From Microbacterium sp. SORGH_AS_0862 (GTDB lineage: Bacteria; Actinomycetota; Actinomycetes; Actinomycetales; Microbacteriaceae), in assembly GCF_030818795.1 (NCBI RefSeq), contig NZ_JAUTAY010000001.1:434001-498000 (forward strand): a stretch of DNA of 64,000 bases. Reading direction: 5' to 3'. The notes below the pieces were generated by a model, which ran no database searches, was not told where the DNA came from, and saw nothing but the letters and a program-made list of their open reading frames with translations. Below are positions 1 through 64,000 of the stretch, in pieces (the stretch's first letter is position 1; each line of letters starts with the position of its first letter). The position numbers and the translations under genes were made by a program.

Positions 1-1
1 C

Positions 2-427
2 CCGGAGACCGCGCTGGAGCATGTGTGGGGCTACACGGTCGTCAACGACGTCACGGCGCGCGACATCCAGTTCTCCGAGGCGCAGTGGTCGCGCTGCAAG
101 TCGTTCGACGGCTTCACCCCGACCGGTCCTTTCGTGGTCACGGCCGACGAGGTGCCCGACCCTCAGGACCTCCACATCTGGACGGTCGTCGACGGCCACA
201 CCGTGCAGGATGCCTCGACCGGGCAGATGATCCGCCCCGTGTCGGCTCTCGTGTCCCACCTCTCCCAGTCGGTGACGCTGTTGCCGGGCACACTCATCTC
301 GACGGGCAGCCCGGGCGGCGCCGGCTACTCCCGCGATCCGCAGATCTTCCTGCGCGACCGCTCGACGGTGACGGTCGGCATCGACGGCATCGGCGCACTC
401 ACGACGCACTGCCGCATCCTCGACTGA
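2..427 (+). CDS. Fumarylacetoacetate hydrolase family protein (5' end missing)
   Basis: The reading frame is open from base 2, so the start lies outside the window and only about 141 C-terminal residues are present. The visible part carries the FAH-fold core: VNDVTARD near the start, a KSFDGFTPTGPF segment, and a late ISTGSPGG turn. Family members are Mg-dependent hydrolases or isomerases of 2-keto-diacids or acylpyruvates in aromatic and sugar-acid catabolism. The exact substrate cannot be read from this fragment. It converges on the membrane-protein gene that follows, with a strong hairpin between them. Confidence 0.85.
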   Translation, partial: PETALEHVWGYTVVNDVTARDIQFSEAQWSRCKSFDGFTPTGPFVVTADEVPDPQDLHIWTVVDGHTVQDASTGQMIRPVSALVSHLSQSVTLLPGTLISTGSPGGAGYSRDPQIFLRDRSTVTVGIDGIGALTTHCRILD

Positions 428-467
428 ACGACGATGGCCCCCACCGGCAGGTGGGGGCCATCGTCGT
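428..467. terminator. Bidirectional intrinsic terminator
   Basis: A perfect 18-bp inverted repeat (428-445 and 450-467) encloses a four-base GGCA loop. It begins one base after the stop of the FAH-family gene and ends 11 bases before the stop of the convergent membrane-protein gene. Position and symmetry fit a terminator shared by both genes. There is no long T tract, as is common in high-GC actinobacteria. Confidence 0.8.
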
Positions 468-478
468 CGCACATCGAC

Positions 479-940
479 TCAGCGGGAGGGGCAGGACTGC
501 GTCACCCCGTTGATCTGGTACGAGCCGTTGGGATTCTCCAAGCAGTACCGCATCGCCTGGTCGAAGACGCTCACGAAGCTCACGATGAGGATGATCCCCA
601 CGATGATCCCGATCACCATGAGCACGGAGCTGACGATGATGGCCCAGACCGCGGGAAGGTTGCGCACGCCGGCCTTGCGGCTCTGCACGAGCGCGACGAT
701 GCCGAGGATGAGGCCGATCAGCTGCGCGAAGAACGCCACGATGAGCGCCACGATGCCGAGCGTCTTGCCCGGCACCGGTGCGCCGGGGGTCGGCTGGCCG
801 GGAACCTGGCCGGGCACGGGACCGGCGGCGGGCGGCGCCGCCTCGTAGGCCGGGGGCGCCGTCGGATACGCCGGCGGCGCGGCGGGGTAGGCCGGCGGGA
901 CCGGCGGGGTGTTCTCGGGCGATCCGGTCGGGTCGGTCAT
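479..940 (-). CDS. Pro-rich DUF4190-like membrane protein
   Basis: A 153-residue protein. The first about 58 residues are a Pro/Ala/Tyr-rich cytoplasmic tail with repeated APPAY-type units. Two hydrophobic segments follow (about residues 60-85 and 98-125), then a short C-terminal tail containing two cysteines. This matches the DUF4190 layout common in actinobacteria: a disordered Pro-rich N terminus before a two-helix membrane domain. The function of the family is unknown. The gene stands alone, with aspA upstream in the same direction. Confidence 0.7.
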   Translation of the reverse strand: MTDPTGSPENTPPVPPAYPAAPPAYPTAPPAYEAAPPAAGPVPGQVPGQPTPGAPVPGKTLGIVALIVAFFAQLIGLILGIVALVQSRKAGVRNLPAVWAIIVSSVLMVIGIIVGIILIVSFVSVFDQAMRYCLENPNGSYQINGVTQSCPSR

Positions 941-1017
941 GATTCCTCCTGATTCGGCGCGGGCACGGTGCGCGCTCCGACGTTATCGGCTGCGTCACGC
1001 GGCCGCACGGACGACAC

Positions 1018-2481
1018 TCAGTCCTGGGTCGGAGTGAGGCTCGTATCGATGATAGGGATGGCGGCCGTGATGGCCTCGAGCCCCGACAGTCGAGCGGGTG
1101 ACAGCTGCTTGAGCACCTCGTCGCGCGGCATGAGGCCGGCCTCGACCACGAGATCGGCGACGTTGCGGCCGGTGAGCAGCGCCGTCTTCGCGAGCGCCGC
1201 CGCGGCCGCGTATCCGATGAAGGGCGTCAGAGCGGTGATCGCACCCACCGAGGAGCCGACCATGGCGCCCAGGCGGTCGTGATTGGCGGTGATGCCCTCG
1301 ACGCAGTTCACCCGCAGCGTCCACATCGCCTGCCGCATCCAGGTGATCGACTGGAAGATCGAGTGCGCGATCACCGGCTCGAAGGCGTTCAGCTGCAGCT
1401 GGCCGCCCTCGACCGCCATCGTGACCGTCATGTCCGCTCCGACGACGGCGAACGCCACCTGGTTCACGACCTCGGGGATGACGGGGTTGACCTTGCCGGG
1501 CATGATGCTGGAGCCCGCCTGACGTGCGGGCAGGTTGATCTCACCCAGGCCCGCCTGCGGACCGCTGGAGAGCAGCCGCAGGTCGTTGCAGATCTTGGAG
1601 AGCTTGATCGCGTTGCGCTTGAGCGAGGACGAGAACGACATGAACGAGCCTGTGTCGCTCGTGGACTCGACGAGGTCGTCGGCCGTCGCAAGGTCCAGTC
1701 CGGTGATCTCGCGCAGGTGGCGGAGCACGGCGGGGGCGTAGTCCGGATGCGTCGTGATGCCCGTGCCGATGGCGGTGGCACCCATGTTGACCTCGTGCAG
1801 CAGCCAGGCGTTCTCCCGCAACCGGTGCAGGTCCTCCCCCAGCGTCGTGGCAAAGCCGTGGAACTCCTGCCCGAGTGTCATCGGCACCGCATCCTGCAAC
1901 TGCGTGCGGCCGACCTTGAGCACGTCGTGGAACTCACGCGCCTTGTCGAGGAACGCCTCGCGCAGCAGGTCGAGCTCGACGAGGAGGCTCTGCAGGGTGA
2001 GCGAGAGTCCGACCTTGATGGCGGTCGGGTACACGTCGTTCGTCGACTGGCTGCGGTTCGTGTGATCGATCGGCGAGAGGAACGCGTAGTCGCCCTTCTG
2101 TCGACCCGCGAGCTCGAGCGCCACGTTGGTGATGACCTCGTTCGCATTCATGTTGGTCGAGGTGCCGGCGCCGCCCTGGATGACACCGACCACGAACTGG
2201 TCGTGGTGCCGGCCCGAGATGACCTCCTGCGCGGCTCGATCGATGAGCGACGCGCGTTCCGCGTCGAGCACCCCGATCTCCCGGTTCGCTCGGGCAGAGG
2301 CCTGCTTGACCATCGCGAGCGCCACCACGAGGTCGGGGTAGACGGAGATCGGGCGTTTGGAGATGTCGAAGTTCTCGAGGGCCCGGGCCGTGTGGATGCC
2401 CCAGTAGGCATCGGCGGGGATCTCGAGGCTCCCGAGGGAGTCGGTCTCGGTGCGGGTACGCGTCGTTGCGTGCTCTGGCAT
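1018..2481 (-). CDS. aspA: Aspartate ammonia-lyase
   Basis: A 487-residue cytoplasmic enzyme that reversibly deaminates L-aspartate to fumarate and ammonia. It belongs to the aspartase/fumarase superfamily. The N-terminal GTSTNMNANEV segment, TNDVYPTA, and the flexible catalytic SS loop with GSSIMPGKVNP at about residue 323 are all visible. The sequence after the loop (GGQLQLNAFEP) favours aspartase over fumarase. The ATG at 2481 was chosen because an AAGGA lies upstream and the homology begins just after it; a longer open frame upstream is not supported. Length is typical of the family (about 470-490). Confidence 0.93.
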   Translation of the reverse strand: MPEHATTRTRTETDSLGSLEIPADAYWGIHTARALENFDISKRPISVYPDLVVALAMVKQASARANREIGVLDAERASLIDRAAQEVISGRHHDQFVVGVIQGGAGTSTNMNANEVITNVALELAGRQKGDYAFLSPIDHTNRSQSTNDVYPTAIKVGLSLTLQSLLVELDLLREAFLDKAREFHDVLKVGRTQLQDAVPMTLGQEFHGFATTLGEDLHRLRENAWLLHEVNMGATAIGTGITTHPDYAPAVLRHLREITGLDLATADDLVESTSDTGSFMSFSSSLKRNAIKLSKICNDLRLLSSGPQAGLGEINLPARQAGSSIMPGKVNPVIPEVVNQVAFAVVGADMTVTMAVEGGQLQLNAFEPVIAHSIFQSITWMRQAMWTLRVNCVEGITANHDRLGAMVGSSVGAITALTPFIGYAAAAALAKTALLTGRNVADLVVEAGLMPRDEVLKQLSPARLSGLEAITAAIPIIDTSLTPTQD

Positions 2482-2596
2482 GCGTTGTCCTTGTGGGTCG
2501 TCGGCCGGTTGCGTGACCGAGCCTAATCGCCGTGCTCCCGCGTGCCACCGGACACGGCGTACACCCCGGACCCGGTACCCTCCCGGGCGGCGAGCG

Positions 2597-3514
2597 TCAG
2601 CGGGGACGCTTGCGCGAGAAGGCGTCCAGCCTCTCCGAGGGCGTGAGAGCGGCCATCTCCGCGACCCACTCCGGCGTGAAGAAGTCCGCCGTCTCGGCGT
2701 CGACCACCGGGACGACGGCGTGCGTGACGGTGTCGTCGTAGACGTGCACGAGGTGGAACGACTGCCCCGCATCCATTCCGTTGACCTCGTCCGCGGGGCG
2801 GGCGAGATCCATCGTGTAGCACGTCGCAGCGGCCACGCTCACGGGTACCCCGGCGAAGGTCCCGGAGGTCGAGTGGTGGAGGTGCCCGGCGAGGATGCCG
2901 CGCACATCGCTGTCGCGGACGACGTCGGCCAGCCGGTGCTGCTCACGCAGCTCGAGGATGTCGAAGAACGGGATGTGGCTGGGCAGCGGCGGGTGATGCA
3001 GAGCCAGCAGCGTCCCCAGCGGCGCGGGCGTTGCCAGCACCTCGGCCAGCCAGGCCAACTGCGCATCGTCGATCTCGCCGTGGTGCCAGCCCGGCACGGT
3101 GGAATCGAGCACGATCAGACGCAGGCCGTCGAGGTCGTGGACGGCGGTGATGGGCTCGTCGCTCGCCGCACCGCCCAGCAGTTCGGTGCGCAGCGGCGCG
3201 CGTTCGTCGTGGTTGCCCGCGACCCAGACCAGCGGCGCACCCCACCGTCCGGCCGCGGGTTCGAGCACCTCGCGCAGCGCACGGTAGGCCTCGGGCTCGC
3301 CCAGGTCCGTGAGATCGCCCGTGCAGACGACCGCGTCGGGGCGGATGCGGGTGCGATCGATCGCGGCGACGGTTCGCCGAAGGTTGGCCAGCGTGTCGTA
3401 GCGCCCGCCCAGCGCCGCGTTGCCGGCGAGGAAGTGCGTGTCGCTCAGGTGGACGATCGTACGCAGAGCAGGCGGATGCTGCCCGAACTGCACGGCGGCG
3501 GGTGCGGCACTCAT
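2597..3514 (-). CDS. Calcineurin-like metallophosphoesterase (CpdA/Icc type)
   Basis: 305 residues with the metal-binding motifs of the family in order: LSDTHF near residue 24, GDLTD, GNHDER, LHHPP and GHLHHS. This arrangement, with the AGHLHHSTSG block, resembles class III cyclic nucleotide phosphodiesterases (CpdA/Icc), which hydrolyse 3',5'-cAMP with two metal ions. Other small phosphodiesters cannot be excluded. No signal peptide is seen, so it should be cytoplasmic. It lies between aspA and a small membrane protein, with no obvious operon partner. Confidence 0.85.
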   Translation of the reverse strand: MSAAPAAVQFGQHPPALRTIVHLSDTHFLAGNAALGGRYDTLANLRRTVAAIDRTRIRPDAVVCTGDLTDLGEPEAYRALREVLEPAAGRWGAPLVWVAGNHDERAPLRTELLGGAASDEPITAVHDLDGLRLIVLDSTVPGWHHGEIDDAQLAWLAEVLATPAPLGTLLALHHPPLPSHIPFFDILELREQHRLADVVRDSDVRGILAGHLHHSTSGTFAGVPVSVAAATCYTMDLARPADEVNGMDAGQSFHLVHVYDDTVTHAVVPVVDAETADFFTPEWVAEMAALTPSERLDAFSRKRPR

Positions 3515-3548
3515 ACCGCCACCCTACGGCCGGCCGCCGACGCAGCGA

Positions 3549-3884
3549 TCAGTGGCCGATGACGATGAGCAGAAGTCCCGACAGCACCGCCAGCGCGCAG
3601 AAACCGAAGGCGGCGCACGCGACGGCGAAAGCCAGCCGCTTCTGCGCGTCGGTCAGCGGCGAGCGCTTGGCCGCCTTCGCCGCGGCCTTCTCGGCCTTGG
3701 CGCGCTGCTTGTCTGTCATGACGGTGATCGCGTCGGTGAACTCCGCCGGCGCCACCACCGGTGCACGTCCGGCACGCACCAGCATCCGGAGTCCGAGCGC
3801 GTAGCTTCCCACCACGGCGACGGCCGCGATGAGGGCGGCGAAGAAGACCTGCACGAAGGCGAGCCAATCGATCTGGACGTCCAT
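3549..3884 (-). CDS. Small membrane protein translationally coupled to pit
   Basis: 111 residues with a hydrophobic helix at about 10-35, a charged Lys/Ala-rich middle with heptad-like KAEKAAAKAAK, and a second helix at about 84-109. I do not recognise a named family. Its ATG overlaps the TGA of the phosphate transporter gene (ATGA at 3881-3884), so the two are probably translated together. An accessory role in phosphate transport or its control is an inference from this coupling alone. Confidence 0.75.
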   Translation of the reverse strand: MDVQIDWLAFVQVFFAALIAAVAVVGSYALGLRMLVRAGRAPVVAPAEFTDAITVMTDKQRAKAEKAAAKAAKRSPLTDAQKRLAFAVACAAFGFCALAVLSGLLLIVIGH

Positions 3885-5110
3885 CAGCGCTGTCCCTTCT
3901 CCTGACGGGCCCGCTCTCGCTCCAGGCGACGCTGACGACGCGTGGGCGGCGGGTTGCGCTTGACCTTGACGGCGCGACCGGAGTCGGCGACCTCGCTCAT
4001 GGCGTTGGCGGCGGTGACCTCGTCGCGGCGCGAACGCAGGAAGAGCAGGAGCACGATGATCACGGCGAGGACCGCGTCGATCGCGATGCCCCACGGACCG
4101 AGCCAGGCGACGATGAGGGCCGCTGCCGCGCCGACGATGCCGGCGGCCGGAAGCGTGAGCAGCCATCCGATCGTGATCCGACCGACCGTCCGCCAGCGCA
4201 CCTTCGCGCCGCGGCGACCGAGCCCCGACCCGATGACCGAGCCGGACGCCACCTGAGTGGTCGACAGGGCGAAGCCGAGGGCGCTGGAGGCGAGGATCGT
4301 GGCGGCGGTGGAGCTCTCCGCGGAGAATCCCTGGGCCGGCTTCACGTCGGTGAGCCCCTTGCCGAGCGTGCGGATGATGCGCCAGCCGCCCATGTACGTG
4401 CCGAGGGCGATCGTGAAGGCGCAGGCGAAGATGACCCAGAGCTGGGGATCGGCGTGGGCCGAGTCCTGCCAGCCGGCCATGATCAGCGCCAGGGTGATGA
4501 CACCCATCGTCTTCTGCGCGTCGTTGGTGCCGTGGGCGAGGGCGACGAGGGAGGAGGAGAAGATCTGCCCCCAGCGGAAGCCGTCGCGGCCGTCCGGCTT
4601 GCCGTCGTAGCGACGGGTCACGGCGTAGGCGAGCTTGGTCGCGGCGAAGGCGATCACACCCGCGGTCACCGGGGCGATCAGGGCCGGGAGGATGACCTTG
4701 CTGAGCACGACGCCGAAGTCGATCGCATAGGCGCCGATACCCACGAGGGTCGCACCGATGAGACCGCCGAACAGCGCGTGCGACGAGCTCGAGGGAAGAC
4801 CCAGCAACCACGTCAGCATGTTCCAGGTGATGGCTCCGATGAGCCCGGCGAAGATCAGCGGGAGGAAGGCTCCGGGTGAGATCTGATCCTCTCGCACGAT
4901 GCCGTGCGAGATGGTCTTGGAGACCTCGGTCGACAGGAACGCACCGACGAGGTTGAGTCCCGCCGCGAGCAGCACGGCGACCTTCGGCTTCAGGGCACCC
5001 GTCGCGATGGGCGTGGCCATCGCGTTGGCGGTGTCGTGGAATCCGTTGGTGAAGTCGAAGAAGAGCGCGAGTCCGATGATCAGGACGACGATCAGTGCTG
5101 CGGTTTCCAC
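3884..5110 (-). CDS. pit: PiT-family inorganic phosphate transporter
   Basis: 408 residues with about ten membrane helices, importing metal-phosphate in symport with H+. Both inverted PiT signature repeats are present: GFHDTANAMATPIATG near the N terminus and ALAHGTNDAQKTMG in the second half. LPSSSSHAL is also characteristic. The C-terminal tail is highly basic (RRQRRLERERARQE). A GTG at 5110 is taken as the start because the first transmembrane helix begins right after it. No clear Shine-Dalgarno is seen, so the exact start is uncertain. Downstream is the coupled small membrane protein, and PHO-box-like repeats lie upstream. Confidence 0.92.
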   Translation of the reverse strand: METAALIVVLIIGLALFFDFTNGFHDTANAMATPIATGALKPKVAVLLAAGLNLVGAFLSTEVSKTISHGIVREDQISPGAFLPLIFAGLIGAITWNMLTWLLGLPSSSSHALFGGLIGATLVGIGAYAIDFGVVLSKVILPALIAPVTAGVIAFAATKLAYAVTRRYDGKPDGRDGFRWGQIFSSSLVALAHGTNDAQKTMGVITLALIMAGWQDSAHADPQLWVIFACAFTIALGTYMGGWRIIRTLGKGLTDVKPAQGFSAESSTAATILASSALGFALSTTQVASGSVIGSGLGRRGAKVRWRTVGRITIGWLLTLPAAGIVGAAAALIVAWLGPWGIAIDAVLAVIIVLLLFLRSRRDEVTAANAMSEVADSGRAVKVKRNPPPTRRQRRLERERARQEKGQR

Positions 5111-5172
5111 CGTTCGCTTTCGGGGAGAGGGAGAAGGAGGGAGAGCCGAGCGAACGGCGGCGCGAACGAACA

Positions 5173-5201
5173 GTTCACCGTGAAGTCGGCATTCGTTAAC
5201 C
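5173..5201. promoter_or_regulatory. PHO-box-like direct repeats upstream of pit
   Basis: GTTCACC (5173-5179) and GTTAACC (5195-5201) are exactly 22 bp apart, two 11-bp periods, with a degenerate unit between them. A further GTTCACC lies at 5264-5270. Streptomyces PhoP binds 11-bp direct repeats with a GTTCACC core, and phosphate transport is a known target. The site falls just downstream of the predicted pit promoter. PhoP binding here is an inference. Confidence 0.45.
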
Positions 5202-5214
5202 CGACCACACGGAA

Positions 5215-5242
5215 TCCTTACATCGCCCGCCCTCTCGGTCAA
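5215..5242 (-). promoter_or_regulatory. Predicted pit promoter
   Basis: On the minus strand TTGACC (5242-5237) is separated by 16 bp from TAAGGA (5220-5215), a fair sigma-70-type promoter pointing at pit. The implied transcript start is about 100 bases before the GTG. The call rests on consensus matching only. Confidence 0.4.
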
Positions 5243-5309
5243 CTCAGTGCGCCGGGCGTAACCGTTCACCCGCGCCGATGCGTTCCGCCCGATCGTCGTG
5301 GGCGCACCC

Positions 5310-6434
5310 TCAGGGCGTGGCGACGGCCTCCCATGAGGCGGAGAGCGCCGACGCGCGCACCGCGTCGACGATGTCGGCGGCACGTGCGCCGTCGTCGAAC
5401 GTGGGAAGGCCGTCCGGAGCCTCCCCCCGCACGGCGGCGTGGGTGTCTGCGACGAACGTCGCGAAAGCATCGCCCCATCCCTGCGCGTGCCCTGCGGGAA
5501 ACGCGTTCAGACGGGCCTGTGCCGGCGAGGGCTGTGCCTCGGCGCGCCGCAGGATGCTCGCCCCGTTCGTCGTGCCGAACCACACCGTCTCGGGCGTCTC
5601 CTGGTCGAACACGGCGCTGGCAGAGGTGCCGTCGATCTCGAACCACAGCCGGTTCTTGCGTCCCGCGGACACCTGCGACACCACCACGCTGGCGGGAACA
5701 CCCGAGCGCGTGCGCAACGCGACGATCGCCGCGTCCTCGGTCTCGACCGGGGCGTTCGGCCGTTCGGCCGTCCCCGCGCCACCGAAGGCGTGATCGCTGC
5801 CGACGGGACGCTCGGGGTGCGCGAGCGCGAACTGGGCGGACGCGGCGTCGAAGCGTTCCCCGCTGACGAACTCGACCAGATCGCACCAGTGCGAACCGAT
5901 GTCCGCGAAGGCGCGCGAGCTGCCGCCGAGCGCGGGGTCGACGCGCCAGTTCGCTGTGCGCGCGTCGAGCATCCAGTCCTGCAGATAGGTGCCGTGCATC
6001 AGCAGGACTCGTCCCAACGCGCCCTGCGCCACACGGGAGCGGATCTCGCGCACGAGCGGGTGGTAGCGGTACACGAAGGGAACCGTCGCGACGACCCCCG
6101 CCCGTCGGGCGAGTTCTGCCAACTCATGCGCTTCGGCGCCGTCGAGCCCCAACGGCTTCTCGCACACCACCGCGACGCCGGCCGCCAGAAGCGCCCGCAC
6201 GTAGGGCGCATGGGTCGCGTTGGGGGTGCACACGTGCACGATGTCCGGGCTGTCGGCCAGCAGCTCCTCGAGATCGGGATAGCCTCGACCGCCCCATTGC
6301 TCCGCGGCCTGCGCGCCCCGCTCCGGGCGGGAGCCGAGCACACCCGTGAGCCGCCCCCCGACCGTGCGGACCGCGCGCGCATGGACCTCCGCGATCATGC
6401 CGGTCCCGATGATCGCGACGCGCAGTGCGCTCAC
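5310..6434 (-). CDS. Gfo/Idh/MocA family oxidoreductase
   Basis: 374 residues. The N terminus has an NAD(P)-binding Rossmann fold (VAIIGTGMIAEVHA at about residues 5-18), followed by the family hallmark EKP (VVCEKPLG, about residue 96). A C-terminal substrate domain carries GGSSRAFADIGSHWCDL, which contains the usual catalytic D...H pair. Members oxidise or reduce sugars, inositols and keto-sugars. The GTG start at 6434 overlaps the stop of the upstream isomerase gene (GTGA), so the two are coupled. In this locus it probably acts on the product of the pyranose-oxidase-like enzyme or of the TIM-barrel enzyme. Confidence 0.88.
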   Translation of the reverse strand: MSALRVAIIGTGMIAEVHARAVRTVGGRLTGVLGSRPERGAQAAEQWGGRGYPDLEELLADSPDIVHVCTPNATHAPYVRALLAAGVAVVCEKPLGLDGAEAHELAELARRAGVVATVPFVYRYHPLVREIRSRVAQGALGRVLLMHGTYLQDWMLDARTANWRVDPALGGSSRAFADIGSHWCDLVEFVSGERFDAASAQFALAHPERPVGSDHAFGGAGTAERPNAPVETEDAAIVALRTRSGVPASVVVSQVSAGRKNRLWFEIDGTSASAVFDQETPETVWFGTTNGASILRRAEAQPSPAQARLNAFPAGHAQGWGDAFATFVADTHAAVRGEAPDGLPTFDDGARAADIVDAVRASALSASWEAVATP

Positions 6435-7381
6435 GCGGCGAAGGTCTGCTCGACCCACCCGCGACTGCGACGAGCGCTCGCATCCGGATCGCCGTGCAAC
6501 TGGTCGACCTCGATGACCAGCCAGCCGTCGAAGTCGTCCCGCAGCTGCGCCAGCACCCCGGCGATGTCGATGTCGCCACTGCCGGGCTCGAGGAAGAACG
6601 GCTGCGAGGCCACGCGTTCGTACGGGCCCGGGTTCGCTCGACTCTCGGCGAGGAGGGCTGTGGAGTGGTCCTTGATGTGCAGGTCGATCACGCGGTCACG
6701 GTGACGCGCGACCATCGCCACCGGATCGATGCCCGCCCACGCCAGGTGCCCCAGATCGAACGATGCACCGAGCACCTGCGGGTCGACCTCGGCGAGCACG
6801 GTCTCGATCTCCTCCTCGGTCTCGACCCAGGTGCCCACGTGGTTGTGCAGCCCCGCCCGGACACCCTCCGCGCGCAGGATGCGGCCCGCCTCGGCGAGCA
6901 TGTCGGCCTGCCGCAGCAGCCGGTCGCGGTCGGCGAGGTATCCGACAGCCGCGCGCTCGGACCAGCGCGGCAGCCGGTAGTCGACCATCGGGGCGAGGAA
7001 GACCGTGTCCAGGCCGAAGTAGAGCGATTCCTCCGCCTTGCGCCGCACCGGATTGAACCAGCGCGCCCACTCGGCGCTGCCGGGAGCGATCTCCAGCCCC
7101 TCGTCCTCGGGCAGCCCGATGGAGGCGTAACCCGGCGCGACACGCAGGCCCGCGCGTTCGATCATCGCCGCATAGCTCTGGAGGGTCTGGGTGTCCAGGA
7201 CCTCCATCATCGTGGCGTCGAACCCGGATTCCGCCACGGCGGCGAGCACCTCGGGGTAGTCGGCCACGAACGACGGCTCTCCGTATCGCCATCGCCCCGT
7301 GCTTCCGGGGACGGCGGGATCGGGCGGCAGGTTGGTCCACTGGATGGGGTTGAGGGCGACCTGTGAGCGACGGATCGTCAT
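6431..7381 (-). CDS. Sugar phosphate isomerase/epimerase (TIM barrel)
   Basis: 316 residues of the AP-endonuclease-2/xylose-isomerase-like TIM-barrel family, which includes inosose dehydratase and keto-sugar epimerases. Metal-ligand segments are visible: MMEVLDT, HNHVGTWVET, ASFDLGHLAWAG, DLHIKD and VIEVDQLHGD. They supply the Glu/His/Asp set of this superfamily. The gene is in the sugar operon, 31 bases after the permease gene, and its stop overlaps the next start. Related enzymes act with Gfo/Idh/MocA partners on 3-keto-glycosides, including C-glycoside deglycosidation. The substrate here is inferred, not read. Confidence 0.83.
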   Translation of the reverse strand: MTIRRSQVALNPIQWTNLPPDPAVPGSTGRWRYGEPSFVADYPEVLAAVAESGFDATMMEVLDTQTLQSYAAMIERAGLRVAPGYASIGLPEDEGLEIAPGSAEWARWFNPVRRKAEESLYFGLDTVFLAPMVDYRLPRWSERAAVGYLADRDRLLRQADMLAEAGRILRAEGVRAGLHNHVGTWVETEEEIETVLAEVDPQVLGASFDLGHLAWAGIDPVAMVARHRDRVIDLHIKDHSTALLAESRANPGPYERVASQPFFLEPGSGDIDIAGVLAQLRDDFDGWLVIEVDQLHGDPDASARRSRGWVEQTFAA

Positions 7382-7412
7382 GCGAGGACCTTTCGAAGCG
7401 GGGAGCGCGGAC

Positions 7413-8237
7413 TCATTTGAGACCGGTGGCGGCGATGCCCTGCACGAAGTACTTCTGCAGGAACAGGAACAGGATCAGGACGGGAAGCAGCACCACGACC
7501 GCACCCGCCAGGAGCACGCCGAACTCGGTCGTCCGATTGGCCTGGGCGGCGACGGCGAGCCCGACGGGCAGGGTGTAGGCGCTCTGCGACTGCGCCATGA
7601 CCAGGGGCCAGATGAAGGCGTTCCACGAGGCGAGGAACGTGAGCACGCTCACCGTCGCGAGCGCCGGTGCGAGCAGCGGGAGGAAGATCTGCCCGAAGAT
7701 GCGCAGCTCACCCGCCCCGTCGAGCCGGGCCGCCTCCATGAGGTCCTCCGGGATCGAGTGGGCGAACTGGCGGACCACGAACACGGCGATCGGCAGGACG
7801 AGCATGGGAAGCGCGATTCCGAACAGGGTGTCGACGAGCCCGAGCTGGACGGCGACCATGAACTGCGGCACGAAGATCGCGACGATCGGAACCATCATGG
7901 TGGCCAGCACCAGCGCGAAGACGAACCCACGACCGCGGAAGTGCAGCTTCGTGAGCGTGTATCCGGCGAGCGAGCTGAACACGAGGTTGCCTGCGACGAC
8001 GAGCGCGGACACGATGACACCGTTCAGGAAGTACTGGCCGAAGCCGCGCTCGAAGAGGGTGGCGAAGTTGGCGAGGTTGCCGAAGGATTCCGGGAGCCAC
8101 GCGCCGGGGTTGGCGGTGAACTCCCCCTGCGTCTTGAACGCGCCGAAGAACACCAGGACGAACGGGATCAGCATCGCGACGCACACGACGGTGATCAGCA
8201 GGTAGAGCAGCGCGCTGCCCAGTCGGGAGGTACGCAT
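7413..8237 (-). CDS. Carbohydrate ABC transporter permease (MalG type)
   Basis: 274 residues with six predicted membrane helices and the EAA loop that contacts the ATPase (EDLMEAARLDGAG..IFGQIFLPLLAP, about residues 178-207). This is the MalG/CUT1 pattern. The ATG at 8237 overlaps the stop of the preceding permease (ATGA). No ATPase gene is in the cluster. Actinobacterial CUT1 importers often share a single MsiK-like ATPase encoded elsewhere. Confidence 0.92.
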   Translation of the reverse strand: MRTSRLGSALLYLLITVVCVAMLIPFVLVFFGAFKTQGEFTANPGAWLPESFGNLANFATLFERGFGQYFLNGVIVSALVVAGNLVFSSLAGYTLTKLHFRGRGFVFALVLATMMVPIVAIFVPQFMVAVQLGLVDTLFGIALPMLVLPIAVFVVRQFAHSIPEDLMEAARLDGAGELRIFGQIFLPLLAPALATVSVLTFLASWNAFIWPLVMAQSQSAYTLPVGLAVAAQANRTTEFGVLLAGAVVVLLPVLILFLFLQKYFVQGIAATGLK

Positions 8238-9193
8238 CAGTGTTTGGGCCTCAGCATCCGGAACTGCACGACACTCACCACGGCCACCAACAGGATCAGC
8301 ACGAAGGAGCCCGCCATGGAGGCGGCGATGTTCCCGTAGCCGAACTGCTGATAGACCCAGAGGGAGATCGATCTCGTCGAGTCCAAGGGGCCGCCGCCGG
8401 TGAGCAGGTAGGGCTCCTCGAAGATGTTCATGTACATGACGGTGATGAGCACCGTCACCAGCAGCGTCGTCGGACGCAGCAGCGGCAGGGTCATGTGCAC
8501 GATCCGCCGCCAGGGTCCTGCGCCGTCGATGGCAGCCGCCTCGTAAACCTCCTCCGGCACTGCCTGGAGTCCCGCGAGGAACAGCACCATCGCCGTCCCG
8601 ACGTTGCGCCAGACGGTGAGCAGGATCACCGAGGTGACACCCCACGCCGGGTCCCCGAGCCAGTTGGGTCCCGCGATGCCGATCGCGGCGAGCGCCTCGT
8701 TGACCGGCCCCTCGTAGGTGAGGGCGTATTTCCAGATCACGGATGCGGCGACGATGTTCGCGATGACCGGGAGGTAGATGGCCGCTCGGAAGACCGGGCG
8801 CAGACGCCGGATGCCGCTGCCCAGCAGGATCGCGAGGGCCAGCCCGATGCCGATCGTGAGCGGGACGCCGATCACGACGAAGAGGACCGTGTTGCCGATC
8901 GAGCGCAGGAAGTCCGGGTTGGCCAGCAGCGCGGTGAAGTTCTCGGTGCCCACGACCTCGACCTGGAGGGGGTCGCGGATGTCGCGCAGTCCGATGTCGG
9001 TGAAGCTGAACGCCAGCGCGAACAGCCCCGGAACGACCGTGAACAGGCCGACGACGATGAGCGTCGGCACCAGGAAGATCCAGGCGACGAGGCTCTGACG
9101 CGGCCGCGCGCCGCGACGGCCGTGCGACCGGGCGCCCCCCGCGGGGAGACGGCTCGTGCGCGTCTCCCCGCGGGTGAGTGTGGAACTCGTCAT
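8237..9193 (-). CDS. Carbohydrate ABC transporter permease (MalF type)
   Basis: 318 residues with a basic cytoplasmic N terminus of about 38 residues, six predicted helices and the EAA motif EVYEAAAIDGAGPWRRI followed by TLPLLRP. It is the CUT1 MalF/UgpA-type partner of the following permease, with which its stop overlaps. The binding-protein gene lies 13 bases upstream in the same operon. Confidence 0.92.
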   Translation of the reverse strand: MTSSTLTRGETRTSRLPAGGARSHGRRGARPRQSLVAWIFLVPTLIVVGLFTVVPGLFALAFSFTDIGLRDIRDPLQVEVVGTENFTALLANPDFLRSIGNTVLFVVIGVPLTIGIGLALAILLGSGIRRLRPVFRAAIYLPVIANIVAASVIWKYALTYEGPVNEALAAIGIAGPNWLGDPAWGVTSVILLTVWRNVGTAMVLFLAGLQAVPEEVYEAAAIDGAGPWRRIVHMTLPLLRPTTLLVTVLITVMYMNIFEEPYLLTGGGPLDSTRSISLWVYQQFGYGNIAASMAGSFVLILLVAVVSVVQFRMLRPKH

Positions 9194-9206
9194 CGTCGTC
9201 CGGCGC

Positions 9207-10511
9207 TCACTCGACGCCGGTGCCGATCGCGTCGGCCTTGGCCTGTGCGGCGGCGAGCACCTCGGCGGGCGTGGCCTGGCCGCGTGCGGCGCGTTCCATC
9301 TCGGAACCCAGCATTGCGGAGACCTCGAGCCAGCCCGGGACAGCGGGCACCGCGCTCGCCATCGGGATGGCTTCCTTGATGACGGTCAGGAACGGGTCGT
9401 CGGCGATGACCGGCTCGTCCCATGCCGCCTCGACGGCGGGCAGGTTGCCGAAGCGCTCGTACCAGGCGACCTGGGTCTCGGGCTGCGACATCCAGCGCAC
9501 CAGCTTCCACGCCGCATCCGCGTTCTTGGCGTCCTCGAAGACGGCGAGGCTTCCGCCACCGATCGCCGAGGTGCTGCCGCCGGGACCGGCGGCGTTGAGC
9601 GCGACACCCAGGTTCTCGCTCGACCAGCCTTCGCCATTGGCCTCGTCGAGCCACGCCGGGAACCACGGCCCGTTGACGTAGGCGCCGATCTGCCCCGACG
9701 TGAACCACGGCACCGTGTCCAGGAACGTCGGGCCGTCCGGCGATGCGTACCCGTCGAGGATCAGGTTCGTGAAGGTCTCCAGCGCCGCGAGGTTCTCCGG
9801 GGTGTCGATCGTCCACTCGGTGTGGTCATCGGAGATGAGTGAACCGCCGGCCTGGATGCTGAAGTCGTTGAACTGCTGCGCGGTGTACTCGTTCCACTCC
9901 ACCGAGAGGCCGATGGGGAACTTCACTCCCTGCGCCTGCATGGCCTTGGCGAACGCCGCGTAATCGTCCCACGTCGCGGGCGGCTCGACGCCGGCAGCAT
10001 CCGCCAGGTCCTTGCGGTAGTAGAACGCCTGAGCGTAGGTGTACCAGGGCACGGCGTGTGCGGCGCCGTCGTACTGGGCGGCGTCCCACATGTTGTCGAA
10101 GAAGGCATCGCCGTCGACGAGACCGTCGGGAACGGTGGCGAACGCGTCGGTGGCGAGCATGCTCGCCTGCGACTGTGACAGCAGGAACGTCGCATCGGGG
10201 ACGTTGCCCGCCGCGACCGCCGCCGAGACCTTCGTGGCGAACTCGGACTCAGGGATCGAGGTCACGTTGACGGTGACATCGGGGTTCTCCTTCTCGAACT
10301 CCTCGAAGAAGGCCGGCAGCGCCTCCCCCTCCGCGCCGGCCGCCCAGAACTCGATGGTTCCGGTCGCGGCGTCGTCGCCGACGACGGTGTCGGACGCCGC
10401 CTCGGAATCGCCGGACGCCCGACCGCATCCGGCGAGGACGATTGCAGCAGTGAGGGCGACTCCTGAGACGAGGAGCGTGCGCCGGAGTGGACGTGAAGGC
10501 AGTGCAGACAT
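9207..10511 (-). CDS. Extracellular sugar-binding lipoprotein of an ABC importer
   Basis: 434 residues. A lipoprotein signal peptide ends at the lipobox LAGC (cleavage before Cys at about residue 29). The mature protein is a CUT1-type solute-binding protein with TIEFWAAG, a central PWYTYAQAFYYRKDL and TWDDYAAFAKAM, all typical of the SBP_bac_1 family. It captures a sugar or glycoside at the outer membrane face and delivers it to the two permeases encoded next. It is the first gene of the minus-strand operon, divergent from the GMC oxidoreductase. Start ATG at 10511 fits the signal-peptide layout. Confidence 0.92.
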   Translation of the reverse strand: MSALPSRPLRRTLLVSGVALTAAIVLAGCGRASGDSEAASDTVVGDDAATGTIEFWAAGAEGEALPAFFEEFEKENPDVTVNVTSIPESEFATKVSAAVAAGNVPDATFLLSQSQASMLATDAFATVPDGLVDGDAFFDNMWDAAQYDGAAHAVPWYTYAQAFYYRKDLADAAGVEPPATWDDYAAFAKAMQAQGVKFPIGLSVEWNEYTAQQFNDFSIQAGGSLISDDHTEWTIDTPENLAALETFTNLILDGYASPDGPTFLDTVPWFTSGQIGAYVNGPWFPAWLDEANGEGWSSENLGVALNAAGPGGSTSAIGGGSLAVFEDAKNADAAWKLVRWMSQPETQVAWYERFGNLPAVEAAWDEPVIADDPFLTVIKEAIPMASAVPAVPGWLEVSAMLGSEMERAARGQATPAEVLAAAQAKADAIGTGVE

Positions 10512-10620
10512 GGTGGTACGGCCTTTCGGGATGCGGGTGGGTGCGCCCGTGGAGCGGGTGGGGCGCCGGCGGCAGATGCCGAGCCGCGGCCAGGCTATGG
10601 GCACGTCGCAAGCCGTTCCG

Positions 10621-10670
10621 GCCGATGTTGACAGAATTAACATCGGCGTCACAACGAACAAGAATTCGTT
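10621..10670. promoter_or_regulatory. Divergent control region with two inverted repeats
   Basis: GCCGATGTT (10621-10629) pairs perfectly with AACATCGGC (10639-10647), and AACGAA (10653-10658) with TTCGTT (10665-10670). On the minus strand a possible promoter, TTGTTC (10661-10656) and TAATTC (10639-10634) with 16-bp spacing, overlaps both repeats. That is the layout of a repressor-controlled sugar promoter. No regulator gene is adjacent. Confidence 0.45.
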
Positions 10671-10757
10671 ACGAGCGCGAAACTTTCCCCACGCATCAGG
10701 CGTCTTTTGTTTCGCAATAGTCATCTTATATCGATCATCGACATATCTGGAGGAGCC

Positions 10758-12248
10758 GTGGACGCGGACGTACTCATCGTGGGCAGCGGCATCATGGGTG
10801 CCGCCGTGGCGGCCGAGGTGGGCCGCCTGCGCCCCGGGACGCGCATCACGATCGTCGAGGCCGGCCCGGCGGGAGAGGGCACCCCCGCACGTCATCTCCA
10901 CGACTCGGCGGATGCGGGAACACGAGACGCCTATCACGCCCACGTCGCGGCGGGCGTGCAGTCCATGTACGTCGGCGCCGCGACGGCGGGTGCCTTCGAT
11001 GCCCGCAGCGCATCGGCGTTCGGGCTGTATGACTTCGCCGCACTCGGACACGACGCGACCGAGATGCCCGCAGCCGCGAGCGCGTGGAACGTCGGCGGGA
11101 TGGGCTCCCACTGGACCGCCGCGTGCCCCACGCCGTGGGGTCGCGAGATCCCGGCGGCGTTCGCATCCGAGTGGGATGCCGACTACGCGCGCGTGCGCAG
11201 CATCCTGCGGATCGGGTCCGACCGATTCGGCCCGACGCCCGCCGGCACCGCCGTCCTCGAAGCACTCGCGCGGGCGTTCGGCGACGTCAGCGCCCCCGGA
11301 CGCGGGCCGCAGATCATGCCCATGGGCGTCTTCCGCGCCGACGGGGTCGAACGTCGACGCACCGACCCCGGGGTGATCCTCCCGGAGCTCGACGGATCGT
11401 CGGAGACCGTCACTCTGCTCTCCGGCACGCTCGTGCGGCGCGTTCTTCTCGACGGACAGCGCACCGTGGGAGTCGAGGCCGAAGATCTGCGCACGGGCGA
11501 GCGCCGCGAACTCCGCGCGGACCACGTCGTCGTCGCCGCGGACGCCCTGCGCAGCCCGCAGCTCCTGTTCGCCTCCGGGGTGCGACCCCGCGCACTCGGT
11601 CGCTATCTCAATGAACACGCGTTCATCACCGGAAGGGTCTTCGCAGAGCCGCACCACCTCGGCATCGACGAGGTGCCGCCGCTCGGCGAGGGCGAGTGGA
11701 TGACGGACTCGCTCTGGCTGCCGCACAGCGACGACGCGCAGCCCTTCCACTGGCAGATCAGCGTCGGACCGCTCTTCTCCGAAGACCTCCAGGAGGCGGT
11801 GGCGATGGCGGTCGGCATCAGCGTCTACGTCCCCACCGAGGTCAGGGAGACATCGCGCATCGAGTTCTCCGACACCGAGACGGACGCGCTCGGCATGCCG
11901 CGCGCCCGCATCCACTACGACTACAGCGACACCGACCTGGCCCTCATCGAACGCGCGACCCGCGAGCAGCGGGTGGCGTTCGAGGCGGTCGCGGGACCGG
12001 ACGCCGTCGGCAACACGCTCCTGCTGCCGCCCGGCTCATCGCTGCACTACTCGGGCACGGTGCGCATGAGTGAGGCCGATGACGGCACCGGCGTCGTGGA
12101 CCGCGACGGTGCCGTGTGGGGCACCGAGGGTCTCTTCGTCGCGGGCAACGGAGTCCTGCCGGGGGCGGTCGCAGCCAACATCACGGCGGCCGGCACCGTC
12201 ACGGCGGTGCGCGCGGCGCGCGCGATCGCACGCAAGCTCGAGGGCTGA
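10758..12248 (+). CDS. Pyranose-oxidase-type GMC flavin oxidoreductase
   Basis: 496 residues. An FAD-binding GSGIMGAAVAAE motif opens the protein. GGMGSHWT follows, with His118 in the position of the histidine that covalently binds FAD in fungal pyranose 2-oxidase. The C-terminal GMC block holds His430 (LHYSGT) and Asn464 (AGNGVLP), the His/Asn catalytic pair of pyranose oxidases rather than the His/His of most GMC enzymes. Predicted reaction: oxidation of a sugar ring hydroxyl, using O2 or another acceptor. No signal peptide. GTG at 10758 directly follows a GGAGGAG ribosome site; a TTG at 10707 is the alternative. It is divergent from the sugar-import operon. Confidence 0.85.
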   Translation: MDADVLIVGSGIMGAAVAAEVGRLRPGTRITIVEAGPAGEGTPARHLHDSADAGTRDAYHAHVAAGVQSMYVGAATAGAFDARSASAFGLYDFAALGHDATEMPAAASAWNVGGMGSHWTAACPTPWGREIPAAFASEWDADYARVRSILRIGSDRFGPTPAGTAVLEALARAFGDVSAPGRGPQIMPMGVFRADGVERRRTDPGVILPELDGSSETVTLLSGTLVRRVLLDGQRTVGVEAEDLRTGERRELRADHVVVAADALRSPQLLFASGVRPRALGRYLNEHAFITGRVFAEPHHLGIDEVPPLGEGEWMTDSLWLPHSDDAQPFHWQISVGPLFSEDLQEAVAMAVGISVYVPTEVRETSRIEFSDTETDALGMPRARIHYDYSDTDLALIERATREQRVAFEAVAGPDAVGNTLLLPPGSSLHYSGTVRMSEADDGTGVVDRDGAVWGTEGLFVAGNGVLPGAVAANITAAGTVTAVRAARAIARKLEG

Positions 12249-12295
12249 CCCGCTCGTCGGGGCACGAGCCGCCCGCATCCGACTAGCGTGGAACG

Positions 12296-14398
12296 GTGAC
12301 CGACTCCGCCATCCCCGCACCCCCGCACGCCGCCCGAAAGGTCCGCTCCCGCTCGCACCACGGCGACGTGTTCGACGACCCGTACGAGTGGCTTCGCGAC
12401 AAGGACGATGCGAGCGTCGTGGCGCATATCGAGGCCGAGAACGCCTACACCGATGCGCGCACCGCGCACCTCGCGGGCCTGCGCGAGCAGATCTTCCAGG
12501 AGATCAAGGGGCGCACGCTCGAGACGGACCTCTCCGTGCCGACGCGCCGCGGCCAGTGGTGGTACTTCTCCCGCACCGAGGAGGGCAAGCAGTACGGCAT
12601 CCACTGTCGCGCACCGCTCGCCTCGCCCGACGACTGGACACCCCCCGTCCCCGAGGGCTCTCTCGACGGCGAAGAGGTGCTGCTCGACGGCAACGCGGAG
12701 GCCGACGGGGAGGAGTTCTTCTCCCTCGGCACCTTCGAGGTCTCCACAGACGGTCGGCTGCTGCTGTACGGCGTCGACACGTCAGGAGACGAGCGGTACA
12801 CGCTGCGCGTGCGCGACCTCGAGACGAGCACGACGCTGCCGGACGTCATCGAGGGCACATTCGCGGGCGCCTCGCTGTCGCCCGACGGGCGCTTCATCGT
12901 CTACTCGACCGTCGACGACGCGTGGCGCCCCGACAAGGTCTGGCTTCACGAACTGGGCACCCCGGTCGCCGACGACGCCCTGCTGTTCCACGAGAGCGAC
13001 GACCGCTTCTGGGTCGGCGCCGGATTCACCCGCAGCGACCGCTTCCTCGTGATCGGCGTCGGCTCCTCCATCACCTCCGAGGAGTGGCTGCTTCCGGCCG
13101 ACGATCTGCGCGGCGAGCCGCGCGTGATCTGGCCGCGCCGGGAGGGCGTCGAGTACGACAGCGACCACGCGGTGGTCGACGGCGAGGATGTGCTCTACAT
13201 CCTGCACAACGACCAGGCGGTGGACTTCGAGCTCGTTCGGGTGTCCGCATCCGATCCGCAGGGTGCGCGCGACGTCGTCGTGCCGCACCGGGGCGGCCGC
13301 CGCCTGCTGGGGCTGTCGACTTTCCGCGACTGGGCCGTGCTCGCGTACCGGCGCGAGGGACTGGCCCGACTCGGCATGCTGGACTACGCCGACGGCACAG
13401 TGGCCGAGGTCGAGTTCGACGAACCGCTCTATTCCGTCGGGACGGCCGGAAACCCCGAGTGGGCGCCTCCCCTCATCCGTCTGGGCTACGGCTCGTTCGT
13501 GACGCCGTCGACGGTCTTCGACTACGACCCTGCCACCGGCGAGCGCCTCGTGCGCAAGCAGCAGCCGGTGCTGGGCGGCTACGACAGCGCCGACTACGCC
13601 CAGGCCCGTGTCTGGGCCACCGCGCAGGACGGCACCGAGGTCCCCGTGTCGCTGGTGTGGAAGAGGTCGTTCGGGGATGCGGGGGCTGCGCCTCGTCCGG
13701 TGCATCTGTACGGTTACGGCTCGTACGAGCACTCCATAGAGCCCGCGTTCTCGGTGGCGCGCCTGTCGGAGCTCGATCGCGGCGTGATCTTCGCGGTCGC
13801 CCACGTGCGCGGCGGCGGCGAGATGGGCCGGGAGTGGTACGAGAACGGGAAGCTGCTGGCCAAGCGCAACACCTTCACCGACTTCGTCGACTGCGCCCTG
13901 CACCTGATCGGTCACGGCTACACGTCGCCCGATCTCCTCGTCGCGGAGGGCGGTTCGGCCGGCGGACTGCTGATGGGCGCCGTCGCGAACCTCGCGCCGG
14001 AGCTGTTCGCCGGCATCCTCGCCGACGTGCCGTTCGTGGACGCCCTGACGACGATCCTCGACCCCTCGCTCCCGCTGACGGTCATCGAGTGGGACGAGTG
14101 GGGCGACCCCCTGCATGATCCCGAGGTCTACGCCTACATGAAGTCCTACTCGCCGTACGAGAACGTGCGCGAGGGCGTGGCGTATCCCCGCATCCTGGCC
14201 GTCACCTCGTTCAACGACACCCGCGTGCTGTACGTGGAGCCCGCGAAGTGGGTGGCGCGGCTGCGGGAGGTCGGCGCGGATGCGCTGCTCAAGTGCGAGA
14301 TGGTCGCAGGGCACGGCGGCGTGAGCGGGCGGTACAACGCCTGGCGCGAGCGCGCGTACGAACAAGCCTGGATGCTGGACGTCCTCGGCCTCGCCTGA
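12296..14398 (+). CDS. ptrB: Oligopeptidase B (S9A serine peptidase)
   Basis: 700 residues. A seven-bladed propeller-type N-terminal domain (about residues 70-420) covers an alpha/beta-hydrolase domain. The triad is visible: Ser554 in GGSAGG, Asp641 in SFNDTRV and His673 in AGHGG. RGGGEMGREWYE precedes the nucleophile as in S9A enzymes. It cleaves short peptides after basic residues, or after Pro if it is a prolyl oligopeptidase; the sequence resembles oligopeptidase B more closely. No signal peptide, so cytoplasmic. Translation begins at a GTG 47 bases after the GMC gene. Confidence 0.9.
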   Translation: MTDSAIPAPPHAARKVRSRSHHGDVFDDPYEWLRDKDDASVVAHIEAENAYTDARTAHLAGLREQIFQEIKGRTLETDLSVPTRRGQWWYFSRTEEGKQYGIHCRAPLASPDDWTPPVPEGSLDGEEVLLDGNAEADGEEFFSLGTFEVSTDGRLLLYGVDTSGDERYTLRVRDLETSTTLPDVIEGTFAGASLSPDGRFIVYSTVDDAWRPDKVWLHELGTPVADDALLFHESDDRFWVGAGFTRSDRFLVIGVGSSITSEEWLLPADDLRGEPRVIWPRREGVEYDSDHAVVDGEDVLYILHNDQAVDFELVRVSASDPQGARDVVVPHRGGRRLLGLSTFRDWAVLAYRREGLARLGMLDYADGTVAEVEFDEPLYSVGTAGNPEWAPPLIRLGYGSFVTPSTVFDYDPATGERLVRKQQPVLGGYDSADYAQARVWATAQDGTEVPVSLVWKRSFGDAGAAPRPVHLYGYGSYEHSIEPAFSVARLSELDRGVIFAVAHVRGGGEMGREWYENGKLLAKRNTFTDFVDCALHLIGHGYTSPDLLVAEGGSAGGLLMGAVANLAPELFAGILADVPFVDALTTILDPSLPLTVIEWDEWGDPLHDPEVYAYMKSYSPYENVREGVAYPRILAVTSFNDTRVLYVEPAKWVARLREVGADALLKCEMVAGHGGVSGRYNAWRERAYEQAWMLDVLGLA

Positions 14399-14453
14399 CC
14401 CGTCCGGCCGCCGACCGGCGACGCCCTGCCCTGTCCCGGGGCCTGGCCCCCAG

Positions 14454-14528
14454 CGTGTCCCCCTTCCCGCAGGGCATGTCCCACTTCCCGCACCTCTCGG
14501 CACCGAAAGTTGCGGCAAGTGGGACATG
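14454..14528. repeat. Left composite palindromic repeat
   Basis: Two reverse-complement units lie at 14454-14471 and 14475-14492 and one direct unit at 14511-14528. The second and third form a near-perfect 18-bp hairpin with one mismatch. The 18-base loop contains TCGGCACCGAA. The unit ends 91 bases before the nuclease start and begins 55 bases after the oligopeptidase stop. Confidence 0.85.
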
Positions 14529-14619
14529 CTTGCCGGAAGGCTCCTCCACAGGCTGGGTGAGAGCCGCGAACGCTGTGCGCAGCCCCTGCCCGACGGTCCG
14601 CGCGCCGGATGCTCGGAGT

Positions 14620-15528
14620 ATGTCGCCGGCCGATCCCCTTCCCCCGGACCTTCCGCCTCACTTCGCCGTCGCCGACGCGGTGGCGCTCGGGCACTCGCCT
14701 CACCGGCTTCGCCGGTCAGCGTTGCGCGTCCCCTATCGCGGCGTGCGTTCTGTTGCGGATGCGGCTGCGAGAGACGACATCCATGGGCGGTGCGAGGAGT
14801 ACGCGCCGCGGATGCGGCCGTGGCAGTTCTTCGGAGGAGAGACGGCGCTCGCGCTCTACGGGGCACCTGTCCCCGAATGGCCCCATGCCACGGGCATACA
14901 CGTCTGCGCCCACCGGCCTGCGAGAGAGCCGCGCATCGCCGGCGTCACCGGTCACCGTCTTCAGCACCGCGAACCGGCGACGCGCGAGCACGCGGGACTC
15001 CCGGTCGAGCACCCGGCACGTGCATGGCGCCAGGCCGCCACCACGTGGCGGATCGACGACCTCATCTGCGCGGCGGAGTTTCTCATATCGGGATCGCGGC
15101 CGCTCTCGAGCGCGGCTGAGTTGAGGGACGAGATCGAAGCGATGGGCGACGTGCGAGGCCGCCTCTCCGCCGCCCTACGAGATGTGCGCTCCGGCGCCCG
15201 CTCGCCCCGAGAGACGCGGCTGCGTCTGCTGCTCCAGCGAGGCGGTCTCCCCGAGCCCGACATCAACTGGACGCTCTACGACCCACGCGGCCGGCATATC
15301 GCCGAACTCGACCTCGCATACCGGCGTTGGCGTGTCGGCGTCGAGTACGACGGGCGTGTGCACGCGGAGGATGCGCGCCAGTTCGCAAAGGACGCGGACC
15401 GCTGGGACGCGATCCGCGCCGAGGGCTGGGAGCTCGTCCGCATCCTGAATCACCACATGCGTGGCGACGGCCGTGTGGCGGTCGACAAGGTCCGGCAGGC
15501 CCTCGCGCGCGCCGGCTGGCGGCAATGA
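14620..15528 (+). CDS. DUF559 (Vsr-like PD-(D/E)XK) domain protein
   Basis: 302 residues. The C-terminal third has the DUF559/Vsr-like nuclease pattern: SPRETRLRLLL, then AELDLAY, then VGVEYDG, then DRWDAIRAEGWELVRI. These supply the E..D..ExD acidic residues of a PD-(D/E)XK endonuclease. The N-terminal two thirds resemble the AbiEi-like region often found with DUF559 in actinobacteria (WQFFGGETALALYGAPVP), which is linked to type IV toxin-antitoxin systems. It may nick or cut DNA, but substrate and partner are unknown. ATG at 14620 follows GGAG closely. Mirrored palindromic repeats flank it. Confidence 0.8.
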   Translation: MSPADPLPPDLPPHFAVADAVALGHSPHRLRRSALRVPYRGVRSVADAAARDDIHGRCEEYAPRMRPWQFFGGETALALYGAPVPEWPHATGIHVCAHRPAREPRIAGVTGHRLQHREPATREHAGLPVEHPARAWRQAATTWRIDDLICAAEFLISGSRPLSSAAELRDEIEAMGDVRGRLSAALRDVRSGARSPRETRLRLLLQRGGLPEPDINWTLYDPRGRHIAELDLAYRRWRVGVEYDGRVHAEDARQFAKDADRWDAIRAEGWELVRILNHHMRGDGRVAVDKVRQALARAGWRQ

Positions 15529-15537
15529 CCCGCCATC

Positions 15538-15612
15538 CATGTCCCAATTGCCGCAGGATTCGGCTGCCGAAACTGCGGCAAGTGGGACATGATCTGCGGC
15601 AAGTGGGACACG
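15538..15612. repeat. Right composite palindromic repeat
   Basis: One reverse-complement unit (15538-15555) and two direct units (15574-15591 and 15595-15612) of the 18-mer found on the left side. Spacing mirrors the left copy exactly. The repeat begins 9 bases after the nuclease stop codon. Confidence 0.85.
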
Positions 15613-15710
15613 CCGGGACCTCCGGCGTGAGGAGACGACGCCGTAACGCAGGAGATCCCCGCCCGTCAGGATGATCCGACGCGGATCGTCCTGTGGGACG
15701 GAGATCTCCT
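15609..15710. terminator. Two hairpins between the convergent DUF559 and pfkA genes
   Basis: A perfect 8-bp hairpin (CACGCCGG 15609-15616 with 15622-15629) is followed by a nested structure. There the outer arms are AGGAGATC (15650-15657) and GATCTCCT (15703-15710), and the inner 11-bp arms are 15668-15678 and 15682-15692 with one mismatch. It lies between two converging genes, so transcription termination in both directions is the likely role. Confidence 0.55.
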
Positions 15711-15731
15711 GGCGAAGGGGTGTGCGGCGGC

Positions 15732-16760
15732 TCAGCCGAAGAGCGCAGCGGCCTCTTCGTAGCGGTACTGGGGAACCGTGTTCAGCTCGCCGAGCGCTTC
15801 CGCGAACGGCACGCGCACGATGTCGGTGCCCCGCATGGCGACCATCTGACCCCATGCGCCGTCGACGATCGCGTCGGCGGCGTGCAAGCCCAGGCGGGTG
15901 GCGAGCACGCGGTCGAAGGCGGAGGGAGAGCCACCGCGCTGGATGTGGCCGAGCACCGTCGCGCGGGTCTCGATGCCGGTGATGCGCTCGATCTCCGGCG
16001 CGAGGACCTCGCTGATGCCGCCGAGACGCGGTCGGTTGAAGGCGTCGAGGCCCTTGTCGCTGAAGGCCTCGTCCATGCCCGTGAGCTTGAAGCCCTCCGA
16101 GACGACGACGAGCGGCGCGCGGCCGCGGTCGTGTGCGCGGCTGACCTGGTCGACGATCTCGTCGATCGACATCGGGACCTCGGGGATGCAGATCACGTGC
16201 GCGCCCGCGGCGATTCCCGCGTGCAGTGCGATCCAGCCCACGTGGCGGCCCATGACCTCGGCGACCATGCAGCGCTGGTGCGAGTCACCGGTGGTGCGCA
16301 GCCGGTCCATGGCGTCGGTGGCGATGTTGACGGCCGTGTCGAAGCCGAACGAGTAGTCGGTCGCCCGCAGGTCGTTGTCGATCGTCTTGGGGACGCCGAG
16401 CACGTTGATGCCGTCGTTCGCGAGGCGGTTGGCGGCCGCCAGCGTGCCCTCACCGCCGATCGCGATGATGCCGTCGATGCGGTGCCCGTACAGCGTCTTC
16501 GCGATGTTCTCGGCGCCGCCGCGAGGACCCTCGTAGGGGTTCGTACGGCTGGTGCCGAGGATCGTGCCGCCCACCTTCGACAGACCCTTGACCTCGTGCC
16601 GCGTCAACGGGAAGAAGTCCCCGTCGACCACACCGCGCCATCCGTCACGGATGCCGACGAACTCGAGGTCGTAGGTCGTGGTGCCCTTGAGCACGACGCC
16701 GCGGATGACCGCGTTCAGTCCGGGGCAATCGCCGCCGCTGGTGAGAATACCGATCTTCAT
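15732..16760 (-). CDS. pfkA: 6-phosphofructokinase
   Basis: 342 residues. It phosphorylates fructose 6-phosphate to the 1,6-bisphosphate in glycolysis. Motifs: LTSGGDCPGLNA at the N terminus, AIGGEGT (a glycine where PPi-dependent enzymes have aspartate), and PKTIDNDL with the catalytic TIDxD. The GGEG plus PKTIDND combination is the actinobacterial group III pattern, and ATP is the expected donor. The start ATG at 16760 fits the conserved N terminus. It ends close to the hairpins at 15609-15710. Confidence 0.93.
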   Translation of the reverse strand: MKIGILTSGGDCPGLNAVIRGVVLKGTTTYDLEFVGIRDGWRGVVDGDFFPLTRHEVKGLSKVGGTILGTSRTNPYEGPRGGAENIAKTLYGHRIDGIIAIGGEGTLAAANRLANDGINVLGVPKTIDNDLRATDYSFGFDTAVNIATDAMDRLRTTGDSHQRCMVAEVMGRHVGWIALHAGIAAGAHVICIPEVPMSIDEIVDQVSRAHDRGRAPLVVVSEGFKLTGMDEAFSDKGLDAFNRPRLGGISEVLAPEIERITGIETRATVLGHIQRGGSPSAFDRVLATRLGLHAADAIVDGAWGQMVAMRGTDIVRVPFAEALGELNTVPQYRYEEAAALFG

Positions 16761-16878
16761 GCTGGAGTCCCTGCTTTCCGGGTGATGGTGCTCCGGGGAA
16801 TGGGGCGACGCTGCCTCACCGACACTATCGCCCCGGAGCCCCCGGGCGCACACCCGGGGCCGTGCATATGGATGCGGG

Positions 16879-19026
16879 TCAGCCGCCGAGCGCGGACCGC
16901 GTCAGATGCATGAGCGCGGACAGCTGCACCGAGTCGCTCGAACCGGGCTCGACCGCGTGGCCGTCGAGCGCGCGGAGGGACAGGCCCTGCTTGGCGTCGA
17001 TGAGCTCGGCGATCTTCGTGTCGATCGTGTGCGCGGCGATGATGCGCCACGCCGTGACCGGCTCGTCCTGTCCGATGCGGTGCACGCGGTCGATCGCCTG
17101 CGTCTGCTCGGCCGCGGTCCAACTCAGCTCCGCCAGCACGACGTTGGAGGCCGCCTGGAGGTTCACGCCGACACCCGCGGCGGTCAGGGAGCAGACCGCG
17201 ACGGCGACTTCGGGGTCGGAGTTGAACGCGTCGATGGCGGCCTGGCGCGCGATGGCCGTCTGGTCGCCGCGCAGCGAGACCGTCTTGAGGCCGGCCGCGG
17301 CGAAGTGCGCCTCGGCCGCATCCATGACGTCGATGTGCTTCGCGAAGAAGACCACCTTGCCGACGGAGCGCTGCAGCTGCACGGTGTAATCGGCAGCGAG
17401 CAGGGCCTTGGCCTGGCCGATGCGGCGCACCATCGTGAAGACGTTCTCGCTGCCGGATGCAGCGGCCTTGGACTCGTCGAGCTCGTGCTGCGCGACCAGA
17501 CGGACGATGTCCTCGTCGATCTCGCCGACCGACAGGGCGCGCTCGCCACGGGCTTCGATGATGCGGCGATACCGCGCCGCCAGACGCTCGCCCAGCTCGC
17601 GCTCGGCGTGGCGGATCGAGCGGCCGTACTCGTCGTCCAGCTCGACAGGCAGATCCGCGACGAGCTTGTCCGGAAGATCCGCCGCGACGTCCGTCTTGCG
17701 CCGACGGACGATGCCCATGGAGATGACGGCGCTGCGCGCCTGCGGGTAGAAGGCCTTGTCGGCGGGGGTCAGTCCGGTCTCATCGAGCTTCGCCATGAGT
17801 TCGGGCCCGGGCTTCTCGCCGTTCGTCCAGCCCAGGAAGCGCCAGATCGCGTCGAAGTCCTCGACGTCGTTGATCAGCGGCGTGCCCGTCAGCGCCAGCA
17901 TGAGCGGGTCCCGTCGCGCCTCGCGGATGCGGCCGGCCAGTGCCAGCACGTTGCGGGAGCGCTGCGAGGTGAGGTTCTTGATGAAGTGCGCCTCGTCGAC
18001 GACCATGCCGCCGAGACCGATGGTGCTGAGCCACGACAGGTGGCGGTCGAGCACCTCGTAGTTGACGATGAACACGTCGGCGAACGCGTCGATGTTCTCG
18101 CCGTCGCCCTGGATGACGGTGGCGCGCCGCTGCGGCGTCCACCGGTGCACCTCGCGCGCCCAGTTCATCTTGACGACGTTGGGCACGACGACCAGCAGCG
18201 GATAGGCGTTCGCGACGGATGCGGCGAGCACCGACTGGGCCGTCTTGCCGAGACCGGGCTCGTCGGCGAGCAGAAAGCTCCGGTGCCCCTCGCGGACCGC
18301 CTCGAGGAAGCGCGACTGGTGCGCCATGACCTCGAGCCCCTTGGGCGAGAGGCGGTCGAACTCCGGGACGGGCGGCAGGTCCATGGATGCCGCTCCCCCG
18401 CCGGCTCCGGTCTCGAAAGCCTTGTACAGCGGACCCATGAGCTCCCAGTCATCCAGACGACGACGCGGCGTGCTGCCGGTGGAGCGCGGGGTCAGATCGG
18501 GCGCCAGGAACGGGTTCGCCATCTGGCGCGCCTCGACCTGCGGCGGTACGACCTGCCGGGATGCGGCCGCCGCGGGGATCACCGCGACGGGCGTGGCAGG
18601 TGCGGCATCCGTGATGATCAGCTCGTCGGGGGCGAGTTCGGCACCGGACTCCAGCAGCCAGTCCCGCCGCATCCGCTTCGCGACCGGCGAGGTCGCTTGG
18701 TCCACTTCGAGCAACTGGATGAGGGAGGTGTCTCGCGCGGCGGTCTTGGCGAGGATCGTCGCCACGCCGTCGAGTCGCTTGAGCAGCTCGGCGCGCGACG
18801 CGTCGCTCAGCGTCGTGTCGGACTTCACGCGGGCGCGTTCCTCGCGCACCAGGAAGGCGATGACCTGGAACTTGACGCGGTTGGTGGGGCCCAGCTTGCC
18901 GCGCTGGGCCTTCGCCTCGACCTCGCGCACCTTGCGCGCGAGGATCGGGATGACGGGGGCCTCGTCGTCGCGCTTGGCGGACGAGGACTTTCTACGGCGT
19001 TGCGCCGCCGGTGCCGTGGTCGGCAT
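16879..19026 (-). CDS. SNF2-family DNA helicase/ATPase
   Basis: 715 residues. The N-terminal about 230 residues are charged and without a recognised domain. The SNF2 motor follows: Walker A DEPGLGKT (about residue 256), DEAH box VVDEAH (about 342), SALTGTP-like motif III, and the C-terminal lobe with QAIDRVHRIGQ (about 647). This resembles the SMARCAL1/HARP branch. It should translocate on double-stranded DNA and may remodel forks or transcription complexes. No nuclease domain is fused. The ATG follows AGGAGGAG. Confidence 0.88.
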   Translation of the reverse strand: MPTTAPAAQRRRKSSSAKRDDEAPVIPILARKVREVEAKAQRGKLGPTNRVKFQVIAFLVREERARVKSDTTLSDASRAELLKRLDGVATILAKTAARDTSLIQLLEVDQATSPVAKRMRRDWLLESGAELAPDELIITDAAPATPVAVIPAAAASRQVVPPQVEARQMANPFLAPDLTPRSTGSTPRRRLDDWELMGPLYKAFETGAGGGAASMDLPPVPEFDRLSPKGLEVMAHQSRFLEAVREGHRSFLLADEPGLGKTAQSVLAASVANAYPLLVVVPNVVKMNWAREVHRWTPQRRATVIQGDGENIDAFADVFIVNYEVLDRHLSWLSTIGLGGMVVDEAHFIKNLTSQRSRNVLALAGRIREARRDPLMLALTGTPLINDVEDFDAIWRFLGWTNGEKPGPELMAKLDETGLTPADKAFYPQARSAVISMGIVRRRKTDVAADLPDKLVADLPVELDDEYGRSIRHAERELGERLAARYRRIIEARGERALSVGEIDEDIVRLVAQHELDESKAAASGSENVFTMVRRIGQAKALLAADYTVQLQRSVGKVVFFAKHIDVMDAAEAHFAAAGLKTVSLRGDQTAIARQAAIDAFNSDPEVAVAVCSLTAAGVGVNLQAASNVVLAELSWTAAEQTQAIDRVHRIGQDEPVTAWRIIAAHTIDTKIAELIDAKQGLSLRALDGHAVEPGSSDSVQLSALMHLTRSALGG

Positions 19027-19191
19027 GCTCCTCCTGAGCGTCGGGTCCGCAATGGACCGTCGACCGGTGTTTCGAGTCTCACGGGCGGCTCGGTGCCGGC
19101 TCGTACGCGAGAGAGTCGACCGGGCCTGACGTGGATGCAGGGATCCGGGCCGACGGTGACAGTTTAGAGCATCGCGGGGTGCGGCGCAGTC

Positions 19192-19797
19192 TCAGCCCCA
19201 GAGTGTGGCGGCGACGTCCTCCGTGTACCCCTCCGGCGCGCTCGCAGTCCATGAGGTCGCAACCCAACCGTTGCCGCGCAGGAAGTCTGTTTCGTTGCCG
19301 CTCGTGCACAGGATACCGCCGGAGCTGTCGGCGCAGACGAAGCCGGCCGTGGCCAACATGTCCTGGATGCGCGGCGCATCGGCCGGATCTACGACCGTCA
19401 CGCTCGTCGCGAGGGAGGAGCCCGCAGCAGCACCCCACGTGCAGCGCAAGGTCGGCACACCCGAGTCGATCAGGCCCCGCAGGGACTCGACCCGCGTGGC
19501 GGCCAGATCGACGCTGCCGTCGTTCAGAGGCGGCAGCTCCGCGTCGAGTCGGCTGCGCATCGACGCGGAGTAGAGCGCGTCACACGAGGCCGGAAGCTCG
19601 ATCTCCTGCGCCTGGGGGCGGGGCGACGAGGAGGGCGAGGCCGACGACGATGGTGAGCCGGGGGTGGATGATTCGGAGGGCGCCGATGAGCCAGATGGCG
19701 ACGTCATCGCCGCCGGCTCGGGTACACACGCAGTCAATGCCAGGGCGACGGCGCACAAGCCGAGGGCGGCGCTGAGAGAACGGGATGTGCGGATCAC
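19192..19797 (-). CDS. Secreted lipoprotein of unknown function
   Basis: 201 residues. A lipoprotein signal peptide ends at LTAC (Cys at about residue 24). A Ser/Pro-rich linker follows (about 30-62), then a globular domain with four to five cysteines that could form disulfides. No named family is recognised. The layout resembles the ectodomains encoded with the ECF sigma factors further along the window (Cys-rich, DALYSA-type start), but it has its own signal peptide and no sigma-factor partner. Confidence 0.75.
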   Translation of the reverse strand: MIRTSRSLSAALGLCAVALALTACVPEPAAMTSPSGSSAPSESSTPGSPSSSASPSSSPRPQAQEIELPASCDALYSASMRSRLDAELPPLNDGSVDLAATRVESLRGLIDSGVPTLRCTWGAAAGSSLATSVTVVDPADAPRIQDMLATAGFVCADSSGGILCTSGNETDFLRGNGWVATSWTASAPEGYTEDVAATLWG

Positions 19798-19869
19798 GAC
19801 AACCTCCGGGAGTGAGACAGCTTCGACCCTAGACGCAGCGTCGCGGCCTCCCCCGCAGCCGCGCCGTCG

Positions 19870-22098
<2,229 letters not shown>

Positions 22099-22128
22099 GA
22101 TGCCATCCTCCTCGCCCTCCGCAACGAT

Positions 22129-22145
22129 ATACCCCCCTAGGGTAT
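22129..22145. promoter_or_regulatory. CsoR-type operator between copA and the MFS gene
   Basis: ATACCCCCCTAGGGTAT is an interrupted palindrome. On the minus strand it reads TACCCTAGGGGGGTA, close to the Bacillus/Listeria CsoR operator (TACCCTACGGGGGTA). It sits upstream of the copper ATPase, as expected for copper-responsive repression. The divergent MFS gene begins 48 bases away and could share control. No csoR gene is adjacent. Confidence 0.65.
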
Positions 22146-22192
22146 TCCGCGAGATCGGCCCGGCGTCTGCGGGAGGGCGTAGCGTGTGCGGT

Positions 22193-23584
22193 ATGGTGAC
22201 CCGTCCGAACAGCCCGGCGAGCGCCGCCGTGGTCATCGGCGTGGCGGTTCTCGCCTCGTTCGTGTCCTTCCTCGACGGCACCATCGTCAACGTCGCGCTG
22301 CCGGCCATCGCACGCGAACTCGGGGGCGGCCTGGCCACGCAACAGTGGGTGGTGGATGCATACCTGGTGACGTTGGGGGCGTTCATCCTCGTTGCCGGCT
22401 CCCTGAGCGACGCCTTCGGTCGAGTGCGGATCCTGCGCATCGGGCTGCTGATCTTCGGCGCATCGTCGCTTGCTCTGGCCTTTGTACCCAGCGCGGGCTG
22501 GCTCATCGCGCTCAGAGCGGTCCAGGGCGTCGGCGGTGCGCTCCTCGTTCCCAGCTCGCTCGCGCTGCTGACCGCGCGCTTCGAGGGCGCAGAGCGCTCT
22601 CGCGCGATCGGGATCTGGACGGGTGCGACCACGGTCGCCACCCTCATCGGCCCCCTCGCCGGCGGGCTCCTCGTCGATCTCCTCACCTGGCGCTGGGTGT
22701 TCGCGGTGACCGTTCTGCCTGTTCTGCCCACCCTCCTGCTGCTCACCCGCATCCCCGAGCTGCGCACGCCCGGCGCGCGAATCGACGTGCTGGGTGCCGC
22801 GCTCAGCACGGCGGGTCTGGGAGCCCTGGTGTTCGCGCTCATCGAGCAGCCGCGGCTGGGAGCAGAATCCCCATGGGTCTGGGCGGGGGCCATCGGCGGA
22901 CTGCTCCTGCTGGCCGGATTCATCTGGCGACAGCGCGTCGCCCCCTCCCCTGTCATGCCGCTGTCGTTGTTCCGCGCGCGCAACTTCTGGGCGGGCAACC
23001 TCACGACGTTCTTCGTCTACGCGGGTCTCTCGCTCAACGGGCTCGTGCTCACCATCTACCTCCAGCAGACGGCCGGCCTCTCGGCGACCGTCGCGGGACT
23101 CGCCTCCCTGCCTCCGACGCTCCTGATGATCGCGTTCAGCTCACGGGCAGGAGCCTGGACGGGCAAGCTCGGGCCACGGTGGTTCATGACGGTCGGGCCG
23201 GCCGTCATGGCGGCGGGATCACTCCTCCTGCTGAGCGTCGGTCAGCCTTTCGACTACCTGACACAGGTGCTGCCGGGCATGCTGCTGTTCGGGATCGGCC
23301 TGACGCTGACCGTCGCGCCGCTCACCGCCGCAGTGCTGGGCTCCGTCACCTCCGAGCGCTCGGGCATCGCTTCCGCGGTCAACAACGCCGTCGCACGCGT
23401 GGCGGGCCTCCTCGCCGTTGCGGCCATCGGAGTGGTGGTCGGCGACGCGCTGGATCTGGCGGGTCTTCACACCGCGATGGTCTTCGTCGCCGTGCTCATG
23501 GGCGTGGGCGCCGTCGCGTCCGGGCTCGGGATCCGCGGCGGCACGGACTCGGCTACGCGCCGAGCATCCGACGCACCTGCGTGA
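22193..23584 (+). CDS. MFS multidrug exporter (DHA2-like, 14 TM)
   Basis: 463 residues with about 14 membrane helices. Signatures: LDGTIVNVALPAI in helix 1 (motif D1 of the DHA2 family), GSLSDAFGRVRIL (motif A between helices 2 and 3) and RAVQGVGGALLVPSSLALL (helix 4). These fit proton-coupled drug export. The ATG at 22193 was chosen because helix 1 begins about 12 residues later. Its 3' end overlaps the convergent ribF by 32 bases. The shared upstream region holds the CsoR-type site. Confidence 0.88.
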   Translation: MVTRPNSPASAAVVIGVAVLASFVSFLDGTIVNVALPAIARELGGGLATQQWVVDAYLVTLGAFILVAGSLSDAFGRVRILRIGLLIFGASSLALAFVPSAGWLIALRAVQGVGGALLVPSSLALLTARFEGAERSRAIGIWTGATTVATLIGPLAGGLLVDLLTWRWVFAVTVLPVLPTLLLLTRIPELRTPGARIDVLGAALSTAGLGALVFALIEQPRLGAESPWVWAGAIGGLLLLAGFIWRQRVAPSPVMPLSLFRARNFWAGNLTTFFVYAGLSLNGLVLTIYLQQTAGLSATVAGLASLPPTLLMIAFSSRAGAWTGKLGPRWFMTVGPAVMAAGSLLLLSVGQPFDYLTQVLPGMLLFGIGLTLTVAPLTAAVLGSVTSERSGIASAVNNAVARVAGLLAVAAIGVVVGDALDLAGLHTAMVFVAVLMGVGAVASGLGIRGGTDSATRRASDAPA

Positions 23585-24509
23585 CGTCGTCGTTCATCTG
23601 GGCGATCAGCGCATCGATCCCCTCGAACGCCACCATCCCTCGCACGCGCTGCACGAACTGTACGTCGACCTCGTGGCCGTAGAGGTCGATCCCGTGCTCG
23701 TCGAGCACGTGCGCCTCCACCTGGCGCGTCGGCACGTCGTCGAAAGTCGGGTTCGTCCCCACGGAGATCGCGGCGGGATAGCGCGTCCCCGAACGCAGCC
23801 CCGTCGCCTCATCGACGAGCCATCCGGCATAGACGCCGTCGGCGGGCACGAATCCCTCCAACGACGGGCTCAGGTTCGCGGTCGGGAAACCCAGCTCGCG
23901 TCCCCTCTTCAGGCCGTGAACGACCTCGCCGCGCACGGATGCGGGACGACCAAGCAGCTTCGCGGCCCCCTCCACATCACCCACGGCGAGCAGCTCCCGC
24001 ACCCACGTGGACGACACCCGGCGACCGCCGTCGATCGCGCTGACGTCGTCGACGACGCCCACGCTGAAACCGAACTCCTCGCCGAGCCGTTCGAGCATCG
24101 CGGGGTCTCCTGCTCCCCCGCGGCCGAACCGGAAGTCGTTGCCGACGAGGACGGCGCACGTGTCGAGCGGCGCCACGAGGATGCCCCGGACGAACTCTCG
24201 CGGCTCCAGCTCAGCCAGCGCAGCGTCGAAGGTGAGCACCATCGCCGCGTCGATACCGGTCTCGGCGAGCAGCCGGAGCTTCTGCGTCACGCCGACCAGG
24301 TTCTCCGGACAGCGATCCGGGCGCAGCAGGGCGAGCGGATTGCGGTCGAAGGTGACGGCGACGACCTTCGCGCCGCGCGCCGCCGCCTCCACCTTCGCGC
24401 GTTCGAGGAGCACGCGGTGCCCCGCGTGCACGCCGTCGAACTTGCCGATCGCGACGACGGACGGGCCGAAGCCTGCAGGAACCTCATGCGGTCCGTGGAA
24501 GACGATCAC
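23553..24509 (-). CDS. ribF: Bifunctional riboflavin kinase/FAD synthetase
   Basis: 318 residues. The N-terminal FMN adenylyltransferase lobe has GKFDGVHAGHR (about residue 20). The C-terminal riboflavin kinase lobe has GFPTANL and GVYAGW with NPTFDD. It converts riboflavin to FMN and then FAD. The GTG at 24509 overlaps the stop of the upstream membrane-protein gene. The enzyme is conserved near truB in this phylum, though three small genes intervene here. Confidence 0.92.
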   Translation of the reverse strand: MIVFHGPHEVPAGFGPSVVAIGKFDGVHAGHRVLLERAKVEAAARGAKVVAVTFDRNPLALLRPDRCPENLVGVTQKLRLLAETGIDAAMVLTFDAALAELEPREFVRGILVAPLDTCAVLVGNDFRFGRGGAGDPAMLERLGEEFGFSVGVVDDVSAIDGGRRVSSTWVRELLAVGDVEGAAKLLGRPASVRGEVVHGLKRGRELGFPTANLSPSLEGFVPADGVYAGWLVDEATGLRSGTRYPAAISVGTNPTFDDVPTRQVEAHVLDEHGIDLYGHEVDVQFVQRVRGMVAFEGIDALIAQMNDDVTQVRRMLGA

Positions 24510-24958
24510 CAGACGGACCTCTCGACGCGGGCGGGAGCGGGCGCGGTCGCCTCGTGACCGGGCCGGTGGGTGTACAGCCACCAGACACCGACGAAGGGAA
24601 GGATCAGCGGTACGAAGACGTAGCCCGAGCCGAACCAGCTCCAGACCGTCTCCTCCGGGAACAGATCGTGCCGGAACAGGCTGACGGAGCCGACGACCAG
24701 CACCCCGATCATCTCGAAGACGATCGCGACCCACGCGACCGCGTACCAGAAGCGCGAGTGCGAGAAGACGAGCGCCGCGGTCGCGAGGATGTAGACCCCC
24801 GCGGAGATCGCCGACAGCGTGAACGCCAGCGGCGCCGCATCGAAGCGCTCCACGATCTGCACGAGCGATCGGCCCGTGGCTGCGAGGGCGAGCACCGCGT
24901 ACACCGCGACCAGCACGCGGCCGAGGCCGGTGATGCGGGGGCGGTTCGCGGGTGCCAT
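24506..24958 (-). CDS. Four-helix membrane protein
   Basis: 150 residues with hydrophobic segments at about 12-32, 45-65, 70-92 and 108-128 and a basic tail. No named family recognised. Its stop overlaps the ribF start (GTGA), so it may be co-translated with ribF. The function is unknown. Confidence 0.7.
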   Translation of the reverse strand: MAPANRPRITGLGRVLVAVYAVLALAATGRSLVQIVERFDAAPLAFTLSAISAGVYILATAALVFSHSRFWYAVAWVAIVFEMIGVLVVGSVSLFRHDLFPEETVWSWFGSGYVFVPLILPFVGVWWLYTHRPGHEATAPAPARVERSVW

Positions 24959-24996
24959 GACCTCACAATCCTAGATCGAGGCGCGGGGCGCCCGAC

Positions 24997-25365
24997 TCAG
25001 GCGCCGATCCCGCTCCAGATCACCTGCATCCGCCAGACCATGACCGCCACGGACCCCGCGGCCACGCCCATCACGACCGTGCTCCAGCGGCTGCGCTCCA
25101 GAAGCGCCCAGAAGACGCCCGCCGGTGGAAGCAACGCCGCCGAAACGAGGTACACCCAGAACTCGAGCGTGCTGCCGGTAATGGGGTTGCCCGCGAACGG
25201 CGCCACGATCGCCACGACGATCTGCGCGATCAGCAGGAGCTCCACGAGCGCGAGCGCGCCGACGCTGACGTCGCTCGGTCGCCGACCGGCCAGTCCCAGG
25301 ATTACGCACACGAGTGCGGCGACGGCGGCGACGGCGACCTGCACCAGCGCGAACCAGAGGATCAT
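24997..25365 (-). CDS. Small membrane protein coupled to truB
   Basis: 122 residues with four hydrophobic segments. The ATG overlaps the truB stop (ATGA), indicating translational coupling. I do not recognise a family. It resembles the neighbour at 24506 in size and topology, but no clear sequence similarity was seen by eye. Confidence 0.7.
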   Translation of the reverse strand: MILWFALVQVAVAAVAALVCVILGLAGRRPSDVSVGALALVELLLIAQIVVAIVAPFAGNPITGSTLEFWVYLVSAALLPPAGVFWALLERSRWSTVVMGVAAGSVAVMVWRMQVIWSGIGA

Positions 25366-26267
25366 CCGTGGTCCTCCGGCATGTTCATGGCGCTCTTGAG
25401 ATCCGCGCCCCGACGCTCCAGCACGCCGATCAGGGCGCCATCCGGACCGATCGCCGCCGCCGGGGTGGCCGCCACTCGCGGAGCGGCTCCGCTGAGGCGC
25501 TTGCCGTGGCGCAGATCGCGCGCCTCATCGTCGCTGACGGAGAGAGTGGGCAGCGCGAGAGCCGCAGCGGCCGCGGGCTGCAGCAGCGCGGTCGGCTCGA
25601 TGTGCTCGAGGTCGACGGCGGCTGCGACATCGAACGAGCCGATGCGGGTTCGCCGCAGTGCTGTCAGGTGCCCGCCGACGGTCAGCGCGGTTCCCAGATC
25701 CCGCGCCAGCGCACGGATGTAGGTGCCGCTGGAGCAGTCGACCACCGCATCCAGCTCGATCGACGCCTCGGTGCGGCGGATCGCGAGCACGTCGAAACGC
25801 GAGACGGTCACGGCACGCGAGGCCAGCACGACTTCCTCGCCCGCCCGCGCGAGGTCGTAGGCGCGCCTTCCCGCGACCTTGATGGCCGACACCGTGCTCG
25901 GAACCTGCTCGATGTCTCCCGTCAGATCGGCGATGCCCGCACGGATCTCCTCGTCCGTCACGGCGGCGAGCGTCGTCGCGTCCGCACGACTCACGACCGA
26001 GCCATCGGCGTCGTCGGTGTCCGTGCTCGCTCCGAGCAGGATGGTGGTCTCGTACGTCTTGTCCAGTCCGACGACGTAGGTGAGCAGTCGCGTCGCGGCA
26101 CCGACACCCAGGACGAGGAGTCCGGTGGCCATCGGATCGAGTGTGCCCGCATGGCCCACCTTGCGCGTGTTCAACGCGCGACGCGTGCGCGAGACCACGT
26201 CATGACTCGTCAGCCCACCGGGCTTGTCGACCAGGAGTACGCCGGTGGGCGCTTCCTCGCGGGCCAT
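25362..26267 (-). CDS. truB: tRNA pseudouridine(55) synthase
   Basis: 301 residues. It makes pseudouridine 55 in the T loop of tRNAs. The catalytic aspartate lies in HAGTLDPMATG (about residue 45). LVDKPGGLTSHDVV at the N terminus and the KTYE segment are typical, and a C-terminal PUA-like region follows. The ATG at 26267 overlaps the stop of the P-loop kinase gene upstream (ATGA). Confidence 0.93.
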   Translation of the reverse strand: MAREEAPTGVLLVDKPGGLTSHDVVSRTRRALNTRKVGHAGTLDPMATGLLVLGVGAATRLLTYVVGLDKTYETTILLGASTDTDDADGSVVSRADATTLAAVTDEEIRAGIADLTGDIEQVPSTVSAIKVAGRRAYDLARAGEEVVLASRAVTVSRFDVLAIRRTEASIELDAVVDCSSGTYIRALARDLGTALTVGGHLTALRRTRIGSFDVAAAVDLEHIEPTALLQPAAAAALALPTLSVSDDEARDLRHGKRLSGAAPRVAATPAAAIGPDGALIGVLERRGADLKSAMNMPEDHG

Positions 26268-26938
26268 CAGCAGAAGTCCCGGAAGACGCGGACCGGGTGC
26301 CGCGGGTCGGTGTTGTCGAGGATCACGCTCGCGCGACCACGCGGGTCGCCGTCCTGGAGGTACAGGTCGAAGCCTTCGCGGTAGCGCGCATTCGAGGCCC
26401 CGAGAGGGTCGGGATCGCTGCCGTCGCGTTCCGCCATGCGCCGGAACGCCACGTCGAGGGGCACATCCAGCCATACCGACCAGTTCCAGACGTCACGCAG
26501 CTCCGGGCGCAGGAGGAAGAGGCCGTCGACCACGAGGATCGCGTCGGCGGGTGCCGACTCGGCCGCGAGATCGACGGCACGATCCTCATCGAGGTCGTGC
26601 GTGGCCGTCACGAAGGGTGCGCCCGCCCGAAACGGCCGCAGGAGCCGCGCGAGCAGCGCGTCGGTGTCGTAGGAGTCGCGGTAGTGGCCTTCCGCGGACG
26701 TCCGACCCCGGGCGTGGCGCTCGGCACGCGGGCGGTGGAAGTCGTCCGCGGATGCACGGAAGACCGTCGAGCCGTCTTCGCGCAGGACATCCGCCAGCGC
26801 GTCGGCGAAGAGGGTCTTTCCCGCACCGTCCCGACCGTCCACCGCGACCAGCAGCCGACCCCGACGGTGGTGCTGGCGCAGCTCCGCACGCAGCTCGCCG
26901 AGCAGCGCTTCCTGTTCTTGCGAGATCGGTGGGCGCAT
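26267..26938 (-). CDS. Uridine kinase-like P-loop protein
   Basis: 223 residues. Walker A GRDGAGKT (about residues 35-42), SADDFHRPRAERHARG and a VVDGLFLLRPEL segment resemble uridine kinase and the related panthothenate/phosphoribulokinase-like P-loop fold. The nucleoside or metabolite substrate is not established. It is the first gene of a coupled chain (26938 down to 24997) that includes truB, and it is divergent from mutY with only 22 bases between the starts. Confidence 0.8.
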   Translation of the reverse strand: MRPPISQEQEALLGELRAELRQHHRRGRLLVAVDGRDGAGKTLFADALADVLREDGSTVFRASADDFHRPRAERHARGRTSAEGHYRDSYDTDALLARLLRPFRAGAPFVTATHDLDEDRAVDLAAESAPADAILVVDGLFLLRPELRDVWNWSVWLDVPLDVAFRRMAERDGSDPDPLGASNARYREGFDLYLQDGDPRGRASVILDNTDPRHPVRVFRDFC

Positions 26939-26960
26939 GTCTCCAGCCTAGGCTGGAGGG

Positions 26961-27827
26961 ATGCCGGATCTCGCCCCAGCGCTCGTCGCCTGGTATCGCG
27001 ACAACGCGCGCGATCTTCCCTGGCGCGCGCCCGGATTCGGCGCGTGGGGCGTGCTCGTCAGCGAGTTCATGCTGCAGCAGACCCCCGTGAACCGAGTGAT
27101 CCCCCACCTGAATGCCTGGCTCGCCCTGTGGCCGACGCCCGCGGCACTCGCCAAGGCGGCGCCAGCCGACGCCGTCCGGCAGTGGGCGAATCTGGGGTAC
27201 CCCCGCCGAGCGCTGTGGCTGCACCGTGCGGCCGTCGAGATCCGGGATCGGCATGACGGCGTCGTGCCCCGCGAGGTCGACCAGCTCCTCGCTCTCACCG
27301 GCATCGGCGACTACACGGCGCGCGCGGTCGCCGTCTTCGCATACGGCGATCACCACCCCGTCGTCGACACCAACACGCGACGCGTCCTCGCTCGTGCGAT
27401 CGACGGCCAGGCCCAGCCGGGCCAGCCCTCGCGGCGCGACCTGGCGGCGATGGACGCGCTGCTCCCCGCGGATGCGGCCACGTCGGCGGTGGTGAACGCT
27501 GCCGCCATGGAACTCGGCGCACTCGTGTGCACGGCACGCAGCCCGCGGTGCACCGAGTGTCCGCTCCGCACGATGTGCGCGTGGCGCGCGGCGGGCTACC
27601 CCGACACGGGCGACACCCGCCGTCGACAGGCGCGATATGAGGGCAGCGACCGTCAGGCGCGCGGCGCGGTGCTCAAGCAGCTGCGCGAGGCCTCCGATCA
27701 CTCGGTAGCCGTCGAGAAGGTGGTGGCGGACTGGCCCGACGCCCTGCAGCGCGATCGTGCCATCGATTCGCTGATTGCGGACGGGCTCGCCGAGGCCGTC
27801 GACGGCGAGCTCCGCCTCCCGCGCTGA
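26961..27827 (+). CDS. mutY: A/G-specific adenine glycosylase
   Basis: 288 residues. It removes adenine mispaired with 8-oxoguanine. The catalytic Glu is in SEFMLQQT and the Asp in VVDTNTRRV. A helix-hairpin-helix LTGIGDYTA lies between them. A [4Fe-4S] cluster loop, CTARSPRCTECPLRTMC, has the four cysteines. The NUDIX-like C-terminal domain of longer MutY enzymes is reduced to about 65 residues, as in several actinobacterial proteins. Confidence 0.92.
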   Translation: MPDLAPALVAWYRDNARDLPWRAPGFGAWGVLVSEFMLQQTPVNRVIPHLNAWLALWPTPAALAKAAPADAVRQWANLGYPRRALWLHRAAVEIRDRHDGVVPREVDQLLALTGIGDYTARAVAVFAYGDHHPVVDTNTRRVLARAIDGQAQPGQPSRRDLAAMDALLPADAATSAVVNAAAMELGALVCTARSPRCTECPLRTMCAWRAAGYPDTGDTRRRQARYEGSDRQARGAVLKQLREASDHSVAVEKVVADWPDALQRDRAIDSLIADGLAEAVDGELRLPR

Positions 27828-27842
27828 CAGGGTCCACCCTGT
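27827..27842. repeat. Inverted repeat at the mutY stop
   Basis: ACAGGGT (27827-27833) and ACCCTGT (27836-27842) are a perfect 7-bp palindrome with a two-base centre, beginning on the last base of the mutY stop. The loop is too small for a good terminator. An operator for the flavodoxin gene 56 bases downstream is the alternative. Confidence 0.4.
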
Positions 27843-27897
27843 TAATCCCGGCCCGGCGAGCGGGCGCTCCGCATCGCGCGGGCGTACGGTGCGGGAC

Positions 27898-28395
27898 GTG
27901 GAGACCCTGATCGTCTACGAATCACTCTGGGGCAACACCCGCCAGGTGGCGGAGGAGATCGCCCGCGGTGCGCAGGAGCACTCCGACTCTCTCACGCTGT
28001 GCGCGGTCGCGGACGCGCCGTCATCGCTCGCCGCGTCGCTGGGGCTGCTCATCATCGGCGCACCGACCCACGCGTTCACGCTGCCGACCCCGTCGAGCCG
28101 CGCGGAGGCGCGCTCCCATGGCGCCGCGATCTCGCACGTACCGGGGATCCGCGAGTGGCTCGCGACGATCACCGTCGCGGTCCCTCCGCCTCGAGTCGCG
28201 GCCTTCGACACGCGTCAAGGTCGCTCGTTCCTCGTCGGTTCGGCGGCGAAGTCGATCGCGCGCGCGGCCAAGCATCATGCGCTCGTGGTCTCCGAGACCG
28301 CCGACTTCGTGGTGACATCGCGCGAAGGCCCGCTCGAGCAGGGAGAGCTCGAACGGGCCTTCGCGTGGGGACGTGCGTTGACCGCGCCCCAGTGA
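27898..28395 (+). CDS. Flavodoxin-like protein
   Basis: 165 residues. The FMN phosphate loop (VYESLWGNTRQVAEEIARG) is at the N terminus, followed by GAPTHAF and a terminal VTSREGPLEQGELERA helix. It looks like a short, free-standing flavodoxin or flavodoxin-like oxidoreductase. GTG at 27898 is the start because the flavodoxin strand begins directly after it. It converges on rbfA, with only four bases between the stops. Confidence 0.82.
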   Translation: METLIVYESLWGNTRQVAEEIARGAQEHSDSLTLCAVADAPSSLAASLGLLIIGAPTHAFTLPTPSSRAEARSHGAAISHVPGIREWLATITVAVPPPRVAAFDTRQGRSFLVGSAAKSIARAAKHHALVVSETADFVVTSREGPLEQGELERAFAWGRALTAPQ

Positions 28396-28399
28396 GAAA

Positions 28400-28828
28400 T
28401 CAGTCCTCGTCGTCCTCGCGGGACACGTAGGGGTCGGCGTCACCGGCGTACTGCGCCGATGCCGCCAGCCCTGCCACGGCGCTGTCGCGCTCGCGCGCCT
28501 CGCGCAGCAGGTCCTCGATGTGACCGGCGTTCTCGGGGACGCCGTCGGGGATGAATTCCAGCGTGGGCGTCAACCGCACGCCGAGCTTGCGGCCCACCTC
28601 GCTGCGCAGCATGCCTGTCGCAGCGGTCAGAGCCGCAGCCGAGTCGAGACGCTCCTGCTCGCTGCCCAGCACCGTGTAGAACACCGACGCGTGCTGCAGG
28701 TCCCCCGTCACACGCACGTCTGTGATCGTCACGAAGCCGAGGCGCGGGTCGCGCAGCCCCTTCTCGAGCCGCTCGGCGATGAGCACGCGGATGCGGTCGG
28801 CGAGCCTCGCCTGCCGTTCACTGGCCAT
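28400..28828 (-). CDS. rbfA: Ribosome-binding factor A
   Basis: 142 residues. It binds the 30S subunit and aids 16S rRNA maturation at the 5' end. The KH-like domain covers the first about 110 residues (RIRVLIAERLEKGLRDPRLGF, with VTGDLQHASVFYTV). The C-terminal tail is acidic (DPYVSREDDED). It follows infB in the conserved nusA-infB-rbfA order, here with an unusually structured 136-base gap. Confidence 0.92.
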   Translation of the reverse strand: MASERQARLADRIRVLIAERLEKGLRDPRLGFVTITDVRVTGDLQHASVFYTVLGSEQERLDSAAALTAATGMLRSEVGRKLGVRLTPTLEFIPDGVPENAGHIEDLLREARERDSAVAGLAASAQYAGDADPYVSREDDED

Positions 28829-28879
28829 GTCCTTCTTCTCCCTCTCTCAACCCACCGGCGTGGACTCGGAGACTGCGGA

Positions 28880-28949
28880 GGACTCGGATATCCGTCCGAG
28901 GCAATCGGGGTAGGGGCCCCGTTCTTGCCGAGGACGGACATCCGAGTCC
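28880..28949. repeat. Long imperfect inverted repeat between infB and rbfA
   Basis: Arms 28880-28904 and 28925-28949 match at 22 of 25 positions and enclose a 20-base loop that itself contains GGGGCCCC. The hairpin lies inside an operon, 16 bases after the infB stop. It may be a partial terminator, a processing site or a repeat element. Confidence 0.7.
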
Positions 28950-28964
28950 GTAGCAACCGACGGA

Positions 28965-31733
28965 TCAGCCGCGCGGCTTCTCCACCATCTCGGTCGTCTC
29001 GATCTCGTCGCCGATCTGGATGTCGTTGTACTTGCCGAGGCCGATACCGGCTTCGTAGTCCGTGCGCACCTCGGTGACGTCGTCCTTGAAGCGGCGCAGC
29101 GACTCGATCGCGAGACCGTCGGCGATGACGACGCCGTCGCGGATGACGCGGGCCTTCGCGTTGCGGGTGATGGTTCCCGAGCGCACGATGACACCGGCGA
29201 TGTTGCCGAACTTCGAGGAACGGAACACCTCGCGGATCTCCGCGACACCCGACTGGACCTCTTCGTACTCCGGCTTGAGCAGGCCCTTGAGGGACTGTTC
29301 GACGTCATCGATCGCGTTGTAGATGACGGAGTAGAAGCGGACGTCGACACCCTCGCGAGCGGCGCGCTCCCGGGCCTTCGTGTCGGGACGGACGTTGAAG
29401 CCGATGACGATCGCGTTGTCGATCGTCGCCAGGTTGATGTCCGACTCGGTGATCGCACCCACACCGCGGTGGATGATCCGCAGCTGCACGGAGTCGTCGA
29501 CCTCGATCTTGAGCAGCGACTCCTCCAGCGCCTCGACGGCACCGGACACGTCGCCCTTGATGATGAGGTTGAGCGACTCGACCTTGCCCTCTTCGAGCGC
29601 GCGGGTGAAGTCCTCGAGCGAGATGCGCTTGCGGGCCTTGGCCAGCTGGGCGTTGCGCTCGGCGGCCTCGCGCTTCTCGGCGATCTGACGGGCCAGACGG
29701 TCTTCGTCGGTGACGATGAAGACATCGCCGGCGCGCGGGACGGAGTTCAGACCCTGCACCTGCACCGGACGGGACGGCCAGGCCTCCTCCACCGGGTCGC
29801 CGTTCTCGTCGATCATGGCGCGCACGCGGCCGTAGGCCGTGCCCGCGACGATCGCATCGCCCACACGGAGCGTTCCGGACTGGATGAGAACGGTCGCCAC
29901 CGAGCCGCGGCCCTTGTCGAGCTTCGCTTCGATCGCGACACCGCGCGCGGCCTTGTTCGGGTTCGCCGTGAGGTCGAGGCCGGCATCCGCGGTCAGCAGG
30001 ACGGCGTCCAACAGCTCCTGGATGTTGGTCCCCTGGCGAGCCGAGACGTCGACGAACATGACGTCGCCGCCGTACTCCTCGGCGACGAGCCCGTACTCGG
30101 TGAGCTGCTGACGCACCTTGGCCGGGTTGGCGTCGGGCTTGTCGACCTTGTTGACGGCCACGACGATCGGCACCTGAGCGGCCTGCGCGTGGTTGAGGGC
30201 CTCCACCGTCTGCGGCATGATGCCGTCGTCGGCGGCGACCACGAGGATCGCGATGTCGGTCACCTGCGCACCGCGGGCACGCATGGCCGTGAACGCCTCG
30301 TGACCCGGGGTGTCGATGAAGGTGATCGCGCGCTCGATGCCCTCGTGCTCGGTCCAGACCTGGTACGCACCGATGTGCTGGGTGATGCCGCCGGCCTCGC
30401 CCGCCACGACGTTCGTCTGGCGGATCGCGTCGAGCAGTCGCGTCTTACCGTGATCGACGTGACCCATGACGGTCACCACCGGAGGACGGATCTCGAGGTC
30501 GTCCTCGCTCTCCGCCTCCAACTCGGCCTCGAGGTCGAGACCGAAGCCCTCCAGGAGCTCCTTGTCCTCGTCCTCGGGCGAGACCATCTGGATCTTGTAG
30601 CCGAGCTCCTCGCCGAGCACCTCGAAGGTGGCCTCGTCTAGCGACTCGGTCGCGGTCGCCATCTCACCCAGGTTGAACAGGATCGTCACGAGCGTGCCGG
30701 GCTGCACGGTGTACCCGCGCAGCGCCTCGAGCTTGTCCGCGAAGTCGGCGATGGAGGCACCGCGACGGAGGCGGATGATCTCGCCGTTGCCCTTCTGGAC
30801 GTTGACGCCGCCGACGACCGGCGCCGACCGCATCTCGAATTCTTGCCGCTTCGCCCGACGCGACTTGCGCTGACGCGACTTGCCGCCGCCCTTGCCGAAG
30901 GCACCTGCGGTGCCGCCACCGGGACCACGGCCGCGGCCACCGCCGCCACCGGGACGACCGGCGAAACCGCCGCCCGCGGGAGCACCGGGGCGCTGGAAGC
31001 CACCGGCACCGCCGGGACGACCGGGACCGCCCGGACGCTGCTGGAACGGAGCGCCGGGACGACCGCCGCCGCCGGGACGACCGGCACCGCCCGGACGCGG
31101 CGCGCCGGGACGGGGGGCGCCGGGGCGCGGTGCCTGCGGACGCGGGATGTTGCCGGGCGAGGGGCGCTGGCCCATGCCCTGCGCGCTCGCGAACGGATTG
31201 TTGCCGGGGCGCGGGCCCGCGGGGCGCTGTCCCATGCCCTGCGCGCTCGCGAACGGGTTGTTGCCGGGGCGCGGCGCACCGCCCGGACGCGGCGGGGTTG
31301 CACCGCCGGGCTTGGGAGCAGCGCCGGGCTTGGGGGCGCCCGGGGTCGCTGCAGCGGGCGTCGCACCCGAAGCGGGTGCGGCGGGAGCCGCCGGAGCAGC
31401 CGGTGCGGATGCGGCGGGTGCCGCGGACTCCGCCGGTGCCGGGGCGGGCTTCTCGGCGGCCGGAGCAGCCGGAGCCGCGGGTGCCGGAGCCTGCGGGCGC
31501 GGTGCCGCGGGACGAGCCGGGCCCGGACGGGCACCGCTCGTGGGCTTGGGTGCGGCGGCGGGCGCCGCGACCCCGTCTGCCTCGAGGGCAGCACGGAGCT
31601 TACGAGCCACCGGGGGCTCGATGGTGGATGAGGGGCTCTTGACGAACTCGCCGAGCTCCTTCAGCTTCGCAAGCGCGACCTTGCTGTCGACGCCGAGCTC
31701 GGAAGCGATCTCGTGCACGCGTGGTTTTGCCAC
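28965..31733 (-). CDS. infB: Translation initiation factor IF-2
   Basis: 922 residues, the long actinobacterial form. The N-terminal IF2_N domain ([15 protein letters not shown]) is followed by a very long Pro/Ala/Gly linker (about residues 55-290). Next come a basic [15 protein letters not shown] stretch and the GTPase domain with [14 protein letters not shown] and NKVDKP, then the C-terminal domains that bind fMet-tRNA. GTG at 31733 follows GGAG at six bases. It guides fMet-tRNA to the 30S subunit. The linker contains a duplicated unit. Confidence 0.95.
31171..31273. repeat. 60-bp-period repeat inside the infB linker
   Basis: Two 43-base copies (31171-31213 and 31231-31273) differ at one position. 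They encode a duplicated [14 protein letters not shown] segment of the IF-2 linker. It is an in-gene expansion, not a CRISPR or mobile repeat. Confidence 0.85.
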
Positions 31734-31792
31734 AATTCTCCTGTCTTGGGGGCCTACCCAGGACAGGGCAGACCGTTAGTCGCGGACGGGTC

Positions 31793-32066
31793 TCATTTCG
31801 AGCCGTTCACTTTGTGTCCATAGCCGTTCAGCCGTTTCTCGATGGTCTGCGTGTCAAGCGGGCCTGACACACGCAATGCCCGCACGAACGCACGGCGCCT
31901 CAGGGCGGCATCCATGCATTCGGGCGTCTCGTGGACCCACGCGCCTCTGCCCGGCAGTGCCCCGCGCTCGTCGATGACGAGCGCGGAATCCACGCAGACC
32001 ACCCGCAGGAAGGTCTTTCCGGGGAGCACGCGTGCGACATCCGACGCACGTTCGTACGGGTTCCAT
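31793..32066 (-). pseudogene. ylxR: ylxR (DUF448) split by a +1 frameshift
   Basis: YlxR is a small RNA-binding protein encoded between nusA and infB. The frame from ATG 32066 encodes the family start with CVGC (Cys7, Cys10) and RAPRKDL, then leaves the family pattern and stops at 31854. The rest of the domain (LRVVCVDS, GRGAWVHETPECMDAA) lies in the +1 frame down to 31793. Skipping one base after the CTT codon (32012-32010) gives KDLLRVV, the family consensus, and a 90-residue product of normal length. It may be an indel, an assembly error or a real frameshift. Confidence 0.8.
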
Positions 32067-32100
32067 CTTACACCTGTCGACCGAGGGGGTCAGGGACGCG

Positions 32101-33087
32101 TCAGCTCTCCAGGATGCTGTCGGGCTGGATGTCGATCTTCGCGCCGGTGAGCTTCGCGGCGAGCCGGGCGTTCTGTCCCTCTTTGCCGATCGCCAGCGAG
32201 AGCTGGTAGTCCGGAACGAGCGCGCGGACGGCCTTGGTGCTCTGATCCAGGATGAATGCGGACGTCACCTTGGCCGGCGAGAGCGCGTTGGCCACGAAGG
32301 TCGCGAGATCGGCGTGGTAGTCGACGATGTCGATCTTCTCGCCGTTCAGCTCCTCTGTGACGGCGCGCACACGACGGCCGAGCTCGCCGATGCAGGCGCC
32401 CTTCGCGTTGATCGACGGATCGTCGGTGCGCACGGCCATCTTGGTGCGGTGTCCCGCCTCGCGCGCGAGCGCCACGATCTCGACCACCCCGGCGGCGATC
32501 TCGGGCACCTCGAGTGCGAAGAGCTTGCGCACGAGGCCCGGGTGCGTGCGCGAGACGGTGATCGCCGGCCCCTTCGTGCCCTTGGCGACGGAGGTCACGT
32601 AGACGCGGATGCGGGAACCGTGACGGTACTCCTCGCCCGGCACCTGCTCCTCGGGCGGCAGGATCGCCTCGACGGCGCCGAGGTCGACGTGGACCATGCG
32701 AGGGTTCGGGCCCTGCTGGATGACGCCGGCGACGATGTCGCCCTCCTTGCCGCGGAACTCTCCCAGCACGGCATCGTCGGCGATGTCGCGCAGGCGCTGA
32801 TTGATGACCTGCTTCGCGGCGAACGCGGCGATGCGGCCGAAGTCCTCCGGCGTGCTCTCCTCTTCGCCGACGACGGCGCCCTCTTCGTCGCGCACGGGGA
32901 CGAACACCCCGACGTGGCCGGTCTTGCGGTCGAGGTGAGAGCGAGCACCCTCGGGCAGCTCGCCGGTCGGCGAGGTGTGCTTCGCGTAGGCGGTCAGGAT
33001 CGCCTGCTCGATGATGGCGACGAGTTCGTCGAAGGGGATCTCCCTCTCGCGCTCGACGGTACGCAGCAGTCCGAGATCGATATCCAC
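32101..33087 (-). CDS. nusA: Transcription termination/antitermination factor NusA
   Basis: 328 residues: an N-terminal RNA-polymerase-binding domain (about 1-120), S1 (about 125-200) and two KH domains with GRRVRAV and the final AIGKEGQNARLAAKLTGAKIDI. There is no C-terminal acidic repeat region, as in other actinobacteria. It modulates pausing, termination and rRNA antitermination. The GTG at 33087 has a strong AGGAGGT upstream. rimP, which usually precedes nusA, is not here. Confidence 0.94.
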   Translation of the reverse strand: MDIDLGLLRTVEREREIPFDELVAIIEQAILTAYAKHTSPTGELPEGARSHLDRKTGHVGVFVPVRDEEGAVVGEEESTPEDFGRIAAFAAKQVINQRLRDIADDAVLGEFRGKEGDIVAGVIQQGPNPRMVHVDLGAVEAILPPEEQVPGEEYRHGSRIRVYVTSVAKGTKGPAITVSRTHPGLVRKLFALEVPEIAAGVVEIVALAREAGHRTKMAVRTDDPSINAKGACIGELGRRVRAVTEELNGEKIDIVDYHADLATFVANALSPAKVTSAFILDQSTKAVRALVPDYQLSLAIGKEGQNARLAAKLTGAKIDIQPDSILES

Positions 33088-33159
33088 GGTGACCTCCTAT
33101 ATTCAGCTCTTCGCGGCGGGCGACGCCGCCGCATCCCCCCTACGTTACCCGATCCGACC

Positions 33160-34995
33160 TCATCCGCCGCAGTCGTCGAAGACGCTCTCCGGCACCACAT
33201 CGGCGCGCAGCGAGTTCGTCCAGCGCACCAGCGAGGTCAGCATTCCGGAACGCGGCTGCAGGATGTCCTGATGCCCACGCCCCGCCACCGGGACGGCCCG
33301 TACGCGCTCCCCCGCGTCGCACAGCCTCGACACCAGCTCGCGTTGCGTCTTCGTCGGCAGGACTTCGTCGTTCGTGCCCCACGCGATGAACAGGGGCGTA
33401 CCCCAGGGCCCGGTCGGGACGTTCTCCGCCAGACGGCGTCCGAGCGCGCCGCGTGTGAGCTCGGCGGTGTCGAACGGGGTGTCCTCGCTCAGCCCCAGCG
33501 CGGTCAGCGCCGAGACCATCACACCCGGCTCGCTCAGGCACCGCTGCGTCATCTCTCGGATGAAGGAACGCGCCCCCGTCGTCACGTAGTCCTCGAGCCG
33601 GACGTCCGAGTACGTGTCGGCGTACGGCACGATGACCCAGGACACGAGCACTGTCAGCATCGCGCCGGCGTCGCCGCCTGTCAGCTCGCTTGCGAGAGCG
33701 ACGGGGTCGGCGGCGGGAGCGAACGCGGCCGTCCCGAGCACGTCCACACCCGGCGTGTATTCCGGCGCGAGCATGGTCGTCCACAGCGCCGCATGACCAC
33801 CCTGCGAATGCCCCCACACGACCGTCTCGGGCGACAGGACGAGATCCTCGATCTCGCCTGCCGCCAGCACCGCATCCAGAGCCGAACGCGCTTCGCCTTT
33901 ACCGATCAGGTAGGGGAACTCACCGGGCGCGCCCTGACCGCTGTAGTCGGGTGCGACGACGACCCAGCCGCGGGCCAGCATGCGCTCGAGGGCGGGGATC
34001 GCCCACTTCGTCGCCGTGCCGTCGGCGAGGCTCGGGGCGCAGCCGCGCGCCACGCCCGTCGTGCCGTGGTTCCACAGCAGCACCGGACGCGGGCCGGGCG
34101 GCGGGTCATCGGGGATGATCACCATTCCGCTGCCGATTGCGGGTGCTCCCGTCGACGAGCGCGTCGTGTAGAGGATGCGCTGCACCTCGCCGCGACTGGG
34201 CTCACGGCCGCCGTACTCGCCCACCCGGATCAGCTGTCCGTGGCCCTCGGGCACGTGCGCAGGAGGATCGTAGAAGGCGTCCACGACGGGCGCACCCTCA
34301 CGGAGCCAGTCGTTCAGACCGAACCCGCCCACCGTGGTTGCCACCAGTACGAACGACAACGCGTAGCGGCCGGCCGCACGGAGGATCCGGCGTCGGCGTG
34401 AAGGAGCCGGCCGCACCCGATCATCGGCCTGCGTGCGGCCCTTCCGGGTGCGGACTCCGCGGGCGATGAGTCCGATGCCGAAGACGATCGTTCGCACACC
34501 GAAGACGACCGCGACGACGAGCAGCGTGACGTCGGGCCAGGTCAGCGAGAGGACGCCGAACGCGACCTGTGCGCCGCCCCAGACGGCCGAGAGCACGCGA
34601 ACGCTGACCACGCCCCGGGCGAGCGCGTCACCGATGGACGCCAGACCGCCGACGACGAGCAGCACCGCGAGAGTCGGCGGCAGCAACTCGATGCTGCGGC
34701 CGAGCCAGACGAGGATGACGATCCCGCCCGTGATCCACAACAGCGCGATCAGACGTGTCCACCATCTGGGGCCCGCGCGGCGGGACACCAGTTCGAGCAC
34801 GCCGGAGACGATGACGCTCAGCCCGACGTACAGTCCGAGCAGCACGAGCGAGGCGAGCGGGCGGATGACGATGAGCAGGCCGAGCACGACCACGACGACC
34901 CCGATGAGCAGCACGACACGTGCGGGAGCCGCATCCAGCAGACCCGGCAGAGCGCTGACCCGCAGTCGGCGGCGCAGCGGAACGTGTTCGGGCAC
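33160..34995 (-). CDS. Membrane-anchored secretory lipase (HdeD-like domain fused to LIP hydrolase)
   Basis: 611 residues. The first about 200 hold six hydrophobic helices in the arrangement of the DUF308/HdeD family. After a basic linker and one further helix (about 218-235) comes a lipase of the LIP/secretory type. It has WNHGTTGVARGCAPSL, the nucleophile in WGHSQGGHA, the acid in WGTNDEVLP and the histidine in GRGHQD. The catalytic part should face outside. GTG at 34995 is the best start. It is divergent from the DUF1206 gene. The substrate is unknown. Confidence 0.82.
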   Translation of the reverse strand: MPEHVPLRRRLRVSALPGLLDAAPARVVLLIGVVVVVLGLLIVIRPLASLVLLGLYVGLSVIVSGVLELVSRRAGPRWWTRLIALLWITGGIVILVWLGRSIELLPPTLAVLLVVGGLASIGDALARGVVSVRVLSAVWGGAQVAFGVLSLTWPDVTLLVVAVVFGVRTIVFGIGLIARGVRTRKGRTQADDRVRPAPSRRRRILRAAGRYALSFVLVATTVGGFGLNDWLREGAPVVDAFYDPPAHVPEGHGQLIRVGEYGGREPSRGEVQRILYTTRSSTGAPAIGSGMVIIPDDPPPGPRPVLLWNHGTTGVARGCAPSLADGTATKWAIPALERMLARGWVVVAPDYSGQGAPGEFPYLIGKGEARSALDAVLAAGEIEDLVLSPETVVWGHSQGGHAALWTTMLAPEYTPGVDVLGTAAFAPAADPVALASELTGGDAGAMLTVLVSWVIVPYADTYSDVRLEDYVTTGARSFIREMTQRCLSEPGVMVSALTALGLSEDTPFDTAELTRGALGRRLAENVPTGPWGTPLFIAWGTNDEVLPTKTQRELVSRLCDAGERVRAVPVAGRGHQDILQPRSGMLTSLVRWTNSLRADVVPESVFDDCGG

Positions 34996-35081
34996 CGGGA
35001 CATTGTAGGCGCGAGGCACCCGGGGGCGGGCACGCTCCGCAACCCCTCGGCTGTTGCGGCGGGAGATCGTATTCTGCGTCG

Positions 35082-35876
35082 ATGAGCACCCCGAAGAAGA
35101 CCGCCCGGCGTCTCGAGAGCGACCCGCGTCTGCGTGCGCTCGCGAAGACGGGCTACGCGGCGACCGGCCTCGTCCACGTCTTGCTGGGCGGCATCGTGCT
35201 CGGCGTCGCGTTCGGCGGAGACGGCGACGCCGACCAGTCGGGGGCGTTCCGGGCACTGGCGGCCTCGCCCGCGGGGCTCGTCGCGCTCTGGGCGGTGGCC
35301 CTCGCACTGTTCGCTCTCGCACTCTGGCACGCGGTGGCCGCGCTCGCCGGTACCGGCGAGAAAAGCCCGTGGTCTCGACGCCTGTCCGAGGCAGGTCAGG
35401 CCGTGGCATTCGCCGCACTCGGCGTCATCGCGATCGTCGTGGCCGTCGGCGGCCGATCGGATGGAGACGAGAGCGTCAAGGAGACGAGCAGCGGAGTCCT
35501 TTCGATCCCGGGCGGCCCGTTCATCCTCGGCGCGGTGGGGGCCGGAGTCCTCGTGGCGGGCATCGTCTTCGGCGTCATCGGCGGCAGGCGGAGCTTCCGG
35601 AAGAAGCTGTCGGTGCCGGCCGGGGCCATGGGGACCTTGGTGGTGACGCTCGGCGTGGTCGGCTATGTGGCGAAGGGCATCTCGCTCGCGACGGTGGGCA
35701 TCCTGCTGGGAGTGGCTGCGATCCGCGTCGATCCGCAGGAGGCGGGCGGCCTGGACGGCGCGGTGCGGTCTCTGCTCGAACTGCCCGCCGGCCCGCTGAT
35801 CGCGATCGCGGTGGGCGGCGGGCTGATCGCCTACGGGCTGTTCTGCTTGTTCCGCGCACGGTACGCGCGCCTCTGA
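35082..35876 (+). CDS. DUF1206 membrane protein
   Basis: 264 residues. Three internal repeats of about 70 residues each carry two helices, with a recurring AKTGYAATGLVHVLLGG / GYVAKGISLATVGILLG motif, typical of DUF1206. The function is unknown. A short charged N terminus precedes the first helix. Confidence 0.85.
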   Translation: MSTPKKTARRLESDPRLRALAKTGYAATGLVHVLLGGIVLGVAFGGDGDADQSGAFRALAASPAGLVALWAVALALFALALWHAVAALAGTGEKSPWSRRLSEAGQAVAFAALGVIAIVVAVGGRSDGDESVKETSSGVLSIPGGPFILGAVGAGVLVAGIVFGVIGGRRSFRKKLSVPAGAMGTLVVTLGVVGYVAKGISLATVGILLGVAAIRVDPQEAGGLDGAVRSLLELPAGPLIAIAVGGGLIAYGLFCLFRARYARL

Positions 35877-35959
35877 GGCGCCCCCGGTCGGACCGCGGTG
35901 TTGCCGATGTCCGCGCGGGGACGGCAAGCTGGCACGATACCCGTCGACCAAGGAGCGAG

Positions 35960-36571
35960 ATGTCGTCCTCCCCCGCCTTCCGCGGCTACCCGTTCCAGCC
36001 CGCAGATCCCGGACTCATCGGGCTGCTCGGTTTCGTCATCGCGACGCTGACCGCGCAGCTCGCGCATCTCGGACTGCAGGATGAGAACCCTGTGTTCTGG
36101 ATCGGGGCCGCGTTCGGCGGCGTCGTGCAGGTGACGGCCGGAATGCTCTCCTACTTCATCGGCGACGACTTCCACTTCATCGTCTACAACGCCTTCGGCT
36201 GGTACTGGATCGTCGTGCCCGGCTTCCTCCTGGGCGAGGAGCTCGGCTTCTTCGAGGTGACCGCGCAGGCGCGCGGACTCTTCTCGCTGATCTTCGCGGT
36301 GCTGGCGCTCCTCTTCGCGGTGCCGGGAGCGCTGCACAACAGGGTCCTCCCCATCACCCTGGTCTGCGTCGCCGGCGGGCTCGGCCTGCAGTCCGCCGGA
36401 GCCTTCACCGGAGAGCCGGCTCTGGGGTCGGTCGGATCGGTGCTGTTGCTGGCCGCATCCGCACTGGCGCTCTACATGCTCGTCGAGAAGTTCCTGTGGC
36501 GCACGATGCACCGCCGGGTGCTGCCCCTCGGACGCCCGTGGCTGCGGGGCGAGCCCGCATCCGAGAGCTGA
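35960..36571 (+). CDS. GPR1/FUN34/YaaH-like membrane protein
   Basis: 203 residues with six hydrophobic segments. The N-terminal ADPGLIGLLGFVIATL and a later YFIGDDFHF fit the GPR1/FUN34/YaaH (acetate/succinate transporter) family. The canonical NPAPLGL motif is replaced by ADPGLIGL, so substrate specificity is uncertain. An AGGAG at 35951-35955 supports the ATG at 35960. It converges on proS with three bases between the stops. Confidence 0.7.
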   Translation: MSSSPAFRGYPFQPADPGLIGLLGFVIATLTAQLAHLGLQDENPVFWIGAAFGGVVQVTAGMLSYFIGDDFHFIVYNAFGWYWIVVPGFLLGEELGFFEVTAQARGLFSLIFAVLALLFAVPGALHNRVLPITLVCVAGGLGLQSAGAFTGEPALGSVGSVLLLAASALALYMLVEKFLWRTMHRRVLPLGRPWLRGEPASES

Positions 36572-36574
36572 GAC

Positions 36575-38332
36575 TCAGCTCTCCTGCAGCAGCCGGTACG
36601 CCGCGTCGAGAGCGACCTTCTCGCGCGAGCCCGTGCGACGGTCCCACACCTCGACGAGTCCCTCGGCAGCATCACGGCCGACGACGACCACGCGCGGGAC
36701 GCCGACCAGCTCGGCGTCGCCGAACTTCACACCGGGCGACACCTTGGCCCGGTCGTCGTACAGCACGTCGAATCCTCGGGACTCGAGCTCTGCGCTGATC
36801 TGCTCTGCGAGCTCGAATGCCACGGCATCACGACCCGCGGCCACGACATGTACGTCGAACGGCGCGACGGAAGCAGGCCAGATGAGGCCCTTCTCGTCGT
36901 TGTTCAGCTCGGCGATGATCGCGAGGATGCGGGTCACGCCGATGCCGTAGGAGCCCATCGTGACGGTGACGAGCTTGCCGTTCTCGTCGAGCACCTTGAG
37001 ACCCAACGCCTCGGCGTACTTGCGGCCGAGCTGGAACACGTGCCCGATCTCCATGCCGCGCGCGAGCGTGACAGGGCCCGAGCCGTCGGGTGCGGGGTCG
37101 CCCTCGCGCACATTCGCGACGTCGACGGTGCCGTCGGCGAAGAAGTCGCGGCCCGCGACGAGCGAGTGCACGTGCTTCTGGTCGATGTTGGCGCCGGTCA
37201 CCCAGCTCGTGCCGTCGACGACCCGGGGGTCGAGCAGGTAGCGGATGCCGGTGGCGGACTCTTCGCCGAGCACGGCACCCTCCGGCGACCAGGGGCCGAT
37301 GTAGCCCTTGACCAGCAGCGGGTGGGCGGCGAAGTCCGCCTCGGTGGCGGGCGCGACCTCGGCCGGCGCGAAGGCGACCTCCACGCGCTTGTCGTCGACC
37401 TCGCGGTCGCCGGGGAGTCCGATGACCACGAGCTCGCGCGAACCGTCGAGGTGCGTGAGCGCGAGCACGACGTTCTTGAGCGTGTCGGCAGCGGTGTACT
37501 CCCCCTCGAGCACCGCGTTCATGTGGTCGACGAGAGCGGCGATCGTCGGGGTGTTCGGCGAGTCGAAGACGACCGGCTCCGGCAGACCGTCGATCGGACG
37601 CGCCTCGGGCACCGCCGTCGTGTACGCCTCGACGTTGGCCGCGTACCCTCCCGCCGAGCGCACGAACGTGTCCTCGCCGACGGGAGTCGGGTGCAGGAAC
37701 TCCTCGGAGCGCGATCCGCCCATGGCCCCCGCATCCGCCTGCACGATGACGTACTCGAGACCGAGCCGCTGGAAGATGCGCTCGTAGGCGTCGCGCTGCG
37801 CCTGGTAGGAGGCGTCGAGTCCCGCATCCGTCGCATCGAACGAATAGGCGTCCTTCATCGTGAACTCGCGGCCGCGCAGCAGACCCGCGCGCGGGCGGGC
37901 CTCATCGCGGTATTTGTCCTGGATCTGGTAGATCGTCAGGGGAAGATCCTTGTAGGACGAATAGAGGTCCTTCACGAGCAATGTGAAGGCCTCTTCGTGC
38001 GTCGGAGCGAGCAGGTAGTCGCCGCCCTTCCGGTCCTGAAGCCGGAACAGCAGGTCGCCGTACTCGTCCCAGCGACCCGTGGCCTCGTAGGCGCCGCGGG
38101 GCATGAGCGCCGGGAAGTGCACCTCCTGCGCACCGGCGGCGGCCATCTCCTCACGGACGACCGTCTCGATCTTCGCCTTCACGCGCAGCCCCAGCGGGAG
38201 CCACGCGAAGATGCCGGCCGCCTGCGGTCGGATGTAACCGGCGCGGATCAGCAGCTTGTGGCTGGCGACCTCGGCGTCGGAGGGGTCCTCGCGGAGCGTG
38301 CGGAGAAAGAACGTTGACAGACGTGTGACCAC
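36575..38332 (-). CDS. proS: Prolyl-tRNA synthetase
   Basis: 585 residues, bacterial-type class II synthetase with an editing insertion. Motif 1 is around [13 protein letters not shown], with motif 2 in [28 protein letters not shown] and motif 3 in [15 protein letters not shown] [10 protein letters not shown]. The editing (INS) domain occupies about residues 225-400. It charges tRNA-Pro and clears Ala-tRNA-Pro. A GTG at 38332 is preferred because [15 protein letters not shown] matches the family start. Confidence 0.93.
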
Positions 38333-38393
38333 GATTCCCAGTCTACGGATGCGGCGGGCCGCCGTGAGCGCGATCACCCACGGCGGCCCGGGC

Positions 38394-39547
38394 TCAGCCG
38401 AGCGTCGCGTTGAGGGCCGTGAGGTATGGCTCCACGAGGTACGCCAGGGATTCCGGCGGAACGCCGTTGTCGCCGGAGATCATGAGCAGGTTCTCCCCCG
38501 AGGCGACGACCAGGCGTGTGTCATAGCCTTCCAGACGTTCGAGCCCACGAACGGTGGCTGCCCGATCTGCGCCGTCGACGGAGATGAGCTGCGCGCCGTC
38601 GCTCGCAGCGATTCGATCGAAGAACTGAGCACCCCCGGGAACGATGCTCACGCCCACATCACCCGCGACGCTGCCTAGCTCCGACCCCACCAGAACGTGC
38701 CACGTGCAATCCGTGGAGAACCCTGCTCGCCCGCGCCTGACCTCGGCGTAGAGGCCGACGAGTTCGGAGTCGGCCCCGCTAGGCTCGGGCGGCGTTGTCA
38801 CCCCGTCCGGGACGGCAATGGTCTCGACCCAGTCGCAGTCACGCAGGGCCCACCAGCCGGCGTCGGGCCCGTCCCGTCCGGCCCGCTGAGGCGGGGCGAA
38901 CTGGAATGCGCGCTCGGCGACGTCCTCCGCGAGTTGCGCCACCCATTCGTTCGAGTTTTCACCGTATGCGCGAATCTGTATCCAGGCGCCGTTCGCCGCG
39001 ATCGATACCGCCCACACATGGCGTCACGTTCGGTGCAGGAGAGCTCGTTCGTCGCCAGCGGCGAGCCGTCGATCGCGTCGGCAGGCGAGACATCGATCTC
39101 GACTCGAGGAACCGCGTACGCCCCCGGCGCGTGCCACCAGCAGCTGAGCGCACCGGAGAACTCGATCTGCGGGACCGGCCAAGCGAGAGGCAACTCCTCC
39201 ATCTGCCTACCGACGCGCTCGGTCAGCCAACTGCTGGCCACCACGTTGGCGCACGATCCGTCAAACGCCGCGACCGCAGCGGCCGGCGCGTCGGTTGTGG
39301 CCGTTGGGTCCGGCGTGGGCGATGGGCTCGTAGTGGTTTCGATGGGGGTGGCGACCCGGTCGGGACTCCCCATCGCGGTCAGCGCGACCGCTCCGACGAC
39401 CGCCGCGACCAACAGCACGGCCGCCCCACCCGTGATGGCCTGCATCCGACGCCGCCTCGCGGCACGCATCCGCCCCGCACCCGCCGTCACCAGAGCGCGG
39501 AGTTCGTTCTGTTCGCCGGCGGAGAGCCGGTCATCGTTCACGCCCAT
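38394..39547 (-). pseudogene. Frameshifted membrane sensor paired with an ECF sigma factor
   Basis: The frame from ATG 39547 encodes the same N-terminal 42 residues, single helix and Thr/Pro linker as its paralogue at 40107-41267. At the short GGG run at 39011-39013 it leaves the family pattern. The rest of the ectodomain (GAWIQIRAYG through to the conserved C terminus ending TLG) continues in another frame down to 38394. One added base in the GGG run restores a full-length protein of about 384 residues. Either the gene is broken or the run has a sequencing error. The start overlaps the upstream sigma-factor stop by 10 bases. Confidence 0.75.
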
Positions 39548-40101
39548 GACGCCTCCACCTCGACCATCTCGTCGCGCAGCTTCGCCTTCGCCCGCGACAA
39601 CCTCGACTTGACCGTCCCCGGTGCGATGCCGAGCGCCTCGGCGACCTCCCGCTCGGAGAACCCCTCCAGCACCGCCAGCACCACCACGGCGCGCTCGCGC
39701 TCCGGCAGCTTCCTCAGCGCGGCGAGCACCCCGCTCTCATCCGACGCCGACGGCGCATCGACATGGCGCTCCGCGGGAGTCTTCGCCAGCAACGCCCGAT
39801 AGCGCCGCGCCGACCGCTCCAGATTCCGCGCCGCATTCGCCACGGCCACCAGCAGCCACGGCAACACGGACCCGTCCACCACGTGGACCGAGCCCCGCCT
39901 GCGCCACAACTCGAAGAACGCCACCGCCACCGCGTCCTTCGCGTCCTCGTGATCCCCCAACAGTCGGAACGCGTGCCGGAACACCCGCCCCTGGTGCAGA
40001 TCGAACACATCCCCCAACGCCGACTCATCGCCGGCACGCACCCGTTGCCAGGCAGCACTCTCTCGGCCCTGCGCCGCATCCGTCACGTCGGCCTCACCCA
40101 T
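39538..40101 (-). CDS. ECF-type RNA polymerase sigma factor
   Basis: 187 residues. The sigma-2 region (HQGRVFRHAFRLLGDHEDAKDAVAVAFFELWRR) and the sigma-4 helix-turn-helix (LPERERAVVVLAVLEGFSEREVAEALGI, PGTVKSRLSRAKAKL) are clear. It directs RNA polymerase to a small set of promoters, probably under control of the membrane protein encoded next. Its start is five bases after the stop of the preceding sensor gene, so both modules may be one transcript. It is a near copy of the sigma factor at 41258. Confidence 0.9.
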   Translation of the reverse strand: MGEADVTDAAQGRESAAWQRVRAGDESALGDVFDLHQGRVFRHAFRLLGDHEDAKDAVAVAFFELWRRRGSVHVVDGSVLPWLLVAVANAARNLERSARRYRALLAKTPAERHVDAPSASDESGVLAALRKLPERERAVVVLAVLEGFSEREVAEALGIAPGTVKSRLSRAKAKLRDEMVEVEASWA

Positions 40102-40106
40102 CTCTC

Positions 40107-41267
40107 TCAACCCACCGTTCCGTTCAGCGCCTCGATGACCCGCACACCCAGCTCCCCCAGCGCATCGTCGCTCGGCGAGCCGTCGACGAGGCTCGTACCG
40201 ACGCGAACGAGATTGACTCCGTCGGACACGACGACGTACCTGTTGTGTCCTTCCCATGGGTCGTAGTCGGGCAGCGTCCACGCCGCGTAGCCGCCGCGCA
40301 CGGTGAACGGCGATGCACCGTCGACGGCAGCAAACCACGTCGCGTAGGCCGCCCCGCCGGAGACCGTCTTCACAGACACGTCGTGGATAGGACTCGCGAC
40401 GAAGGCACAACCACCCGCAGCTCCACGCTTGCCCGGGATCTGGCCGGGTGAGATCTCCGTCGGAGACTGTCCCTGAGGCGGCGACACCTCAGCCACACTC
40501 ACCGGCATCCCGAGAGCACCCGCGATATCGACTGACGCGGTGAGGTCATCACAGGTGACCGGCGGCCACCACTGAGCCGTGGGGGCGGCGGGTGCAGCAC
40601 CCGGCCACTGCGCCGCGTTCTCGAAAGCCGCGTTCATCACGTCAGTCGGGTCCGGCGAGCTCCCCACCGCCGACGCGCGGACGTAAACCCACAGCCCGTC
40701 GCGGGCTTCGCTCCGAGCGCAGTAGGAGGCCGCCGCACCGCAGCCCGGCGCTTCCTCGAGCCCGGCGAGGAAGGGCTCGACGACACTCAGGGGGTATGCC
40801 CACAAGGTGAGCTTCTGCTCGCCGTATCCGGGGTCATTGCTCCACGTGCAGCTCAATCCCCCTTGCAAGGCGACGGAGCCGTCTGACCAGGCATCCGCCA
40901 TCAGCGTCATCTGGACGCCGTAGAAGTCGCCGACCGCTCCTGTGGTGAGCGCATTCGCGCATTCTCCGCCGAAGGGTGCGACACCTCGCACGACCGCAGC
41001 CGGATCCTCGGTCTGTTCAGTGGGTTGAGGCGTGGGGGTGTTTGTCGTCACGGTGGTCTCGACCGGTGCCGCAACGCGGTCCGGGCTGCCGAGCGCCGTC
41101 AGTGCGACCGCGCCCACCACCGCTGCGACCAGCAGCACCGCGGCACCGCCGGTGATCGCCTGCATCCGACGCCGCTTCGCGGCACGCATCCGGCCCGCTC
41201 CCGCAGTCACCAACGCGCGCAGCTCGTTCTGTTCGCCGGCGGAGAGCCGGTCGTCGTTCACTCCCAT
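40107..41267 (-). CDS. Single-pass membrane sensor paired with an ECF sigma factor
   Basis: 386 residues: a cytoplasmic N terminus with a GEQNELRALVTAGAGRM helix (about 8-30), one membrane helix (about 40-62), a Thr/Pro linker and a large external domain with about 10 cysteines. No zinc-binding anti-sigma HxxxCxxC motif is visible, so it is not a typical ZAS protein. Its gene overlaps the upstream sigma-factor gene by 10 bases, which suggests that it holds or controls that factor. The ectodomain is of an unrecognised type. Confidence 0.8.
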   Translation of the reverse strand: MGVNDDRLSAGEQNELRALVTAGAGRMRAAKRRRMQAITGGAAVLLVAAVVGAVALTALGSPDRVAAPVETTVTTNTPTPQPTEQTEDPAAVVRGVAPFGGECANALTTGAVGDFYGVQMTLMADAWSDGSVALQGGLSCTWSNDPGYGEQKLTLWAYPLSVVEPFLAGLEEAPGCGAAASYCARSEARDGLWVYVRASAVGSSPDPTDVMNAAFENAAQWPGAAPAAPTAQWWPPVTCDDLTASVDIAGALGMPVSVAEVSPPQGQSPTEISPGQIPGKRGAAGGCAFVASPIHDVSVKTVSGGAAYATWFAAVDGASPFTVRGGYAAWTLPDYDPWEGHNRYVVVSDGVNLVRVGTSLVDGSPSDDALGELGVRVIEALNGTVG

Positions 41268-41794
41268 GACGCCTCCATCTCGACCATCTCGTCGCGCAGC
41301 CTTGCTCTCGCCCGCGCCAACCTCGACCTCACCGTTCCCGGCGGCACGTCGAGCGCGTAAGCGACATCGCGCTCCGAGAACCCCTCGAGTACCGCCAGAA
41401 CCACGACAGCCCTCTCGCTCGCCGGCAGCTTCCCCAGAGCCTCCAGGACCGCGCCGGCATTCGAACCTGACGGCTCGGCGTCGCCGTGGCTCGCCGGCAC
41501 GGGCGCCAGCAACGGGCGGTATCGGCGCGTCGAACGTTCGAGGTTCCGCGCCGCATTCGCCACCGCCACCAGCAGCCAGGGCAGCACCGATCCGTCCACG
41601 ACCCGCACGGCGGCGCGTCTGCGCCACAGCTCGAAGAAGCCCACCGCCACCGCATCCTTCGCATCCGCATGATCGCGGAGCAACCGGAACGCATGCCGGA
41701 ACACACGTTCCTGATGCAGATCGAACACATCCCCCAACGCCGATTCATCGCCGCCACGCACCCGTTGCCACAACGCGGCTTCAGCATCTCTCAC
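41258..41794 (-). CDS. ECF-type RNA polymerase sigma factor (second copy)
   Basis: 178 residues, strongly similar to the factor at 39538 across sigma-2 (HQERVFRHAFRLLRDHADAKDA) and sigma-4 (LPASERAVVVLAVLEGFSERDVAYALDV). The two differ mainly in the inter-domain linker. GTG 41794 starts the frame. It heads the four-gene minus-strand array. A palindrome at 41819-41838 lies just upstream. Confidence 0.9.
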   Translation of the reverse strand: MRDAEAALWQRVRGGDESALGDVFDLHQERVFRHAFRLLRDHADAKDAVAVGFFELWRRRAAVRVVDGSVLPWLLVAVANAARNLERSTRRYRPLLAPVPASHGDAEPSGSNAGAVLEALGKLPASERAVVVLAVLEGFSERDVAYALDVPPGTVRSRLARARARLRDEMVEMEASWE

Positions 41795-41818
41795 ACTCTG
41801 AAGTGTCCGGCATCACGC

Positions 41819-41838
41819 GTTCGGTTCCCGAACCGAAC
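41819..41838. promoter_or_regulatory. Perfect 20-bp palindrome upstream of the ECF array
   Basis: GTTCGGTTC (41819-41827) and GAACCGAAC (41830-41838) are perfect 9-bp arms with a two-base centre, 25 bases upstream of the sigma-factor GTG. This is a strong operator candidate. The regulator is unknown. A nearby shorter repeat (ACACT/AGTGT, 41793-41806) overlaps the start codon. Confidence 0.5.
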
Positions 41839-41956
41839 AGATTCATCCGCATCCCCTGACGTCTGCACGACGAAGCCACTCATGCATGCCCCACGGGCCC
41901 CTCGTGTTCACATCTGCACCACTGGTCGTGCAGGTGTCGCGGGACGGCGCGCCGAT

Positions 41957-41992
41957 TTGACCTAACGGCGTCTACCGTGCGCAATATATTGC
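41957..41992 (+). promoter_or_regulatory. GntR promoter/operator abutting the start codon
   Basis: GCAATATATTGC (41981-41992) is a perfect 12-bp palindrome ending one base before the ATG. TTGACC (41957-41962) lies upstream, with a 19-bp gap to a CAATAT-type -10. A GntR-family regulator often binds such a site to repress itself. The closeness of promoter and ATG suggests a leaderless transcript. Confidence 0.55.
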
Positions 41993-42682
41993 ATGCCGAT
42001 CCCCCCGCAGACTCTTCCACCTCGGTCCTTGTTGCGCGACGAGGTCTACGTGCGTCTGCGCGATGCGATCGTCGACGGCACCCTCGCGCCCGACGAGCAG
42101 CTGCGCGACACGGAGATCGCCGCCTGGCTCGGAGTGAGCCGGACCCCTGTGCGAGAAGCGCTGCTCGAGCTCGGTCGATCCGGGCTCGTTCGCGCGCTCC
42201 CGGGTCGCTCCACCGTCGTCGCGCCTATCGACCCGCAGAGCGTCCGCGACGCGCAGGCGGTCGTCGCCGCCATGCACCGACTGGCGATCGAGACCGCTAT
42301 TCCGCGCCTGACCGCGGACGACATCGAGAGGATGCGGGAGGCGAACGCCGCTTTCGCCGCCGCGCAGTCCGTCGGTGACGTCGAGGCGGCCCTCGCCGCC
42401 GATCATGCGTTCCACGACGTCGCGATCGCCGCATCCGGAAATGCCGCGGTGCGGACCGTTCTCGGGCAGTACGAGCCCGTCCTCCAACGCGCAGAGCGCC
42501 TCCGTTTCGGCTCGACCGAGGGACACGCCTCGACTGCACGCCACGCGCGACTCATCGAGCTGTGCGCTGCCGGCGACGTCGCGGGCGCCGCCGCCCTCGC
42601 GGAGCAGACCTGGCAGAGCCTCACCATCGACCAGCCGTTCCCGAACCCCGACACCGCCACACCCGAGGAGCCCTCCGCATGA
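41993..42682 (+). CDS. GntR-family transcriptional regulator (FCD type)
   Basis: 229 residues. The N-terminal winged helix ([50 protein letters not shown]) is followed by an FCD-type all-helical ligand domain (about 80-215). Its stop overlaps the ACC deaminase start (ATGA), so the two are co-translated. It probably senses ACC, D-cysteine or a product and controls acdS. GntR-linked acdS genes are known in actinobacteria, in contrast to the Lrp-type AcdR of proteobacteria. Confidence 0.9.
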
Positions 42683-43698
42683 AGCTCGACCAGTTCCCCC
42701 GCCATCCGCTCACTTTCGGGCCCAGCCCGCTGCAGCACCTGAAGCGCCTGAGCCAGCACCTCGGCGGTGCCCAGGTATGGGCGAAACGCGAAGACGTGTC
42801 GAGCGGACTCGCCTTCGGCGGCAACAAGGTGCGCAAGCTCGAGTACATCGTCCCGGACGTGCTCGCATCGGGAGCGGACACCCTCGTGTCGATCGGCGGC
42901 TACCAGTCGAATCACACCCGAGCGGTCGCCGCGGTCGCCGCGCACCTCGGTCTGAAGGCGCGCCTGGTGCAGGAGAAGTGGGTCCCCTGGGACGACCCCA
43001 CCAATGACAAGGTCGGCAACATCCTGCTCTCACGCATGATGGGGGCCGACTCGCGGCTGGACGACGCCGGTTTCGACATCGGCATCCGCGATTCGTGGCG
43101 GCAGGCTCTCGCGGAGGTGGAGGATGCCGGCGGCACGCCGTATCCGATCCCCGCGGGCGCATCGGAGCACCCGTTGGGCGGTCTCGGCTTCGCCAACTGG
43201 GCGTTCGAGGTCGCAGAGCAGGAGAAGCAGCTCGGCGTGTTCTTCGACACGATCGTCGTGTGCACGGTGACCGGCTCCACGCACGCAGGGATGATCGCGG
43301 GCTTCGCGGCGCTCGAGGACCTCGCGGGTGTCAAGCGCCGGGTGCTCGGCATCGACGCATCCGCGACGCTCACCAAGACGCGCGACCAGGTCGGGCGCAT
43401 CGCACGTGCGACGGCCGAACTCATCGAACTCGGGCGCGACCTACGCGACGACGAGATCCAGGTGCTCGAAGGCTGGGCGGGTGAGCTGTACGGCATCCCC
43501 GTCGACTCGACCATGGAGGCGATCGCCCTCGGCGCTCAGCTCGAGGCGATGATCACCGACCCCGTCTACGAGGGCAAGTCGCTGGCGGGTCTCATCGATC
43601 TCGTCGGATCCGGCGACATCCCCAAGGACTCCACGGTGCTCTACGCGCACCTCGGCGGACAGCCGGCGATCAACGCCTACCACTCCCTCTGGAGCTGA
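42679..43698 (+). CDS. acdS: 1-aminocyclopropane-1-carboxylate (ACC) deaminase
   Basis: 339 residues, PLP-dependent. It cleaves ACC, the plant ethylene precursor, to ammonia and 2-oxobutyrate. The PLP lysine is Lys50 in [10 protein letters not shown]. Glu298 in PVYEGKS and Leu325 in YAHLGG match Glu295 and Leu322 of the Pseudomonas enzyme, the pair that separates true ACC deaminases from D-cysteine desulfhydrases. This supports plant association and growth promotion. The ATG overlaps the upstream gntR stop. Confidence 0.9.
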
Positions 43699-43728
43699 CG
43701 CGGCGCGGCGCGGCGAGCACCACCATCC

Positions 43729-43828
43729 TTGCCCGAGTTGCGTCGCAGTTGCGCAACCGCGCCAGTCATTGACAGGCGCATCTGCGCAAACCTGTGGCAT
43801 CTGCGCACATGCGACGCAACTCGGGCAA
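43729..43828. repeat. 100-bp structured inverted-repeat element
   Basis: Perfect 19-bp arms (TTGCCCGAGTTGCGTCGCA at 43729-43747; complement at 43810-43828) enclose a 10-bp palindrome, GTTGCGCAAC (43748-43757). Inside there are also two 11-bp copies of GCATCTGCGCA (43778-43788 and 43797-43807). It lies between the convergent acdS and ispG. It may act as a terminator, but it is far more elaborate than needed for that. Confidence 0.8.
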
Positions 43829-43875
43829 TCGAACGCCGCGATCACCGCAGAACGCGGCGAGCGGATGAGGGCGGA

Positions 43876-45027
43876 TCAGGCGGTGACGACCTGGGCGGTG
43901 CCGAGCGGCGCGTCGGGGCCCATCTCGGCGGCGATGCGGTTGGCCTCCGCGATCAGCGTCGCGACGATCTCGCTCTCGGGCACGGTCTTCACGACCTCGC
44001 CCTTGACGAAGATCTGTCCCTTGCCGTTGCCGCTCGCGACACCGAGGTCGGCGTCGCGCGCCTCGCCGGGTCCGTTGACGACGCAGCCCATGACGGCGAC
44101 GCGCAACGGCACCGTCATGTCCTTCAGCCCCTCGGTGACGTCGTCGGCGAGGGTGTAGACGTCGACCTGGGCGCGCCCGCACGACGGGCACGACACGATC
44201 TCGAGCTTGCGCTCGCGGAGGTTCAGCGACTGCAGGATCTGGTGGCCGACCTTGACCTCCTCGGCCGGCGGCGCGGAGAGCGAAACCCGGATGGTGTCGC
44301 CGATGCCCTCGGAGAGCAGGATGCCGAACGCTGTCGCCGACTTGATCGTCCCCTGGAAGGCAGGACCCGCCTCGGTGACGCCCAGGTGCAGGGGCCAGTC
44401 GCCCCGCTCGGCGAGCAGACGGTACGCCTTCACCATCACCACCGGGTCGTTGTGCTTGACCGAGATCTTGAAGTCGTGGAAGTCGTGCTCCTCGAACAGC
44501 GACGCCTCCCAGACCGCGCTCTCCATGAGCGCCTCGGGAGTCGCCTTGCCGTACTTCTCCAGCAGACGCTTATCGAGCGAGCCCGCGTTGACGCCGATGC
44601 GCAGAGACACGCCCGCGGCCGATGCGGCCTTGGCGATCTCGCCCACCTTGTCGTCGAACTGGCGGATGTTGCCCGGGTTCACCCGGACCGCGGCGCAGCC
44701 GGCATCGATCGCCTGAAACACGTACTTCGGCTGGAAGTGGATGTCTGCGATGACGGGGATCTGGCTCTTCTTGGCGATGATGTGCAGCACATCGGCGTCA
44801 TCCTGGCTGGGAACGGCCACACGCACGATCTCACACCCGGATGCGGTCAACTCAGCGATCTGCTGCAGCGTCGCGTTGATGTCGGTGGTCTTGGTCGTCG
44901 TCATCGACTGCACGCTGATGGGCGCATCCCCACCGACGAGCACCTTGCCGACGCGGATCTGGCGGCTCTTGCGGCGCGGGGCGAGGATTTCCGGGACGCG
45001 CGGCATCCCGAGGTTCACGGCTGGCAC
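43876..45027 (-). CDS. ispG: (E)-4-hydroxy-3-methylbut-2-enyl-diphosphate synthase
   Basis: 383 residues, penultimate enzyme of the MEP isoprenoid pathway. It reduces MEcPP to HMBPP using a [4Fe-4S] cluster held by Cys residues in CPSCGR and [10 protein letters not shown]. The TIM-barrel N-terminal two thirds carry [10 protein letters not shown] and RVNPGNI. It belongs with rip and dxr in the conserved cluster, which is interrupted here by opposite-strand genes. Confidence 0.94.
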
Positions 45028-45129
45028 CCGATCAGCCTACGCGCCCGCTGCTGTGTGGGGACCGAGGCTTGCGCCCGCGTCGGCCCGCCATCGCCGAGGG
45101 GCCATGGGCGGATGTGGTACTTTCTCGCC

Positions 45130-45165
45130 ATGCACACGAACCGCACCTGGTGGCACACCGCGTAG
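45130..45165 (+). CDS. trp-type leader peptide
   Basis: An 11-residue ORF, MHTNRTWWHTA, with tandem tryptophan codons 84 bases upstream of the anthranilate synthase gene. Together with the hairpins that follow, this is a classic attenuator leader: scarcity of Trp-tRNA stalls the ribosome at the WW codons and favours the antiterminator. Confidence 0.85.
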   Translation: MHTNRTWWHTA

Positions 45166-45205
45166 GCGGTGTGCGTGTGCGACACGGACCGCCCCCGGGC
45201 GGTCC
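45153..45205 (+). promoter_or_regulatory. Trp attenuator (anti-antiterminator, antiterminator and terminator)
   Basis: Hairpin 1:2 pairs 45153-45161 with 45166-45174 (9 bp, loop GTAG). Terminator 3:4 pairs 45186-45193 with 45198-45205 (8 bp), followed by TTCTT. GGCGGT (45165-45170) can instead pair with ACCGCC (45188-45193), giving the exclusive antiterminator. The three mutually exclusive pairings and the WW leader define the switch. Confidence 0.8.
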
Positions 45206-45248
45206 TTCTTCATGAGGCGGCCGCTTTCTGGACGAAGGAACGACCAAG

Positions 45249-47144
45249 ATGGACAACGCCGCCTCCCTGCTCAGCGACCTGACCGCATCCACTGCGCCGT
45301 TCGCGCTCATCGCGCGCGATGCGCACACCGTCGAGGTGCTCACCGGCGACGTCGTGGATGTCGAGCTGCTCGCCGACATTCCGCTGCACGACGCCGACGG
45401 CACTCCCCGCGAGGTGCTGGCGCTGGTGCCGTACCGGCAGGTGCGCGAGCGCGGATTCGTCTGCCACGACGACGGCGCGCCGTTGCGCTGTCTCGTCGTC
45501 ACCGACCACCGCTCGCTCCCTCGCGACGAGGTGCTCGCGGCCCTTCCCACGGCCCCGATCCCCCTGGAGGACGCGGGCTTCGACATGTCGGACGAGACGT
45601 ACGCGGACATCGTCCGCACCGTCATCGCCGATGAGATCGGTCGCGGCGAGGGCGCCAACTTCGTCATCCGGCGGGACTTCACCGCGTCGGTGGCGGCCGA
45701 TCCGCGCGTCACCGCGCTCACCTGGTTCCGGGCACTGCTCGAGCACGAGCGCGGCGCGTACTGGACGTTCGCGGTGGTCACCGACGGTCACGTCGCGGTC
45801 GGCGCGAGCCCCGAGGCCCACGTGAGCGCCCAGGGCGGCATCGTCACGATGAACCCCATCTCCGGCACCTTCCGGCATCCCGACACCGGAGCGACGGTCG
45901 AAACGCTGGCCGAGTTCCTCGAGTCCACCAAGGAGACCGAAGAGCTCTTCATGGTCGTCGACGAGGAGCTCAAGATGATGAGCGCCGTCTGCTCGGACGG
46001 CGGACGCATCACGGGTCCGCACCTCAAGGAGATGTCGCGGCTCACCCACACCGAGTACATGCTGCGCGGCTCGTCGCGACTGGACCCTCGGACGATCCTG
46101 CGCGAGACGATGTTCGCGCCGACGGTGACCGGCTCGCCGATGCAGAACGCCTGCACCGTGATCGCGCGGCACGAGACCGAGCCGCGCGGCTACTACTCCG
46201 GTGTCGCGGCACTGTTCACCCCGACGACGGATGCGGCGGGCACCGGCCACGACCTCGACGCACCGATTCTCATCCGCACCGCCTACCTCGTCGACGGTCG
46301 CCTGCGGGTACCGGTGGGCGCCACCCTCGTACGCCACTCGGACCCGGACGGCGAGGTCGGCGAAACCCATGGAAAGGCCGCGGGCGTGCTGGGCGCGATC
46401 GGCGCCGTCCCCCGCACGCGGGTCGCAGACCCCGACGCACCCGCCGCCGCTCGCCCGCTCGCGGACGACCCGGGGATCTCCGCACTCCTCGCGTCGCGCA
46501 ACGCCCGCCTCGCGGCGTTCTGGTTGAATCCGCAGAGCGGCTCCTCCGACGGCCCGTTCGCGGGTCGCACGGCGGTCGTCGTGGACGCGGAAGACCGCTT
46601 CACGACGATGCTCGCGCACCAGCTGCGACACCTCGGGCTCGAGACGACGATCGTCGACTGGAGCGTCGCGGAGACCGCCGCGCTCGATGCGGCCGACCTC
46701 GTGATCGCGGGCCCCGGCCCCGGCGACCCCCGAGACGACGACAGTGACCGCATCCGTCGGATGCGCGAGATCGTCGGCGCCCGCGTGGATGCCGGGCGGC
46801 CACTGCTCGCCGTGTGCCTGAGCCACCAGATCCTCGCGGATCGCCTCGGCATCGCGCTCGCACCGCTGGCGCGGCCGCACCAGGGTCTGCAGCTCGAGGT
46901 GGACGTCTTCGGGGAGCCCGCATCCATCGGCTTCTACAACACCTTCACCGCACGCGTCACGCCGGGCACCTCGGTCGTCGGCGAGGTCGAGGTGTCGGCC
47001 GACCTCGTGTCCGGCGACGTCTATGCGCTCCGCGGCGCGGGTTTCGCCTCGGTGCAGGGACACCTCGAGTCCATCCTGTCCCGTGACGGGATGCGGACCC
47101 TGGAGCGCCTCATCTCCGCCGCGCTGGGAGCGCCGGTCGCCTGA
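45249..47144 (+). CDS. PhzE-like fused anthranilate synthase
   Basis: 631 residues: an N-terminal chorismate-binding synthase domain (about 1-425) fused to a C-terminal class I glutamine amidotransferase (about 440-625). The synthase core includes MNPISGTFRHP, LKEMSRLTHTEYMLRGSS and TVTGSPMQNACT. The amidotransferase nucleophile is in AVCLSHQ and the His in QGHLES. The single-chain form resembles PhzE (2-amino-2-desoxyisochorismate synthase), but the trp attenuator upstream implies a Trp-linked anthranilate role. Bifunctional or secondary-metabolite roles are possible. The gene runs opposite to ispG and rip. Confidence 0.88.
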   Translation: MDNAASLLSDLTASTAPFALIARDAHTVEVLTGDVVDVELLADIPLHDADGTPREVLALVPYRQVRERGFVCHDDGAPLRCLVVTDHRSLPRDEVLAALPTAPIPLEDAGFDMSDETYADIVRTVIADEIGRGEGANFVIRRDFTASVAADPRVTALTWFRALLEHERGAYWTFAVVTDGHVAVGASPEAHVSAQGGIVTMNPISGTFRHPDTGATVETLAEFLESTKETEELFMVVDEELKMMSAVCSDGGRITGPHLKEMSRLTHTEYMLRGSSRLDPRTILRETMFAPTVTGSPMQNACTVIARHETEPRGYYSGVAALFTPTTDAAGTGHDLDAPILIRTAYLVDGRLRVPVGATLVRHSDPDGEVGETHGKAAGVLGAIGAVPRTRVADPDAPAAARPLADDPGISALLASRNARLAAFWLNPQSGSSDGPFAGRTAVVVDAEDRFTTMLAHQLRHLGLETTIVDWSVAETAALDAADLVIAGPGPGDPRDDDSDRIRRMREIVGARVDAGRPLLAVCLSHQILADRLGIALAPLARPHQGLQLEVDVFGEPASIGFYNTFTARVTPGTSVVGEVEVSADLVSGDVYALRGAGFASVQGHLESILSRDGMRTLERLISAALGAPVA

Positions 47145-47147
47145 GTC

Positions 47148-48455
47148 TCAGATCAGCGACAGCGGGTTGATCAGATCGGCGAGGATCAGCACGCCGCCCA
47201 TGACCGCGAGCGCCGCCACGACGACGAACGTCAGCGGGACGAGCTTGGTCGCGTCCACGGGTCGGGGTGCGGGGCGGCGCGCGATGCGCGCCCACCACCT
47301 CTTGATGCCGTCCCAGAGGGCGACGACGACGTGACCGCCATCGAGCGGCAGCAAGGGCACGAGGTTGAAGACGAACAGCGCGATGTTGAGCGAACCCAGC
47401 AGCCCGACGATCCCCGCGACGCGATTGACGATCGGAGAGGATGACGACGCCATCTCCCCGGCGATCACCCCCGCACCCACGACGCTCAGCGGGCCGTTCG
47501 GATCGCGCTCCGCGCCCGTGACGAGCGTCGATGCCGTCTCGGCCACCATCACCGGCAGCTTGACGATTATGCCGGCGACCGCGCCCACGTTCTCGATCGC
47601 CGCCTGGGGTCCCGCCCACAGCGGCTGTGCGACCAACGCGCCGGTGGGTCGCACACCGATGAAGCCGATCTCCGAGTTCGGGTCGTCCGTCTTGGGGACG
47701 GCTGCGGGCGTGATCGTCACGGTGCGCTGCGTGCCGTCCCGGTCGATGACGAAGTTCATCGCCCGGCCCGGCGAAGCCTGGATGAGCGCGGTCGCTTCGG
47801 CGAAGTCGGCCACCGTCTGACCGTCGATCGAGACGATGGTGTCTCCCGGTTCGAGGCCGGCCTGGGCGGCCGGCGCCGTTGAGGATGCGCACTCCTGGGA
47901 CGTGGAGGACGCCGGCACGCACTCGCTGAGCGAGGACACGGTCGTCGTCGCCGTCTGTACGCCGAATCCGCTGAAGAGGATCGTGAAGAGCACGATCGCC
48001 AGCAGCAGGTTCATGAAGGGCCCGCCCAGCATGATGATGACCCGCTTGTAGACGGGGAGCCGGTGGAAGGTGCGCTCCTCGGCGCCGATCAGCGTCTCTG
48101 CGTTGGCCTCGCGCGCATCCTGCACGAGCGTGCGGAAGAAGCGGGACGAGACCCGTCTCCGAGCCGCGCGACCGGGAGCCGCCCCGGCGTCCGTCGCATC
48201 CTCGTCCACGGCGGGCGCGGGCGGATACATACCGGCCATGGAGATGTAGCCGCCCAGCGGCAGCAGCTTGACGCCGTACTCCGTCTCGCCGCGGCGGCGC
48301 GAGAACAGCGTCGGGCCGAAGCCGATCATGTACTGACCGACGCGCACACCGAATGCCTTGGCGGGTACGAGATGACCGATTTCGTGGAGGGCGATCGAGA
48401 CGGCGAGGCCGACGATGAGCACCACGACACCGATCACGAAGGCGAGGATCGTCAC
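47148..48455 (-). CDS. Site-2 intramembrane metalloprotease (Rip1/RseP family)
   Basis: 435 residues with about four membrane helices. Zinc ligands are in HEIGH (about residues 23-27) and the distal LPLDGGH. A PDZ domain covers about residues 175-270 (GLEPGDTIVSIDGQTV). It performs regulated intramembrane cleavage, for example of anti-sigma factors. A GTG at 48455 is chosen because the first helix begins there. It lies between ispG and dxr, as in other actinobacteria, but here opposite-strand genes separate all three. Confidence 0.9.
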   Translation of the reverse strand: MTILAFVIGVVVLIVGLAVSIALHEIGHLVPAKAFGVRVGQYMIGFGPTLFSRRRGETEYGVKLLPLGGYISMAGMYPPAPAVDEDATDAGAAPGRAARRRVSSRFFRTLVQDAREANAETLIGAEERTFHRLPVYKRVIIMLGGPFMNLLLAIVLFTILFSGFGVQTATTTVSSLSECVPASSTSQECASSTAPAAQAGLEPGDTIVSIDGQTVADFAEATALIQASPGRAMNFVIDRDGTQRTVTITPAAVPKTDDPNSEIGFIGVRPTGALVAQPLWAGPQAAIENVGAVAGIIVKLPVMVAETASTLVTGAERDPNGPLSVVGAGVIAGEMASSSSPIVNRVAGIVGLLGSLNIALFVFNLVPLLPLDGGHVVVALWDGIKRWWARIARRPAPRPVDATKLVPLTFVVVAALAVMGGVLILADLINPLSLI

Positions 48456-48545
48456 CGCACCACCGTAGCGGCGACGGCTTTGAACGAGCCGTGCACGGCC
48501 CCGACGAGCCACGAGTGCGGATCGTGTCTGATTGAATGGAGGGCC

Positions 48546-50156
48546 ATGTCATCGCCCGCGAATCTCCCCCCGGTCCTGCGCCCAGAGAACCCTCCGACGC
48601 GGGCCCTGGGCGACCTCGCGAACCGCTTCGGAGCAGAGGTCCGCGGCGATGCGCGGGGCGTCTCGCTGCACGGGATCACGCTCGCAACCGCCGACCTCCG
48701 CCCGGGCGAGGCGTTCGTCGCCCTCCGTGGCGTGAACCGCCACGGCGCGGAGTTCGCGGCCCAGGCGATCGAACGCGGCGCGGTCGCGATCATCACGGAT
48801 GCGGCGGGCGCCGATCTCATCGGCACACCCGCCGTCCCTGTGCTCGTCCTCGACAACCCGCGGGCGCGGATGGGCGAGCTGTCCGCGTGGGTCTACGGCA
48901 CGGGCGTCGACGACGACCTCCCGCTCCTGTTCGCCACCACGGGCACCAACGGCAAGACGAGCGTCTCCCACCTCCTCGAAGGCATGCTGTCGCAGCTCGG
49001 TGTCGTCACCGGACTGTCCTCCACCGCCGAGCGCCACATCGCGGGCCAGGTGATCGTCTCGCGCCTGACGACACCCGAGGCGTCGGAGTTCCACGCGCTC
49101 CTCGCGCTCATGCGCGAGCGGGGCGTCGAGGCGGTCGCGGTCGAGGTGAGCGCGCAGGCGCTCAGCCGCCACCGCGTGGACGGGATCGTCTTCGACGTCG
49201 CAGCCTTCACGAACCTCACCCACGACCACCTCGACGACTACGCCGACATGCAGGAGTACCTCGAGGCGAAGCTCCCGCTGTTCCGCCCCGACCGCGCCCG
49301 TCGCGCCGTCATCTCGCTCGACTCGGCCGCGGCGTCCGAGGTCGTGGCACGGTGCGAGATCCCCTTCACGACCATCGCGACGCCCGACATCGCCGCGGAC
49401 GCCGAGCTCGCCGAGACAGCTCAGTGGCGCGTCGAGATCATCGACGAGCGCCAGGAAGGCACGCGGTTCGCGCTGCACGGCCCTGCCGGCGAGCGCCTCG
49501 AGACGGTGGTGCCCGTCATCGGTCGCCACATGGCGGCCAACGCGGCACTCGCGATCGTCATGATGCACGAGGGCGGCTATCCGTGGCAGCGTCTCGTGGA
49601 CACGTTGGACGGCTCACGCATCGACGCCTACCTGCCGGGTCGCACCGAGCGGGTTTCGGGTGATGCCGGCCCCGCCGTCTACGTGGACTTCGGGCATTCG
49701 CCCGACGCCTTCGAGAAGACCCTCGCCGCCGTCCGTCGCGTCACCCCCGGCCGCGTGCTGATGCTGTTCGGCGCCGACGGTGACCGCGACACCACGAAGC
49801 GCCACGACATGGGGCGCACCGGCGTCGAGGGCAGCGACATCCTCGTCATCACCGACCATCATCCGCGCTTCGAGGAACCGACCTCGATCCGGGCGACCCT
49901 CATCGAGGGGGCTCGCCGCGCGCGTCCGGATGCCGAGATCCACGAGTTCTCACCGCCCGAGCGCGCCATCGTCGAGGCCGTCGCTCTGGTCGGCGAGGGT
50001 GACGCGATCCTCTGGGCCGGACCCGGTCACCAGGATTACCGCGACATCCGCGGGCAGCGCACGCCGTACTCCGCCCGCGAGCTCGCCCGCCGTGCGCTGC
50101 GGGACGCCGGGTGGCCGGTTCCCGAGCCGCGCTGGCCCGTTCCCTACGGGGACTGA
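48546..50156 (+). CDS. Mur ligase family protein, MurE-like and outside the dcw cluster
   Basis: 536 residues with the three Mur domains: N-terminal (LGDLANRFGAEV), central ATPase with TGTNGKTS (about 138-145) and C-terminal with LMLFGADGDRD. It resembles UDP-MurNAc-tripeptide ligase. The MurE amino-acid selector DNPR is replaced by DHHPR at about residue 436, so the added residue is likely not meso-diaminopimelate. It may be a second ligase, or may act on cyanophycin- or other wall-linked precursors. Divergent from rip, with about 90 bases between the starts. Confidence 0.8.
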   Translation: MSSPANLPPVLRPENPPTRALGDLANRFGAEVRGDARGVSLHGITLATADLRPGEAFVALRGVNRHGAEFAAQAIERGAVAIITDAAGADLIGTPAVPVLVLDNPRARMGELSAWVYGTGVDDDLPLLFATTGTNGKTSVSHLLEGMLSQLGVVTGLSSTAERHIAGQVIVSRLTTPEASEFHALLALMRERGVEAVAVEVSAQALSRHRVDGIVFDVAAFTNLTHDHLDDYADMQEYLEAKLPLFRPDRARRAVISLDSAAASEVVARCEIPFTTIATPDIAADAELAETAQWRVEIIDERQEGTRFALHGPAGERLETVVPVIGRHMAANAALAIVMMHEGGYPWQRLVDTLDGSRIDAYLPGRTERVSGDAGPAVYVDFGHSPDAFEKTLAAVRRVTPGRVLMLFGADGDRDTTKRHDMGRTGVEGSDILVITDHHPRFEEPTSIRATLIEGARRARPDAEIHEFSPPERAIVEAVALVGEGDAILWAGPGHQDYRDIRGQRTPYSARELARRALRDAGWPVPEPRWPVPYGD

Positions 50157-50196
50157 ACCCGCATCCGTCCGCTCCGCGGCGACTCCTGCCGAGCGC

Positions 50197-50210
50197 GGGA
50201 CCTTGGTCCC
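50197..50210. promoter_or_regulatory. DosR/DevR-like palindrome upstream of pflB
   Basis: GGGACCTTGGTCCC is a perfect 14-bp palindrome that matches the GGGAC-xxxx-GTCCC core of mycobacterial DosR boxes. It lies 41 bases after the Mur ligase stop and 192 before pflB. Hypoxia control of an oxygen-sensitive fermentation enzyme would be logical. Regulator identity is inferred. Confidence 0.45.
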
Positions 50211-50401
50211 TGGCGCGCCCGAAACCTTGTTGTTCCCACACAAGGAAGTCAGTGGTCTGACCTCTCTGATTATTCACGGCGTGCACGCTCCGAACACCGC
50301 CGCAGCCCGGGTCTAGCGTGACAACAGGCCCGCCGGGCGGGCGCCCGACGACGAGCACCACCCCGACGCGACCGGCCCCACGAGGACAAGGAAGCGACAT
50401 C

Positions 50402-52678
50402 ATGAGCATCGTCACCCCCGCAGGAGTATCCCGCGACGCACAGGACGCCCAACCGCAGGCCTGGGACGGCTTCACGGCCGGCCCGTGGCAGGACGGCGTG
50501 GACGTGCGCGACTTCATCCAGCGCAATTACACCCCGTACACCGGCGACGGCTCCTTCCTCGCCGGTCCCACCGAGCGGACGACGCGGGTGTGGAACACGC
50601 TGGCCGCCATGTTCCCCGAGGAGCGCGAGCGTGGCGTCTACGACATCGACCCCTACACGCCCGCCGCGATCACCGCCCACCAGCCCGGCTACATCGCGAA
50701 GGACGACGAGCTGATCGTCGGGCTGCAGACCGATGCGCCTCTCAAGCGCGCCATCATGCCGAACGGCGGATGGCGGATGGTCGAGGGCGCCCTCAAGACC
50801 TACGGCTACGAGGTCGACGAGACCCTCAAGGCGATCTACACGCAGTACCGCAAGACCCACAACGAGGGCGTCTTCGACGTGTACTCCCCCTCGGTGCGCG
50901 CCGCTCGCCGGTCGCACATCATCACGGGCCTGCCCGACGCCTACGGCCGCGGCCGTATCATCGGCGACTACCGCCGCGTGGCGCTCTACGGTGTCGACGC
51001 GCTCATCGCCGCGAAGAAGATCGACAAGCTCGGCCTGGACACGACACCGTTCACGGAGGACGTCGTGCGCGCCCGCGAAGAGCACGCCGAACAGATCCGC
51101 GCCCTGGGCGAGTTGAAGCAGATGGCAGCCTCCTACGGCTATGACATCTCCGGGCCCGCCACGACCGCCCGCGAGGCCGTCCAGTGGCTCTACTTCGCCT
51201 ACCTCGGTTCGGTAAAGGAGCAGAACGGCGCGGCGATGTCGCTCGGTCGCACCTCGACGTTCCTCGACGTGTTCGTCCAGCGCGACCTCGAGCGGGGGCT
51301 GCTCACCGAGAGCGAAGCACAGGAGATCGTCGACGACTTCGTCATCAAGCTGCGGATCGTGCGGTTCCTTCGCACTCCCGAGTACGACCAGCTGTTCTCC
51401 GGCGACCCGACCTGGGTGACCGAGACGATCGGCGGCGTCGGCGAGGACGGTCGTCCGCTGGTGACGCGCACCTCGTTCCGCTACCTGCAGACGCTCTACA
51501 ACCTGGGTCCCGCACCCGAGCCGAACATGACCGTGTTCTGGAGCGAGCAGCTGCCGGAGGGCTTCAAGAACTTCTGCGCGCAGGTCTCGATCGACACCTC
51601 GGCCGTCCAGTACGAGTCGGATGACCTCATCCGCGCCCAGTGGGGCGACGACGCGGCCATCGCGTGCTGCGTGTCCCCGATGCGGGTGGGCAAGCAGATG
51701 CAGTTCTTCGGCGCCCGCGTGAACCTCGCCAAGACGCTCCTGTACGCCATCAACGGCGGACGCGACGAGGTCACGGGCGAGCAGATCGCTCCCGAGGAGA
51801 CGCCCGTCGGCGACGGCCCCCTCGACTACGCCGATGTGGACGCACGCTTCGACAGGATGATGGACTGGCTCGCCGCGACCTACGTGGAGGCACTGAACTG
51901 CATCCACTGGTCGCACGACAAGTACGCGTACGAGCGTCTCGAGATGGCGCTTCACGACAAGGACGTGCTGCGCACGATGGCCTTCGGCATCGCCGGGCTC
52001 TCGGTCGCCGCGGACTCCCTCTCCGCCATCAAGTACGCCACCGTCACTCCGATCCGCGACGAGCGCGGCATCGTCGTCGACTACCGCACCGAGGGCGTCT
52101 TCCCCGCCTACGGCAACGACGACGACCGGGCGGACGCGATCGCCGTCGAGCTCGTCGAACGGTTCATGGCGAAGCTTCGCCGTCACCCGATGTACCGCAA
52201 CGCGCTGCCGACGCAGTCCGTGCTGACGATCACCTCGAACGTCGTCTACGGCAAGGCCACGGGGAACACCCCCGACGGACGCCGGGCCGGCGAGCCGTTC
52301 GCACCGGGCGCCAACCCGATGAACGGACGCGACACGCACGGGATGCTGGCCTCGGCCCTCTCGGTCGCGAAGGTGCCGTACACGGAGGCACAGGACGGGA
52401 TCTCGCTCACCAACACGATCGTGCCGGCCGGCCTCGGCCGCACAGCCGATGAGCGTTCGCGCAACCTGGCGGGCCTGCTGGACGCGTACTTCAGCTCCAA
52501 CGGGTACCACATGAACGTCAACGTGCTGAACCGCGAGACGCTGCTCGACGCCATGGAGAACCCCGAGGCGTACCCGCAGCTGACGATCCGGGTGTCCGGC
52601 TACGCCGTGAACTTCGTGCGACTGACGCGCGAGCAGCAGCTCGACGTGCTGTCCCGCACGTTCCACGGGGGGATGTGA
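50402..52678 (+). CDS. pflB: Formate C-acetyltransferase (pyruvate formate-lyase)
   Basis: 758 residues. A glycyl radical enzyme that splits pyruvate with CoA into acetyl-CoA and formate without oxygen. The catalytic adjacent cysteines lie in IACCVSPM and the radical glycine in RVSGYAVNF near the C terminus. [12 protein letters not shown] and the long helical body match PflB (about 760). An AAGGAAG precedes the ATG. Its activating enzyme gene follows after seven bases. It gives the organism an anaerobic mode. Confidence 0.94.
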
Positions 52679-52685
52679 GAGTGCC

Positions 52686-53588
52686 ATGACCGTGCTGCTG
52701 GGCACGCCGCTCCCCCGGGATGCGGTGCAGCTCGACGCTCCGGTCGAGGAGGCCGGCACCACCCGTCGCGGTGGTGCCGGCCTCCACGGCCTCGACGTCG
52801 CCGATATCGACCGCGCCGGACGCCTCGCCGCGATGCGCACCGGCGAGCTCGGCTCCGTGCACTCGTGGGAGCTCGTCACGGCGGTCGACGGCCCCGGAAC
52901 GCGCCTGACCCTCTTCCTCAACGGCTGTCCACTGCGGTGCCTGTACTGCCAGAACCCGGACACGTTCGCCATGAAGGACGGCGTCCCGGTGACGGCGGAT
53001 GCGGTTCTGGAGCGCCTCCGCCGTTATCTCGGCGTCTTCCGCGCCACCGGTGGGGGTCTCACGATCTCCGGAGGCGAGGTGCTCATGCAGCCCGCCTTCG
53101 CGGCCCGGTTGGTCCGCGGCGCCAAGGCGATGGGTATCCACACAGCGCTCGACACGTCCGGCTACCTGGGGGCGCACGCCACCGACGAGCTTCTCGCCGA
53201 CACCGACCTGGTCCTGCTGGACGTGAAGTCCGGCGACCCCGACACGTACCGCCGTGTCACAGGCCGCGAGCTCGAGCCGACCCTCGAGTTCGGCGAGCGC
53301 CTGGCGCGCCGCGGCGACGTCGAGGTGTGGGTCCGCTTTGTCCTCGTCCCCGGTCTGACCGACGACGTCGACAACGTCGCCGCGGTCGCCCGCTACGCCG
53401 CATCTCTGAACGAGATCCGCCCCGGCACCGTGACCCGTGTCGAGGTGCTGCCCTTCCACCAGATGGGTCGCGACAAGTGGCACGAGCTGGGACGTACCTA
53501 TCCCCTGGAAGACACTCCCGCGCCCGAGAAGGAGCTCATCGAACGCGTGCGCGGACAGTTCGCGGCGGAAGGGCTGACGGTCTACTGA
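52686..53588 (+). CDS. pflA: Pyruvate formate-lyase activating enzyme
   Basis: 300 residues, radical SAM. The [4Fe-4S] cysteines are Cys81, Cys85 and Cys88 in [22 protein letters not shown] and the later VPGLTDD fit PflA. It generates the glycyl radical on PflB. The first about 48 residues, before [13 protein letters not shown], are absent from the usual PflA start, so translation may instead begin at the internal ATG near 52833. Its end overlaps dxr by seven bases on the other strand. Confidence 0.9.
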
Positions 53589-54670
53589 CCGGACGCCGCC
53601 ACAGCCGCATCCGCCGTACGGCGCGCCCAGCTCTCCGCATCGGCCAGGCCCTCGCGACTCAGCGTTGCGGGGGCCTCGTGCGCGTCGACGACGCGGCGGA
53701 CGATGTCGAGGATGTCCAGGAATCCGATCCGTCCCTCGTGGAACGCATCGACCGCCTGCTCGTTGGCCGCGTTGAACACGGCGGGATACGTGCGTCCCGC
53801 CTCGCCCACGCTCTTGGCGAGGGCGACTGCCGGGAACGCCGCCTCGTCGAGCGGCTCGAACGTCCAGGTCGACGCACGGGTGAAGTCGAGGGGCGCCCCG
53901 ACCCCGCTCACGCGGTGCGGCCAGTCGAGCCCCAGCGAGATGGGCAGGCGCATGTCCGGGGGCGACGCCTGCGCGATCGTGGATCCGTCCACGAACTCGA
54001 CCATTGAGTGCACGATCGACTGCGGATGCACGACCACGTCGATCTGCGCGTAGGGGACCCCGAACAGCAGATGGGCCTCGATGACCTCGAGTCCCTTGTT
54101 CACGAGGCTCGCCGAGTTGGTGGTCACCACGCGCCCCATGTCCCACGTCGGGTGGGCGAGAGCCTCGGCCGGCGTGGCCGCGGCGAGCTGCTCACGGGTA
54201 CGTCCACGGAACGGTCCGCCGGATGCGGTGAGCACGAGCCGGCGCACCTCGGAGGGCCTTCCCGACCGCAGGGCCTGCGCGATCGCCGAGTGCTCGGAAT
54301 CCACGGGGACGATCTGTCCCGGCGCAGCCAGCGCGGTCACCAGCTCGCCGCCGACGATGAGCGACTCCTTGTTCGCGAGCGCCAGCGTGCGCCCCTCCTC
54401 GAGGGCGGCCAGGGTGGGACCGAGCCCGACAGAGCCCGTGATGCCGTTGAGGACGACATCGGCGTCCACGCCTCGGACGAGCGACTCCGCCTCGGCGGCT
54501 CCGAGCGCCGTGTCGGCGACGCCGAACTCCGCCGCCTGCGCCTCGAGACCCGCGCGGTCGGTGCCCGCGGCCAGACCGACGACGCGGAAGCGGTCCGGAT
54601 TGTTCCGGATCACCTCCAGCGCCTGGGTGCCGATCGACCCGGTGGAGCCGAGGACGACGACGCGCCGCAC
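53582..54670 (-). CDS. dxr: 1-deoxy-D-xylulose 5-phosphate reductoisomerase
   Basis: 362 residues. First committed step of the MEP pathway: NADPH-dependent conversion of DXP to MEP. It has an NADPH fold with [13 protein letters not shown] at the N terminus, [13 protein letters not shown] and the metal/substrate segment TASGGPFRG. It is part of the dxr-rip-ispG group and is followed upstream by an FKBP lipoprotein gene with four bases between. Confidence 0.94.
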
Positions 54671-54674
54671 GGGG

Positions 54675-55619
54675 TCAGCCCTCGGTCGGCTTCGTGGAGA
54701 CGATGTCGATGACGAAGACGAGCGTCTCCCCTGCCAGCTGCTGCTGCGACGATCCGGCCTCGCCGTAGCCGCACGAGGGCGACATCGACACCAGGACCTG
54801 CGAACCGGCCTTCTGTCCTTCCAGCGCCCGCTTGAAGCCGACCACGACGCCGTCGGTGGAGAAGCTCGCGGTCTGGCCGCGGTCGTAGCTCGAATCGAAC
54901 GTGGAGCCGTCCGACCACTTCACACCCGCGTAGTTGACCTCGACCGTGTCGCCGGCGCCCACGGTGTCGCCGTCGCCCTCCTTGAGCACCTCCACACGAA
55001 CGCCGTCCTCGGGGGCCGACGCGGGAATCGTGATCGTGGGCTTGTCGTCGGCGAAGGTCACGGTGGGCGCCTCGCCCGCGAACGGCTCCGCCTGGCACCA
55101 CTGGGCCTCGGGCGTCGAGGAGAGGAGGTCCACGACGAACACCTGCGCGGCACTGTTGCTGCTCGCGGGCAGGGTCGCGACGACGCGGGTTCCGGGGGTG
55201 GCGCAGCCGAGGACCTTGCCGAGCACGCTCTCGGCCGCGACCGGCTGCGGCTGCACGGGCGTGCCGTCGTGACCGACGGATCCCTGCAGCTGCCCGGTGG
55301 CCGCGTCGAAGGCGGAGAGCGCGTAGGTGACGTAATCGCCCGCGGCGATGGGCGTGCCGGTGCCCTCCGTGACCACGGTGCGCTCCACGTCGGAGATGTC
55401 CAACGGAGCGGTGAAGGTCGCGGTCGGCTGCTGGCCGAACTCGCCCGACACGCTGACCGCGTCGGAGGCGGCACCCGAGGAGGCGACGTCGGCGCACAGA
55501 TCTGCTGCCGCGGTCGCGGAGGGGGCAGAGGTCGCGTCCGGCGAGGATGCGGCGGAGCATCCGGCGAGCGCGAGGGCGCTGACCGCGAGTGCGGACAGGA
55601 TGTAGAGCGGACGGCGCAC
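54675..55619 (-). CDS. FKBP-type peptidyl-prolyl isomerase lipoprotein
   Basis: 314 residues. A lipobox LAGC gives a lipidated Cys at about residue 21. The C-terminal FKBP domain (about 215-312) carries [23 protein letters not shown] and [22 protein letters not shown], typical of active isomerases. A second, more diverged FKBP-like region precedes it. It should assist folding of secreted proteins at the outer face of the membrane. Confidence 0.87.
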
Positions 55620-55741
55620 GGGAACCTCCAGAATCGGTGCGGGGCTGACCCATCATCCCGCATCCGCCCATGCCCTCGCTGAGAGGCCCCGGGCGAGCCC
55701 TCATGCGCCGGAGGGAATGGAATCCGCAGTAGCCTCTTACG

Positions 55742-56533
55742 GTGACAGATGCGCAGAGCCGCGACGCGGAGAACGTCCCCGATCCGCGCGCATCCGAATC
55801 CAAGCCCGTGACGGATGTCGGCTTCGCGTACTTCCTCGGGCGCCGCGTGCTGGCCCCTCTGGCACGCGTGGCATACCGGCCGCGCATCGAGGGGCGCCAG
55901 AATGTGCCGCGCACCGGGCCGGTCATCTTCGCTGCGAACCACCTCTCGTTCATCGACTCCTTCGCCATCCCCATGGCAGCCCCCCGACCGGTCCAGTTCC
56001 TCGCGAAGTCGAGCTACTTCGACGGACCGGGGCTCAAGGGCTGGCTCTCGCGGCAGATCTTCCTCGGGCTCGGGGCGAACCCCGTGGAGAGGGGCGCGGG
56101 ACAGGCGGCGCTGGACGCACTCGACCAGCAGAAGCGGATGCTGGAGGCCGGGAAAGCCATCGCGCTGTATCCCGAGGGCACGCGTTCACTCGACGGCAGG
56201 CTCTACAAGGGACGCACCGGCGTCGCCTTCCTCGCTCTCCAGACCGGCGCGCCCGTGGTGCCTGTCGGTCTCATCGGCACGAACGAGGCCATGCCCGTGG
56301 GGGCGAAGTTCCCCCGCACGAAGCCGCGCGTCACGATCCGTTTCGGGGAGCCGCTCGATCTCTCGGCGCACGGGCCAGCCAGCTCCGGGCGTGCGCGTCG
56401 CGCGGCGACCGACGAGCTCATGGCGGCGATCCACGCCCTCTCGGGGCAGGAGCTGGCCGGCACGTACAACGAGGTGCCCGCGCACGGCGCCATCGAACGC
56501 ATCAAGCGGGTCCTGCCTCACGAGCGCCTCTGA
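55742..56533 (+). CDS. 1-acyl-sn-glycerol-3-phosphate acyltransferase-like protein
   Basis: 263 residues. The catalytic NHLSFID (NHxxxxD) lies at about residue 67, with ALYPEGTRS at about 142 and PVVPVGLIGT later, the PlsC family order. It transfers an acyl group to lysophosphatidate or a related lysolipid in phospholipid synthesis. GTG start at 55742. A membrane-proximal hydrophobic segment precedes the active site. Confidence 0.87.
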   Translation: MTDAQSRDAENVPDPRASESKPVTDVGFAYFLGRRVLAPLARVAYRPRIEGRQNVPRTGPVIFAANHLSFIDSFAIPMAAPRPVQFLAKSSYFDGPGLKGWLSRQIFLGLGANPVERGAGQAALDALDQQKRMLEAGKAIALYPEGTRSLDGRLYKGRTGVAFLALQTGAPVVPVGLIGTNEAMPVGAKFPRTKPRVTIRFGEPLDLSAHGPASSGRARRAATDELMAAIHALSGQELAGTYNEVPAHGAIERIKRVLPHERL

Positions 56534-56629
56534 CGGCACACTTTCTCATTCACGGCTTCCGGCACTTGACGCTCGGCCGCACCGGGTGGAGATTCGGAGC
56601 GTCTGCGAAGCCACAATGAGGAGGCATCC

Positions 56630-57625
56630 GTGAAGAAGTTCATCAACGACCCGACCCAGGTACTCTCCGATGCTCTGGCCGGCATCCGACTCGCCCATCC
56701 CGAACTGCGAGTCGACTCCGCCAACCGCGTCATCTTCCGCGCCGAGGCGACGCGCCCCGGCAAGGTCGCACTCGTCTCCGGCGGCGGCTCCGGCCACGAA
56801 CCCATGCACGGCGGGTTCGTGGGAACGGGGATGCTCGACGCCGCGTGTGCGGGCGAGGTGTTCACCTCCCCCACTCCCGACCAGATCCTCGCCGCCACCG
56901 TCGGGGCCGATTCCGGGGCCGGCGTCCTGCACATCGTGAAGAACTACACCGGCGACGTCCTCAACTTCGAGATGGCGGCCGAACTCGCCACGGCAGAGGG
57001 TGTGCGCGTCGCGTCCGTGGTGGTCGCCGACGACGTCGCGGTGCAGGACTCCACGTGGACGGCGGGGCGACGGGGCGTGGGCACGACGGTCGTGCTCGAG
57101 AAGATCGTGGGCGCCGCTGCCGAGGAGGGCATGGACCTCGACGCCCTCGCCGCTCTCGCCACCCGCGTCAGCGAGAGCGGGCGCTCCATGGGCGTCGCGC
57201 TGACCAGCTGCACCGTGCCGGCGGCGGGCAAGCCGACCTTCGACCTCCCGGACGACGAGATGGAGGTGGGCGTCGGTATCCACGGCGAACCGGGACGTTC
57301 GCGCGTGCCCCTCGCCAGCGCCCACGAGATCGCCCGCATGCTCGTCGACCCCATCGTGCACGATTTCGGCGACGCGCGCGGCGATGCCATCGTGCTGCTG
57401 TCCGGCCTCGGCGCCACTCCGCTGATCGAGCAGTACCTCCTGTACGGCGAGATCGCGCCCCTGCTTGCGGCGGCGGGCTTCGACGTACGCCGCGTGCTGG
57501 TCGGCGACTACATCACGAGCCTCGACATGGCCGGTGCCTCGCTGACCGTCGTGCGTGCCGATGACGAGTTCGTGCGCCTGTGGGATGCTCCGGTGGTCAC
57601 GCCCGGCTTGCGCTGGGGAGCGTGA
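56630..57625 (+). CDS. dhaK: PTS-dependent dihydroxyacetone kinase, DhaK subunit
   Basis: 331 residues. It binds dihydroxyacetone covalently through His218 in GIHGEPGRSR. SGGGSGHEPMHGGFVGTGM and KNYTGDVLNFEMA match the family. DhaL, bound to ADP, transfers phosphate to the sugar held by DhaK. The start has GAGG upstream (AATGAGGAGG region). It is the first gene of a dhaKLM set, each later gene overlapping or adjacent. Confidence 0.94.
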   Translation: MKKFINDPTQVLSDALAGIRLAHPELRVDSANRVIFRAEATRPGKVALVSGGGSGHEPMHGGFVGTGMLDAACAGEVFTSPTPDQILAATVGADSGAGVLHIVKNYTGDVLNFEMAAELATAEGVRVASVVVADDVAVQDSTWTAGRRGVGTTVVLEKIVGAAAEEGMDLDALAALATRVSESGRSMGVALTSCTVPAAGKPTFDLPDDEMEVGVGIHGEPGRSRVPLASAHEIARMLVDPIVHDFGDARGDAIVLLSGLGATPLIEQYLLYGEIAPLLAAAGFDVRRVLVGDYITSLDMAGASLTVVRADDEFVRLWDAPVVTPGLRWGA

Positions 57626-57632
57626 GCGCGCG

Positions 57633-58271
57633 ATGACCGCAGCCAACCTCGAGACCCTGACCGCGTGGATCTCCGGCTTCCGCGATCAGATCGTCCAACA
57701 CCAGGCAGAGCTCACCGAACTCGACTCCGTCATCGGCGACGCCGATCACGGCTCCAACATGGCGCGCGGCATGGAGGCGGTCGTGGCGGCGGTGAAGGCC
57801 ACGCCGCCGACGGATGCGGCGGCGCTGTTCAAGACCGTCGGGATGACGCTGGTCTCGACCGTCGGCGGGGCGAGCGGGCCGCTGTACGGCACGTTCTTCC
57901 TCCGCCTCGGGGGCGCCGCGGGCGCCACCTCCGACCTGGACGCCGCCACCCTCGGTGCGGCGCTGCGCGCCGGCGCCGAGGGTGTTCGCACGCGCGGCAA
58001 GGCCGAGCCCGGCGACAAGACGATGCTGGATGCGATGCTTCCCGCCGTCGACGCCTGGGAGACGGCGGTGGCAGCGGGATCGGATCTCGCGGCCGCGGCC
58101 TCCGCGGCGGCCGATGCGGCCGAGGCCGGCCGTGACGCCACGATCCCGCTCGTGGCGCGCAAGGGTCGCGCGAGCTATCTCGGCGAACGGAGCGCGGACC
58201 ATCAGGATCCGGGGGCGACCTCCACGGCGCTGCTGTTCATGACGCTCCGGGACGCGGTGACGGCCGCATGA
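57633..58271 (+). CDS. dhaL: Dihydroxyacetone kinase, DhaL subunit
   Basis: 212 residues. It holds ADP with Mg through Asp residues in IGDADHGSNM (about 35-44) and GDKTMLDA. It accepts phosphate from DhaM and gives it to dihydroxyacetone on DhaK. ATG at 57633, eight bases after dhaK. Its stop overlaps the dhaM start (ATGA). Confidence 0.93.
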   Translation: MTAANLETLTAWISGFRDQIVQHQAELTELDSVIGDADHGSNMARGMEAVVAAVKATPPTDAAALFKTVGMTLVSTVGGASGPLYGTFFLRLGGAAGATSDLDAATLGAALRAGAEGVRTRGKAEPGDKTMLDAMLPAVDAWETAVAAGSDLAAAASAAADAAEAGRDATIPLVARKGRASYLGERSADHQDPGATSTALLFMTLRDAVTAA

Positions 58272-58999
58272 TCGGCTTCGTCGTCGTCTCCCACAGCCGC
58301 CCGCTCGCGGAGGCCGCTGTGGCCCTCGCCACCCAGATGGTGGCGGAGTGCCCGCCCCCGATCGAGATCGCCGCGGGCTCCGCGGACGGCGGATTCGGCA
58401 CCGATGCGGCAGCCATCGCCGCATCCATCGACCGGCTCGACGCGTCCGAAGACGTCGTCGTGTTGATGGATCTCGGCTCCGCCGTGTTGAGCGCCGAGAT
58501 GGCGCTCGAGTTCGTCGAGCGGCCGGATCGCGTGCATCTGAGTCCTGCTCCGTTCGTCGAGGGGCTCGTGGCGGCCGTCGTGCTCGCCGCGACGGGGGCC
58601 GACTGGACGAGCATCCGGGCCGAGCTCGGCGGCGCATACGCGCAGAAGGCGCACCACCTGGAAGTCGGATCCGACGAGTCGGCACCGACACCGTCTGCGC
58701 CCGAACGCGCTCCCGCCGACGACGAGGCGTCCTTCGAGGCGGTCGTCATCAACCCCTCGGGGCTGCACGCGCGGCCCGCCGCGACGTTCGTGAAGACGGC
58801 GGCGCGGTTCGACGCCCTCGTGGAGATCGAGAACGTCGATGCAGGGTCGGGGCCGGTGTCCGCGGCGAGCCTGCTCGCGCTCATCGCGCTGGGCATCGGA
58901 CGCGGGGCCCGCGTCCGGGTACGTGCTCGCGGGCGCGAGGCTCAGCCGGCGATCGACGCGCTGCGCGCCCTCGTCGAAGACGGCTTCGGCGAGGCCTGA
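58268..58999 (+). CDS. dhaM: Phosphotransferase DhaM (EIIA-HPr fusion)
   Basis: 243 residues. An N-terminal PTS EIIA-Man-like domain carries the phospho-His in VVSHSRPLAEA (about residue 9). A C-terminal HPr domain follows, with its active His in GLHARPAATFVK (about 165) after a short Pro/Ala linker. There is no EI domain, so phosphate must come from a separate enzyme I. It phosphorylates ADP on DhaL. Its 3' end overlaps the convergent SorC gene by 58 bases. Confidence 0.92.
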   Translation: MIGFVVVSHSRPLAEAAVALATQMVAECPPPIEIAAGSADGGFGTDAAAIAASIDRLDASEDVVVLMDLGSAVLSAEMALEFVERPDRVHLSPAPFVEGLVAAVVLAATGADWTSIRAELGGAYAQKAHHLEVGSDESAPTPSAPERAPADDEASFEAVVINPSGLHARPAATFVKTAARFDALVEIENVDAGSGPVSAASLLALIALGIGRGARVRVRARGREAQPAIDALRALVEDGFGEA

Positions 59000-59979
59000 A
59001 CCGCCCGAGGGCTGGTGCGCGAGAGGCTCATCAGTCGGCGGGCGACGGTCTCCTCGAGCACCAGGTCGGTGATGAGCCCCGCGGCCAGGGCGCCCTGCAG
59101 CGCGTCGATCTTCGACAGACCCGACATGACGCAGAAGCGCCGGGGGATGCGGCGGACATCGTCGAGGTCCGGGCCGCTGGAGCGCAGATTCAGCGACGGG
59201 ATGTCGGAGGATCCATCGATGCGGTAGAACATGGTCGCGCAGTCCCCGACGACGCCCTCCTGCTCGATCAACGCCAGATCGCGTTGATCGAAGTAGTCGC
59301 CGGAGTAGACGTGGGAGGGGACGGCCGCGCGGGGCGATCCGAGCCCGAATACGAACAGGCCGACGCGACGCTGCATCTGCAGGACGGCACGCACCGACCT
59401 CTCCCGCCACATCGCCTCCTTCGTCGCCGCCTCATCGAAGAGCGCGGGCACCGGGAAATGGTGCACGGAAGCCGACCACGCGGCGCCGAATCGCGAGAGG
59501 ATCTCGCCGGCGTACGGCACACCGAACGTGTGTCCGTTTGCAGCCCCGTTCATCTGCACGACATGCGTGTCGTGGGTGCGTTTGGTCGGGAGGTGGCGGG
59601 CGATGGCCGAGAGCGTCGATCCCCACGCGATGCCGACGGTCATCGAGGAGTCGACGTGCTCGCTCAGGATGCGCGCGGCCGACAGCGCGGTGCGATCGAG
59701 ACGCTCGGCCTCGCCGATGTGACTCGTGGTCGGCACGATGTGCACCGTGATACCGAACCTCTCCGCCAGCCGCTCCTCGATCTGGCTGCGCGCCGCGAGC
59801 GGGGAGTGCACCGAGATCGACACCAGGCCTGTGTCGCGCGCGTGGGAGATCAACCTGGAGACCGAGGAGCGCGAGGTGTGCATCTCCCGCGCGATCGCCT
59901 CCATCGTGAGGTCCTGCAGGTAGTACAGCTGTGCTGCGCGCAGCGCGTCGCGCACCTTCATCGACCCGGCCTCCGCCAT
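58942..59979 (-). CDS. SorC/DeoR-family sugar-binding regulator
   Basis: 345 residues. The N-terminal helix-turn-helix (YYLQDLTMEAIAREMHTSRSSVSRLISHARDTGLV) is followed by the SorC effector domain (VGIAWGSTLSAIARHL, LFVFGLGSPR, VVGDCATMFY). It sits between dhaM and glpD, so it likely controls the glycerol/dihydroxyacetone genes. The likely ligand is a triose or polyol phosphate. The gene is divergent from glpD with a palindrome between. Confidence 0.87.
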   Translation of the reverse strand: MAEAGSMKVRDALRAAQLYYLQDLTMEAIAREMHTSRSSVSRLISHARDTGLVSISVHSPLAARSQIEERLAERFGITVHIVPTTSHIGEAERLDRTALSAARILSEHVDSSMTVGIAWGSTLSAIARHLPTKRTHDTHVVQMNGAANGHTFGVPYAGEILSRFGAAWSASVHHFPVPALFDEAATKEAMWRERSVRAVLQMQRRVGLFVFGLGSPRAAVPSHVYSGDYFDQRDLALIEQEGVVGDCATMFYRIDGSSDIPSLNLRSSGPDLDDVRRIPRRFCVMSGLSKIDALQGALAAGLITDLVLEETVARRLMSLSRTSPRAVQASPKPSSTRARSASIAG

Positions 59980-60005
59980 GATCACCCCTTCGCCCGTCAC
60001 CCCAT

Positions 60006-60023
60006 TCTGCACGTTTGTGCAGA
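60006..60023. promoter_or_regulatory. Palindromic operator between SorC gene and glpD
   Basis: TCTGCAC (60006-60012) and GTGCAGA (60017-60023) form a perfect 7-bp inverted repeat with a four-base GTTT centre. SorC-family proteins commonly bind TGCAC-type palindromes near their own gene, so this is the expected operator for both directions. Confidence 0.55.
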
Positions 60024-60093
60024 GAACTTGCGACGAGTTCCCATTTCCATGCAACCTGCCAAGGTTCCATCGATACGAAAGGTCGACGACGAC

Positions 60094-61803
60094 ATGTCGC
60101 TCTCTCCCTCGCTGCGGCCTCAGGTCGCACAGATCCGCGACGCTCAGGATCTCGACGTTCTCATCGTGGGCGGCGGGATCAACGGCATCGCCACGCTCCG
60201 CGACCTCTCGCTCCAGGGCGTCAAGGCTGCCCTGGTCGAGCGCGGGGACTTCGTCTCCGGCGCGTCGAGCGCATCCAGCCACATGGTGCACGGCGGCGTG
60301 CGCTACCTTGAGAACGGCGAGTTCCGCCTTGTGAAGGAGGCGGTCACCGAACGCAACGCGCTCCTGAAGACGGCCCCGCACTACGTCCGGCCGCTGCCGA
60401 CGACGATCCCGATCTTCAAGACGTTCTCGGGGATCCTGTCCGCGCCCTTCCGACTGCTGGTCACACACGGACGCGGCAAGCCCAACGAGCGCGGTGCGCT
60501 GCTGATCAAGATCGGCCTCGTGATCTACGACACCTTCTCGCGAGACGGCGGCTCCGTCCCGCGGCACCGGTTCGTGGGCAAGAAGAAGTCGCTCGCCGAC
60601 TTCCCCAAGATGAACGAGGGGCTCGCCTACACGGCCACCTACTACGACGCCTCCATGCACGATCCCGAGCGCCTCGCGCTGGATGTGCTCTCGGACGGGC
60701 TCGAGGACGGCTCCGCGATGGCCGCGAACTACGTGACGGCGATCGGCGCGGACGAGAGCGGCGTCCTGCTGCGCGACGAGGTCACCGGCACCGAGTTCAC
60801 CGTGGCGGCCAAGGTCGTGCTCAACACGTCGGGACCGTGGACGGACCTCACCAACGCCGCCCTCGGCACCCCGACCCGCTACATGGGTGGGACCAAGGGC
60901 TCGCACATCGTCCTCGACAACCCGGAGCTGCTTGCGGCCACGCGCGGTCGGGAGATCTTCTTCGAGCACTCGGACGGGCGCATCGTGCTGATCTACCCCC
61001 TCAAGGGCCGCGTGCTCGTCGGCACCACCGACATCGACGCAGACCCCTCCAAAAAGGTCACCTGCACCGACGACGAGATCCAGTACTTCTTCGATCTCGT
61101 GCGCCACGTCTTCCCGACGATCGAGGTCAACCGGTCTCAGATCGTCTACACCTTCTCCGGCATCCGCCCGCTGCCGCGTCACGACGACACGGCTCCCGGT
61201 TTCGTCTCCCGTGATTACCGGATCGTCGACGGCACGCTGGGCACGACCCCGACCCTGAGCCTGGTCGGCGGCAAGTGGACCACCTTCCGCGCCCTGGCGG
61301 AGCACCTCAGCACCCGTGCACTCGAGAAGCTCGGCCGTACGCACCGTGTGAGCACGCAGGGCCTGGCGATCGGCGGCGGCAAGGGCTACCCGATGACCCC
61401 GGAGGCCCGCCGCGCGTGGGTCGCCGAGCGTAGCGGACGTCACTCGGCATCCCTCGTGCTCAGTCTGCTGGACCGCTACGGCACGCGCGCCGAGGCCGTC
61501 CTCGCGGACCTCCCGGCGCAGCCGACTGAGCTCGAGCACGCGCACGGCTACTTCCGCGAGGAACTCGCCTACCTCGCGCGCACCGAGCAGGTCGTCCACC
61601 TCATCGACCTGCTGCTGCGCCGCACCGACATCGCGTTCGTGGGCGGGGTGAGCTCGGCCACCCTCCAGGAGGCCGCCGAGGCGATCGCCGAGCCGCTCGG
61701 GTGGGACGAGGCCCGCGTGAGCGAAGAGGTCGCTCACGCCACCCAGGTTCTTCGGGAGGACCACCGTATCGACCTCGCTGAGGGCGGACGACTGGCTTCC
61801 TGA
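60094..61803 (+). CDS. glpD: Glycerol-3-phosphate dehydrogenase
   Basis: 569 residues, FAD-dependent and membrane-associated. It oxidises glycerol 3-phosphate to dihydroxyacetone phosphate, feeding quinones. FAD motif VLIVGGGINGIATLRD; the active region has SSASSHMVHGGVRYLE; GTTDIDADP and SLVGGKWTTFR follow. ATG 60094 begins close to the FAD motif; an alternative ATG lies at 60049. It completes glycerol use with glpF and glpK. Confidence 0.93.
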   Translation: MSLSPSLRPQVAQIRDAQDLDVLIVGGGINGIATLRDLSLQGVKAALVERGDFVSGASSASSHMVHGGVRYLENGEFRLVKEAVTERNALLKTAPHYVRPLPTTIPIFKTFSGILSAPFRLLVTHGRGKPNERGALLIKIGLVIYDTFSRDGGSVPRHRFVGKKKSLADFPKMNEGLAYTATYYDASMHDPERLALDVLSDGLEDGSAMAANYVTAIGADESGVLLRDEVTGTEFTVAAKVVLNTSGPWTDLTNAALGTPTRYMGGTKGSHIVLDNPELLAATRGREIFFEHSDGRIVLIYPLKGRVLVGTTDIDADPSKKVTCTDDEIQYFFDLVRHVFPTIEVNRSQIVYTFSGIRPLPRHDDTAPGFVSRDYRIVDGTLGTTPTLSLVGGKWTTFRALAEHLSTRALEKLGRTHRVSTQGLAIGGGKGYPMTPEARRAWVAERSGRHSASLVLSLLDRYGTRAEAVLADLPAQPTELEHAHGYFREELAYLARTEQVVHLIDLLLRRTDIAFVGGVSSATLQEAAEAIAEPLGWDEARVSEEVAHATQVLREDHRIDLAEGGRLAS

Positions 61804-61809
61804 GAGAAC

Positions 61810-61841
61810 GTGCGGGCGCGCCCTCTGGTGCGCGCCCGCAC
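61810..61841. terminator. Hairpin downstream of glpD
   Basis: GTGCGGGCGCGC (61810-61821) pairs perfectly with GCGCGCCCGCAC (61830-61841) over an eight-base loop, starting seven bases after the glpD stop. It likely ends or attenuates glpD transcription before glpF. Confidence 0.65.
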
Positions 61842-61922
61842 ACCCGCTCTAGTTTCAGAGCAACCCGATATCCCGCCGCACGAAGGGCGACAGGCGGGCA
61901 TCACTGAAAGGTCAATGAAGAC

Positions 61923-62681
61923 ATGAACGAAGTCAATCTCGGTTTGTACTTCCTCTCCGAAACCGTGGGAACGGCGATGCTGCTGTTGCTCGGTTGCGGT
62001 GTGGTGGCGAACGTCGCTCTGGCGAAGACGAAGGGCAACGGCGGCGGATTCCTCCTCGTCAACTGGGGCTGGGGCCTCGCGGTCTTCGCCGGCGTCATCG
62101 CCTCAGCGTACTCCGGTGCACAGCTGAACCCGGCCGTGTCCATCGGTCTTCTCGTGCACGGCGACATCAGCGGTGTGCAGTTCGCGATCGCGGTGCTCGC
62201 CCAGATGCTGGGTGCGATCATCGGTGCCGTCCTGTGCTGGGTCGCCTACAAGCAGCACTTCGACGACGAGCCCGACCCTGCGAACAAGCTCGGGGTCTTC
62301 TCGACGGGCCCGGCGATCCGCTCGTACGGCTGGAACCTCATGACGGAGATCATCGCGACCTTCGTGCTCGTGTTCGTCATCTTCGGATTCCGTGACTACG
62401 GTGTCGCCGACATCGGCGTTCCCGGTGGCCTCGGCGGCCTCGCCGCCGTGCCGGTGGCCCTGCTCGTGGTCGGCATCGGCGCCTCGCTCGGTGGCCCGAC
62501 CGGATACGCGATCAACCCTGCGCGCGACCTCGGCCCGCGCATCGCTCACGCCATCCTGCCCATCAAGGGCAAGGGCTCCAGCGACTGGTCGTACTCGTGG
62601 GTGCCGGTCGTCGGCCCGCTCATCGGCGGCACGCTCGCCGGCCTGCTCGCACCGCTCCTGCTGGGCTTCGTCGCGGCCTGA
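61923..62681 (+). CDS. glpF: Glycerol uptake facilitator (aquaglyceroporin)
   Basis: 252 residues with six helices and two half-helices. The first NPA box is in AQLNPAVS and the second in INPARDLGPR, whose aspartate after NPAR is the aquaglyceroporin mark. It admits glycerol by facilitated diffusion. GAAAGG precedes the ATG. glpK follows after 84 bases. Confidence 0.93.
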   Translation: MNEVNLGLYFLSETVGTAMLLLLGCGVVANVALAKTKGNGGGFLLVNWGWGLAVFAGVIASAYSGAQLNPAVSIGLLVHGDISGVQFAIAVLAQMLGAIIGAVLCWVAYKQHFDDEPDPANKLGVFSTGPAIRSYGWNLMTEIIATFVLVFVIFGFRDYGVADIGVPGGLGGLAAVPVALLVVGIGASLGGPTGYAINPARDLGPRIAHAILPIKGKGSSDWSYSWVPVVGPLIGGTLAGLLAPLLLGFVAA

Positions 62682-62695
62682 TCCGTCCCACTCCC

Positions 62696-62726
62696 GGGTG
62701 GGCGGCGCATCCGTGCGCCCCCACCC
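62696..62726. terminator. Hairpin between glpF and glpK
   Basis: A G-rich arm starting at 62696 pairs imperfectly with a C-rich arm ending at 62726. It may attenuate read-through into glpK. No T tract follows. Confidence 0.35.
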
Positions 62727-62765
62727 TCCCCACCATCCGAACCAACAGACAAGGAAGTCCATCCA

Positions 62766-64000
62766 ATGGCTGACTACGTCCTCGCCATCGACCAGGGAAC
62801 CACCTCGACGCGCGCGATGATCTTCGACCGCAAGGGAAGCGTGATCTCCGTCGGGCAGAAGGAGCACGAGCAGATCTTCCCGAAGGCGGGCTGGGTCGAG
62901 CACGACCCCGCCGAGATCTGGCGCAACACCCAGGAGGTCATCGGCCTCGCGCTGAGCCGCGCCGACATCACCCGCCACGACATCGCCGCGATCGGCATCA
63001 CCAACCAGCGTGAGACCGCGGTGGTCTGGGACAAGAACACCGGAAAGCCCGTCTACAACGCGATCGTCTGGCAGGACACCCGCACGCAGTCGATCGTCGA
63101 CCGTCTCGCCGACGGCGACACCGACCGCTACAAGGACATCGTGGGCCTGCCGCTGGCCACGTACTTCTCCGGAACCAAGATCGTGTGGATCCTCGAGAAC
63201 GTCGAGGGTGCGCGCGAGAAGGCGGAGGCCGGCGACCTGATCTTCGGCACGACCGACACGTGGGTGCTCTGGAACCTCACCGGCGGTACCGAGGGCGGCG
63301 TGCACGCGACCGACGTCACCAACGCCAGCCGGACGCTGTTCATGGACCTCGAGACGCTGCAGTGGCGCGACGACATCCTCGCCGACTTCGGCGTGCCGCG
63401 CTCGATGATGCCGGAGATCCGCTCCTCCTCCGAGGTCTATGGCACCGCCGAGTCCTCCTCGCTGCTGCGTGAGACCCCGGTCGCCGGCATCCTGGGCGAC
63501 CAGCAGGCCGCCACCTTCGGTCAGGCGGCATACGACCCGGGTGAGAGCAAGAACACGTACGGCACCGGCAACTTCCTGATCTTCCAGACCGGTGAGGAGA
63601 TCGTCCGCTCCAAGAACGGGCTGCTGACGACCCTCGGCTACAAGCTCGGCGACGGCCCGGCGCACTACGCGCTCGAGGGTTCGATCGCCGTCACCGGTTC
63701 CCTCATCCAGTGGCTGCGCGACCAGCTCGGCATCATCTCTTCCGCACCCGAGGTCGAGAAGCTCGCCGAGAGCGTCGAGGACAACGGCGGCGTGTACTTC
63801 GTGCCGGCCTTCTCGGGCCTGTTCGCTCCGTACTGGCGCCCGGATGCCCGTGGCGCGATCGTCGGCATGACCCGATACGTGAACAAGGGCCACATCGCCC
63901 GGGCCGCCCTCGAGGCGACGGCCTTCCAGTCGCGCGAGGTGCTCGACGCGGTCAACGCCGACTCCGGTGTCGACCTCACCGAGCTCAAGGTCGACGGCGG
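62766..64000 (+). CDS. glpK: Glycerol kinase (3' end beyond window)
   Basis: About 411 residues are visible, and the rest lies beyond base 64000. It phosphorylates glycerol with [14 protein letters not shown] at the N terminus holds the phosphate-binding loop. [20 protein letters not shown] and [17 protein letters not shown] follow in family order. An AAGGAAG precedes the ATG. It acts with GlpF and GlpD. Confidence 0.95.

Follow-up and report, generated by a model that had tools for sequence, protein, structure and literature searches.

The 64,000-nucleotide stretch of DNA that we analysed (hereafter the window) carries a gene for a DUF559 nuclease bracketed on both sides by arrays of one short repeat, which raises the question of what the enzyme and the repeat have to do with each other. 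Allowing up to three mismatches, the 18-mer from which the arrays are built occurs six times in the window, every time at the DUF559 gene (0.06 copies expected; 0 of 100 shuffled controls reached six). A preliminary description of the locus had reported three copies of one 18-mer per side; the number stands, with the qualification that only two of the six copies are exact and the outermost left copy is poor, with three mismatches. The mirrored order and spacing that it described are confirmed by the coordinates (Table 1): both arrays are 75 nt long, with gaps of 3 and 18 nt on the left and 18 and 3 nt on the right, and each consists of a core hairpin, whose two arms are separated by 18 nt, and a further copy of the arm 3 nt outside it. 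The inner pair folds as a hairpin on both sides, as had been proposed. Between the left array and the chosen start codon lie 91 nt, and the second array, of like kind and inverted with respect to the first, lies downstream of the stop codon. By eye, the palindromes of the two window arrays carry neither GTAG nor CGTC as a tag at their foot. A known RNA element was also considered for the locus and rejected: no curated Rfam threshold was reached, and the sub-threshold matches were miRNA-like hairpins and mraW.

Table 1. Coordinates of the genes, repeat arrays and hairpins at the DUF559 locus (window positions).
Feature	Position	Strand	Details
Left neighbour, prolyl oligopeptidase gene	12296..14398	+	Pfam
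Left repeat array	14454..14528		rc(14454-14471), 3 nt, rc(14475-14492), 18 nt, direct(14511-14528)
18-mer copy, left array	14454-14471	-	3 mismatches
18-mer copy, left array	14475-14492	-	1 mismatch
18-mer copy, left array	14511-14528	+	0 mismatches
Left hairpin (REPIN-like core)	14475..14528		ssDNA MFE -18.9 kcal/mol, z -5.86
DUF559 nuclease gene	14620..15528	+	909 nt, 302 aa; start codon chosen by eye
Right repeat array	15538..15612		rc(15538-15555), 18 nt, direct(15574-15591), 3 nt, direct(15595-15612)
18-mer copy, right array	15538-15555	-	1 mismatch
18-mer copy, right array	15574-15591	+	0 mismatches
18-mer copy, right array	15595-15612	+	1 mismatch
Right hairpin (REPIN-like core)	15538..15591		ssDNA MFE -26.7 kcal/mol, z -10.34
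Second hairpin, different type (CAGGAGATC.../...GATCTCCTG)	15649..15711		ssDNA z -6.26
Right neighbour, 6-phosphofructokinase gene	15732..16853	-	Pfam

Pfam matches of the window protein were confined to DUF559/MTES_1575 (PF04480, 22.6 bits against a cut-off of 20.6; PF18741 stayed below its cut-off), and an ncbifam scan returned sub-cut-off matches only. The domain layout comprises an AbiEi-like part at about residues 3–190, with a predicted wHTH at residues 1–52, followed at about residues 193–302 by a Vsr/I-Bth0305I-type DUF559 nuclease domain in which the conserved acidic and His residues are present. The PADLOC AbiEi profile matched the window protein weakly (E 0.0027) and its paralogue L032 with an E-value of 8.9e-9. 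The window protein is predicted to be an AbiEi antitoxin-like part fused to a Vsr/I-Bth0305I-type nuclease; both the AbiEi-like N terminus and the Vsr-like PD-(D/E)XK nuclease had been recognized in the preliminary description, and the predicted structure supports both. Sequence evidence places the AbiEi-DUF559 gene under purifying selection. It is single-copy in its own genome, where sequence searches found paralogues of 51% and 36% identity. The cassette sits between two whole convergent genes, which we take to be ptrB and pfkA. Neither window neighbour is an AbiEii nucleotidyltransferase toxin gene by Pfam, and no further gene lies between the two arrays.

The bracketing is not peculiar to this gene. 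The own genome (G000; 3.505 Mb, one contig) has seven PF04480 matches, six of which are bracketed by palindromic repeats, each by a different one: the paralogues L032 and L033 by palindromes of the GTGTCTCAC..TTCACG and CCTGTCACAGATCG types, respectively, and L063, L064 and L066 by three further distinct repeats (L066 judged by eye). The seventh match, L065 (G000:232717-232809), has no shared flanks by eye; by its motif it looks like a canonical Vsr gene, and it offers a natural contrast within the same genome.

As a flank test, we scored the best ungapped match between the left and right 400-nt flanks of each locus, with a threshold of 17. This score was reached by 22 of 34 loci (L031–L064) and by 0 of 148 control windows of the same geometry from the 64-kb window. 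A larger retrieval of 80 named loci, nearly all from Microbacterium by their titles, provided a sample of 78 (77 named plus the window) that overlaps the first; 48 of these scored at least 17 and 30 fell below. Outside the genus, the 62 loci tested came from 15 families, the window organism's own included; 39 were positive and 23 were not, with at least one positive in 11 of the families. Cross-family control pairs reached 17 in 4 of 1200 cases, two of which share a neighbouring coding gene and two of which score exactly 17. When the windows were moved 650–1000 nt outwards, matches disappeared (0/75 and 0/60, versus 44/75 and 38/60 for 350-nt flanks), and hairpins were nearly absent there as well, although this hairpin contrast is partly one of coding versus intergenic DNA because the outer windows are probably mostly coding. 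A 21-nt period marked 41 of 150 flank sides in Microbacterium versus 2 of 150 outer sides and was not seen outside the genus (2 versus 2 sides). At class level, 28 loci had usable flanks, picked by DUF559 score and many of them of other architectures; 8 scored at least 15 and 7 at least 16, against a maximum of 15 in 270 cross-locus control pairs. Chance or a G+C artefact is ruled out by the shuffles, control windows, cross-family pairs and outward-shifted windows. The expectation that DUF559 genes of relatives would be flanked likewise thus holds for many of them, each clade with its own repeat. The family is common: of the 296 actinobacterial genomes sampled, 211 have a homologue by profile search, and a protein search found one in 93 of 99 Microbacterium genomes. 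Two contigs labelled Stenotrophomonas and Planococcus (L174, L225) carry Microbacterium-like genes and are probably assembly contamination.

Repeat similarity tracks the protein rather than the locus. Across 83 loci, the overlap of 9-mers shared between left and right flanks rose with protein identity (Mantel rho 0.50, 0 of 999 permutations). Three or more common 9-mers were found in 0 of 464 pairs below 45% identity and in 42 of 74 pairs above 75%, and paralogue pairs from the same genome (n = 17) had at most one each. Broken down by domain (72 loci), AbiEi-C (0.54) and the nuclease (0.36) correlated better with repeat similarity than the wHTH did (0.11), which speaks against a simple model in which the wHTH reads the repeat. 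Using the protein search of the 99 Microbacterium genomes, we defined clade A as matches with E<1e-80, a cut set after seeing the data. By hand tally, and with related genomes that are not independent, the hairpin type of the window gene (fam1) occurred in 19 of 26 genomes with a clade-A gene versus 4 of 73 others. The exceptions were G027, G011 and G049, with four, three and three fam1-type hairpins but no clade-A gene; G016, with four hairpins and a clade-A gene fragment only; and the 7 of 26 clade-A genomes without the fam1-type pattern, in one of which (G059, locus L052) the repeat differs in its core.

Copies of the repeats are also found far from the genes. A genome-wide search for the 18-mer, suggested in the preliminary description, gave 47 matches within three mismatches versus 12 for the reversed control; three are isolated, with three mismatches each, and the rest fall into 13 arrays, two of them at the gene and 11 dispersed. 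The arm-18-arm core is present in all 13 of these fam1 arrays and tandem copies 3 nt apart in 12, with the extra copies on one side of the core in nine, on both in three and on neither in one. Most fam1 elements are thus polar; at the window gene two of them face opposite ways, which produces the mirror symmetry. Among the 99 Microbacterium genomes, 23 have fam1-type hairpins (0 of 99 for the reversed control), with 1–36 exact hairpins per positive genome. All 10 dispersed fam1 arrays compared (11 exist) are syntenic in the own genome and in G035, and because their positions are kept, the activity of the fam1 element appears low. In 58 fam1-type hairpins the inner arms showed a complementarity of 0.707, a figure inflated by clade structure, versus 0.458 for shuffled partners (maximum 0.519). 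The inner arms of a second family, fam2, showed no clear extra complementarity (0.569, shuffled mean 0.524, maximum 0.613).

In the own genome the fam2 repeat forms 20 exact hairpins, against 0 for the reversed control, and 18 of the 20 lie away from the gene. Otherwise the repeat is restricted to G035, with five hairpins, and absent from the 97 other genomes. Seven fam2 places could be aligned across the hairpin between the own genome and G035: the hairpin is absent from G035 at four, where the own genome is about 65–210 nt longer, and kept at two, and at the seventh (L240) the alignment is indecisive on its presence. Insertion sequences and MITEs are marked by terminal inverted repeats and a target-site duplication; inverted arrays are present at the window gene, and the four present/absent pairs had no recognisable target-site duplication. 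These pairs, as a comparison of two genomes without an outgroup, read equally as gain or as loss. A third family, fam3, gave 79 hits in the own genome, counted as motifs rather than hairpins, versus 0 in the control, and most lie away from the gene. ORF cover at dispersed copies was the same as at random places, a test that is uninformative at this G+C.

Depending on the species, the intergenic spot occupied by the window cassette carries one of several nuclease genes, with repeats that differ as well, or has no such gene. We collected 30 ptrB loci from the closest genomes and found a clade-A gene or fragment downstream in eight; the remaining 22 have a different DUF559 gene (12) or none by profile (10). 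Left and right flanks of those 12 genes matched with a score of at least 17 in nine and at least 14 in 11, on flanks of 146–400 nt and without a separate control, and the repeat types at this spot in other species include CAGGAGATC../..GATCTCCTG. Gene-free sites, which the preliminary description had proposed to look for, therefore exist: the ptrB-pfkA gap measures 25–303 nt in 9 of the 10 loci without a DUF559 gene by profile, and at least three of these nine gaps (G065, G052 and G050) hold a palindrome by eye, which in G065 is a solo hairpin of the CAGGAGATC type. The same type forms a second hairpin in the window itself, just beyond the right array; no cognate gene adjoins it there, although in other species hairpins of its type stand on both sides of other DUF559 genes at this spot. 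This nested palindrome, unrelated to the fam1 arrays, is possibly the relic of an earlier cassette. A whole-cassette difference was also seen at the own genome's fam2 site: the neighbours are kept in G035 (90% and 93% identity), but the gene between them is another one, of 43% identity, whose palindromes are by eye of the TCGAGGGACCCG type.

Some other observations concern such spots. The gene-free gap of G052 (L115) contains a long TGAACTTCCGGTTCACAC-type palindrome that may represent yet another family as a solo element. In G085 (L102) the gap contains 1.3 kb of inserted DNA that, by eye, is bounded by palindromes; the AbiEi-DUF559 profile does not recognize its gene, which may belong to another gene family with similar flanks. 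Cassettes from two families, L293 (f2) and L313 and L316 (f26), lie beside the same coding gene, a possible second landing spot.

We hypothesized that every AbiEi-DUF559 gene is matched to a palindromic repeat of its own, a partnership that we consider somewhat probable. In our best reading the nuclease acts on its own palindromes and probably spreads or maintains them, the binding, cutting and movement being steps that we infer. At the level of sequence, this reading draws on the bracketing, the matching of gene and repeat, the dispersed copies of three families, the spots with and without a cassette, the presence and absence of hairpins, and purifying selection. The AbiEi-like part would bind the repeat arms, by analogy with AbiEi antitoxins, which bind inverted repeats; S. 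agalactiae AbiEi binds paired inverted repeats of 23 bp with 3 bp between them, and AbiEi and M. tuberculosis Rv2827c do not bind each other's repeats (PMC7319586). Because of that 3-bp spacing, and because here an AbiEi-nuclease fusion meets arms that are likewise separated by 3 nt and, in Microbacterium, recur with a period of 21 nt, we picture one protomer per arm. The Vsr/I-Bth0305I-type domain would then nick or cut the palindrome or the DNA close to it, perhaps while the palindrome is in an extruded hairpin form, and the element would be copied or lost during repair. Repair and copying around such breaks may keep up and slowly multiply the chromosomal REPIN-like elements, and whole hairpin-gene-hairpin cassettes may occasionally be swapped or removed at tolerated intergenic spots. 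With intact sites on both flanks, the gene would itself be open to attack by the nuclease that it encodes, unless cutting depends on a special state of the DNA.

The partnership would leave dispersed, slowly changing REPIN-like elements dependent on a chromosomal gene, as proposed for RAYT/REPIN. For that system, a different repeat cluster lies beside each RAYT gene of a genome, REPINs are inverted doublets dispersed in the genome, long gene-repeat co-evolution is proposed, and REP copy numbers in the hundreds are reported (PMC3116915). The term REPIN-like used in the preliminary description fits the anatomy seen here, a gene flanked by its own palindromic repeat and paired inverted repeats or hairpins dispersed in the genome. 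The cassettes are nevertheless not RAYT/REPIN because the enzyme is of the AbiEi-Vsr nuclease type (Pfam and predicted structure) and not a Y1 (HUH) tyrosine transposase, and because the tag is missing by eye at the window arrays; the copy number is also far lower than those hundreds, and arms in Microbacterium are often tandem at 21 nt. CGTC-tagged REPs are likewise dispersed palindromes with no known transposase and no adjoining RAYT (PMC3733652), but differ in hosts and tag. With the AbiE type IV toxin-antitoxin systems the cassette shares the predicted AbiEi antitoxin fold; it differs in its extra nuclease domain, in the AbiEii toxin gene not adjoining at the window locus, and in having repeats on both sides of the gene and across the genome. 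Vsr itself nicks T:G mismatches that arise at methylated motifs by 5mC deamination, and the likeness to Vsr repair is one of predicted fold only. I-Bth0305I is a homing enzyme, and the window protein shares with homing endonucleases of that kind the Vsr-like nuclease domain and its conserved residues; the window gene, however, has a repeat array and then a whole gene on either side, and it is not seen inside an intron or intein or, apparently, within a target of its own. The cassette is thus neither an AbiE toxin-antitoxin pair nor a standard homing gene.

Several other explanations have to be weighed against the partnership. The AbiEi-like part might simply repress its own gene through inverted repeats near the promoter, the other copies being by-products or a regulon. 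AbiEi and Rv2827c do act as repressors of their own promoters, where they bind inverted repeats that in the case of AbiEi have a 3-bp spacing (PMC7319586). The position of the upstream array and the cognate specificity are consistent with this, and autoregulation may be a second function of that array. As the explanation of the whole system we hold it unlikely: a similar array also follows the stop codon, the 11 dispersed fam1 arrays, the 18 fam2 hairpins and most of the 79 fam3 motif hits lie elsewhere, and the conserved nuclease domain and the cassette differences are left unexplained. In the case of a homing-like selfish gene, the nuclease would cut solo hairpins, into which the hairpin-gene-hairpin cassette is copied by recombination between palindromes. 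Homing genes normally destroy their own target, whereas here the repeats persist on both sides; moreover, the window gene has no closer copy than the 51% paralogue and no insertion event was seen directly, which makes this quite unlikely in our view.

We regard as highly improbable that the hairpins are bidirectional transcription ends between convergent genes, on which nuclease genes merely land. The convergent neighbours of the window cassette would suit such terminators, as would the palindromes seen by eye in gene-free ptrB-pfkA gaps and two polymorphic places where, by eye, the species-specific stretch starts right after a TGA resembling a stop codon. Yet the repeat sequence tracks the protein and changes with the gene at one spot, which already strains this reading, and random windows of the same geometry lack common flanks. 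Phage defence, with repeats that mark self DNA or serve as nuclease sites on invading DNA, is equally hard to credit despite the restriction-like nuclease domain and the weak match to AbiEi in the defence library. Relatives (tblastn, E<=1e-5) occur in 1 of 50,697 phage records and in 3 of 72,556 records of plasmids, none of 29 candidates in viral contigs was confirmed, and these counts also give little support to phage or plasmid cargo. In addition, the fam1-type hairpin occurs in 10 stretches of viral contigs, and the neighbours are housekeeping genes, with no second gene between the arrays. Among the roles offered in the preliminary description, a nuclease-driven repeat family or a homing-like element fit best, and defence fares poorly.

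To our knowledge, RAYT is the only well-described enzyme partner of bacterial REP sequences. For some REP families no partner is known (PMC3733652). Caulobacter VsrA is a DUF559 member of the Vsr/I-Bth0305I-type nucleases, and the parts of the literature on these nucleases that we drew on, VsrA included, make no mention of flanking palindromes. Within the open-licence literature searched, we found no report of gene-specific palindromes flanking DUF559 genes (excerpts of PMC3733652, PMC7319586, PMC12907096 and PMC3116915). Our analysis suggests an undescribed enzyme-repeat partnership in many actinobacteria that resembles RAYT/REPIN but is unrelated to it, and we rate the cassettes, judging from their sequences, as a new kind that would work like a REPIN system with an unrelated enzyme, by a mechanism that we infer. 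A restriction-fold nuclease joined to a domain of the inverted-repeat-binding type seems to fill RAYT's part in actinobacteria. We are evenly divided on the broader proposal of a second, independently evolved REPIN system, in which AbiEi-Vsr fusion nucleases recognise and propagate their own palindromes in many actinobacterial families, and a chromosome may hold several pairs of non-overlapping specificity, with turnover of whole cassettes at fixed intergenic spots. Given how widespread homologues are in the sampled actinobacterial genomes, the partnership would give a function to the common DUF559; if true, it would also explain many dispersed palindromes and provide a nuclease family whose DNA target might be read from its own flanks.

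Two dispersed copies in the own genome stand out by their arrangement. A fam2 hairpin (L021; G000:1582007-1582152) lies 33 nt from a fam1 array at a place where G035 has the fam1 array only, and far from the fam3 gene a fam3 motif array with a regular 83-nt period occupies G000:3363177-3363645.
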